Below, piece after piece: positions 1 to 36,225 of a DNA stretch of 36,225 nt (its first letter is position 1; each line of letters opens with the position of its first letter). Below the pieces are notes generated by a model that searched no databases, was not told the DNA's origin, and saw only the letters and a list, made by a program, of their open reading frames with translations. A program made the translations under genes and the position numbers. Source of the stretch: a virus. Where the stretch lies: positions 1 to 36,225 of IMG/VR virus record IMGVR_UViG_3300037827_000332; one strand, given 5' to 3'.

Positions 1-82
1 CGACCCCGACCCCGCCCCCGACCCCGACTTCGACCACGACCTCGACCCCGACTTCGACTCCGATCCCGACGTCGATCCCGAC
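1..82. repeat. Degenerate CGACNN hexamer array at contig start
   Basis: Thirteen consecutive hexamers of the form CGACNN (variants CGATCC and CGCCCC) run from base 1 in perfect 6-base phase and stop at the AT-rich sequence after 82. The last bases of the window (about 36212-36225) resume the same pattern, so the array probably spans the contig junction with an unknown number of units missing. All reading frames are open: leftward they would read Ser-Gly-rich, Val-Gly-rich or Arg-Gly-rich; rightward one reads Asp-Pro-rich. It is far more GC-rich than its surroundings. It could be a real minisatellite inside the leftward operon, a low-complexity coding segment, or an assembly artefact at the end. 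Confidence 0.75.
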
Positions 83-110
83 AAATCAGAACCTCTTTTT
101 AAGACTGATA

Positions 111-440
111 TCATTTCTGTTCTCTTGGTAATGATTTATCCCATTCCGTACAGTCAATAATTGCTTGACGACCAATTATTAACTTTCCATTAACAGGCTC
201 AACTTCTGAATGTTCTCCGGTTTTGAAAGAATCAGAATATCTACCTGTTTCTGGAATCCATGCGGCATCTTCAAATACAATTTCATATTCAAAAACAGAA
301 ATCAATTTTCCCGTAAAAAAATAAGTTACCGTCCTTACAAAATAATTTCTACCTATTTCATACGGATGGTCTTTTGATAAATTATTCATTTTGTTAATTT
401 CATCAATCTGTTTCAACGTTAAGTTTTGAATATCAATCAT
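111..440 (-). CDS. Small phage protein of unknown function (RTVTYF / AAWIPETGR type)
   Basis: A 109-residue soluble protein whose ATG overlaps the stop of the upstream small membrane gene. The middle (RTVTYFFTGKL, then AAWIPETGRYSDSF) and the end (IIGRQAIIDCTEWDKSLPR) match my memory of a conserved hypothetical protein found in many tailed phages, where the pattern is a Tyr-Phe-x-Arg-Thr-Val-Thr strand followed by an Ala-Ala-Trp-Ile-x-x-Thr-Gly segment. I know of no assigned function. It is the last recognisable gene of the leftward unit before the hexamer array. It ends in TGA, with a TAA 3 codons later. Confidence 0.85.
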   Translation of the reverse strand: MIDIQNLTLKQIDEINKMNNLSKDHPYEIGRNYFVRTVTYFFTGKLISVFEYEIVFEDAAWIPETGRYSDSFKTGEHSEVEPVNGKLIIGRQAIIDCTEWDKSLPREQK

Positions 441-529
441 ATAATTCCCCTATTAAGTAAAACAGCAATCACACAAATAAAAATCACAAATCCAAAAATC
501 AAAATATTCTCAAAAGTTTCACGTCTCAT
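437..529 (-). CDS. 30-residue single-span membrane peptide
   Basis: This short ORF starts inside the end of the upstream gene (519-788), and its TGA overlaps the ATG at 440. It has a charged N-terminus (MRRETFEN) and then about 18 hydrophobic residues (ILIFGFVIFICVIAVLL), so it should sit in the inner membrane as one helix. Tight packing with both neighbours is the main evidence that it is a gene. Function unknown. Confidence 0.6.
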   Translation of the reverse strand: MRRETFENILIFGFVIFICVIAVLLNRGII

Positions 530-788
530 CTTTTCTTTCCATAATACTTTTAATATTATCTCTCATTTTAATATGGTCATAAATTTCAAGCGGAGTTATT
601 TCTAATATTTTGGAAAGTTTTATAATATTGTTTAAAAATAAATTATGCATGACATCCATCATGATATTAAATTTATCAATATTGGTTATTTCTTTTTGTA
701 AAAGTTGAATTTTGAATTCTGCATTCAAATATTCACATATATTTTGCAAAATTTCTATTCCGATTTCCGTTCGTCTATCTGTTTCCAT
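519..788 (-). CDS. Small alpha-helical protein, unknown
   Basis: An 89-residue protein with a GGAGCGAC ribosome site ahead of the ATG at 788. Its start overlaps the last 14 bases of csrA, so the two are probably translationally coupled. The sequence is mostly amphipathic helix (for example [19 protein letters not shown], then [19 protein letters not shown]) and rich in Ile and Met, with no cysteine pairs or membrane span. The coupling hints at a role tied to CsrA, for instance as a partner, but that is inference only. Confidence 0.75.
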
Positions 789-963
789 CTTTGTCGCTCC
801 TTTCCCTTATTATCTTTTCATGTATTTCCTGACGATTAACCGGAACATCTTTTGGCGCATTAACTCCAATTTTGACTTGATTCCCTTTAATTCCAAGAAT
901 AATAACTTCTATATCATCACCTATTACCATTAACTCACCAACCCTGCGAGACAAAACAAGCAT
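775..963 (-). CDS. csrA: CsrA/RsmA-type RNA-binding translational regulator
   Basis: A 62-residue CsrA, the usual length for the family. CsrA dimers bind GGA motifs in hairpin loops, often over ribosome sites, and so repress, activate or stabilise mRNAs. The hallmark N-terminus [10 protein letters not shown] is intact (L4, R6, R7, E10), as is the conserved core [13 protein letters not shown], and the RNA-contacting R44 and E46 are present in VNRQEI. I start at 963 rather than 978 because MLVLSRR is the conserved start and GGAG lies 9 bases upstream. The 3' end of the tRNA-like RNA (991) is 28 bases upstream. The phage version could reprogram host carbon, virulence or motility regulation or act on phage transcripts; its own site contains GGA, as in autoregulated csrA genes. 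Confidence 0.96.
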
Positions 964-990
964 GTTCAATTTCTCCATAAATTTAAAAAT

Positions 991-1147
991 TGGTGAATCT
1001 CGGCAAGAGTCGAACTTGCTAAGCTGCTTTCATTCTCAGTAAATCTGACGCGTAAGCCAGAACATTTAAAAAGGCAGAGACTTCCTTTCACTTGTCTAGT
1101 ATGTCACCCAGTGACTAGCGCGTTTCACCGTGAACGCCACGAGATTC
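991..1147 (-). ncRNA. Oversized tRNA-like RNA 1 (8-bp acceptor, encoded CCA, no normal anticodon arm)
   Basis: Read leftward from 1147, the ends pair perfectly over 8 bp (GAATCTCG 1147-1140 with CGAGATTC 1002-995), followed by ACCA at 994-991. A D-arm follows the 5' strand (GCGTT 1137-1133, loop CACGGTGA, AACGC 1124-1120). A canonical T-arm precedes the 3' strand (GCAAG 1019-1015, loop TTCGACT, CTTGC 1007-1003). Between D- and T-arms lie 100 nt instead of the usual 22-42. They can form CTAGT/ACTAG with an inner GTCAC/GTGAC, then AAAGG/CCTTT, then TCAG/CTGA. A second copy lies at 2884-3024. No standard 7-nt anticodon loop is visible. It occupies a GC-rich island between csrA and the DUF669-like gene. 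Function unknown. Confidence 0.82.
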
Positions 1148-1152
1148 AAATA

Positions 1153-1590
1153 TTAAAACGCTATATCATCTAAATTATCGTTGATATCATTAATTATTTT
1201 CTTACTATCATCTTGCTTTAAAAAATCATAAACACAATTTTTATCAGGATATGCGCCAGTTTTGTCTTTCTGGATTCCTATTGCGATTCGACCGTATCGT
1301 CCGGCGCATTCAAAGCTATTCAATTTTCCGCTTTCGTATGATTTTTCAAGACCTACAGCATAACAAAAATGCTTTATCTTTGATTCGCAAAATACATTGT
1401 CATTAAAGATAAGATATTCAAAAATATTTCCTTTATTGTTTTCGCAATCATAGCATTCTAATAAAAGCTTAATCATCTCATCGCCATTTTTTGATTTCGC
1501 TTCAACTGCTGATAGTACTGTAAACGTTCCTTCTCCCTTTTTTAAAAGGGTGCATAATTCTTCATCGCTCTTTGGTTTGAAACTTGGCAT
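1153..1590 (-). CDS. DUF669-like protein, probable ssDNA-binding partner of the Sak4-like ATPase
   Basis: A 145-residue protein starting at an ATG behind GGGGAA, 2 bases after the stop of the ATPase gene. It begins with a Pro-Ser-Phe-Lys-Pro segment, then VLSAVEAKSKNGDEMIKLLL (a beta strand with a Lys-Asn-Gly turn) and LNSFECAGRYGRIAIGIQKD, followed by an acidic, Asp-rich tail (residues 125-145). In many phages a DUF669 protein of this shape follows a Sak4/AAA_24 ATPase and is thought to act as a single-strand DNA-binding protein; the acidic tail fits that role. The assignment rests on motif pattern and neighbourhood, so the family is likely and the activity is inferred. Confidence 0.7.
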   Translation of the reverse strand: MPSFKPKSDEELCTLLKKGEGTFTVLSAVEAKSKNGDEMIKLLLECYDCENNKGNIFEYLIFNDNVFCESKIKHFCYAVGLEKSYESGKLNSFECAGRYGRIAIGIQKDKTGAYPDKNCVYDFLKQDDSKKIINDINDNLDDIAF

Positions 1591-1592
1591 TA

Positions 1593-2438
1593 CTATTCCC
1601 CTTTAACTTGTGATTTAAGATGGTCTATAACTTTTTGAATATGATCTGACTTCATTTCATCAAATGTTTCTGAGTCTGAATTTTTTAACCATTTTTCTAT
1701 TGTTTCTTCAGTAATTTTTAATAACTCAATAAGCCTGTTTAATTCCTTTAATTGATCTGTATTCGCTAAAACCTCAACTTCGGCTGATTTTTCAAGTATT
1801 TCTTTTCCATAACGCTTTGCAATCTCCGCATAAGAAAATGGGAAAGTTTCATTATCAAGGAATGCTTCGACGCGAGTCTTTTTAACCACGCCAACCCTGT
1901 CTTTTCCTCTCTTTTGAATCTCAAAAACTACATCGAATAAATAATCAAGCTTTTTATAACAATCAAATGTCTGTCCGATTAATGTCATCCCTGCGCCGTA
2001 TTCATTTTTAGCATGAGAAGTAATGATAACGTTCATATCAAGTCTTAATAACATGTTGATCATGTGCTTTATATGCTTGTTGGCTTCACTGTAGTGACGT
2101 CCAAATTCTGACCCCACCTTCTTTTCAGCCTTATCAAGAAGGTTTGAATACGGCACTGTAAGAGGGTCAACAATAAGGGTTTTATAGTCATGCTTTTCTG
2201 TTAGTAATGACCGTATTTCAGCCATCATTTCATCAAAATCAGATGTTTGAAATATTGCGCCACCAGATGATTCAAGATGTTTTACATATTGATCGTTTTC
2301 TGCTCCGCGCTCACTATCAATCAGATAAGGTTTTGGGAACTGAATTGCTGCTGTAGTTTTACCTACCCCTGCTGCGCCATAAAAGAAAGCTTTCAATCTC
2401 TTTTGAACGCTTTCTGGTTTTTTTCCTCTCAACGCCAC
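1593..2438 (-). CDS. Sak4-like RecA-fold ATPase (AAA_24), phage recombination/replication
   Basis: A 281-residue P-loop ATPase. Walker A is GAAGVGKTT at residues 21-29, Walker B is TLIVD at 87-91, and a polar strand NVIITSH follows at 136-142, the order seen in phage RecA-like single-strand annealing proteins of the Sak4 type. These bind single-stranded DNA and promote annealing with an SSB partner, here probably the gene immediately downstream. I start at GTG 2438 because AGGAGA lies just upstream and homologues begin near the Lys-Lys-Pro-Glu region; a TTG at 2459 would add 7 residues that overlap the ribosome site. The C-terminal 70 residues are helical and charged. Confidence 0.85.
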   Translation of the reverse strand: MALRGKKPESVQKRLKAFFYGAAGVGKTTAAIQFPKPYLIDSERGAENDQYVKHLESSGGAIFQTSDFDEMMAEIRSLLTEKHDYKTLIVDPLTVPYSNLLDKAEKKVGSEFGRHYSEANKHIKHMINMLLRLDMNVIITSHAKNEYGAGMTLIGQTFDCYKKLDYLFDVVFEIQKRGKDRVGVVKKTRVEAFLDNETFPFSYAEIAKRYGKEILEKSAEVEVLANTDQLKELNRLIELLKITEETIEKWLKNSDSETFDEMKSDHIQKVIDHLKSQVKGE

Positions 2439-2448
2439 AGTATATCTC

Positions 2449-2628
2449 CTAATTTCCAAAAACGACTAATTCTGTTTTATATATTTCTTTATTGATTGTT
2501 GATAAATGATCAACAGCCTTTGCTCTTTCAGCATGAAGACTATCAAGAGTTTGCATCCAATGATGCTTAATTATTTCTTTTTGATTTTTTCTATAAATTT
2601 CGTTAATTTTTTCAAATAAACCTTTCAT
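2449..2628 (-). CDS. Small basic helical protein, unknown
   Basis: A 59-residue protein that starts at ATG 2628 behind AGGAGA, giving MKGLFEKINEIYRKNQKEII. It is rich in Lys, His and Glu and predicted to be mainly helical. A longer reading from 2652 lacks a ribosome site. The gene sits directly before the Sak4-like ATPase in the leftward unit, so a role in DNA handling is possible but not shown. Confidence 0.7.
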   Translation of the reverse strand: MKGLFEKINEIYRKNQKEIIKHHWMQTLDSLHAERAKAVDHLSTINKEIYKTELVVFGN

Positions 2629-2638
2629 AAAAAATCTC

Positions 2639-2860
2639 CTATTCAGGATCAAAAGAAAAAGCGTTTTTGCAGATTTCGTCGATTGATTCTTTTATTCCTA
2701 TAGAAGACTGACTCTTAAACTTAATAATATTCACAATTTGTCCATCTCCTCCTTTTCCAGCTCCTTCAGATATATACTCAACATTAGAAAGATTTATTAA
2801 AGTTTTAAGAGTTTCTGTATCTCCCGGATTACAAATATTAACTATCACAAATTTATCCAC
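2639..2860 (-). CDS. Unknown 73-residue protein
   Basis: It starts at GTG 2860 behind AGGAGAG, about 20 bases after the end of tRNA-like RNA 2. The sequence MDKFVIVNICNPGDTETLKT suggests an alternating beta-alpha fold, with a Gly-rich turn (SEGAGKGGDGQ, residues 31-41) and an acidic end. I do not recognise a family. It fits the operon spacing well. Confidence 0.7.
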   Translation of the reverse strand: MDKFVIVNICNPGDTETLKTLINLSNVEYISEGAGKGGDGQIVNIIKFKSQSSIGIKESIDEICKNAFSFDPE

Positions 2861-2883
2861 ATTTACTCTCCTGTTTAAAAAAG

Positions 2884-3024
2884 TGATTCATGGTCGGAAT
2901 TGCACCGACTCTTACGTTTAACCATACGAGAGGGTATAAATCCTCTGTTAAATACAGTCGCGACAAATGGCCGATAAGGTAAGTCCTTCGCGGCAAGCGT
3001 TTCACTGTCAACGCCGCATGAATC
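2884..3024 (-). ncRNA. Oversized tRNA-like RNA 2
   Basis: Read leftward from 3024: GATTCATG (3024-3017) pairs with CATGAATC (2892-2885), a perfect 8 bp, with discriminator A at 2884. The D-arm is GCGTT 3014-3010, loop GACAGTGA, AACGC 3001-2997, identical to RNA 1 at all stem bases and differing at 2 loop bases. The T-arm is GTCGG 2909-2905, loop TGCAATT, CCGAC 2897-2893. The 87-nt insert can form GCCG/CGGC around AGG/CCT, then a long hairpin TTTAAC-AGAGG/CCTCT-GTTAAA. CCA is not encoded: the end reads ACTTTTTT, which with the acceptor helix looks like an intrinsic terminator. The stems differ in sequence from RNA 1 but keep the pairing, which supports a real RNA family. Confidence 0.78.
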
Positions 3025-3031
3025 ATAAACA

Positions 3032-3131
3032 GACGGTTTCGCGACAGACTACCGTCAAAGTCTAAGCAGTGGGCAGCTAGTTTTCCCCATCGCTTCGGTT
3101 TATATGTGCGCCTACCGATCAAGGCGTAAAA
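3032..3131 (-). ncRNA. Structured GC-rich segment upstream of tRNA-like RNA 2, with hairpin element A
   Basis: Between the gene ending at 3138 and RNA 2 lie about 100 GC-rich bases. Leftward they can form GCC/GGC around the loop TTGATCGGTA (which resembles a D-loop), then AAGC-TGGG paired with CCCA-GCTT, then a 6-bp hairpin GACGGT-(13 nt)-ACCGTC at 3056-3032. This last hairpin recurs at 3383-3359. A weak 5-bp terminator-like hairpin with a T-run (3152-3128) precedes it. An ORF of 89 codons crosses this segment and RNA 2, but its Arg/Leu/His-rich translation looks non-coding. It may be an independent RNA or the 5' part of one transcript with RNA 2. Confidence 0.6.
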
Positions 3132-3137
3132 ACGGTA

Positions 3138-3326
3138 TCACTCAGAAACCGTCACATTCTCTTCTGAAGCTATATTTTCTTTAGGATTGTAATCATAATT
3201 TCCACTTTGAATATTTCTTATAAGCGTATCGATAAGATCGGTTTTTCCAACCGTTTGTTGCGTGAAGTCAATAGTCTCTTTCTTTGCCTGAATCAATGTT
3301 TGTAAAAATATATTTTTGTCTAACAC
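3138..3326 (-). CDS. Unknown 62-residue acidic protein
   Basis: It starts at GTG 3326 with GGAG about 9 bases upstream. The first half is helical (MLDKNIFLQTLIQAKKETID), and the end is acidic and low in hydrophobics (ENIASEENVTVSE). No family recognised. It lies between two structured intergenic segments (3032-3131 and 3359-3422), which is unusual in this otherwise tightly packed operon. Confidence 0.65.
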   Translation of the reverse strand: MLDKNIFLQTLIQAKKETIDFTQQTVGKTDLIDTLIRNIQSGNYDYNPKENIASEENVTVSE

Positions 3327-3358
3327 TTTTAAATCTCCAATAGTAATAAAAGTCAGTT

Positions 3359-3422
3359 GCCAGTTTCGCAGAAAACTACTGGCGAAGTTCCAATGTAGGA
3401 CGTTATGAGCCGCCCCATCTGC
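3359..3422 (-). ncRNA. Intergenic RNA structure with hairpin element B
   Basis: Directly after the stop of the 154-codon ORF, the leftward transcript has GGGGCG paired with CGTCCT (two G-U pairs, 8-nt loop), then the hairpin GCCAGT-AGTTTTCTGCGAA-ACTGGC (3383-3359). Its 6-bp stem has different bases from element A, yet the 13-nt loop is the same length and shares AGT at the start and GCGAA at the end. A motif AAGC-(A)GATGGGG also precedes both copies. It may be a leader or protein-binding site for the next gene. Confidence 0.6.
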
Positions 3423-3869
3423 TTAGGCCTCGAAGTAATCAGAATGTCCATATTGCATTTGTTCTTGATGAAAATCCGCTTTTTCTTGTTCAATCTTTTG
3501 CTCAAATTCATTTTTATAATATAAATATATATTTTCTTGAATTTGACACATTGCTTTTTGTATTGCTATTACTCTGCTGAAATCATCTTTTGCTAAAATA
3601 GAGTCGGCGATATGATCAAGCAAATTTCCATTGTCGTCTTTGTATGTTATTGAGTCCCAGTCATATCGCCCAGCGCCCTGTCTTTCGTCTCTTGAATTTA
3701 TTTTTAAATTGTAAGCACCGTACTCTTTTATTTTATTTTTCTTTTTATATTCTATGTCATTATTTTTATCATTATTGTATTCAGAAATTATTTCATCTCT
3801 TGCGTAGTCTCTTAAGACGTCACTTAAAATCTGTTCTAAGGTTACTGAACCTAAGTATTTGTAATCCAT
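3423..3869 (-). CDS. First gene of leftward unit, unknown charged protein
   Basis: A 148-residue protein if started at ATG 3869 (MDYKYLGSVTLEQ), which has GAGG 5 bases upstream. A TTG at 3887 would add 6 residues but has no ribosome site. The protein is rich in Asp, Lys, Asn and Tyr, with a central Arg-Asp-Glu-Arg-Gln-Gly-Ala-Gly-Arg stretch and a helical, Gln/Glu-rich C-terminus. It is the first gene behind the strong promoter at 3933-3961 and so should be expressed earliest. I do not recognise the family; early takeover functions are often encoded at this place. Confidence 0.75.
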   Translation of the reverse strand: MDYKYLGSVTLEQILSDVLRDYARDEIISEYNNDKNNDIEYKKKNKIKEYGAYNLKINSRDERQGAGRYDWDSITYKDDNGNLLDHIADSILAKDDFSRVIAIQKAMCQIQENIYLYYKNEFEQKIEQEKADFHQEQMQYGHSDYFEA

Positions 3870-3932
3870 GATTGCCTCATAATTCAATTAAAAACAAATC
3901 TCGTTTATTTAATTGTTTTCTACTTGAATGAG

Positions 3933-3961
3933 AGAATAACGAGTTAAATTGTATCTGTCAA
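3933..3961 (-). promoter_or_regulatory. Strong leftward early promoter
   Basis: On the reverse strand TTGACA (3961-3956) is followed by exactly 17 bases and TATTCT (3938-3933), a near-consensus sigma70 promoter. The start would be near 3926, leaving a leader of about 55 bases before ATG 3869. It lies downstream of the repressor gene's terminator, so the leftward operon has its own start. Confidence 0.85.
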
Positions 3962-4015
3962 CTACTTTTTAAAAAATAAATTAATTGCGTGATAACGGGA
4001 TGGTATGCCAGAAAG

Positions 4016-4044
4016 AAAAAAGCCCTCGGATCCAGGCGAGGGCT
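4016..4044 (-). terminator. Intrinsic terminator of the repressor gene
   Basis: Read leftward, AGCCCTCG (4044-4037) pairs perfectly with CGAGGGCT (4028-4021) around an 8-base loop and runs straight into TTTTT. It lies about 42 bases after the stop of the 4086-4412 gene, so that gene is probably a single-gene transcript insulated from the leftward operon. Confidence 0.9.
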
Positions 4045-4085
4045 TGTGAAACACTAGAAGCGCCAATTTAAGTTTACCTCAAAAT

Positions 4086-4412
4086 TTACATCTTACCAAG
4101 ACAAACAGATTCTAAAACTAATTTCTGCCAATCTGGATATTGCCTTTTCATATCTTCAAATCTTTTGAAGCTGTCTTTATTAATTTTAGGCATTTGCTCA
4201 AAAGGGTCTAACTCCTCTGGAGGCACTCCAAGAACTTTAGATAAAGCTACAATCTTTCTCGTTTGATGGCATCTATCGCTTTCTAATTGATATATGCCAG
4301 ATTGTGAAAGATTGACTTTTTCAGCCAATTCTTTTTGTGTCCAACCCTTTAATATTCTAATCTTTCTTATACGTTTACCAAGTGTTTCTGTAGCATCAAA
4401 ATGATACTTCAT
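4086..4412 (-). CDS. XRE-family helix-turn-helix repressor (CI/C2-like role)
   Basis: A 108-residue protein with a HTH_3 domain at about residues 11-65: LGKRIRKIRILKGWTQKELA, then VNLSQSGIYQLESD (the recognition helix) and LSKVLGVPPEELD. The short C-terminal tail ends in Pro-Asp-Trp-Gln-Lys-Leu-Val-Leu-Glu-Ser and carries no LexA-type peptidase domain, so RecA-triggered self-cleavage is not expected. Its place, divergent from a YdaS/Cro-like gene with 195 bases between them, is the classic position of a lysogeny repressor. It has its own promoter and terminator. Confidence 0.88.
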   Translation of the reverse strand: MKYHFDATETLGKRIRKIRILKGWTQKELAEKVNLSQSGIYQLESDRCHQTRKIVALSKVLGVPPEELDPFEQMPKINKDSFKRFEDMKRQYPDWQKLVLESVCLGKM

Positions 4413-4607
4413 TTATTTTATCTCCAATTATTTAAACATATTGTAGTGGCGGATAATCAAGTTTTTACAGCGTTTGACCATCCTGTGTTAATTCTATTGT
4501 TTAATTAATAATCTGTCAAATTATTTATATTTACGCACCTATATTGCTAAAAAAATAGTTTTGTGGTTAAACTCGGCTTTTTCAACTTCTTTATAAGGTA
4601 ACGAAAA
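4413..4607. promoter_or_regulatory. Divergent control region between the two regulators
   Basis: These 195 AT-rich bases hold the leftward promoter at 4491-4519. For the rightward gene I see only partial matches: a TATATT at 4540-4545 without a good -35 element. An imperfect dyad ACAG-N12-CTGT lies near 4468-4487. No perfect repeated operator is evident by eye. The rightward start codon at 4608 has AAGG about 10 bases upstream. Confidence 0.6.
4491..4519 (-). promoter_or_regulatory. Repressor promoter, leftward
   Basis: On the reverse strand TTGACA (4519-4514), a 17-base spacer and TAGAAT (4496-4491) make a near-consensus sigma70 promoter. Transcription would start about 70 bases before the repressor ATG at 4412. 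Confidence 0.85.
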
Positions 4608-4991
4608 ATGAAGAATGCGCAACGCGTTTTAAGATATTCCGACTTTCCAAAATCAAAACATCATCTTTTAAGAGCAATCCTCAATTATGGCGGAAATCCG
4701 TCTGCATTTGCTCGTGCTTTAGGGATTCATCACAACAAGGTTTATACATGGATTGATAAGGAGTTTGTCTCTCCTCCGGCTCAATATTGCAGAAAAATAG
4801 AAGCTTTAACTAGCGGTGAGGTCACTTGCGAGCAACTTCGACCTGACGTCTTTGGCGCTCCTTTAATAGTAGAAAATACTATAGAGGAAAGATTCAAAAA
4901 ATGTGTAGGAATAATTAAGGCTTTAGAGGCAGATATAGAGTCGGAAATGGGCGATTTATCGACTAAAAAATTTAAGAAAAGGGGCTGTTAA
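4608..4991 (+). CDS. YdaS/Cro-like HTH regulator, first rightward gene
   Basis: A 127-residue protein. Residues 20-70 carry the YdaS/Cro pattern: HHLLRAILNYGGNPSAFARA, then LGIHHNKVYTWI, PPAQYCRKIEALTSGEVTCE and QLRPDVFG. YdaS-type proteins bind DNA and often sit in the cro position opposite a repressor. The 50-residue C-terminal extension is charged and helical. Its TAA overlaps the ATG of the replication gene (TAATG), so the two are probably coupled. Confidence 0.85.
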   Translation: MKNAQRVLRYSDFPKSKHHLLRAILNYGGNPSAFARALGIHHNKVYTWIDKEFVSPPAQYCRKIEALTSGEVTCEQLRPDVFGAPLIVENTIEERFKKCVGIIKALEADIESEMGDLSTKKFKKRGC

Positions 4992-5767
4992 TGGCTCGAA
5001 AATCCCTTCCTTGGCTCAGACTTTATACAGAATTTTCTACCGATTATAAGGTTCAAATGCTTCCAGAAGCGATGCAAAGAAGGCTCATTATGCTGTTCTG
5101 TTTTCAGCGTGAAGGAACCCTAAATTCGATGTCTGATGACGAGATTTGTTACCGTCTTGGCATATCAAAAAATGAATGGAAAAATACCCGTTTGAAATTT
5201 TACCAAGCCGGTTTTATAAACGACGACGCCTCAATTAAAAACGGCGACGACTTTTTGAAGAATTTTGCACTGCGACAAAAAGACTCCGACGATTCCGCGA
5301 AACGCCAACGCGACTACCGTTCCAGAGCCGTTAGTCACAATCATGTCACAACGATGTCACGTGACATGTCACAACTATGTCTCAATATAGATATAGATAC
5401 ATATACACAAGACACAGATAAAGAAGAAGAAAAAGATAAAAACATAAAAGCATTGTCGGGCAGGCCCGACATCGTCCCTCTCAAATCTCAAAATTTTGAA
5501 CTCAAAAAACAGGCAATCGAAATCTTAAATTTCTTAAACTCAAAAACGGGGAGAGTGTTTCGACCCGTCGACACGAATTTGAAACTCATCATCGCAAGAT
5601 TGAAATCTGGAGCGACGATGTCGAACTGTCGGCAGGTGATCGCCAAAAAAACTCGTGAGTGGAAAGACAATGAAAAGATGGTTGAGTATTTGCGCCCTGC
5701 AACTTTATTCAACGCAACGAAGTTTGAGCAATACGTTGGAGAACTTGTTCCAGTGGAGGAAAACTAA
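4991..5767 (+). CDS. Phage replication initiator-like protein with TIGR02220 C-terminal domain
   Basis: A 258-residue protein. The N-terminal 100 residues (WLRLYTEFSTDYKVQMLPEA) look like the winged-helix, DNA-binding part of phage O-like or DnaD-like initiators. The centre is a Lys/Asp/Glu-rich linker at about 130-160. The C-terminus (about residues 170-250: EILNFLNSKTGRVFRP, then ARLKSGAT, EWKDNEKMVEYLRPATLF) closely follows the conserved phage C-terminal domain known as TIGR02220 or Phg_2220_C. It should mark the replication origin and load host helicase. A short run with many TCACATGTCAC-like repeats (about 5343-5371) lies inside the gene and might be the origin, but I cannot confirm this. 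Confidence 0.82.
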   Translation: MARKSLPWLRLYTEFSTDYKVQMLPEAMQRRLIMLFCFQREGTLNSMSDDEICYRLGISKNEWKNTRLKFYQAGFINDDASIKNGDDFLKNFALRQKDSDDSAKRQRDYRSRAVSHNHVTTMSRDMSQLCLNIDIDTYTQDTDKEEEKDKNIKALSGRPDIVPLKSQNFELKKQAIEILNFLNSKTGRVFRPVDTNLKLIIARLKSGATMSNCRQVIAKKTREWKDNEKMVEYLRPATLFNATKFEQYVGELVPVEEN

Positions 5768-6169
5768 ATGTACGCGCAAAAATTCGAATGTCCGGGATGC
5801 AGTGATCAATTGTCTGCTCATGCAAAAAAATGTAGTTGCGGATGGAGAAAATCAGAAAACTCAGAATCTCGTGATCCTAGATGTAATTTTATTTTGAACG
5901 GAAAGAGATGCCCAATGGCTGGAACAATGTCATCCGCAACTCACAAAAGTGATGACTGGAAATGTTCGTATCATTTCGAGAATCGAGATGATTTTTACGA
6001 GTCGTCTCGTTGGCTCGATTTCATCAAAAATCAATTTCACGAAATTATTCACTTTCGAAAACACTTTTCGACGAATGTCAAAAACTGTGATCGTTGCCAG
6101 AAATTGTGCGATGTAGAAAACGATTTTTCGAAGAACGAAAATAAAGGCCGTGAAGAGGTTATTTATTGA
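5768..6169 (+). CDS. Zinc-finger protein following the replication gene
   Basis: A 133-residue protein that starts 0 bases after the stop of the replication gene. C8-x2-C11 with C22-x-C24 form one zinc ribbon; further Cys and His (DPRCNFILNGKRCPMAG, then WKCSYHFE) form a second, and a CDRCQKLC motif lies near residue 110. Small Cys-rich proteins often sit next to phage initiators, where they may help load replication proteins or recruit host factors. The exact role here is unknown. Confidence 0.75.
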   Translation: MYAQKFECPGCSDQLSAHAKKCSCGWRKSENSESRDPRCNFILNGKRCPMAGTMSSATHKSDDWKCSYHFENRDDFYESSRWLDFIKNQFHEIIHFRKHFSTNVKNCDRCQKLCDVENDFSKNENKGREEVIY

Positions 6170-6209
6170 AGTGGCTATGGGTATATTGGTGCCAAATAGA
6201 TCGTGCCGC

Positions 6210-6248
6210 CTACCCCCCATAAGTCGATGTTTTTTCGGGTAGTTTTTT
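6210..6248 (+). terminator. Probable rightward intrinsic terminator
   Basis: CTACCC (6210-6215) pairs with GGGTAG (6237-6242), followed by TTTTTT. It lies about 40 bases after the replication block and could be a site of early termination or antitermination before the small-gene region. Confidence 0.6.
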
Positions 6249-6269
6249 AGGTATTTGGGAGTTAAGTTT

Positions 6270-6443
6270 ATGAAAGAAGTCGAGTTGATGAAAAAACTGT
6301 ATGTTTCGTACAAAAAAAAGTGCCCAATTTGTAATGAAGAAAAGTACACCGAAAAGTTCAAAAGAGGTGATGCAATTCGGTGGGAATGTAATGATTGCTA
6401 TATAAGGAGTATGAAAAAGGGGGAAATTGATGACAAATTTTGA
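6270..6443 (+). CDS. Small zinc-ribbon protein
   Basis: A 57-residue protein if started at ATG 6270, which has GGGAG 8 bases upstream; a TTG at 6255 would overlap that site. The motif KKCPICNEE ... WECNDCY gives two CxxC pairs about 18 residues apart, a typical zinc ribbon. It overlaps the next small gene, which carries the same kind of motif; the two may be paralogues. Confidence 0.75.
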   Translation: MKEVELMKKLYVSYKKKCPICNEEKYTEKFKRGDAIRWECNDCYIRSMKKGEIDDKF

Positions 6444-6594
6444 CCCCAGATCGTTTTTTAAGAAGCCAGAAAAGAAGTGCATTAAGTGCCTAAAAAGTAA
6501 AAACATTTTTGAGTTTAGAAGGGCGGGATATTTGAACAAAAAAATATCTCTAACCTGTAAAGATTGTGAGGAGAAAACTCGTGCGCGGAATTAA
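6430..6594 (+). CDS. Small zinc-ribbon protein (paralogue of the previous gene)
   Basis: A 54-residue ORF starting at ATG 6430 inside the end of the previous gene. It reads MTNFDPRSFFKKPEKKCIKC at the N-terminus and SLTCKDCEEKTRARN at the C-terminus, with two CxxC pairs 23 residues apart. Layout and overlap resemble the gene before it. Function unknown. Confidence 0.7.
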   Translation: MTNFDPRSFFKKPEKKCIKCLKSKNIFEFRRAGYLNKKISLTCKDCEEKTRARN

Positions 6595-6751
6595 TTTGAA
6601 TATAATGAACGACAGTTGTAGTATTTTGGATCAGAAGGGTCAGGATGTTCCTGAATGGTATGCGGATGCTTTAGCTTATGAATTAGCAACAAGATGGGAT
6701 AAACATCAAAATGATATGAGTGAATTTTTTGGAGAGAAAGAAAATGATTAG
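6581..6751 (+). CDS. Unknown 56-residue protein
   Basis: I choose GTG 6581 because GAGGAG lies 7 bases upstream; GTG 6566 would add 5 residues. The protein has a Trp-Tyr-Ala-Asp-Ala-Leu-Ala-Tyr-Glu-Leu-Ala helix in the middle and an acidic end. It overlaps genes on both sides. Family not recognised. Confidence 0.6.
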   Translation: MRGINLNIMNDSCSILDQKGQDVPEWYADALAYELATRWDKHQNDMSEFFGEKEND

Positions 6752-6974
6752 TACAGGCTATGCGCAAGATTTATATAGTAGTCTTCTTGGTGGAATTGTA
6801 GATGACAATCAAATTCCTTCAACGATGGATTGTAAACGAGCGCTTCTTCAGGCGCAAGGTTTACAGGAATATAAAAATAGGTTTCCATCTAATATTGGCC
6901 GTCCATTTATTAAATATGATAGCAATGAAAATCCTATAATGAACGAAAAACTTTTACTTTTAATTGATGAATAA
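6744..6974 (+). CDS. Unknown 76-residue protein
   Basis: Starts at ATG 6744, 7 bases after GGAGAG and inside the stop region of the gene before. It has a helical, Leu/Gln-rich middle (CKRALLQAQGLQEYKNRF) and a short basic turn. An upstream reading from 6720 lacks a ribosome site. Family not recognised. Confidence 0.65.
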   Translation: MISTGYAQDLYSSLLGGIVDDNQIPSTMDCKRALLQAQGLQEYKNRFPSNIGRPFIKYDSNENPIMNEKLLLLIDE

Positions 6975-6975
6975 T

Positions 6976-7134
6976 ATGATGGAAATTCATGATGATGAAG
7001 GAAATTTATATTATTGGTCATGTGTGGAAAATTGCCTTAAAAAAATTAATAAAAATAGTCCTTTACATTATATAAATATAAAAGATATTGTAACAAACGA
7101 TGAAGATAAACTTTTATTACTTACTGAGGATTAA
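6976..7134 (+). CDS. Unknown 52-residue acidic protein
   Basis: A short ORF between two packed genes. It starts at ATG 6976 or 6979 and reads MMEIHDDEGNLYYWSCVENC, ending in an Asp/Glu/Leu-rich tail. Two cysteines are 5 residues apart. The fit between neighbours (1 base before, 4 after) is the main support. Confidence 0.55.
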   Translation: MMEIHDDEGNLYYWSCVENCLKKINKNSPLHYINIKDIVTNDEDKLLLLTED

Positions 7135-7138
7135 AGAT

Positions 7139-7420
7139 ATGAAACTTAAACCATTTAAAGAAATTATCGCAATGAGCAAAGAGAAACTAGATGAGGCTTT
7201 AGCGCCCATTCGTGCAAGGAAAGTTAAAACGCAAGCGGATATGAAGAAAGCTGAGATTGACGAAAAGATTGTTGTTTTAGAATCTGAAGTACAAGAGATG
7301 TGCTCTGTTAAAGATATTAACTTTGATAATCTTTTTGAAAGACTAGATAAAATTGCGCTTTTTGAAAGACGTAAAAAACAATACGATAAAGTTTTAGATG
7401 AATTGTTTCCGGAGGAATAA
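7139..7420 (+). CDS. Small coiled-coil phage protein, unknown
   Basis: A 93-residue protein from ATG 7139, with GAGGA 8 bases upstream; the longer reading from 7100 overlaps the previous gene without a ribosome site. It starts MKLKPFKEIIAMSKEKLDEA and continues as charged helix with heptad-like Leu/Ile spacing, ending LDELFPEE. This shape matches a conserved hypothetical protein of enterobacterial phages that I recall without a known function. Confidence 0.75.
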   Translation: MKLKPFKEIIAMSKEKLDEALAPIRARKVKTQADMKKAEIDEKIVVLESEVQEMCSVKDINFDNLFERLDKIALFERRKKQYDKVLDELFPEE

Positions 7421-7421
7421 A

Positions 7422-7649
7422 ATGTTTGATGGAATTAATCATCTTAAAGCAGTTGAAAAAATGTTGGAAAAGAAACCATGCTGTGACCATGGAGATCATA
7501 ATGTAATTGATGTGATTATGAGTTATCGTTTTGTCGATAATGGTGAAACTTGGAAAAATAGAGTTTGTAAGAAGTGCCTTATTCCAGAGGCGCTTCTTGA
7601 TGATCATAAAAATATTGAAAAGTATTATAATGTTGGAGGAATAAAGTGA
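7422..7649 (+). CDS. Small Cys/His-rich protein
   Basis: A 75-residue protein from ATG 7422, behind GGAGGA. It has CCDHGDH at about residues 20-26 and a CKKC pair at about 53-56, so it may bind one zinc. It overlaps the next gene by 4 bases. Family not recognised. Confidence 0.7.
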   Translation: MFDGINHLKAVEKMLEKKPCCDHGDHNVIDVIMSYRFVDNGETWKNRVCKKCLIPEALLDDHKNIEKYYNVGGIK

Positions 7650-7831
7650 AATATAAAAGGCATCATCTTTCTTCGCACAATAATCATATTTATGTAAAAA
7701 AAGTTCTTGAAGAATTAGGCTATAATTGTATTGCAAGGAAAGATGATGGTCATTTTTACTATGTTTCATTTAAAGGAATTGAAGTTTCTTATCAAAGGCT
7801 TTATGACGGAATATTAAATGAGATCACATGA
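7646..7831 (+). CDS. Unknown 61-residue protein
   Basis: Starts at GTG 7646, behind GGAGGA and inside the stop of the preceding gene. Basic and aromatic (MKYKRHHLSSHNNHIYVKKV), with an alternating strand pattern at the end (GHFYYVSFKGIEVSYQRLYD). Family not recognised. Confidence 0.65.
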   Translation: MKYKRHHLSSHNNHIYVKKVLEELGYNCIARKDDGHFYYVSFKGIEVSYQRLYDGILNEIT

Positions 7832-8051
7832 ACCAAGCGAATTTAACTTCATCCAAATACATGATTTTGTTAGAGGGTTTATTTCAGATCATAGATTTGA
7901 GGGTTCTCAGACTTTGTATATATCAAAGCAGGAGTTTAAACACTGGCTAAAAGTTATCAAAGAAACATTTACCATTTACGGTTCTGAAATGATTAAGAGG
8001 ACATATGAAATGGAGATCATGGGACAGAAGGTGAAATATTATGACTATTAG
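7818..8051 (+). CDS. Unknown 77-residue protein
   Basis: Starts at ATG 7818 inside the end of the previous gene. The middle reads like an alpha/beta protein (SQTLYISKQEFKHWLKVIKE). It ends in a Tyr-rich tail overlapping the VRR-NUC gene by 11 bases. Family not recognised. Confidence 0.65.
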   Translation: MRSHEPSEFNFIQIHDFVRGFISDHRFEGSQTLYISKQEFKHWLKVIKETFTIYGSEMIKRTYEMEIMGQKVKYYDY

Positions 8052-8469
8052 ATCAATTTTTCCATCAGAACACCAAATCCAGTGCGCTATTGTTGAGTGG
8101 GCTAATATATTTACGATTGAAAAATATGAGCAATCAATTAATGGTGGTTTAATTTTGATTAAAAGAAAAATAATTGATTATCTTTTAGCCGTTCCAAATG
8201 GTGGAAATAGAAGCATTACAGAGGCTCTAAGATTGAAGAGAGAGGGCGTTAAGAGGGGGGTTAGTGATTTATTCTTTGCGCATCCATCATTTGGAAGAGG
8301 ATTTTTTTATCATGGTCTCTGGATAGAAGTTAAGTCAAAGAAAGGAAAGTTAAGAAAAGAACAAAAAGAATGGATGCTTTTTATGTCTAATGTAGGATAT
8401 AAATGCGTTGAGGTAAGAACAGTAGACGAAGGCATTCAGGCGATTAAAGATTATTTGGGGATGAGATGA
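8041..8469 (+). CDS. VRR-NUC domain nuclease
   Basis: A 142-residue single-domain VRR-NUC protein. The PD-(D/E)xK core is visible: NGGNRSITEALRLKREG (53-69), GVSDLFFAHP (73-82, D76), GLWIEVKSKKGKLRKEQ (92-108, with E96 and K98) and a closing QKEW. Stand-alone VRR-NUC proteins are common in phages and are thought to cut structured DNA such as junctions, which suits replication, recombination or packaging. Expected to be cytoplasmic and magnesium-dependent. The placement among small early genes is typical. Confidence 0.93.
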   Translation: MTIRSIFPSEHQIQCAIVEWANIFTIEKYEQSINGGLILIKRKIIDYLLAVPNGGNRSITEALRLKREGVKRGVSDLFFAHPSFGRGFFYHGLWIEVKSKKGKLRKEQKEWMLFMSNVGYKCVEVRTVDEGIQAIKDYLGMR

Positions 8470-8636
8470 TGTGGACATTAGTGATTTGTTTTGGGATTAG
8501 TATATTAGGTTGCAGTCAATCTGATAAATATCCTGGATTTAATGACTTGAAAACCTGCCAAGATCAAGCCATGTCCGCAGATCATAACGGGACAAATAAA
8601 AGAATTTCTGCCTTTTGTGTTTTGGATAAGAAATGA
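8469..8636 (+). CDS. Small putative lipoprotein or secreted peptide
   Basis: A 55-residue ORF overlapping both neighbours (TGATG at its start, ATGA at its end). The N-terminus MWTLVICFGISILGCSQ is a short hydrophobic segment ending in a lipobox-like Leu-Gly-Cys at residue 15, followed by a small domain with two cysteines about 20 residues apart that could form a disulphide. It may be anchored in the inner membrane facing the periplasm. Role unknown; superinfection exclusion or lysis control are possibilities. Confidence 0.6.
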   Translation: MWTLVICFGISILGCSQSDKYPGFNDLKTCQDQAMSADHNGTNKRISAFCVLDKK

Positions 8637-8842
8637 GTTATACGCCAATAAATATTTGTAAATTAAAAGGTAAGGCAAAAGAGTTTTTGAAAGAATGTGA
8701 TCGTATGGAGCGCTTTGCGGTTAGTAAAATTCATGTTCCTCCTGATATATTTAGTTATTTGCTTGATGCTATTTCGGCGGGGTCGCGTTCGTATTATTCG
8801 GATGCTATTCCTTATAGAGGTAAAATGTTGGTGAGGAAGTGA
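8633..8842 (+). CDS. Unknown 69-residue basic protein
   Basis: Starts at ATG 8633 in an ATGA overlap. Contains a Lys-rich helix (CKLKGKAKEFLKECDRME) and a Ser/Tyr-rich middle. No family recognised. Confidence 0.65.
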   Translation: MSYTPINICKLKGKAKEFLKECDRMERFAVSKIHVPPDIFSYLLDAISAGSRSYYSDAIPYRGKMLVRK

Positions 8843-8845
8843 TTG

Positions 8846-9268
8846 GTGAGTAAATATTTAGCAAAATATTTAATGTTGCTTCCTAAAACACAGCATGAAA
8901 AGGTTTTGTTTCGTTCAAAATTTAAGCGCGGCGGAAATCAGACGGCGGAAGAAGCTAGTGAATTAGTGGGAACGGGATATTTACAAACCATAGAGCAAGT
9001 AATTAAGGCGGTAGGGAAAGTATCGGACAAAGGAAGAAAAACCCAACGAATTTTATATTTTGGAGAAAAACTTATGAATGTTAAAGAATTGATTGAAGAA
9101 TTAGAGAAAATACCATTATACTATATTGTTAGAGCGTCTCATCATACTATGTCGGCACGGACTGAATATCCGGTGATTTCTTGTGAAAAGACTCAGTCAA
9201 TCGGATGTGGAGAAGATGAAGAATATTGTTTAATAACTTTTTTTGACGTGTTAATGGGTGGGGATTAA
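8846..9268 (+). CDS. Unknown protein, possible fusion of two small ORFs
   Basis: About 140 residues. I prefer GTG 8846 (MSKYLAKYLMLL) over TTG 8843; GAGGAAG lies upstream. The first 77 residues are basic (KFKRGGNQTAEEASEL) and look like one domain. At 9074 an internal ATG with GGAG upstream gives MNVKELIEELEKIP, a start common among small phage proteins, so this may be two genes that have become joined or a gene with an internal start. The second part contains several cysteines (SIGCGEDEEYC). Function unknown. Confidence 0.6.
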   Translation: MSKYLAKYLMLLPKTQHEKVLFRSKFKRGGNQTAEEASELVGTGYLQTIEQVIKAVGKVSDKGRKTQRILYFGEKLMNVKELIEELEKIPLYYIVRASHHTMSARTEYPVISCEKTQSIGCGEDEEYCLITFFDVLMGGD

Positions 9269-9290
9269 TCTATAGATTTTGAGTGTTTAA

Positions 9291-9475
9291 ATGAGTTTAT
9301 TATTAAAGGCGTATTTTTTTTAAATCACGATAACTTTGAGGTATGTCGTATTTCATTTGGATTGTCTTCTAATCCAAATCATAATGAAATTATGGAACAA
9401 TGCAAAAAAATGGGAGATGAACTAGGAATGATTTTGGAAAAGCATTTTAAGATTGGATTATTTGAGGATATATAA
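9291..9475 (+). CDS. Small gene split at an 8-T run, possible -1 frameshift
   Basis: From ATG 9291 the frame reads MSLLLKAYFF and meets TAA at 9321-9323, directly after TTT TTT. A -1 step at T TTT TTT (in the run 9314-9321) joins it to an open frame of about 50 codons (LNHDNFEVCRISFG ... ILEKHFKIGLFEDI) ending at 9475, one base before the next ATG. The downstream frame has ordinary composition and an ATG only deep inside. Alternatives are a real indel (pseudogene), a sequencing error in the T-run, or a slippage-made protein. Confidence 0.5.
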
Positions 9476-9772
9476 ATGTTAATTCCTGAAAAAAAAGAAT
9501 TATGCGATTTATCTAAATGTGCGCTAATAGTTTTATCTGGTATGGGATTGTGTGTGTTTGGAACAGCGTTTACTTTGGCATATTTGGATTATATTTCGCT
9601 TATTGACTTCAGCATTGGAGTTGGGGTTGGATTCGGTGGAGGGACATTTACGGCTGCTGGCACGGCTTTAGGGATAAAGAGGTTTGGTTTTCTTGATAAG
9701 AAGGAAGTAAAGGAGGATTCCCGATTGATTAATGACTCTGTGAATGAGCCGAGTGAAAGGATGGAGAGATAA
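9476..9772 (+). CDS. Two-span membrane protein, holin-like shape
   Basis: A 98-residue protein with two hydrophobic segments (about residues 15-38 and 43-66), the second glycine-rich (IGVGVGFGGGTFTAAGTA), and a charged C-terminal tail of 30 residues. GAGG precedes the ATG. Size and topology fit a holin or antiholin, but it is not in the lysis cassette at 31.5-32.8 kb and may have another membrane role. The next gene overlaps by 1 base (TAATG). Confidence 0.7.
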   Translation: MLIPEKKELCDLSKCALIVLSGMGLCVFGTAFTLAYLDYISLIDFSIGVGVGFGGGTFTAAGTALGIKRFGFLDKKEVKEDSRLINDSVNEPSERMER

Positions 9773-9969
9773 TGGGGACTGATATGCGTCAAATAACTCT
9801 TACTCCTTATGAAAAATATACCGAAGAATTTATAAGAATTCAGAATATATTAAAGCATCAATCAAGCAAAATCAATGATCTCGAAAGAGAGATTAAGAAA
9901 TCAAATGAGGAATTGTTATTGAGCATTTCATCAATTCAGAAAATGTTATCTTCAATTATTTTAAAATAA
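9772..9969 (+). CDS. Small coiled-coil protein
   Basis: A 65-residue protein with heptad-like helix from about residue 12 to the end (FIRIQNILKHQSSKINDLER, then SISSIQKMLSSIILK). Coupled to the membrane protein before it. The last gene before the promoter at 9973. It may be a partner of the upstream membrane protein; this is inference. Confidence 0.65.
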   Translation: MGTDMRQITLTPYEKYTEEFIRIQNILKHQSSKINDLEREIKKSNEELLLSISSIQKMLSSIILK

Positions 9970-9972
9970 TAG

Positions 9973-10001
9973 TTGACACCGTTGAATTAAACGGTTATCA
10001 T
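9973..10001 (+). promoter_or_regulatory. Sigma70 promoter with palindromic operator in its spacer
   Basis: TTGACA (9973-9978), 17 bases, TATCAT (9996-10001): near-consensus. The spacer is a perfect inverted repeat, ACCGTT (9978-9983) and AACGGT (9990-9995) around 6 bases, so a dimeric repressor could bind exactly between -35 and -10. Transcription should start near 10008, at the base of the hairpin described next. Confidence 0.85.
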
Positions 10002-10007
10002 CGTTTT

Positions 10008-10066
10008 GTGGGTGAGCGCAGGCAAAAGATACTAACCGAAAGAACATACCAAAAGGCGTCACCCGC
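10008..10066 (+). ncRNA. Promoter-proximal long-stem RNA or leader
   Basis: From the expected transcription start, GTGGGTGA (10008-10015) pairs with TCACCCGC (10059-10066), and after one bulged G, CGC (10017-10019) pairs with GCG (10056-10058). This 11-bp helix encloses a 36-nt A-rich loop. It may be a separate small RNA, or the leader of the 10093 gene whose ribosome site (GGAG 10081-10084) lies 15 bases after the helix. No intrinsic terminator is visible directly behind it, which favours a leader. Confidence 0.65.
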
Positions 10067-10092
10067 TAATTTAACTTAACGGAGATAGGGAT

Positions 10093-10215
10093 ATGAAGAT
10101 CAAATTTAACAAAAAAACCATGATGTGGGAATGTATTGATAATCTTTATGGTCAAGTGATTGATCATTTTTCCACACTTAAAGATGCTATGATTTTTGCA
10201 AATAGGAATTCTTAA
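10093..10215 (+). CDS. 40-residue protein, first behind the operator promoter
   Basis: ATG 10093 with GGAG 8 bases upstream. It reads MKIKFNKKTMMWECIDNLYG and ends DAMIFANRNS, likely one strand and one helix. Its place directly behind a strong regulated promoter and a structured leader suggests it may be highly expressed. Family not recognised. Confidence 0.6.
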   Translation: MKIKFNKKTMMWECIDNLYGQVIDHFSTLKDAMIFANRNS

Positions 10216-10216
10216 T

Positions 10217-10375
10217 ATGATTGACGCAGAAAAGCTTGCTAATTTTTTACTTGATATTAATTTTAAGGCTGAAAAGTTGCCGGATTGCCAGGAAGATGAG
10301 TTTGGTAAAAGAGCGGTTCTTGATGTTTTGGAAGATATTTTTACAGAAATAGAATCAGGGAGATTGAACAAATGA
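10217..10375 (+). CDS. 52-residue acidic helical protein
   Basis: ATG 10217 follows the previous TAA by 1 base, and its TGA overlaps the next ATG (ATGA). Sequence begins MIDAEKLANFLLDINFKAEK and continues as acidic helix (VLDVLEDIFTEIESG). Function unknown. Confidence 0.6.
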   Translation: MIDAEKLANFLLDINFKAEKLPDCQEDEFGKRAVLDVLEDIFTEIESGRLNK

Positions 10376-10575
10376 AAGTATACGCCGTTTATTCTATTCC
10401 GAAGAGTCCTGAGTATAGGCTTGAAAAGTTGTTTAAGACAAAAGAAGGGGCGAAAGAGTATATTAAAAATCAAAAGGATGGAATCTTTGAGAAAAATGAT
10501 GAATTTTGTTTTACGATTGAGAAACTTCCTAGGGATGAAATATTTGACATTCAAATAGAGGAAGTTCGAGAATGA
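10372..10575 (+). CDS. Unknown 67-residue protein
   Basis: A small alpha/beta protein: MKVYAVYSIPKSPEYRLEKL, then a KTKEGAKEYIKNQ helix and a strand (EFCFTIEKLP). The shape resembles small phage proteins in which a strand is followed by a helix starting with Thr-Lys-Glu-x-Ala. Coupled by overlaps on both sides. Function unknown. Confidence 0.65.
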   Translation: MKVYAVYSIPKSPEYRLEKLFKTKEGAKEYIKNQKDGIFEKNDEFCFTIEKLPRDEIFDIQIEEVRE

Positions 10576-10877
10576 ACGAACAAAATATTAACGATATCCA
10601 ATCCAGAAAAGATGCTAGAAATATGGCTAAGATTGAATCGTCAAAAATACTTTTCCAGATTGGGTTTTTCTCATCTGATGATAAATTTAGGGAAATAACA
10701 TTAAGCAATACTAGACTTATTTATAATAATATTTTTGGTAAATTCGATAAATCTGAGTCTCACATGGATCTTTATTTCGCTATTAAGACTATGGAATATA
10801 TGCTTTATTCAATGAACGTTTTTGTTGACAAAAAAGAATCTGGCGCAGAAATCATTAAATGCAGATCAAAGTCATGA
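10572..10877 (+). CDS. Unknown 101-residue helical protein
   Basis: Overlaps the previous stop (ATGA). It is helical, with many polar residues (SRKDARNMAKIESSKILFQI) and a Met/Tyr-rich helix near residue 75. No cysteine cluster or membrane span. Function unknown. Confidence 0.65.
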   Translation: MNEQNINDIQSRKDARNMAKIESSKILFQIGFFSSDDKFREITLSNTRLIYNNIFGKFDKSESHMDLYFAIKTMEYMLYSMNVFVDKKESGAEIIKCRSKS

Positions 10878-10999
10878 TCGAGGCTATTGTTGTAATGATA
10901 GAAGTATTTGGCGTATTTATTATTGCTGTTTGCGTTGCGCTTGTTTCTGTGTGTATTTATGATTTTATTGTTGAGAGAAAGAGAAATGCCAAAAAATAA
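10874..10999 (+). CDS. 41-residue single-span membrane peptide
   Basis: ATG 10874 overlaps the previous stop. A hydrophobic segment from about residue 4 to 29 (IVVMIEVFGVFIIAVCVALV) is followed by a basic tail (ERKRNAKK), giving an N-out, C-in prediction. It overlaps the next gene by 14 bases. Function unknown. Confidence 0.55.
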   Translation: MIEAIVVMIEVFGVFIIAVCVALVSVCIYDFIVERKRNAKK

Positions 11000-11147
11000 A
11001 GAAAATCAAGAGAACGTAACCCGTCGCGGCGTAGTATTTCGTAAGCGCATGAAGATGAAAGGATACGCATGGCTATGTCATTGGGTTCCTAAAGAATTTA
11101 AAGAAAAGGTTAAAGAGTTTGCTAAAAGTTTGAAGGAGAAAGTTTGA
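10986..11147 (+). CDS. 53-residue basic protein
   Basis: I start at ATG 10986 because the upstream part of the longer ORF is out-of-frame read of the preceding membrane peptide. The protein is strongly basic (MPKNKENQENVTRRGVVFRK, then EKVKEFAKSLKEKV) and may bind nucleic acid. Function unknown. Confidence 0.6.
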   Translation: MPKNKENQENVTRRGVVFRKRMKMKGYAWLCHWVPKEFKEKVKEFAKSLKEKV

Positions 11148-11251
11148 TGGAAGTGATTTCATGGTTAATGCTTATTATGTTATGTATTGTTTTTGGAGCA
11201 ATATTTGTTGCTATTATCTGTATATTTTTTGGATTTAAGGGTCAGTTATGA
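11147..11251 (+). CDS. 34-residue membrane peptide
   Basis: ATG 11147 overlaps the previous TGA. Nearly all of the peptide is one hydrophobic helix (MEVISWLMLIMLCIVFGAIF onwards) with a short basic end. It overlaps the next, TGA-interrupted peptide ORF by 4 bases. Function unknown. Confidence 0.5.
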   Translation: MEVISWLMLIMLCIVFGAIFVAIICIFFGFKGQL

Positions 11252-11328
11252 ATAATCATTTTTTGTTATGATTTCTGTCTGCTTTTGTTGTTATTTTTAT
11301 GATTATTTTATTTATTTATAGCTTTTAA
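11248..11328 (+). pseudogene. Small membrane-peptide ORF interrupted by in-frame TGA
   Basis: ATG 11248 overlaps the previous TGA and has AAGG 8 bases upstream. The frame reads MNNHFLL, then TGA (11269-11271), then FLSAFVVIFMIILFIYSF and TAA. With Trp at the TGA it would be a plausible 26-residue membrane peptide. A second ORF at 35560-35733 has a TGA in the same TTGTTATGATT context. It may be a nonsense mutation, readthrough, or chance. Confidence 0.4.
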
Positions 11329-11399
11329 GAAATAAATATGAAAATGACTGTCCACTTTTCGTGATAAAGCGTAATATTTGAATTTTTGGGGAAACTGTG
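11329..11399. other. Short AT-rich gap
   Basis: No gene is evident. A TAATAT at 11372-11377 could be a -10 element, but no good -35 lies 16-18 bases upstream. GGGGAAA just before 11397 is the ribosome site of the next gene. Confidence 0.5.
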
Positions 11400-11615
11400 A
11401 TGGCTAAACTAAAAACTGCTGAACGAAAGAAGTTAAAGCAATCTGAATTTGGCATGCCGGGAGAGCGTAAATATCCTATGCCAGACCGTTCTCACGCCGC
11501 CAATGCGAAGGCAAGAGCTACCCAGATGGTAAAGAAAGGAAAGTTGAGCAAATCTGCTGAAGAGAAGATCGACGCTAAAGCCAATAAGATTTTGGGTAAA
11601 GGTAAAAAAAAATGA
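11400..11615 (+). CDS. Conserved small basic phage protein (MPGERKYPMPDRSHAANAKA type)
   Basis: A 71-residue protein; ATG 11400 is preferred over GTG 11397. The block FGMPGERKYPMPDRSHAANA, followed by KARATQMVKKGKLS and KIDAKANKILGKG, matches a well-conserved short segment that I recall in many podovirus and siphovirus proteins, usually annotated hypothetical and sometimes placed with the DUF6582 group. It is strongly basic and likely binds DNA or a virion component. Function not established. Confidence 0.75.
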   Translation: MAKLKTAERKKLKQSEFGMPGERKYPMPDRSHAANAKARATQMVKKGKLSKSAEEKIDAKANKILGKGKKK

Positions 11616-11794
11616 CACCTCTTTACGTATCAATAATTGTAGGATATAAAGACCCGAATGATGGGTGTGAATCGGAAGAGGATGAAAAGAATTTTGCTAC
11701 TTCATGCTTTACGGTTGACGATATTAAAGATGATTTTTCAGAAAACCTTTTATGGCATACTGAGAAAGCTTTGAAAAAATTGATTGAAACTTAA
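11612..11794 (+). CDS. Unknown 60-residue acidic protein
   Basis: Overlaps the preceding stop by 4 bases. Begins with a strand (MTPLYVSIIVGYKDP), then an Asp/Glu-rich loop (CESEEDEKN) and a helix. Acidic, in contrast to the basic gene before it. Function unknown. Confidence 0.6.
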   Translation: MTPLYVSIIVGYKDPNDGCESEEDEKNFATSCFTVDDIKDDFSENLLWHTEKALKKLIET

Positions 11795-11812
11795 CTAATT
11801 GAGGGTATTGTC

Positions 11813-11920
11813 ATGAAACGTAAAAAAGAAATGAAAAAAGAAGTTAAAAAGGAAATGAAAGAAGATATGAAGGAAATGAAAGAATCTAAAGCTAAAAAGA
11901 TGAAGAAAAAGAAGTATTAA
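11813..11920 (+). CDS. 35-residue Lys/Glu/Met mini-protein
   Basis: ATG 11813 has GAGGG about 10 bases upstream. The peptide is almost entirely Lys, Glu and Met (MKRKKEMKKEVKKEMKEDMK, then the Lys-rich end KAKKMKKKKY): 17 of 35 residues are Lys. It should be a single charged helix. It could bind nucleic acid or be an acid-free packing peptide; alternatively it is an A-rich stretch that is only fortuitously open. Confidence 0.5.
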   Translation: MKRKKEMKKEVKKEMKEDMKEMKESKAKKMKKKKY

Positions 11921-11946
11921 TTTTTTAAATTAATGGGGTATAATTT

Positions 11947-12273
11947 ATGTCAAAACATAATTGTCAATATTGTGAATGCAGAGATATTCTTGAAGATAAT
12001 CAGGAAGAAATAAGCAAACTACAAGAATTAAACAATCGATATGATAAAATTATTTCAAAATTTAATGATATCGTTGAAAGACACGATATCCCTCTTGACG
12101 TTTTTGATTGTCAATTAAAATTATATATGGAAAATTTATCAAGCATTATTGAATCCAGATGCGACAGACTGCAAATAATAATTAAAGGCGTTACAGATAT
12201 TTATGATCAGAAGTTTAAAATTCTTAATGAAAATATTGAAAAATTAAAATCAGTTAATAGCGCAGCCCGGTAG
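11947..12273 (+). CDS. Coiled-coil protein whose 3' end overlaps the tRNA-Pro gene
   Basis: A 108-residue protein. The N-terminus has CQYCEC, a possible metal site, and the rest is long amphipathic helix (EEISKLQELNNRYDKIISKF, then RLQIIIKGVTDIYDQKFKIL). Its last 7 codons and stop (12271-12273) lie within the tRNA-Pro sequence starting at 12251, so coding and tRNA sequence share 23 bases. The C-terminal residues SVNSAAR are encoded by the tRNA acceptor and D-arm. Function unknown. Confidence 0.7.
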   Translation: MSKHNCQYCECRDILEDNQEEISKLQELNNRYDKIISKFNDIVERHDIPLDVFDCQLKLYMENLSSIIESRCDRLQIIIKGVTDIYDQKFKILNENIEKLKSVNSAAR

Positions 12274-12327
12274 CGCGCCTGCTTTGGGAGCAGGATGTCG
12301 CAGGTTCAAATCCTGCTTAACTGACCA
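12251..12327 (+). tRNA. tRNA-Pro (anticodon TGG), CCA encoded
   Basis: A complete 77-base cloverleaf: acceptor CAGTTAA/TTAACTG with C1-G72, D-arm GCGC/GCGC, anticodon stem CCTGC/GCAGG with loop TTTGGGA (anticodon TGG), variable ATGTC, T-arm GCAGG/CCTGC with loop TTCAAAT, then ACCA. C1-G72 and A73 are proline identity features in bacteria. It reads CCA and CCG codons. A phage copy may help late protein synthesis. An attachment-site role is also possible, but no integrase is present. Confidence 0.97.
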
Positions 12328-12450
12328 TTTTACGCATGGATGCAATGATTTTCTGATGAGGCCTGAAAAACCAACTCAGAATGCCCCGCTGGAAAGACGG
12401 CGATAATGCCTGAAATGCTATGTGAGGTAACATTTTGGGCATTTTTTTGT
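12328..12450 (+). ncRNA. Structured tRNA trailer or small RNA ending in an intrinsic terminator
   Basis: After the tRNA the sequence can form TTCTGA/TCAGAA (6 bp), then AATGCC (12405-12410) paired with GGCATT, followed by seven T. An upstream AATGCCC (about 12380-12386) could pair with the same GGGCATT, so two alternative stems compete for one partner. An inner ATGT/ACAT hairpin lies in the loop. A 77-codon ORF on the opposite strand covers this region but looks like a shadow of the RNA. The U-run end fits termination of the early transcript before the late promoter. Confidence 0.6.
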
Positions 12451-12499
12451 CTAAAACTATCATGTTTCACCATCAAATCACCTGAAATCACCCTGTTTA

Positions 12500-12529
12500 T
12501 TGACGTCACGCCTATTTTTTTGCTATAAC
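12500..12529 (+). promoter_or_regulatory. Promoter of the late (virion) genes
   Basis: TTGACG (12500-12505), 18 bases, TATAAC (12524-12529). It follows the terminator at about 12440 and precedes the first late gene at 12581, so it probably starts the morphogenesis operon. The spacer has a T-run just upstream of -10. Confidence 0.75.
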
Positions 12530-12580
12530 TCCTACAGATCAATATTTTTTTCATATAAATCAATGACTTAGGATTTTATT

Positions 12581-12889
12581 ATGCCATTTGTTAACTTTCC
12601 TTTTCAGTGTACGACTTGTCGAGGAGTGGGGACGATTAAACCTGTCTCTGCTTTTAATATTCACTCAAAATTTATGTCCGTTGAATGTCCGTTATGTCGG
12701 GGAAAAGGGACTATGGACAATAAGGTTTTTGTGAATCCTGCAAAAGTAGAAACAATTCCTGACGCTATCGTTAATCATGACTTGTCAGATTTAATGACTG
12801 ATATTGGAGAAGCAGAAGTTGAAAAAGCATCTAAGGCATTAAAGAAAATTAAATCTAAAAAATCGGAATTGAACGATGCCGTTGGATAA
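12581..12889 (+). CDS. DnaJ-type zinc-finger protein
   Basis: A 102-residue protein with two CxxCxGxG motifs (CTTCRGVG at residues 10-17 and CPLCRGKG near 38-45), the signature of half a DnaJ-type zinc domain. The C-terminal half is helical and Lys-rich. It overlaps the start of the terminase small subunit by 14 bases, so it may assist packaging or be a phage-encoded metal-binding chaperone-like factor. Exact role unknown. Confidence 0.75.
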   Translation: MPFVNFPFQCTTCRGVGTIKPVSAFNIHSKFMSVECPLCRGKGTMDNKVFVNPAKVETIPDAIVNHDLSDLMTDIGEAEVEKASKALKKIKSKKSELNDAVG

Positions 12890-13325
12890 ACACGGCTTAA
12901 CTCCAAAGCAAAGAAAGTTTTGTGAATTATATGTAAAAACAAGCAATGGCACCGAGTCTGCAAAACTAGCGGGTTACAGCAAAAAGACTGCTGGAGAAAT
13001 GGCATATGAGAACCTCGGAAAACCTCAAATAAAGCGGTACGTGGACATGAAAATGGAAGAAGCGGTCAAAAAAGTAGGTGTTGGAAAAGACTGGCGATTA
13101 GAGATGCTGAAGAAAGGCATTGAGTTAAATTTCCTAGGAAAAGCAGATAAAGAAGGGTGTGTTGACTTAAAAGGATTGCAAGGATTGATTAACGAAATGA
13201 ATAAAATGACTGGTGATCATGCTCCTACAACATCCAACTTAAACGTATCAGATACAAACTTAGAGGAAACAAAAAAAGTTGCAACAGAAACAGAAAAAGA
13301 GATTAACGACATAAAGACATTTTAA
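12876..13325 (+). CDS. terS: Terminase small subunit (Terminase_2 type)
   Basis: A 149-residue protein starting with LTPKQRKFCELYVKTSNGTE, then SAKLAGYSKKTAGEMAYENL, the helix-turn-helix pattern of small terminases. It recognises the packaging site on concatemeric phage DNA and hands it to the large subunit. The C-terminal third is polar and charged, typical of the oligomerising and TerL-contacting parts. It ends 1 base before the large subunit ATG. Confidence 0.93.
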   Translation: MPLDKHGLTPKQRKFCELYVKTSNGTESAKLAGYSKKTAGEMAYENLGKPQIKRYVDMKMEEAVKKVGVGKDWRLEMLKKGIELNFLGKADKEGCVDLKGLQGLINEMNKMTGDHAPTTSNLNVSDTNLEETKKVATETEKEINDIKTF

Positions 13326-13326
13326 A

Positions 13327-14862
13327 ATGTTGATGACTGATGAAGAATTAAAATCAAAACTTCTAAATAGTTTACTCCTATTCACTCGTGTTTTTTACAA
13401 GCTCAGAAATGGAAGAGATTTTGATCTTTCGCATCCTATATCAAGAGAATGTCATTACATCACAATCGCTAAAGAGCTAACTCTTTGTTTTAAGCTTGAG
13501 ACGAATAGATTAATCATAAACATACCTCCCGGCACAGGAAAAAGCACCATGATGAAGTATTTCATCGCGTGGTGTTTTGCGCATTACCCAGATTGTCAAT
13601 TCATTTATATCTCATACAGTCATGACCTTGCCGCAACTCATACGGCTGACATTAAGGGAATAATGGAGTTGCGTGAATATAAAGAATTGTTCGGGATCGA
13701 AATAAGCAGAGAGTCATCAGCCAAAGATAACTTTAAAACTACTGGAGGAGGGCGTGTGAGAGCGTTTGGCTCAGGAGGAGCGGTAACTGGTCAAGATGCT
13801 GGATTGCCTCGTCTGATGCGTTTCAGTGGAGCTTTAATCATGGATGATATGCACAAGCCTGACGAAGCGCACAGTGATTCAATAAGAGGAAATGTGACAA
13901 GAAATTACAACGAAACCATTAAGCAGCGTCCTCGTGATCCATCTAATGTTCCAATGCTTTATATCGGCCAACGAGTGCATGAGGACGATAGCGCAAACTT
14001 TCTTATTGAAGGGAATGACGGATATGTTTGGAAAAAGGTTATTTTAAAAGGAAGAGATGAGTCAGGCAACTCAATCCATCCTCAGCTTTATCCGCTAGAA
14101 AAGCTTGCTATAGAAGAGAAATATAACTCATACACTTTCGCGGCACAGATACAGCAAAATCCTTTGCCTGCTGGCGGAGGTATTTTTAAGAAAGAAAACT
14201 TCGCAATTCTTGATGAAGAGCCTGAAATACTGGCGACATTTATCACTGGCGACACTTCAGAAACAGCAAAAACTTATAATGATCCAACGGTGTTTAGCTT
14301 TTGGGGAGTTTATAAAATAAAGCAATTCGGAGAAGAGACAGAAATATACGGATTGCATTGGCTTGATTGTCTTCAAGTATGGATTGAGCCAAAAGATTTA
14401 ATACCGAACTTCATGCAGTTTTATACGGATTGCATGCGTCACAAGATAAAGCCATCAGTTGTTGGAATAGAAAAGAAATCAACTGGTGTGACGCTTATCT
14501 CACAGATTAATGGTCTTCAAGGTATCAATGTTATTGATATTCCGCGCACGGCATCTTCGGGGTCAAAAGCAGATCGCTTCATATCAATTCAATCATACAT
14601 TGCGCGAAAACAAATTAGCTTTACGAAAGGCGCAAGGCACATAGATATGTGTATTGATCACATGTCAAAGATCACGGCAAACAACACTCACAGACACGAC
14701 GATATAGCCGATACGGCTTATGACGCAGTCGATATGGCATTGATTAGAAATGTCATCACAGGATTTTCAAAGGTTCAAGTAGTCCAAAGCATGCAGATTG
14801 ATCGAATGAAGCAAGCAGAGGACAGGATGAGACAAATTAAAGGTAAAGCACGAGGTTATTAA
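13327..14862 (+). CDS. terL: Terminase large subunit
   Basis: A 511-residue packaging motor. Walker A is PPGTGKST at residues 67-74, Walker B is ALIMDD near 169-174, and the C-terminal RNase H-like nuclease is marked by ITGDTSE near 307 (D309) and a terminal DDIADTAYDAVD motif. It pumps DNA into the prohead through the portal ring and cuts the concatemer. The start is ATG 13327; a second ATG follows at codon 3. Its neighbours are the small subunit and portal, in the usual order. Confidence 0.97.
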   Translation: MLMTDEELKSKLLNSLLLFTRVFYKLRNGRDFDLSHPISRECHYITIAKELTLCFKLETNRLIINIPPGTGKSTMMKYFIAWCFAHYPDCQFIYISYSHDLAATHTADIKGIMELREYKELFGIEISRESSAKDNFKTTGGGRVRAFGSGGAVTGQDAGLPRLMRFSGALIMDDMHKPDEAHSDSIRGNVTRNYNETIKQRPRDPSNVPMLYIGQRVHEDDSANFLIEGNDGYVWKKVILKGRDESGNSIHPQLYPLEKLAIEEKYNSYTFAAQIQQNPLPAGGGIFKKENFAILDEEPEILATFITGDTSETAKTYNDPTVFSFWGVYKIKQFGEETEIYGLHWLDCLQVWIEPKDLIPNFMQFYTDCMRHKIKPSVVGIEKKSTGVTLISQINGLQGINVIDIPRTASSGSKADRFISIQSYIARKQISFTKGARHIDMCIDHMSKITANNTHRHDDIADTAYDAVDMALIRNVITGFSKVQVVQSMQIDRMKQAEDRMRQIKGKARGY

Positions 14863-14871
14863 GGGGGAATT

Positions 14872-17022
14872 ATGGGAACTGTTTCAAAGCATGATCAAGA
14901 TCAATTGGCAAGAATTAAGAAAAACATAAATGAATCCTATATTTACTTTAGGAATAATAGAGAATATTTCAATCAAATGCGCAACTTCGTATTCAATACG
15001 ACGATTACAGATGAGCAGCGCGCAGCATTACAAGAACTTGATCGTCCGCTTATAGAATTTAATGTAGTTGAGGCTTTTATTAGCAGGCTTTTGGGCGAGT
15101 TTTCAAAGCAAGTCCCCGGAGTTACTGTTCACGCAGAGCCAACAGTGTCAGTCCCTCCTATACAGACAATAGACGTAGTTCAGGGATATATGAGGCATAT
15201 CATCACTGGGCTTAGATCAAATGAAGTCTACAAAGATCAATTGAGCGGCGGTTACAGCGCAATGAAAGTGTGGACAGAATATGAGCATCCTAAAAGCTTT
15301 AAACAAAAGATTTGTCTTGATCGCGTATTTGATCCTTTGCTTTGCGGATGGGATCCAGCCGCTCAGAAAACACACAAAGGTGACGGCTCTTATTGCTTTG
15401 AGATTATACCTGTCACAGAAGAGCAATTTCGAGCGATGTACGGTGACGATATAGTTTTGGATGGATGCTACAAGGGATCGCTTGAGGGGTTTAAATGGGG
15501 CTTTAAAAGCAATCGCAAAAACATAATAATGCTTTGTAATTATTATGAGAAAACAAGCAAGCGCGTGATGCTTTATGAGTTGCCCGGCGGAGGATGCTTA
15601 ACAAAGGCTGAATATGAAGAAATGCTCGATATGTATGTTAAGAACAATGATATAGCTCAGCCTCCAATTCCTGTCCAGAAAAGATGGACAAATATACCAA
15701 AAATAGACAGATATCAGATTATTTCCACTAAAGTTTTGGAGCGTGTGGATACAGATTTTATCGGACTTCCGCTGATATTTGTTGACGGTAACTCTGTCAC
15801 GATTAGAAAAGATAGCGATGGCGCGACTATTGAACAGTTGACGAGATCATATGTTCACAATGCTGTGGGCGCTCAAAAGCTTAAAAATCTGGCAGGTCAA
15901 ACAATAGCAAATCATATTGAAACGCTTGTAGAGCATAAAATGAAAGTCGCTATTGAGTCTATACCCCAACAATACGAAGAAGCGTACACAAATGTTCAAA
16001 GCGCAAGTAATTATATGTATAAGCAATTCAGTGATGACGGCTCTCAGCAATATAATCCCCCTCAAGAAGTACAAAAGGTTCCGTTACCTCCTGAGATCAT
16101 GAACACTTATATGAGTGCTGAGCAGACGATACAGGCTGCATTAGGTTCGTATGACTCAGCTTTGGGGTTGAATAAAAACCAACTTTCTGGTGTAGCTATA
16201 GTAGAAGGAGCGACGCAATCAAATGCTGCTGCAATGCCATTTGTTGTAAATTATTTGGCATCTCTTCAGCAGGCAGCCGATATCGTTCTTGATCTGATTC
16301 CTAAATACTTAGTAACGCCTCGCTCAATTCCTGTGCTGACAAACGAAGACAAGAAAGAGCACGTGACAATTAATGGATCTGATCCTTCTTCTCCGAAGAT
16401 GAATTTTGATCCTGCTGATTTAAAGATAATGGTAAGCGCAGGCGTGAACTTTGAAGTGCAAAAGACAAGGGCCGTTCAGATGCTTATTGAGCTTTCCAAT
16501 GCTTTACCAGGAATGGCGCAACTCATTAACAATCCTAAAGGATTGGCAATACTCGCAGACAATCTTTCTATTAAAGGCGCTGATCAGATTAAGGCTATGG
16601 CTGACGAAGAAGTTAAGGAAATGGAGCAACAGAAAGAACAGGCGAAGAATCAACCTAAACCGCCGCCCCCTGAGATGGTGAAATTACATCAACAGCAACA
16701 GAAAATTGATAATCAGGCCGCTTTTGGGCAAGGAAAGCTAAAGGTTGAACAACAAAATGCCATAACTAAACGCATCGAGACGCTATCAAAATCTTCTGAT
16801 GCTAAAGCGCGCATAGCATTGCAAGGCGAAAAGGACGACACAGAAAGGATGGTTCACGGAATTAGGCTTGGAATATCAAATAAAGCGGCAGACAGTCAGA
16901 TAGCAAAACAAATGGTCGATAGCGCCACAAATCTTGTCAATGCAAATCCTATTGTTCCGACTAATGCAAATGAAGCTCAGATCGGAGGACAAACGGCACC
17001 GCAGGGTCAGATGATCCCATAA
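14872..17022 (+). CDS. Portal protein, P22 gp1-like
   Basis: A 716-residue portal, close to the 725 residues of P22 gp1. The N-terminal wing (HDQDQLARIKKNINESYIYF) and core are followed by a Gln-rich barrel-like C-terminal region from about 590 (KEMEQQKEQAKNQPKPPPPE, then QQQQKIDNQAAFGQGK), reminiscent of the P22 portal barrel. It forms the dodecameric ring through which DNA is packaged and ejected and on which gp4-like proteins assemble. ATG follows AGGGGGA. Confidence 0.93.
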   Translation: MGTVSKHDQDQLARIKKNINESYIYFRNNREYFNQMRNFVFNTTITDEQRAALQELDRPLIEFNVVEAFISRLLGEFSKQVPGVTVHAEPTVSVPPIQTIDVVQGYMRHIITGLRSNEVYKDQLSGGYSAMKVWTEYEHPKSFKQKICLDRVFDPLLCGWDPAAQKTHKGDGSYCFEIIPVTEEQFRAMYGDDIVLDGCYKGSLEGFKWGFKSNRKNIIMLCNYYEKTSKRVMLYELPGGGCLTKAEYEEMLDMYVKNNDIAQPPIPVQKRWTNIPKIDRYQIISTKVLERVDTDFIGLPLIFVDGNSVTIRKDSDGATIEQLTRSYVHNAVGAQKLKNLAGQTIANHIETLVEHKMKVAIESIPQQYEEAYTNVQSASNYMYKQFSDDGSQQYNPPQEVQKVPLPPEIMNTYMSAEQTIQAALGSYDSALGLNKNQLSGVAIVEGATQSNAAAMPFVVNYLASLQQAADIVLDLIPKYLVTPRSIPVLTNEDKKEHVTINGSDPSSPKMNFDPADLKIMVSAGVNFEVQKTRAVQMLIELSNALPGMAQLINNPKGLAILADNLSIKGADQIKAMADEEVKEMEQQKEQAKNQPKPPPPEMVKLHQQQQKIDNQAAFGQGKLKVEQQNAITKRIETLSKSSDAKARIALQGEKDDTERMVHGIRLGISNKAADSQIAKQMVDSATNLVNANPIVPTNANEAQIGGQTAPQGQMIP

Positions 17023-17037
17023 TAAAAACGTAAGTAC

Positions 17038-17066
17038 TTGATTTATATAGAAAAAAATAATAATAT
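17038..17066 (+). promoter_or_regulatory. Promoter upstream of scaffold and coat genes
   Basis: TTGATT (17038-17043), 17 bases, TAATAT (17061-17066). The start would lie near 17073, at the first base of the GC-rich hairpin segment. An internal promoter would boost scaffold and coat, which are needed in the greatest amount. Confidence 0.7.
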
Positions 17067-17072
17067 GTGTTT

Positions 17073-17165
17073 GCGGCGACGACTGCCTAAGTCGGCAACC
17101 TGAAGTTGGCAGGCTAAAACCAACGCAGCCCGATCTGCATAAATCGGCTTACCGTGATGGGGTTA
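17073..17165 (+). ncRNA. Structured leader of the scaffold-coat transcript
   Basis: About 90 GC-rich bases in an AT-rich genome, forming CGACT/AGTCG (loop GCCTA), CAAC/GTTG (loop CTGAA) and AGCC(c)GAT/ATCGGCT around an 8-nt loop. Alternative pairing GTTGG/CCAAC overlaps the second hairpin. The ribosome site (GAGGAG) and GTG 17188 lie just downstream. It may stabilise the mRNA or regulate translation; I do not recognise a riboswitch class. The gap has no ORF. Confidence 0.6.
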
Positions 17166-17187
17166 AAGATCTTGAGGAGTTAAATTT

Positions 17188-17886
17188 GTGAATGAAGTTC
17201 CAAATACCGAAGTCGAACAACCGTCTGTAGAAGTACAGCCAGAACCAAAGGTTTTTCATCAACACGAAATCAATGCGATGGTTGGCGGAGCAAAGAAAAG
17301 TGGTTTTGATAAAGGTTATCAACAGGCGAAAGCTGAATTGATGGCGCAACCTGTGGCGCAACCTAATCCATCACCTGTCTTTAATCCCGCAGACAATGAT
17401 TCAAAACTTAGACAGATAGCTATTGAAGAGTTATCAAAGCAGAGAGCTGTAGAGCAAGCAAAGTGGGAAGCGCAACAGCGTGAAGAAGCCGGAACGCGAA
17501 TTCTTAATGATTTAACCACCAAAACTTCTTCTGCAAAATCTAAGTTTGACGATTATGACAAGGTTGTAAGATCAGATTTTGGAAATTTCGCGAAGACACC
17601 TGAAGTTTTATTGTTGGCGCATCAATTCGACAATGCTGGTGAGATGCTCTATGACATGGCTAAAAACCCTGGAAAAATAGCGCAGATTGCCATGTTTGAA
17701 AAGCTTGGAATGAGAGAAGAAGCATATAACGAGATGAAAAAGCTTTCTGATTCAATCAAAGTAAACGAAATGAGCGCTAATCAACCAAAGCCTAGGACGC
17801 CTTTGTCACAAGTCAATCCCTCAAATATTGGTGTGGGCAAGACAGATGACAATATCAGCTCTTCAGACTTCAAGGGAAGTTACTGA
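17188..17886 (+). CDS. Scaffold protein
   Basis: A 232-residue, highly charged protein between portal and coat, the usual scaffold position. Starts at GTG 17188, 8 bases after GAGGAG. It has a Pro/Glu-rich N-terminus, then long helical, Gln/Glu-rich segments (SKQRAVEQAKWEAQQREEAG), and a helical C-terminus. Scaffold directs coat assembly into a procapsid of correct size and then leaves. Homology by position and composition only. Confidence 0.82.
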   Translation: MNEVPNTEVEQPSVEVQPEPKVFHQHEINAMVGGAKKSGFDKGYQQAKAELMAQPVAQPNPSPVFNPADNDSKLRQIAIEELSKQRAVEQAKWEAQQREEAGTRILNDLTTKTSSAKSKFDDYDKVVRSDFGNFAKTPEVLLLAHQFDNAGEMLYDMAKNPGKIAQIAMFEKLGMREEAYNEMKKLSDSIKVNEMSANQPKPRTPLSQVNPSNIGVGKTDDNISSSDFKGSY

Positions 17887-17953
17887 GCGTTATTTCTAAT
17901 CTATAGATAGTCTTTTTGCCCTACAAAATTAACTTACTTAATTGGGGGCTGAA

Positions 17954-19303
17954 ATGGCTACTAGTGCAAATATTTTACAAGCGGTACAAACGTATCAAAA
18001 ATCCGGTTTAGCAAGACTGGTCAACATGTTTGCTGGTATTGCAAAAGCAAACAAAAAGTTCCAAAACTTTCAAGACAAAATTGCCAACTTGGGCAATACA
18101 GTCACTTATGATTCACCTCCTCGCGCATACGCAAACGTAGGTCTTGTCGTTTCTACATTTGACACCGTTGAACAGCGCGTAAATAACTTAACGGTTGGTG
18201 GATTTGACGTCACTGGCGCCCCTCTTACTGGTGGTTTTTACGATAGTTACGGCAATTTAAATGCTGCTAACTGTAACTTTGCCGTTAGTTCTGAACAGTT
18301 AGTATTTAACATTGATAACAACGATTATCGCAAAACCTTTGAAGAATCAATGATGGTCGAACTTGGTACTGTTATTGAAAAGAGCATTTTAAATCGCTTC
18401 ATCAATGATACCTATCGTTTCTATACAGCTGGTGTAGATGTAAACAAAAACATTTTGCCAATAAATTCATTTGCGCAGTTGGCTTATGCTGAATCTAAGT
18501 TTAAAGATTACGGTTGTCCTGCAAAGGGTGACTATGAATGCTTTATTCCTAACATGGCCGTTTCTTCAATCATCGCTACAGGTCAGAATAAATTCACGCT
18601 TGATAGCAATAACATGAGATTTAATTCATGGGAAATTGGTATTTTTGACAGCTTTAACTACAATAGATCAAACTTATTGCCTGTGCATGTTGCCGGAACA
18701 ATGGGCGCAAATCAGGATTTGTTGACTGTGACAAGCTTTGTAACCAACGCTGATGGCGGCATTAATCAGATCACTTTCTCTGGCGCAAGCACAAATAACG
18801 TTGGCGCAGCATTGACGGGCGATCTTGGCTACTTTGTTCATGGTGTAGCTCTTCAGCCTGATATTTATTATCTGACATTCACGGGTCATTCGACATCTGA
18901 AGTAGATGTTCAGTTTCAGGTAACGGCGCCAGCAACAAGCGCTGGCGGTAACGTAACTCTGAATATTTTCCCAGCACTTTACAGTGCACCGGGTAAAAAT
19001 CAGAATATCAATGCTCCAATTGCGGTTGGTATGCAGGTTCTATTAATGCCTAGTCACAGAGCTGGTGTTATGTATGCAGGCTCTCCGTTCTACTTAGCAA
19101 TGCCTCGCTTACCTGATCAGGCTCCGTTCATCACGTCAAGCCATTCAGATGAAGCATCCGGCGCAGCTATTCGTTTGACGACCGGTTCGGCATTCGGACA
19201 GAACTTAACAGGTTCAATCGTAGACTCAATCTGGGGCGCTAAATTAACGCCTGAGTACGGAATGAGAATGCTATTCCCTGTTAATACTGGCTTATCAAGC
19301 TAG
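17954..19303 (+). CDS. Major coat protein, P22 gp5-like
   Basis: 449 residues from ATG 17954, which has GGGGG upstream; TTG 17942 would add 4 residues. P22 coat is 430 residues. The N-arm (MATSANILQAVQTYQKSGLA) is followed by the HK97-fold core with the coat-like NLGNTVTYDSPPRAYANVG segment and a glycine- and serine-rich insertion resembling the I-domain, around residues 220-330. It should assemble into a T=7 shell. Well expressed, as indicated by the promoter upstream of scaffold. Confidence 0.92.
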   Translation: MATSANILQAVQTYQKSGLARLVNMFAGIAKANKKFQNFQDKIANLGNTVTYDSPPRAYANVGLVVSTFDTVEQRVNNLTVGGFDVTGAPLTGGFYDSYGNLNAANCNFAVSSEQLVFNIDNNDYRKTFEESMMVELGTVIEKSILNRFINDTYRFYTAGVDVNKNILPINSFAQLAYAESKFKDYGCPAKGDYECFIPNMAVSSIIATGQNKFTLDSNNMRFNSWEIGIFDSFNYNRSNLLPVHVAGTMGANQDLLTVTSFVTNADGGINQITFSGASTNNVGAALTGDLGYFVHGVALQPDIYYLTFTGHSTSEVDVQFQVTAPATSAGGNVTLNIFPALYSAPGKNQNINAPIAVGMQVLLMPSHRAGVMYAGSPFYLAMPRLPDQAPFITSSHSDEASGAAIRLTTGSAFGQNLTGSIVDSIWGAKLTPEYGMRMLFPVNTGLSS

Positions 19304-19313
19304 AGTTAATAAA

Positions 19314-20012
19314 TTGAAAGCGGGAGTTATCATACAAAGAGCCTTGAATCTGTCAGGCATTCTTTCTCGAAGTCTTGAAGAGCAAGACGATGAGGAAGGA
19401 ACTGACGGACTGTTTTGGCTCAATATGATTCTGGCTGAAAAGTCGGCGACTGGTGTGTTGCTCCCGTATTTCGGACATTTAGATATAACCCCAATTCAAG
19501 GGCAAGAGATTTATTTTTTGCCCAATCTTGTAACCGCAGAGATTCTAACCTTCACGATTCAAGGCGTTAGATATTCCGTAAGGTTTGAAACCAGATATAA
19601 ATATTTAGGAACTCCTCGCGCCAACGATATTCAATCGCTTCCTTTTCAATGGTATTGGGAACGCGTAAATGGTGGAATGAATATTTATTTGTACTTCACA
19701 CCAGATCAACAAATAGAAGGCATTCAAGTAACAGGACTTATTGGTCTTCAATCTGTGATATTCAGCACTGAATTTGACGGATTTTTAGATACTTTTTATC
19801 AGAATTTCTTGATATTTGAATTAGCTGAATCAATGTGTATGTTTTATAAAATTTCTATGCCACCAGAATCAAAAGCAAAATTAATGAGGCTTAGAAATGA
19901 AATGAGATCAATCAACCCTCGTGATTTTAAACTTAAGAGAAAATCATTAATTGGATCATCTGGAATATTGACATACGCACAGGTCAATTTCGGGAGAGGG
20001 TGGACCGCATGA
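19314..20012 (+). CDS. Head completion / tail adaptor protein, P22 gp4-like
   Basis: A 232-residue protein that starts at TTG 19314; no stronger site is visible and no ATG is close. The opening KAGVIIQRALNLSGILSRSL and the following Trp-Leu-Asn-Met-Ile helix match the gp4-like family (P22 gp4 is 166 residues), which binds under the portal and receives the tail. It is longer than P22 gp4. Followed by the gp10-like gene with overlap. Confidence 0.82.
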   Translation: MKAGVIIQRALNLSGILSRSLEEQDDEEGTDGLFWLNMILAEKSATGVLLPYFGHLDITPIQGQEIYFLPNLVTAEILTFTIQGVRYSVRFETRYKYLGTPRANDIQSLPFQWYWERVNGGMNIYLYFTPDQQIEGIQVTGLIGLQSVIFSTEFDGFLDTFYQNFLIFELAESMCMFYKISMPPESKAKLMRLRNEMRSINPRDFKLKRKSLIGSSGILTYAQVNFGRGWTA

Positions 20013-21499
20013 TGGACCAAATGATGCGCGCACAATTTACATCGAGATATCAGGCTGGCGCAAAGGAATTACAGTTTTTGCCCGGACAAGGTGTGGACAT
20101 GGGATTAATCGGAGGAAATACTTTCGGTCGTTATAAAAAGATTTCTTCTGCTGAAACTATAAACATGATTGTCACAGACGGCGCATTAGTAAGCTTTTTG
20201 GGTTATGAGAATGTGATAAGCCTTAACGGGACAAATGGTAGAGAAATTTTTACAAGCCCAAAGTTTAATCATATGATTGTTGTTGTTGATTCTTTCGTTT
20301 ATATAGTAGATACCAATCTGGCATCAGATCAAATTGGTCAATTGGAGACTACATCTGGCCCGGTTTATATTGCTGAAAATCTTGGCAGTCAATTGGCGAT
20401 ATGTGATGGAGTTGCAATTTATATTTTCAATTATTCAACCGATAAATTTACGAAAGTTGTCGTAAATTTCCAACCAAAATTCATTTCGTTTCAAGATACA
20501 TATTTTATCGCGGCAGATGGATTATCTAATCGATTCAGGCTGTCCGATAACAATAATGGCCTTTCGTGGCCGGATGATGCGTCTCATGTTGGACAAATAC
20601 AAACAAAAGCAACGATATGCACCGCTCCGGTTCCATTAGATAGACAATTATTCGTATTCGGACAAACAGTTTGTGAGCCATGGCAGGATATTGGATATAC
20701 GCTTTTCCCATATCAAAGATCAAACTCTTTAAGCATTGATTATGGATGTGTTAATGCCGCAACTATTGCGTCTGGATTCGGAATAATTGCATGGCTCGGA
20801 TCAAATGAAAAGACTGGTATATCCATTATGTTTTCTCAAGGTGGCCCCGGACAAAGACTATCAAATGACGGGATAGATTTTGTTTTTTCTAAAATGAAAA
20901 AGCCGAATGACTCAGTGGGATTTATATTCAGAGAAGCTGGACATATTTTCTATGTGATCACATTCATAACGGACAATGTCACATATGCTTTTGACTTCAA
21001 CACAAAGATGTTTTTCACATTAGTTGATCATGAAATGAATCATCACATAGCCCGTCGTGTAACATTTTTTAATGGAAATTACTATTTTGTTAGTCTGATT
21101 GATGGAAACGTTTACAAGATGTCGTCGACAATTAATACATTGAATGGAAAAGAAATGCCAAGATTTAGGATATTGAAAAATCTTTCAATACCGAACGGAG
21201 ACAGGTTTGTTGTCAGCAATATAAACCTAACAATGGAGCAAGGATTTTTAGAAGGTGAGCAACAAGAAAATTTAGATTTATTGCCATCATTAAGGCCAAG
21301 AATAGATTTATCTGCATCAAAAGACGGTGGAGAGCATTTCTGGAATGTAGCCCCTCATCGTATGAACAGATTCGGAAAAAGACAAAACGTATGTAATTTC
21401 TGGAATATCGGCGCATTTAATGATTGCACTTTAAAGTTCGCGTTTTGGGGAAAGCAAAGATTTTGCGTTAAGCAAGCATACGGGAGCATTTACCAATGA
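20009..21499 (+). CDS. Packaged-DNA stabilisation / tail hub protein, P22 gp10-like
   Basis: About 497 residues (P22 gp10 is 472). I start at ATG 20009 because GGGAGAGGG lies 8 bases upstream; the ORF could start at GTG 20000. The sequence has the beta-rich, repeated Gly/Asp/Asn pattern of the gp10 family, with a characteristic opening GLIGGNTFGRYKKISSAETI. It closes the portal channel after packaging and links gp4 to the tail spike or needle. Confidence 0.83.
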   Translation: MMDQMMRAQFTSRYQAGAKELQFLPGQGVDMGLIGGNTFGRYKKISSAETINMIVTDGALVSFLGYENVISLNGTNGREIFTSPKFNHMIVVVDSFVYIVDTNLASDQIGQLETTSGPVYIAENLGSQLAICDGVAIYIFNYSTDKFTKVVVNFQPKFISFQDTYFIAADGLSNRFRLSDNNNGLSWPDDASHVGQIQTKATICTAPVPLDRQLFVFGQTVCEPWQDIGYTLFPYQRSNSLSIDYGCVNAATIASGFGIIAWLGSNEKTGISIMFSQGGPGQRLSNDGIDFVFSKMKKPNDSVGFIFREAGHIFYVITFITDNVTYAFDFNTKMFFTLVDHEMNHHIARRVTFFNGNYYFVSLIDGNVYKMSSTINTLNGKEMPRFRILKNLSIPNGDRFVVSNINLTMEQGFLEGEQQENLDLLPSLRPRIDLSASKDGGEHFWNVAPHRMNRFGKRQNVCNFWNIGAFNDCTLKFAFWGKQRFCVKQAYGSIYQ

Positions 21500-21765
21500 A
21501 TGTTCCTAATTTGCCGCATCCAATGACGCCAGTTATTTTGCAAAGCGGTCACATGCACCCAGATTGGTACAAATGGCACATGCTCGTCACTAATGAATTA
21601 CAAATAAATCAGTCAGAAGAAGGGACAAGTATCCCAATGCAGTCAACAAGCAATATCGCAATGATTGAAGCCAACATAACAACTCCAAGATTTATTTATG
21701 ACACTGATTTAAAGGTTCCAAAAGTTTCTGTTAATGGTGTCTTTAAAACCATTAGCACAATTTAG
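21496..21765 (+). CDS. Small structural protein, unknown
   Basis: An 89-residue protein that overlaps the gp10-like gene by 4 bases. Opening MNVPNLPHPMTPVILQSGHM, then a polar region; no cysteine or membrane span. The position between gp10-like and ejection proteins suggests a small virion component. Family not recognised. Confidence 0.65.
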   Translation: MNVPNLPHPMTPVILQSGHMHPDWYKWHMLVTNELQINQSEEGTSIPMQSTSNIAMIEANITTPRFIYDTDLKVPKVSVNGVFKTISTI

Positions 21766-21776
21766 AGGTATTTAAT

Positions 21777-22739
21777 ATGGGATTAGAAAGCGGAATAGGC
21801 TCTATAGGGAGCGGTTTATTTAACCTTTACGGTCAAGATGATCCGTATGATGCCGCATCTGGTTATTACGACAAAATACCGGGAATGCTTAATCAGCAAT
21901 ATAGTCCATGGATTAATAATGGATTAAATGCGCTTGGCGGATTAAATCAATACGAAAATGCAGGATTGCAAGCACTTCCGGGTCTTCAGCAATACGAAAA
22001 CAGAGGAAATGCTGCTGGCAGTCAATTGATGAATCAATACAATCAAATGACAAATGATCCAAGTGGATTAGTTAATCGTTTGGGCGCGGGATTTCACCAA
22101 TCTCCCGGATACGCATTTCAAACCAGTCAAGCATTAGGTGCCGCGAACAGAGCAGCCGCTGCAGGTGGAATGGCTGGAAGTCCTGAAGAGCAACAAAATA
22201 TTGCTGGCGTTACAAATCAATTGGCCAATCAGGATTACTACAACTATTTAAATCATTCTCAACAGCTTTACGGTCAAGGAATACAAGGTCTTCAAGGAAC
22301 GGAAAGACTTGGAGCAATGACAGGAACAAATATTTACAGTCAAGGAGTCGGCGCTGGACAAGATGTTTATAACCAAGGCGCAAACGCTGCAAACAATCTT
22401 GCCCAAAATCTTGGCGCTGCTTATATGAACCAAGGGAATATGAAAATGGCTCAAGCTCAATATAACAACCAAAGAAAAGGGCAGGCATATGGTCAATTGT
22501 GGGGAGGCGTAAACGATATATTCAATCCGGGCGGCCAATACACTGGGGGCACCGGATGGGGAGGAGGCGCATCTGGAGGCGGCAGCTCTGGTGGTGGTGG
22601 TGGCGGCGGATTAGGAAGTATGTTCAGCGGAATGTTTGGTGGCGGAAGCGGTGGCGGAGGTCAACAAGGAGATTCTTCCGGTGGTGGCAGTGGCGTAAAC
22701 ATGGGCGAGCTTGCGGGCTTAGCCATGATGTTGTTCTAA
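21777..22739 (+). CDS. Putative ejection/internal virion protein with Gly-rich C-terminus
   Basis: A 320-residue protein. A short Leu/Gly-rich start (MGLESGIGSIGSGLFNLYGQ) is followed by an imperfect tandem repeat (GLNQYENAGL then GLQQYENRGN), a helical Ala/Gln/Asn region and a very Gly/Ser-rich tail from about residue 245. The amphipathic, Gln/Ala-rich composition and position after gp10 fit the first of three ejection proteins (P22 gp7-like role). Function by context. Confidence 0.72.
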   Translation: MGLESGIGSIGSGLFNLYGQDDPYDAASGYYDKIPGMLNQQYSPWINNGLNALGGLNQYENAGLQALPGLQQYENRGNAAGSQLMNQYNQMTNDPSGLVNRLGAGFHQSPGYAFQTSQALGAANRAAAAGGMAGSPEEQQNIAGVTNQLANQDYYNYLNHSQQLYGQGIQGLQGTERLGAMTGTNIYSQGVGAGQDVYNQGANAANNLAQNLGAAYMNQGNMKMAQAQYNNQRKGQAYGQLWGGVNDIFNPGGQYTGGTGWGGGASGGGSSGGGGGGGLGSMFSGMFGGGSGGGGQQGDSSGGGSGVNMGELAGLAMMLF

Positions 22740-22750
22740 GGGGATAAATT

Positions 22751-24262
22751 ATGCCATTACCAGTTCAACAAAGTTTTGCTTTACCAAATTTCACGCCAGA
22801 TCAGATCAGCCCAGTAATGACGGGGATTGGTCAGGCTAATGCGCTTTATCAGCAGTCAATGCAGAATCAATATCTTGGCGCTAATATGCAGGCTGCTTTA
22901 CGTAAACAGCAATTAGCAAATCAGATATCTCAAGCGCAAGCTAATGTTGCGCCTCAAATGACGGCTGCTGATCTTGCGTATAAACAAGCGCAGACGCCAA
23001 ATTTAAACGCTGCAACACAATATATTTTGAGCGGTCAAATTCCATCAGCTCAAGCGCAAGCTGGATATATAGGAACAGAAGCCGCAAAAAATCAATTCTC
23101 AATTAATAATCCATCGACGATGCTGCAAGGATTGCCGGGTCAAATTGGTGGACTTGCCGTTCTTAGAAATATGGGAATGCTTTCAAATGGACAAGTGCCA
23201 CAATCTTCGGCGCCGACACAGGATCAAAATTTTGTTAATGGCATGAATAATGGAGTTCCAATGAGAGCGCCAGCGATGCCGTCTGCTGGAGCAATGACAG
23301 GAGGCAACCAGAATGGTGCCCCTATTCTTCCGCCAAATCCATACGGAACGCCACAGAATCCTGCGGCTGGTGTTGGTCAAGGAAACGGTGATCTTTCATC
23401 ATTTGAAGGCGCTAGAAATTTATTGATGCAAGGAATTACTGCTCCAATTCAAGAAAAGGTTGCTCAAGCTAATTATTATCAATCAAGAGCGTCTGGATTT
23501 CCATTTAATAGCCTTCCTCAAAATACAAAAACTTATATGATTGGACAGGCGGCCGGAATGGGAATTGATCCTCAAGATGCCATTAAAGCATATTATAACG
23601 GAGAAACCATTTCGTCTTTGGCGCAACAAAGAGGTCTTGATCCAAACAATTTACCAACGCCTTTATATTCTGCTACTCCGCAAACTGTTCAACTTATACA
23701 AAGACGTGATCAGGCATTAAATGAAATAAATTCAATCATGCCAAATATAACAACTGCAATGGCGCCTTATTCACGTCAGTTTGCAGGATTTTCTCCATCT
23801 CAAATATCTAGCGCCATTACAAATGACAATCCTGATCAACAGGCTAGATTTTTGGCATCTAAAGCTTTAATGCCTGAAATGGCTTCTTTGCGATTAAAGG
23901 CCATGGGTGGAAATATTGGTATTGAGGCAATAAGAGAAGTTAATAATCAATCCATGGGAAATATTAAGTCATTCCAAGGTCTTGTATCTCCAAAAGTTTA
24001 CTCTGCTGCCCAAAACTATGTTGATCAATGGATTAACCAAGGCGCTGACGCAGCCAATAAAGTTGGCTTGGCTGGCTCAGTCGGAAATTTGAATAACGGC
24101 GGTCAGCCAATTAGTAATGCAACAATGACTGGCGCACAAACTGGCGGTACTCCTGCCGGAGTTGGCGCAATGGTGAGCATGAAAGCACCTAATGGCGAAT
24201 CATTTTCAATACCGGCAGCAAATGTTCAAGCAGCGCTTAAAATGGGGGCGACTCAGCAATGA
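22751..24262 (+). CDS. Putative ejection protein, Ala/Gln-rich
   Basis: A 503-residue protein starting at ATG behind AAGGGG, 11 bases after the previous gene. Strongly enriched in Ala, Gln, Asn and Gly, with long helical stretches (ANMQAALRKQQLANQISQAQ) and disordered Pro-rich parts. It occupies the second ejection position (P22 gp20-like role). It overlaps the next gene by 4 bases. Confidence 0.7.
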   Translation: MPLPVQQSFALPNFTPDQISPVMTGIGQANALYQQSMQNQYLGANMQAALRKQQLANQISQAQANVAPQMTAADLAYKQAQTPNLNAATQYILSGQIPSAQAQAGYIGTEAAKNQFSINNPSTMLQGLPGQIGGLAVLRNMGMLSNGQVPQSSAPTQDQNFVNGMNNGVPMRAPAMPSAGAMTGGNQNGAPILPPNPYGTPQNPAAGVGQGNGDLSSFEGARNLLMQGITAPIQEKVAQANYYQSRASGFPFNSLPQNTKTYMIGQAAGMGIDPQDAIKAYYNGETISSLAQQRGLDPNNLPTPLYSATPQTVQLIQRRDQALNEINSIMPNITTAMAPYSRQFAGFSPSQISSAITNDNPDQQARFLASKALMPEMASLRLKAMGGNIGIEAIREVNNQSMGNIKSFQGLVSPKVYSAAQNYVDQWINQGADAANKVGLAGSVGNLNNGGQPISNATMTGAQTGGTPAGVGAMVSMKAPNGESFSIPAANVQAALKMGATQQ

Positions 24263-26082
24263 ACGAACCATTAGGCGCAAACGCATTCGCAAACTTAGGC
24301 GCTGTTCCGCAAGCGTCATTAGGCGCATCTGCATTTTCGCATCTTGGAGCGATTCCTAACGTGGCGCCATCTCCTCAATCGTCAATTATGAGCGGCCCAC
24401 AAACTCTAAATGGTGTAGTAAATAGTCCGGGGGTTCAGGGTGTTTTAGGAGCTGGTGACGCGCTGAGAAATACAATATCAAGCGGATTAAACATGCTTCC
24501 CGGAGTCAATATCGCACCTGCGAAAACAGGATCCGGAACAGCGTATAACGTAGGAAATATTGCGGGAAATATAGGCGGCTTCTTAGGTGGTGGAGAGGCG
24601 CTTGATACAGCCAGAGCGGCATCAGAAGCTGCCCCAGTAATTGGACAGCTTGCCACAGCTCTTGGTGGAAATGGGATTTCTGGAATTGCTCGTCGTGCAT
24701 TAGGAAGTGCTGCTTATAGCGGCGCCACAAATGATCAGAATAGAGCCGAAAATGCTGGAATAGGCGCAGGCGCATCATTAGCATCAGAAGCCATTCCCGG
24801 TATTGCTGGAAAACTAGCCCAAGGCGCGCAATATTTCATGCCTCAGCGTTTTGCGCAAAACATTATTCAAACACTTGGTGGCGGCCAAAATCTTGAAGAC
24901 GCAACAAAATCTGTGCTATCGTCTATTAGAAACTCTTATCAAGCACAAAAGGCCAACGCGAGTGATCTTTATAATCCTGTCTTTGATTCTGTTCCTAGCG
25001 GTTCTATTTATGCCAATGTAGGAAAAACCGAGCCTGTAGCATCGTCTCCTACGATTATTAATAAAAATGCGCCTGCTGCAAATTCTCCTATGACCCCATT
25101 GATGTCAGCTAATGCTGAGCCAGTCGTTGGCGGTCAATCAACTGCTCAAAAAAGTTTTTCTAATTTGACGGGGCAATATCCAAATCTGCCAGAAACCATA
25201 ACTGATAATTACACAAATACATTACAGAAAATGCACAATGATTTTATTAACAATCCTACATTTCAGAATGCGCACGAACTTCAAAGTGAATTGGGTGTTC
25301 AGTCAAGATATTTGCAAGATGGAAACGCTGCGCCCTCTATAGCTACTTCAAACAATGTTGCAGCGATCAATCAAGCAAGAGATGCTTTGAAGTCAGACAT
25401 GATGTCATTTCTGAACAAGCAAGGAACACCTTTAAATCCAGATGCCGCGCCCGGTGTTGCAAATACTGAGTTGGCACAACAATACACAAATGCGTCAAAC
25501 AATTATCAGCAAAACGTTGTTCCTTATCTCTCAAATCCAAAAATTGCTTCTATTGCCACGGGCGATAAAACAAATGCCGTGCCAAGCACTCTATCAACAA
25601 TATTTGCCGCGCCAAATGAATCAATGTCAAAGGTAATTGGTGATCTTCCTGAAGACACAATGAATAAAGTGTTATATACAAAACTCGGACAGACAGTTCC
25701 CAACAAAAGCGCCCAAGGGCTTTTAAATTCATATCAGAATTTACAACAGCAGGGTTTGGGCGCCCATGTTTCTCCTGAATTAGCATCACAAATCGGTGAG
25801 TTAGAAAATCGTATAAAAGCAAGAAATGGATTGCAAATGGCAACGGCAGGATTATCTGCTGCTGCCCTTGGCGGTGCTCACGGAAGCGCTACAGCAGGCG
25901 CAATGATGGGTCTGGGCGCTGGAGCTGTTGCCTCTCCATTCATGAATTATATAAGTCGAAGACTTCCTATCGACAATATCAGTGCCGCAATTTCAAATGT
26001 TCTACGTGGATCATACCCCGCCGGTCGAAGCGCCGTACTAGCAAATTACTTAAACAACAGTGGAGTTAAAAATGGCTCTTAA
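24259..26082 (+). CDS. Putative ejection protein with N-terminal LGAxAFxxLGAxP repeats
   Basis: A 607-residue protein. The N-terminus has a tandem LGANAFANLGAVPQAS / LGASAFSHLGAIPNVA repeat. Glycine- and alanine-rich segments (NVGNIAGNIGGFLGGGEALD and AATAGLSA-like near the C-terminus) may insert into membrane, as expected of ejection proteins that form a channel across the cell envelope. Third in the series (P22 gp16-like role). Homology by position and composition. Confidence 0.7.
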   Translation: MNEPLGANAFANLGAVPQASLGASAFSHLGAIPNVAPSPQSSIMSGPQTLNGVVNSPGVQGVLGAGDALRNTISSGLNMLPGVNIAPAKTGSGTAYNVGNIAGNIGGFLGGGEALDTARAASEAAPVIGQLATALGGNGISGIARRALGSAAYSGATNDQNRAENAGIGAGASLASEAIPGIAGKLAQGAQYFMPQRFAQNIIQTLGGGQNLEDATKSVLSSIRNSYQAQKANASDLYNPVFDSVPSGSIYANVGKTEPVASSPTIINKNAPAANSPMTPLMSANAEPVVGGQSTAQKSFSNLTGQYPNLPETITDNYTNTLQKMHNDFINNPTFQNAHELQSELGVQSRYLQDGNAAPSIATSNNVAAINQARDALKSDMMSFLNKQGTPLNPDAAPGVANTELAQQYTNASNNYQQNVVPYLSNPKIASIATGDKTNAVPSTLSTIFAAPNESMSKVIGDLPEDTMNKVLYTKLGQTVPNKSAQGLLNSYQNLQQQGLGAHVSPELASQIGELENRIKARNGLQMATAGLSAAALGGAHGSATAGAMMGLGAGAVASPFMNYISRRLPIDNISAAISNVLRGSYPAGRSAVLANYLNNSGVKNGS

Positions 26083-28480
26083 TCCGAATTATGTACCCTT
26101 AACTCCTTTGTGGGAAGTTTTCACAGACAAAGACTTATTAACATTTCTGAGTGATGGGTATGTTAAGTTTTTTATTGATACAGAAAGAACGGTCGGTAAA
26201 CCTGTTTATCAATTGACTGGGTCTCCGCCAAATTACACATATACGCAATATGGATTTATGGATATTGACGGCAGTTGGCGTCTTGATATGAATTTGCAGG
26301 GCGCATTTGATCAGGTTGTTTATGGATATCCTTTAGATGAATTTGGGAATGTTCAGCTATATTTTGCACAATTTTATAATTCTGATGGTGTATTCCAATT
26401 CTCTCGCGAAGGATTCCCTAACTTTTTTGCTGCTGGAGGCACCGTTACAAATCCAGTAAACATAAATTATATTCCTGACGGTCAGTTTAGGCTTCACACA
26501 AATATACCTGCTACGGCCTCAACAGATGCGGGAGGGATCACTCAGCCAATTACAAATATTGCATTTGGCGGATGGACATTTGAGCGACCAATGGCATCAA
26601 CAGCCACAGATATCGTGACATTTCAAAGAATAGGATCATTTGTCACTAACCCCATAACAAGTCCAAGATATGCGGTAGAAGTAATGTGTCAAGCCCCAAG
26701 TCTTGGCGATACATTCAAAGACTTGCGCGTTAAATTTGATGATGTGAATAAGTTTTCTTCTGACACTGACATGTTCACTTTTGGGATAACTGGCAAAACA
26801 GTTTCAAGCGGATCAATTATAGTTGAATTGATAATTATCAAAAACTACGGGACAGGCGGTGATGCAACCGCTGAATTTCCTTTGACCACATTTACCTTAA
26901 CCAATACATTCACGCCATTTTTCTTTTCCTTTGTGTTTGGCGCTAACACTGGTGCAATTATCGGGCCAAATGATGATGATTATATTCAATTGGCATTAAG
27001 GTTTCCCACAAATGAATTGTTTGATGCTGAATTTACAGATGCTTTATTGACCCCCGGAAATGTTGTTGCGCCGACATTTAATTACACAACGACACGAGAA
27101 TTCTTATATCAGTCATTGTTTGATGATACCGACTGCCCCGCAGTTGATGGGAGCGATATAGGACTTCCGCTTGTTTTAACAAAAACAGGTATAGGATTTG
27201 ATGGATCACAAGTCGGATTTATTTTTGCCAGCGGTTCATTGGCGCTTCCTTACGGATTTTTAAGTGCTGATGGCGCAGGATATGACACACAACTTTATTC
27301 GTCAGATGGAATTCCATATTCTAGATTGGCAAAAGTATATGCGTCAAATCTAGTGAGTCCGGCAGTTCCACTTCCAATGAGCATATACACCTTTGGCTCT
27401 GGTAAAAACTTTGTAACATCATATATTGACGGAAACTTGAATATTGTGCTTTCCACAAATAATAGCGGAGCAACAAGTTCGCCGACAGACGGAACGCCTC
27501 CGACTGGATTTACATTTTCGACTACTCACACAGGTCAAACAACGGTAGACGCATCAGCAGGAGTTACTTCAGGAGGAAGTTTGTTTATATTTGCAAATTC
27601 TATTGGTCAAACAGGATTTACAGACATACACACAATCGCGGGAGATGTTGCGTCTATAATAGATGCTCCCAATGCTAAGGCGGTTCAGCAGGTTTCTATA
27701 GCGGGAATTGGCGCTGGAACATATTTTGTTTTTTATACTTCAACTCAACCGTATGTAGTATGGTATACATTGGATGGAGTTGGAACTCAGCCTGTAGTTG
27801 TTGGAGTAACAATATATTTACAAGTAAATGTTTTTACAGCGCAAGGAGTAAATGCCGCATCTCAAATTACAGCTAATGCAATTAATGGCAGTCAAATATC
27901 AAGAATAATTACCGTTGCCGGATCTGCAATTCCTCAAAGCTCATACTTTAATTTTTCTACTACAACCCAATCATATTACGTTTGGTATAACATTGATGGA
28001 GGAGGAACGGATCCAGCACCTCTTGGAAAAATTGGCATTGAGGTTAACATATCCTCTACAGATACTAAAGACAATGTCACATCAAAAACTGTATCTGCAA
28101 TAAATTTGAGATTTTTTGCAACTCCTGATTTAAGAGGTATTTTCTTAAAAGGATATAATGGATCGGCTACAATAGATCAGCCTGCGGCATTATCAAGATA
28201 TGCCGTCAATTCAGTTATTGTTGGAAATAACATAGGAACGAGAGAATTCAGCGACAATATAAGTCATACTCATTCGATAATAAATTCAACCGTTGTGTAT
28301 GCGTCAGGAGATCCATTTGCATCAACAGCTGGTCCTCCGGCTCAATTTCCTTTATTGCAAAATAACGCTATACCACCAGCAAATCCTATTGGATTAAACC
28401 TTGTTGTTTCAAATTCATTCCAGGGATTAGAAGAGTCTAGACCGCAAAATATCTACGTAAATTACATTGTAAAATATTGA
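26072..28480 (+). CDS. Tail protein / fibre base with two repeated beta-domains and collar-like end
   Basis: 802 residues from ATG 26072; GGAG lies 10 bases upstream and the start overlaps the previous gene. The N-terminus (YVPLTPLWEVFTDKDLLTFL, then YVKFFIDTERT) is a conserved phage tail protein start. Around 540-680 a domain is repeated: a VYFVF/YFNFST strand followed by VVWYTLDGVGT and YYVWYNIDGGGT. The C-terminus has a histidine pair (NISHTHS) as in tail collar domains. It may attach the fibre at 29037 to the tail. Confidence 0.78.
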   Translation: MALNPNYVPLTPLWEVFTDKDLLTFLSDGYVKFFIDTERTVGKPVYQLTGSPPNYTYTQYGFMDIDGSWRLDMNLQGAFDQVVYGYPLDEFGNVQLYFAQFYNSDGVFQFSREGFPNFFAAGGTVTNPVNINYIPDGQFRLHTNIPATASTDAGGITQPITNIAFGGWTFERPMASTATDIVTFQRIGSFVTNPITSPRYAVEVMCQAPSLGDTFKDLRVKFDDVNKFSSDTDMFTFGITGKTVSSGSIIVELIIIKNYGTGGDATAEFPLTTFTLTNTFTPFFFSFVFGANTGAIIGPNDDDYIQLALRFPTNELFDAEFTDALLTPGNVVAPTFNYTTTREFLYQSLFDDTDCPAVDGSDIGLPLVLTKTGIGFDGSQVGFIFASGSLALPYGFLSADGAGYDTQLYSSDGIPYSRLAKVYASNLVSPAVPLPMSIYTFGSGKNFVTSYIDGNLNIVLSTNNSGATSSPTDGTPPTGFTFSTTHTGQTTVDASAGVTSGGSLFIFANSIGQTGFTDIHTIAGDVASIIDAPNAKAVQQVSIAGIGAGTYFVFYTSTQPYVVWYTLDGVGTQPVVVGVTIYLQVNVFTAQGVNAASQITANAINGSQISRIITVAGSAIPQSSYFNFSTTTQSYYVWYNIDGGGTDPAPLGKIGIEVNISSTDTKDNVTSKTVSAINLRFFATPDLRGIFLKGYNGSATIDQPAALSRYAVNSVIVGNNIGTREFSDNISHTHSIINSTVVYASGDPFASTAGPPAQFPLLQNNAIPPANPIGLNLVVSNSFQGLEESRPQNIYVNYIVKY

Positions 28481-28490
28481 GGAATTATAC

Positions 28491-28829
28491 ATGAGCACAA
28501 ATCTTATTATTGGCAAAGATGTCAACGGCGCAATAGATGACGCCATTCCTGTATCGCAAAATATATATGCAATAACTCTAACTGCATCAACTGCTGCGAG
28601 CATTATAGTTCCTGCAAACGTAGATGTTGCTTATTTTTCATACGGTGGATCAGGCGATGTTTGGGTAAATATGAGCGGAGCGGCAACAATTCCTGGGTCT
28701 TTATTCGTTCAAACGAAATCTGAACTAAACCCAGTTGCCAGATATGTTATTCCCGGAGAAACAATATCGTTTATATGCTCTGCGATAAATCCTGTAGAAG
28801 TTGCTTTTTATAACTCTAGAAATATTTAA
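28491..28829 (+). CDS. Small virion or tail-associated beta protein
   Basis: A 112-residue protein that is almost all beta-strand and turns (ITLTASTAASIIVPANVDVA, then VWVNMSGAATIPGSLF). It has the look of a small tail or head decoration protein. It sits between two tail genes, 10 bases after the collar gene. Exact place in the virion unknown. Confidence 0.7.
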   Translation: MSTNLIIGKDVNGAIDDAIPVSQNIYAITLTASTAASIIVPANVDVAYFSYGGSGDVWVNMSGAATIPGSLFVQTKSELNPVARYVIPGETISFICSAINPVEVAFYNSRNI

Positions 28830-28840
28830 GGGGATTTATT

Positions 28841-29011
28841 ATGAGCGCCAGCGCTGGAAGCGGAAAATTTTATTCTGTAGCAGGACGTTTTTTTTATTCT
28901 AAAAGAGGGGGAAATACAACTCCGCCTCCGCCTCCCGCTGACGCATTATTGCTTGAAGACGGAACGGATGTTCTTTTAGAAGATACAACACCAGTTTTAC
29001 TCGAAGGTTAA
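28841..29011 (+). CDS. 56-residue protein with a twofold LLLEDG repeat
   Basis: ATG 28841 follows GGGG. It reads MSASAGSGKFYSVAGRFFYS, a proline run, and then LLLEDGTDVLLEDTTPVLLE. The LLLEDG-type repeat is common in small phage tail-region proteins that I recall, possibly adaptors or trimerisation tags for fibres. Too short for strong inference; position next to the fibre supports it. Confidence 0.6.
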   Translation: MSASAGSGKFYSVAGRFFYSKRGGNTTPPPPPADALLLEDGTDVLLEDTTPVLLEG

Positions 29012-29036
29012 TTTATTTATATAGAGAGGATTTTTT

Positions 29037-31511
29037 ATGGCAGGCACAACGATTACTGGATTGGGCGCTGGAACGCCAAAAGCTACTGACCTTCATGTTG
29101 CGGTTGATACAACTGATACAACAATGGCGCCTAGCGGTACAGATAAAAAATACACATTAAGCGGGTTGGCTACTTTTATATTGGGCGCTGCAATGGGAAG
29201 TAATACCGTTTATGTCGCATCCACAGGGACAGATGCTGTAACTAACGGAACAATTTTGTCTCCATACGCTACTGTAAGTTATGCCATGGCGCATATAACA
29301 ACTGCAACAGCAACAAATCCTTTCACGATTCAAATATTGAGCGGTCAGATTACTGATTCTACTCAAATTTCTTGGAAACCTTACGTAAGCATAAAGGGTG
29401 AAACACAAGGAACCACCCTTCTGAATAATACGCTTGCAATAGTTGCTGACCCAACGACATGGACAGCAAATATAAATGGTACTGTATATATGCAGGATTT
29501 GACGGTCGGTCAGGTCACAATGGATTTTTCCGCTATCTCTGGCTCTGGTGGTCCAACAATAGAGTTTGATAATGTTTTTGTTAATAACACCAATACTATT
29601 ATAACAAAAGGAACGGCGACAATAAATCCAGCTTGTTATATGTATAATAGCTTTTCTGGAAATATATTTATTGATAACGCATCATTATTTTCTCAATCAA
29701 ATCAATATAATGTCATAAACATTGGTACAACTTCAGTTATTGGTCCATCTTATCTGCAATCAAGTGGAGATGTTTTCACATCAATAACTGCGATATCTGC
29801 AAATACTTTATCTGCTCCTCTTAATTCAAGTTTCTATATTTCAGGCGCAATTATGTTTGCGGCTCCTACATTTGGCGGAAGCGCTACAAACTGCAATGTA
29901 TTTATAGATGCTTCTAGTCTTGCAGCTTATACGCCAATTATAGCAAGTGGCGCGCCAACAATAACAAAAACGACGGCTGCCAACAGTGTATTTGCAAATT
30001 ACGCATCTCCAACACATTATACTCCTGTTGATACTTCTGTTAATGGACATTTGCAGGGTATAAACGCTGCGTTAGGCACTGCTGGCACAGGATTCTTGCT
30101 TGCCGCAAATAACTTATCCGATGTAGCAAGCGTGTCAACATCAAGAACAAATTTAGGGCTTGGAACAATGGCCCTACAAAATGCAAATGCTGTTGCAATA
30201 ACTGGCGGAACAATTAATGGTACAACAGTAGGCGCGACAACTCCGGCTTCATTAAGGGCGACAGCGATTACAGAAACGACATTTGCGACGGCTGGCATTG
30301 TTCATAATGCTGCTGGTGGTCTTTTCTCAAGCGGTTTGATAGTAACTGCTGACGTAACAAATAATGCGATAACAAATGCAAAACTTGCTCAAATGGCCGC
30401 AAATACAATAAAAGGAAATAATACGGGAGTTCTTGCTGATCCTATTGATTTAACGGTTTCTCAAGTTCAAACCATGATAAATGGTAGCACAGGCACATTA
30501 GGAACAATGGCTTATGAAAATTCAAATTCTATCATTGTGACTGGCGGCACTATGTCGGGCGTAGCAGTATCGTTCGGCTCTGTAAGCAGTACTCAAATCA
30601 GCGGAAGCCAAATGAATAGCACTACTATTGGTGGTGTAATCCCATCAACAGGTGCATTTACATCATTAACAGAAACAACGTTTGGAACGGCCGGAGTTGT
30701 TCATAATAATGCTTCTGGCGTATTTTCTAGTAGCTTAATCGTAGCCGCCGACATTTCTTCTATGCCGCTAACATCTAACCAAATAGCATTTGGAAGCGGA
30801 TCAAATACACTGACAAGTTCTGCGAATATAACATGGAATAATTCAAGCTTGATTATGTCGCTAGCAACTGGCTCTGAGCTTAATATAGGTGGTGGTGGTG
30901 TATTAAACAGAAAACTTGTATTGTTTGGTGCTCCCGGTGGAAATAATTTTCAGTTTTATGGAATTGGAGTGCAATCTAATGCTCAACAATATGTAACCCT
31001 TCAAAGTACAGCAGATCACGTTTTTCTTTGCGGAGCGTCATCATCATCATTTTCTGAGCTAGCAAGAATTAAGGGTACTGGCGGAATTCAATTGCCGACT
31101 GTGGGCGGAACTGCGGCATCATTAACGTATTATGAAGAGTCAACAACAATAACAATGACATTGACAGGACCATGGGGAGCAACGACATCGACTCTTCCAG
31201 TAACATTAAGCCGAGTCGGAAATATTGTCACAATGACATGGGGCGATTCTTCTCCAACGAGCAGAGTGGCTACATCCACATCAACAATCACCACCTCAAC
31301 TGGTACGGCAATTCCTGCAAGATTTTTACCTGCTGGATCAGCTTCTTTTTATGTAATGCCTGTGATTAACTTTTTGGGAAGCAATACCGGAAGTTTCGGT
31401 TCTTTCTTTTTTAGTAGTGGAGTTATGATTATTACATCCGCCATAAATGCCCAATTTACTACAGGCAACAATGTGGGAGTAATAGGAAGTTCCATTTCGT
31501 GGCTTGCTTAA
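29037..31511 (+). CDS. Tail fibre or spike with beta-helix segment and repeated modules
   Basis: An 824-residue protein. Residues about 55-260 look like a right-handed beta-helix (NTVYVASTGTDAVTNGTILS with the DUF1565-like ASTG start). Further on come NLGLGTMALQNANAVAITGG-type fibre repeats and two copies of a TETTF-ATAGIVHN / TETTF-GTAGVVHN module around residues 415 and 550. The C-terminus (VTLSRVGNIVTMTWGDSSPT) could be a trimerisation or receptor-binding domain. It is the probable host-receptor protein. Confidence 0.82.
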   Translation: MAGTTITGLGAGTPKATDLHVAVDTTDTTMAPSGTDKKYTLSGLATFILGAAMGSNTVYVASTGTDAVTNGTILSPYATVSYAMAHITTATATNPFTIQILSGQITDSTQISWKPYVSIKGETQGTTLLNNTLAIVADPTTWTANINGTVYMQDLTVGQVTMDFSAISGSGGPTIEFDNVFVNNTNTIITKGTATINPACYMYNSFSGNIFIDNASLFSQSNQYNVINIGTTSVIGPSYLQSSGDVFTSITAISANTLSAPLNSSFYISGAIMFAAPTFGGSATNCNVFIDASSLAAYTPIIASGAPTITKTTAANSVFANYASPTHYTPVDTSVNGHLQGINAALGTAGTGFLLAANNLSDVASVSTSRTNLGLGTMALQNANAVAITGGTINGTTVGATTPASLRATAITETTFATAGIVHNAAGGLFSSGLIVTADVTNNAITNAKLAQMAANTIKGNNTGVLADPIDLTVSQVQTMINGSTGTLGTMAYENSNSIIVTGGTMSGVAVSFGSVSSTQISGSQMNSTTIGGVIPSTGAFTSLTETTFGTAGVVHNNASGVFSSSLIVAADISSMPLTSNQIAFGSGSNTLTSSANITWNNSSLIMSLATGSELNIGGGGVLNRKLVLFGAPGGNNFQFYGIGVQSNAQQYVTLQSTADHVFLCGASSSSFSELARIKGTGGIQLPTVGGTAASLTYYEESTTITMTLTGPWGATTSTLPVTLSRVGNIVTMTWGDSSPTSRVATSTSTITTSTGTAIPARFLPAGSASFYVMPVINFLGSNTGSFGSFFFSSGVMIITSAINAQFTTGNNVGVIGSSISWLA

Positions 31512-31523
31512 ACAGGATGAATT

Positions 31524-31889
31524 GTGGCTAAAAAAGATGAGGTTTATTCTGAAATATCCAAAAGAATAGACAGCAACGAGAATGATATTTTGATTTTGAG
31601 AGAAAGGACGCATGATATGGACGAAAGGCAGGGTATTACGGTAGCGGCTATCGAAAAGATGAGTGTTCAACTGCTCAATATTTTTGATATAACGGAAAAG
31701 TTATCTAAAAAAACTGAAGAGATGAAACAGACAACTGATAAAATAAAGCTGGTTTCATCTCATTGGAAAACTATACTATGGGTTATTCTCATTTCGTCTT
31801 TAATCGGTTTTTCATTTGAAACAGGAATTCGAGATATTATTCATTACGTGGTTGGCGAAAAGATTGCATCAGTTATAAAAGTTAAGTGA
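31524..31889 (+). CDS. Coiled-coil membrane protein, holin-like lysis accessory
   Basis: A 121-residue protein from GTG 31524. Residues 5-75 are heptad-rich helix (SKRIDSNENDILILRERTHD, then KTEEMKQTTDKIKLV); residues about 82-101 are a membrane span (TILWVILISSLIGFSF). The shape resembles XhlA-type or small holin accessory proteins. It precedes the peptidase gene, so it may help release the lysis enzymes. Holin activity is inferred from context. Confidence 0.68.
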   Translation: MAKKDEVYSEISKRIDSNENDILILRERTHDMDERQGITVAAIEKMSVQLLNIFDITEKLSKKTEEMKQTTDKIKLVSSHWKTILWVILISSLIGFSFETGIRDIIHYVVGEKIASVIKVK

Positions 31890-31912
31890 TAAGGTTGACA
31901 ATAGGAGCCTGA

Positions 31913-32239
31913 ATGGTTGACAAACAAGCAAAATTCACATCAATGATATCTGACTTAATAAAAAAGTCTTATGATTTAGGATATCAAATGACGTTTGCGG
32001 AGGCATATCGTCCGCCAGATGTTGCTGCGCTATACGCTACCCAAGGAAGGGGAATTAAAGATTCTCTTCATTGTCAAAGGCTCGCTGTTGATTTCAATGT
32101 TTTCAAAAATGGAAAGCTTTTAACTTCGGGTGATCAATTTGAAGATTTAGGAAAATATTGGGAATCTATTGGCGGTTCATGGGGTGGTCGATTCAATGAC
32201 GGAAATCATTTTTCGCTTGAGCACAATGGTGTGAAATGA
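31913..32239 (+). CDS. M15-family peptidoglycan peptidase (endolysin)
   Basis: A 108-residue single-domain L-alanyl-D-glutamate type endopeptidase. The zinc motif SLHCQRLAVDF gives H53 and D60; the second motif NHFSLEH near residues 98-104 supplies H99 and a nearby acidic residue. It cleaves the peptide stem of peptidoglycan. It lacks a signal peptide, so it needs a holin or other export. The next gene overlaps by 4 bases. Confidence 0.92.
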   Translation: MVDKQAKFTSMISDLIKKSYDLGYQMTFAEAYRPPDVAALYATQGRGIKDSLHCQRLAVDFNVFKNGKLLTSGDQFEDLGKYWESIGGSWGGRFNDGNHFSLEHNGVK

Positions 32240-32790
32240 TGGAATACAAAGAAATACGAAGTCACATAAAATCTGGCGATATTCTCCTATGCTCGGGGAA
32301 TTCTTTTTTCTCAAAGATGATACAAAAATTTACCCGATCAAAATGGTCTCACGTAGCGTTTATCATACGATTGGATATCATTGATAGGGTTATGGTACTT
32401 GAAAGCGTTGAGTCGATAGGCGTGCGCTGTGTGCCACTCAGTGCGTATTTTAATAATTATAATGGTTCTCGTATGCCATACTCAGGTGAATTGATGATTG
32501 CAAGACATCGAAACATGCGTGAATGCCACATTGAGAAACTATCCCAGCATGCCGTTGATCTTTTGGGTCATCAGTACGATAGCGCAGAGATAGCGCGAAT
32601 TACATCACGTCTGGCGACAGCGTTTATCAAAAAAGGTGAGTGCGCCCTCCCAGAGACGGACGACGCTTATATCTGCTCAGAATACGTTTATGAGTGCTTT
32701 AAGTCGATTGGCATTATTATTAATCACAGTTGTGGTTTTGTCGCTCCGAAGGATTTTGCGGAGGACGAGAATGTTATTAAGGTTTTTTAA
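32236..32790 (+). CDS. YiiX/YebB-type permuted papain-fold hydrolase
   Basis: A 184-residue protein of the circularly permuted NlpC/P60 superfamily (YiiX-like). The order His before Cys is visible: KWSHVAFII with H39, an acidic LES at about 56, and YICSEYVYECF with C147. These enzymes hydrolyse amide or ester bonds in peptidoglycan or lipids. Paired with an M15 peptidase at the end of the late operon, it may add a second wall- or membrane-degrading activity to lysis, though an accessory role cannot be excluded. It meets the leftward unit tail to tail. Confidence 0.82.
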   Translation: MMEYKEIRSHIKSGDILLCSGNSFFSKMIQKFTRSKWSHVAFIIRLDIIDRVMVLESVESIGVRCVPLSAYFNNYNGSRMPYSGELMIARHRNMRECHIEKLSQHAVDLLGHQYDSAEIARITSRLATAFIKKGECALPETDDAYICSEYVYECFKSIGIIINHSCGFVAPKDFAEDENVIKVF

Positions 32791-32957
32791 ATTTTTTTCT
32801 CTAAATTTTTAAATACTTCAAGCAAACATATTTTCATTCTTTCTTCAATTACAAATTCAATGCACTCTAGCATTGGTCTTTTTATTATTTTCACAATTTC
32901 TTCAACGAGTTGTTCAGAAGTTATTTTTCCCAAATCTTCATAATATTTTTTTTTCAT
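32787..32957 (-). CDS. 56-residue charged helical protein
   Basis: The last gene of the leftward unit, overlapping the end of the rightward unit by 4 bases. Begins MKKKYYEDLGKITSEQLVEE, with Lys/Glu-rich helix throughout. A GGATT precedes the ATG. Not in a recognised family. Confidence 0.55.
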   Translation of the reverse strand: MKKKYYEDLGKITSEQLVEEIVKIIKRPMLECIEFVIEERMKICLLEVFKNLEKKI

Positions 32958-32960
32958 AAC

Positions 32961-33092
32961 TTAATCCTTAATATCCCAAATTGATAACATAATGCATCCA
33001 GCAGATGTTGCGATTACCTGATCATGAAGATTTAATGCGGCACATATTATACAGCATATGTAACATATAAAAGCGCATACTTTTACAGTCAT
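32961..33092 (-). CDS. 43-residue Cys-rich hydrophobic peptide
   Basis: ATG 33092 follows AAGGAG. The peptide MTVKVCAFICYICCIICAAL is followed by a polar tail. Five cysteines are within 12 residues. It could be a membrane or metal-linked peptide. It overlaps the gene upstream by 4 bases (ATGA). Confidence 0.5.
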   Translation of the reverse strand: MTVKVCAFICYICCIICAALNLHDQVIATSAGCIMLSIWDIKD

Positions 33093-33202
33093 ATTATAAA
33101 ACTCCTTGTATAGTATATATTTCCATCTATATCAAGAAGCCTAATAATGTAAAACATACCTAGTCCGCATGGAAAACTTAAAATACAGAATTTATGAAAC
33201 AT
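33089..33202 (-). CDS. 37-residue peptide
   Basis: ATG 33202 follows GAGGATTAAATT, the ribosome site also seen before several genes here. Reads MFHKFCILSFPCGLGMFYII, then RLLDIDGNIYYTRSF. Short and overlapping, hence moderate support. Function unknown. Confidence 0.45.
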   Translation of the reverse strand: MFHKFCILSFPCGLGMFYIIRLLDIDGNIYYTRSFII

Positions 33203-33217
33203 AATTTAATCCTCATT

Positions 33218-33397
33218 TTAATAGCTGCAACAAAATCGAATAAACTTAATGTTTTTTGGTATTTTTTTTAAATCAACTTGATAGTATATGGTTGTATGAT
33301 AACAATATTCATTTACCGCATAGTCTATATTATACATTTTTTCTTCATCTTTTTCTTCTGGATTTATAACTCCTTCAACACTGTATGAGACGCTCAT
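33218..33397 (-). CDS. 59-residue Tyr-rich protein
   Basis: ATG 33397 with GAGGATTAATT directly upstream. Reads MSVSYSVEGVINPEEKDEEK, then NEYCYHTTIYYQVDLKKIPK. No domain recognised. Fits the packing of this operon. Confidence 0.55.
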   Translation of the reverse strand: MSVSYSVEGVINPEEKDEEKMYNIDYAVNEYCYHTTIYYQVDLKKIPKNIKFIRFCCSY

Positions 33398-33399
33398 AA

Positions 33400-33567
33400 T
33401 TAATCCTCATACTTGACCATGGCTTGTGAAAAATCATTATCCAAGTTAATGAGTAGTCCAAAATATGGCTGCCATCCTTCTTTTATGTGGTCTTTAATTT
33501 TCTCAGAAATATTATCTTGAAATGGAGAAAACAACACAACATAATCAACAATCTTTCTTTCGCTCAT
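33400..33567 (-). CDS. DUF1737-like small protein
   Basis: A 55-residue protein: MSERKIVDYVVLFSPFQDNI, then EKIKDHIKEGWQPYFGLLIN and FSQAMVKYED. The pattern Val-Asp-Tyr-x-Val, a helix, EGWQP and QAMVKY is that of DUF1737 proteins, common in phages and bacteria, with no known function. It overlaps the neighbour upstream by 4 bases. Confidence 0.8.
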   Translation of the reverse strand: MSERKIVDYVVLFSPFQDNISEKIKDHIKEGWQPYFGLLINLDNDFSQAMVKYED

Positions 33568-33788
33568 GATTTAATTTCCTCTGACGTAAATATTAATCTA
33601 ACGGCCTTTTTTGAGGCACTCCATAGACTTTCTACTTCTTTTAAGTACAAAGTTGATCCAGAACAAAGGCCAGAAAGATTATTGTATTCAAATTCAATAA
33701 TCCATTCATTTGTTTGGTTTTCAGGATATTTATTCAATATTTCTTTCAAATCTTTTAATTGTATTCCATGACTTTTCTTGATAACCAC
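33564..33788 (-). CDS. Unknown 74-residue protein
   Basis: Starts at GTG 33788 overlapping the previous stop, behind GAGGGGATTG. Reads MVIKKSHGIQLKDLKEILNK, an aromatic strand (NEWIIEFEYNNLSGLCSG) and a basic helix. Family not recognised. Confidence 0.65.
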   Translation of the reverse strand: MVIKKSHGIQLKDLKEILNKYPENQTNEWIIEFEYNNLSGLCSGSTLYLKEVESLWSASKKAVRLIFTSEEIKS

Positions 33789-34036
33789 TATTCAATCCCC
33801 TCAATAGGTTTACCGCAGTACGGGCAGAAAACAAAATCATCTTGTTTTCTTGATAAAACATTTTTTTTATCACATGACTGAAAATACATTTTTGGTTGTT
33901 CTTCCCAATCTGATGGATATGAGAGATTAATATATTTTGTCCACTTGCACTTTTGATCGTTTTTCCTATAAATTGCCTCACAAAATCCCATTAGATATGA
34001 TCTGGTGTCTAAGTCCGTACTTTCTTTATTTTCCAT
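33788..34036 (-). CDS. Small protein with C-terminal zinc ribbon
   Basis: An 82-residue protein. The last third has CPYCGKPIEG, a single CxxC pair, with another Cys further upstream (FQSCDKK). It may bind zinc as a dimer. The upstream part is polar. It overlaps the gene before it by 11 bases. Function unknown. Confidence 0.65.
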   Translation of the reverse strand: MENKESTDLDTRSYLMGFCEAIYRKNDQKCKWTKYINLSYPSDWEEQPKMYFQSCDKKNVLSRKQDDFVFCPYCGKPIEGIE

Positions 34037-34655
34037 CTTTAGCCCTCATTGCGGCATCTATTGCTTCACGTATGCTTTTTCCTTTCCCGACAGTTATACA
34101 GCCAAATATTGCAATTATTTGATCATGATCTCTACTGAAATCTATCCCCTTATTATGAACAAAATCCAACCTTTCTGTGTCGGTGATTTGTTTTTTGCAA
34201 TTGCATTTATTTTCCTCTACGATAGAATTGCATAGTTTGCATATTTGTTTATCTGCCCAATGTTCTTTTATTTCTTTTTTTACGCTTTCTTCTCTCAAGA
34301 AAATTCCTTGAATTTGGCAATAATTATTATTTATTTGTTTTTCAATTTCTCTTATTTTATTTGGGATCAACTCTCCCACATCAATTTGATTATCTCTTTC
34401 AACTTTTTTGATTTGTTTTTCCAACAAACTAAGTCTTTTATGTATATCATCAATATAAATATTGAGTTCAGATATATCTTCTATTAATTCTCTTTTTAAA
34501 TCTGATGATATGCAAGTTTCTTTCACGTCAAAATCTCCTTTATCAATATTCAGAAAAACATATCTTAACGTAGACACAAAATCATGAGTTGAGAAGTTTT
34601 CACCTTCTTTAATAGATTTAATTAAAAATTCACATAACTTTTCTTTATCAAGCAT
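34026..34655 (-). CDS. Coiled-coil protein with Cys-rich segment
   Basis: A 209-residue protein. Residues about 60-135 form long helices (DDIHKRLSLLEKQIKKVERD, then IREIEKQINNNYCQIQGIFL), followed by a Cys-rich patch (ADKQICKLCNSIVEENKCNC). The end resembles a short alpha/beta unit (QIIAIFGCITVGKGKSIREA). ATG 34655 follows GGAGAC. Family not recognised. Confidence 0.7.
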   Translation of the reverse strand: MLDKEKLCEFLIKSIKEGENFSTHDFVSTLRYVFLNIDKGDFDVKETCISSDLKRELIEDISELNIYIDDIHKRLSLLEKQIKKVERDNQIDVGELIPNKIREIEKQINNNYCQIQGIFLREESVKKEIKEHWADKQICKLCNSIVEENKCNCKKQITDTERLDFVHNKGIDFSRDHDQIIAIFGCITVGKGKSIREAIDAAMRAKDGK

Positions 34656-35124
34656 ATTTAGTCTCCTTGTGGCAGTCGCAGTTGCATCTTTCTCTGTAAA
34701 TAAAAATTGATTCTGTTTTTCCGCAAAAACATTTACTGCATAATTTTAATGATTCACTTTCACATAATTCAATATGCGCTACAGTAAGATTATCCATACA
34801 GAGCGTTTCTTTTTGTTGTTCATTGCATTTGCATTCAGATTTTTTAACAAATATTTTTTCGTTAATATCTGTACAGTTTCTGCAATAATCTTCATTTGGA
34901 AAATCAAACTCTACAGATTTATTCGTCGACAACTCAATTAACAATTCAACATAATGCTTAGCCTTTTCCAGATCATTGAGTCCGCCTTTTGATTTCCATC
35001 TGCAAACATATTTAATAACATTTCCAGACAAAAAGTCTATGCCATTTCTATGAATAAATTCTACGGGTTGAATGGCGAAATCCTTGTAATGGCTTCCGCC
35101 TATTTGTTCGTCAAGTGCTGACAT
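34648..35124 (-). CDS. DUF3310 protein with Cys-rich C-terminal extension
   Basis: I start at ATG 35124 (MSALDEQIGG), where AAGGA lies 9 bases upstream; the reading from 35133 overlaps that site. The first 65 residues (QIGGSHYKDFAIQPVEFIHR, then KYVCRWKSKGGLNDLEKAKH) are the DUF3310 (SaV-like) domain seen in many phage genomes, of uncertain biochemical role, often near nucleotide metabolism genes. The C-terminal 90 residues add three Cys-rich patches (CRNCTD, KSECKCNEQQKE, KCFCGK) unlike usual DUF3310 proteins. Confidence 0.85.
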   Translation of the reverse strand: MSALDEQIGGSHYKDFAIQPVEFIHRNGIDFLSGNVIKYVCRWKSKGGLNDLEKAKHYVELLIELSTNKSVEFDFPNEDYCRNCTDINEKIFVKKSECKCNEQQKETLCMDNLTVAHIELCESESLKLCSKCFCGKTESIFIYRERCNCDCHKETKYA

Positions 35125-35560
35125 AATTTTCATTCCTTATATTGCATTCATTTATTGCCTCTGATCTAGAAGAAAACATATTTTTCATGTTATACCATGT
35201 TCCACTTCCTACGCCTGTCTCTTCGCACATTGCCTGCCATTCTTCTTCTTTATTGCAATAGTGTTCTAAAGATATTTTCTTTATTATATATGGCTCATTG
35301 GTAACCAATATCCATTTTTCAGAAAAATATTTTGTTTCGCCTCCTTTTCCATAGCATTCTGGGCATGATATGGTTTTGTTTTTCAGTGCGAGAATTAAGT
35401 TTTTATCTCCATTGCATAATTCGCAGTTAATAAACCTTTTTTCTGGCATGCGTGTAATAATAAAAACCTTTTGATTCAATAAGAATGGCGGAAGGTATAT
35501 TGCTTTATCTAAAAACTCCTTGAAAGAATCTTTAACTTTTTGTTTAGAGAGTGAAGTCAT
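35111..35560 (-). CDS. Zinc-ribbon protein, unknown
   Basis: A 149-residue protein with CELCNGDKN near residue 46 and CPECYGKGG near 68, a pair of CxxCxG motifs as in DnaJ-type zinc domains (compare 12581). The C-terminal half is a mixed alpha/beta region (WQAMCEETGVGSGTWYNMKN). Its ATG overlaps the stop of the ORF before it. Function unknown. Confidence 0.7.
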   Translation of the reverse strand: MTSLSKQKVKDSFKEFLDKAIYLPPFLLNQKVFIITRMPEKRFINCELCNGDKNLILALKNKTISCPECYGKGGETKYFSEKWILVTNEPYIIKKISLEHYCNKEEEWQAMCEETGVGSGTWYNMKNMFSSRSEAINECNIRNENYVST

Positions 35561-35733
35561 TAAATTCTCCTTTTAATTTGAAGGTAATATGTATAACAAA
35601 TTATTATGGCAATAGAAATAATAATACCAAACCAAAAAGGCATTGTTACCAACCACCATGACCAATTAATAACATTGCATAATTTTAATACTACAAAAAT
35701 TAATCATAACAACATTGGAAATGTTATGTGCAT
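35560..35733 (-). pseudogene. Two-span membrane ORF interrupted by in-frame TGA
   Basis: ATG 35733 has a strong GAGGAG 7 bases upstream. The frame reads MHITFPMLL, then TGA (35706-35704), then LIFVVLKLCNVINWSWWLVT and a second hydrophobic segment (FWFGIIISIAIIICYTYYL), ending at TAA that overlaps the next ATG. It fills the slot between neighbours exactly. With Trp at the TGA it would be a normal 57-residue membrane protein. The same TTGTTATGATT context interrupts the ORF at 11248. Probably a mutated gene, or a readthrough site. Confidence 0.5.
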
Positions 35734-35734
35734 A

Positions 35735-36045
35735 TCAAATCTCCTCAAAAGTTTGTTCTTCAATGTTTATGCGGGTTATTTTTTTGATGTCTTCTTTTAA
35801 TATTTCGTAATGTTGTGATGATAAAATAGACGTCATATTTAAAAACAAATATTCATCAGAAATTTGATCAAGATAGCCTACTGTTATGACGGAAGTATTT
35901 TTTTGAGTAATTGAAATCAAATTTCCTTGCTTTATTTTTGAAAAATCAGGGCGTTTTTCTGATTTATATCTCCATCCTTTTAAATTTAAAATATTATAAC
36001 CATCTTTAAATAGTCAAAAGCCCGAAACTTAATTTCTCTGTTCAT
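35735..36045 (-). CDS. YopX-like start joined to a second frame by a possible -1 frameshift
   Basis: ATG 36045 opens MNREIKFRAFDYLK, the start typical of YopX-family phage proteins, and reaches TAA at 35988-35986 after 19 codons. A -1 step at T TTA AAG (36010-36004) leads into an open frame of about 85 codons (DGYNILNLKGWRYKSEKRPD, then LISITQKNTSVITVGYLDQI) ending at 35735. That frame has no good start codon until TTG 35920. The heptamer is a canonical slippery sequence. Alternatives are a real indel or a sequencing error. Confidence 0.6.
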
Positions 36046-36191
36046 CAAATCACCACCTGTTCTGAAATTTTATAATTAAACTTATCAAGGAATTTAACGT
36101 ATGTCTCTGCTGTTTGTTTTTTTGAAAACACAGCAACAATGCAAAATTGTTTTTCGCTAAATACTATGTAGACGATTTTTTGTTTTTTCAT
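36045..36191 (-). CDS. 48-residue protein upstream of the YopX-like gene
   Basis: ATG 36191 with GGAG about 11 bases upstream. Reads MKKQKIVYIVFSEKQFCIVA, then KKQTAETYVKFLDKFNYKIS. Its TGA overlaps the next ATG (TGATG), so the two are probably coupled. Strand then helix, function unknown. The hexamer array begins about 20 bases upstream. Confidence 0.55.
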   Translation of the reverse strand: MKKQKIVYIVFSEKQFCIVAVFSKKQTAETYVKFLDKFNYKISEQVVI

Positions 36192-36211
36192 AAATAATCA
36201 GTCTCCGAAAT

Positions 36212-36225
36212 AGACCTCGACGTCG
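36212..36225. repeat. Resumed CGACNN hexamers at contig end
   Basis: The last bases (GACCTCGACGTCG) match the hexamer array at 1-82. Joining end to start breaks the phase by a few bases, as expected if repeat units are missing at the junction. This supports a circular map or a terminal-redundancy break in the array. Confidence 0.6.

Follow-up and report, generated by a model that had tools for sequence, protein, structure and literature searches.

The window analysed here spans 36,225 nucleotides, a 36-kb virus record of IMG/VR whose genes include those for terminase, portal and head. Two RNA elements, RNA I and RNA II, lie on its minus strand in the company of three protein-coding genes (Table 1). 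A preliminary description had presented them as tRNA-like RNAs with perfect 8-bp acceptors, and this holds in full: acceptor, D and T stems are completely paired in both copies, each of which combines an acceptor of 8 bp with two linker bases, a D-arm (5-bp stem, 8-nt loop), a T-arm and an A at the discriminator position. As also noted there, the letters of the acceptor and T-stem differ between the copies while pairing is kept, a pattern confirmed by covariation across the family, and CCA is encoded in RNA II only, the discriminator A of RNA I being followed by CTTTTTT. In the RNA I insert, reading by eye gave candidate crossing helices, CGCGA/TCGCG and CTTAC/GTAAG.

Table 1. Features of the RNA-bearing part of the window; R1 scores of the two RNAs are raised by construction, because both copies are among the 49 training sequences of the model
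Feature	Position	Strand	Basis or remarks
csrA-like gene, directly downstream of RNA II	775..978	minus	PHROG 9500 and Pfam CsrA; like arrangement in locus L236
RNA II, type II tRNA-shell RNA	991..1147	minus	R1 61.3 bits, E=8.3e-15 over 994-1147 (raised by training); 5'->3' GAATCTCG-TG-GCGTT-CACGGTGA-AACGC-[100 nt]-GCAAG-TTCGACT-CTTGC-CGAGATTC-A-CCA; A73 = 994, CCA = 993-991
RNA II acceptor 3' strand CGAGATTC	995..1002	minus	
RNA II T-arm GCAAG-TTCGACT-CTTGC	1003..1019	minus	
RNA II hypervariable insert, 100 nt	1020..1119	minus	
RNA II D-arm GCGTT-CACGGTGA-AACGC	1120..1137	minus	
RNA II acceptor 5' strand GAATCTCG	1140..1147	minus	partner = 995-1002
Gene of the phrog_2698 protein (145 aa), next upstream of RNA II	1153..1590	minus	
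Sak4-like ssDNA annealing protein gene, between RNA I and RNA II	1593..2459	minus	PHROG 124 E=4e-24, Pfam AAA_24
RNA I, type I tRNA-shell RNA (141 nt with the discriminator A counted)	2884..3024	minus	R1 73.7 bits, E=3.7e-18 (raised by training); 5'->3' GATTCATG-CG-GCGTT-GACAGTGA-AACGC-[87 nt]-GTCGG-TGCAATT-CCGAC-CATGAATC-A
RNA I acceptor 3' strand CATGAATC	2885..2892	minus	then discriminator A at 2884, CTTTTTT
RNA I T-arm GTCGG-TGCAATT-CCGAC	2893..2909	minus	sequence and family covariation
RNA I hypervariable insert, 87 nt, where anticodon arm and variable loop would be	2910..2996	minus	
RNA I D-arm GCGTT-GACAGTGA-AACGC	2997..3014	minus	5 covarying D-stem pairs family-wide
RNA I acceptor 5' strand GATTCATG	3017..3024	minus	partner = 2885-2892; 8 covarying acceptor pairs family-wide

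Three further stretches of the window were recorded. A structured RNA candidate on the minus strand at 3034-3152, with a perfect 9-bp terminal stem (GACGGTTTC/GAAACCGTC) and z = -3.6, has neither an Rfam match nor a T-arm, and lies like an array neighbour of RNA I, whose 5' end follows after about 9 nt. The GC-rich intergenic segment at 3340-3440 (minus) holds a hairpin, GCCAGT/ACTGGC, and folds no better than shuffles (z = -0.8), while a short imperfect C/G-rich repeat (gaccccgac...) at 1-86 opens the contig.

An RNA family with a covarying tRNA shell

Relatives were sought in IMG/VR with a degenerate D-arm pattern, followed by stricter D-arm patterns, two T-arm patterns and a descriptor; a broad scan with the type II pattern gave mostly chance matches. 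Contigs with the D-arm pattern have a T-arm 29-254 nt downstream, together with the exact complement of the preceding acceptor. About 143 members were recovered in phage contigs, versus none in reversed-sequence controls. In alignment A1 of 49 sequences, from which the covariance model R1 was derived, 99.2% of cells are paired versus 73.5% in shuffles (0/500 shuffles), 17 of the 18 pairs show double-sided changes, and the covariation score is 0.688 versus 0.169 in shuffles; across the acceptor stem the sequence varies while pairing is kept.

Since the descriptor demands pairing and thereby biases selection, we used two less biased tests. Among 85 D-arm-anchored hits with a T-arm, for which acceptor pairing was unselected, 62 pair at 8/8 and 14 at 7/8, versus 3.8% and 6.4%, respectively, in an acceptor-swapped control. 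Likewise, of 80 loci selected solely for encoding a relative of the window Sak4 protein, 18 contain the RNA (R1, E<=0.01), and again 17 of 18 pairs are changed on both sides, in an alignment that was fitted to R1 and includes a few contigs already known from the earlier searches. Homologues with strong covariation, whose lack would have overturned the initial proposal, thus exist, and the acceptor, D and T arms, along with the D/T-loop elbow, are present in the family. It is therefore well supported that both window RNAs belong to a real, undescribed phage RNA family, and equally that its architecture is a constant tRNA shell with a replaced anticodon region.

The elbow and two subtypes

With tRNA numbering assigned by our own reading, the elbow positions are strongly constrained in the 114 distinct cores: 19-56 is G-C in all of them, 18/55 is A/G in 108, G/U in 3 and A/U in 3, and 8-14 is C-G in 109, G-C in 2 and U-G in 2 (together 113/114). 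In 140 of 143 members an A immediately precedes the T-stem. The elbow contacts thus show as covarying or invariant columns, and two subtypes can be recognized: type I, represented by RNA I, combines the D-loop GACAGTGA with the T-loop TGCAATT, and type II, represented by RNA II, the D-loop CAYGGTGA with the T-loop TTCGAYT. The earlier account of the two RNAs as copies has to be amended accordingly: they represent separate subtypes, between which D-loop and T-loop change in concert. The type II loops GGTGA and TTCGACT recall bacterial tRNA-Sec.

T-arm-anchored hits include some phage tRNAs that share the T-loop TGCAATT and an AG-containing D-loop, and at phage tRNA loci such as L271, L410 and L415 the unusual T-loop TGCAAYT is seen together with an AG D-loop. 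Having G at position 55, these TGCAAYT tRNAs should contain no pseudouridine there, and the combination is possibly a phage-wide elbow variant. The alanine identity element G3:U70 was considered and discarded, G-U being seen at that pair in one of the 114 cores.

Hypervariable and modular inserts

Inserts range from 29 to 254 nt and 122 of 143 lack a detectable relative; neither window insert has one among the 143, and one phage can carry several RNAs with unrelated inserts, as do the two in the window. Such hypervariability would also follow from a weakly constrained spacer. An enclosing anticodon-arm-like helix is not enriched at the insert ends, and an anticodon arm is thus absent. Of the topologies tested, crossing helices show the strongest enrichment (26 of 109 inserts at P<=0.05, binomial 2e-11), with nested helices below them at 16-17 of 109; this pseudoknot preference is a population-level trend, not established for every member. 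The replacement of the anticodon arm and variable loop by 87-100 nt, as first proposed, is right in its lengths (87 and 100), but the replacing material is hypervariable and, as a population, pseudoknot-prone rather than plain hairpins. Insert MFE z-scores are only modestly below the control (mean -0.55 vs -0.11).

A recurring insert, of the L165 type, was found in six contigs as five distinct sequences with differing acceptors and T-stems; it has crossing helices GCTGA/TCAGC and CCAGT/ACTGG and a variable inner stem. Insert and shell are hence modular, one pseudoknotted insert being seen in shells of differing acceptor and T-stem. In a second insert family (A3) the terminal helix occurs as GGTAG/CTACC and as GGTGC/GCACC, and one hairpin keeps its pairing through a rewritten stem, with a GAAA loop in 4 of 5. 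The inserts at large are enriched in GAAA and CGAAAG and poor in GGAGG (3 vs 13.6), and antisense matches to the own phage genome do not go beyond chance. A few inserts hold a nested T-arm-like hairpin (L198:3055-3250, L522:876-1160, L141, L441). Those of L522 and L198 apparently contain much of a tRNA, and these nested tRNA-like parts recall the tRNAs in the GOLLD linker.

These properties bear on an alternative in which the shell itself is bait, titrating a tRNA-directed host factor (a toxin, an acceptor-end nuclease or nucleotidyltransferase, the CCA enzyme or an elongation factor), while the insert fills space or replaces a cuttable anticodon. Bait would account for a conserved part consisting of the elbow and the 13-bp acceptor/T stack, for the missing anticodon arm and for an elbow that is often A18/G55, a variant occurring in phage tRNAs too. 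Likewise, plant-virus tRNA-like structures combine elbow mimicry with pseudoknots (PMC4810234), although these are 3' ends of RNA virus genomes, in contrast to discrete elements in dsDNA phages. However, inserts of up to 254 nt, the pseudoknot preference, GNRA loops and modules common to different shells are all things that pure bait would not need, and we consider this alternative unlikely.

Genomic neighbourhood and tRNA arrays

Ten of the RNAs have an ARAGORN tRNA within 30 nt, in every case on their own strand (expected 0.67) and at gaps of 1-20 nt; in L198 and L438 the RNA has a tRNA on either side, 2-10 nt away. None of the RNAs overlaps a tRNA call. As judged from position, this tight co-directional placement supports probable RNase P-type processing. 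CCA is encoded in 25 of 48 tRNAs in member loci versus 14 of 143 RNAs at the exact position, and this rarity, along with the varied acceptor sequences, argues against a role in synthetase identity.

No constant protein partner was found among the member neighbourhoods, and the downstream genes are widely varied. The upstream neighbour gene is on the same strand in 108 of 139 cases. In phages resembling the window phage the neighbours are the phrog_2698 protein and Sak4; the former adjoins an RNA in six phages, and its relative in L236 matches single-strand DNA-binding proteins. The csrA neighbourhood mentioned in the preliminary description is borne out for the window, where csrA adjoins RNA II. 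In L236, too, the csrA start codon comes directly after the RNA, whose insert differs, and the type II RNA of L234 has yet another insert ahead of another gene. As csrA is found beside the RNA in few phages only, it is not a general partner. A CsrA sponge was also rejected: csrA is rarely adjacent, the L236 insert is devoid of AGGA (by eye), and GGAG-type motifs are avoided. PADLOC gave no hits on six window ORFs.

Neighbours mostly on one strand (108/139 upstream) and an RNA directly ahead of the csrA start codon in two phages are what one would expect of a punctuation device, i.e. an RNase P/RNase Z cleavage cassette that separates or regulates operon genes such as csrA. We regard this as improbable, given that the downstream genes differ widely, that many members reside in tRNA arrays, and that a cleavage cassette needs no large structured insert.

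Comparison with known RNA classes

Neither window RNA is called by ARAGORN or matched by Rfam 15 (whole window at E<=5, 900-3500 at E<=10), and cmscan of 20 member-holding stretches at E<=2 gave no Rfam match to the RNAs, tRNA and tmRNA included. The GOLLD and ROOL models likewise failed to match in the window and the 20 stretches. A known RNA family, a tRNA or a tRNA with an intron, any of which would have overturned the initial proposal, was not found by these searches, and "tRNA mimic" is upheld as a description, the partners first suggested for it (synthetase, CCA enzyme, EF-Tu, RNase P) and the decoy role being putative. An ordinary tRNA with an intron or a long variable arm could be suspected from the location in tRNA arrays, but ARAGORN calls none of the 143 members as tRNA, the Rfam tRNA model does not match, and an enclosing anticodon-arm-like helix is not enriched; chance hairpins, for their part, conflict with reversed controls of which none pass. 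The probability of either is negligible.

The plan of tmRNA is a tRNA-like domain plus a pseudoknot, and the phage RNAs resemble it in having a tRNA-like domain and a pseudoknot trend where the anticodon arm would be. They could accordingly be imagined as agents that enter ribosomes or bind SmpB/EF-Tu and alter translation during infection. However, tmRNA has a D-loop without a stable D-stem, whereas the phage RNAs have a covarying 5-bp D-stem; they have no conserved insert sequence able to hold a tag ORF or resume codon, mostly do not encode CCA, are unconserved in acceptor sequence, and are less than half the size of tmRNA. The ARAGORN tmRNA search (-m) on member loci and Rfam gave no match, in line with the earlier separation from tmRNA, and we think a tmRNA-like agent very unlikely. 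Bacterial tRNA-Sec shares with the family the 13-bp stack formed by an 8-bp acceptor and a 5-bp T-stem, but the phage RNAs differ in being devoid of an anticodon arm (UCA), in their D-arm and in matching no tRNA-type model.

YrlA is a non-coding RNA of 90-150 nt with D, T and acceptor mimicry (PMC8394870). It has a tRNA-like module and another domain, and joins Rsr and PNPase. By comparison, the phage RNAs might be tethers that bind one protein by the tRNA-like domain and another by the insert. Unlike YrlA, whose 5' and 3' ends form the Rsr-binding stem, their ends form an acceptor; RF02553 has no match in the window at E<=10, and no constant protein neighbour was seen in the comparison of neighbouring proteins as a whole. 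The chance that they are Y-RNA-like tethers is slight indeed. GOLLD and ROOL, structured RNAs of phages and prophages that often adjoin tRNA islands and have no known function (PMC12286853), share with our family the phage context and the proximity to such islands; they are, however, much larger, cage-forming and devoid of a tRNA shell.

In the open literature, the scope of our search, we found neither an earlier description of such RNAs nor any natural class that joins an invariant tRNA shell to a structured insert that varies. By analogy, the phage RNAs would appear to work most like the engineered tRNA scaffold, in which the acceptor, T and D arms with an RNA replacing the anticodon stem-loop are functional (PMC3753655). 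Both keep these arms, and in the family, too, another structured RNA stands in the anticodon arm's place. The engineered shell confers maturation and stability, and we propose the same working principle here. In contrast, the engineered scaffold was made for E. coli on an ordinary tRNA and is not of the same family, whereas the phage RNAs are natural and have an 8-bp acceptor, a 5-bp D-stem, a variant elbow and insert pseudoknots.

A putative natural tRNA scaffold

The reading we prefer, with a probability of roughly 55%, is that of a natural tRNA scaffold that carries a structured, exchangeable effector RNA and is matured by host RNase P, with the insert as its working part. It starts from the observed covarying shell, elbow contacts, insert hypervariability, population-level pseudoknot preference and co-directional tRNA-array placement. 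The constant shell (8-bp acceptor, two linker bases, 5-bp D-arm, 5-bp T-arm and D/T-loop elbow) would close the molecule around a nearly phage-unique insert of 29-254 nt that would tend to a pseudoknot with side hairpins. Host RNase P would cut the RNA from an operon or tRNA-array transcript at the first acceptor base, the 3' end would be trimmed and CCA-finished in tRNA-like fashion, and the shell would thus supply maturation and exonuclease protection. We infer these steps from the engineered tRNA scaffold and from the known role of the tRNA elbow in recognition by RNase P, RNase Z and the CCA enzyme. Least certain is the role of the insert, which might bind a partner that changes fast from one host to the next, a defence or regulatory factor of the host being the most plausible; with reduced confidence, we suggest that the insert changes because its partner does.

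A tentative extension of the scaffold reading is that the tRNA shell may serve as a display frame for evolving and swapping structured RNA inhibitors against fast-changing host defence or regulatory proteins, an RNA counterpart of the antibody scaffold. If true, the scaffold would open a new way of influencing host cells through RNA and offer RNA technology a stable frame that exists already. The family itself would be a large, undescribed one of uncultured phages and, to the extent of our search, the first instance in nature of a tRNA shell that stays constant around a structured, hypervariable insert; it also reveals that phage tRNA arrays hold non-tRNA elements that tRNA finders miss.

Distribution and host

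BLASTN with the window region and core strings gave only chance-level hits in deposited phages and plasmids, and the core motif had no convincing match in 50,697 deposited phage records or 72,556 plasmids. On genomes, R1 had no hit among 398 other Pseudomonadota and one hit each among 142 other Legionellales and 198 other Planctomycetota. The Legionellales hit (L499) is in a complete isolate with a 3.31-Mb single-contig chromosome, within a prophage-like segment encoding a DNA invertase, terminase and portal; there the RNA closely follows the gene for the terminase small subunit and has further phage genes on its other side. Besides many uncultured phages, the carriers thus include at least one phage-like element of an isolated bacterium, and as this isolate is complete and carries the RNA in a prophage-like segment, processing and function are directly testable. 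The terminase large subunit of L499 is 57% identical to that of the window. These findings point to a gammaproteobacterial host of the window phage without proving it. Some records carry several copies, with up to five R1 hits on both strands of one 1.4-kb stretch (L493, the record of L262), and a degenerate GTTGACAGTGAA element is seen near L493:1155.
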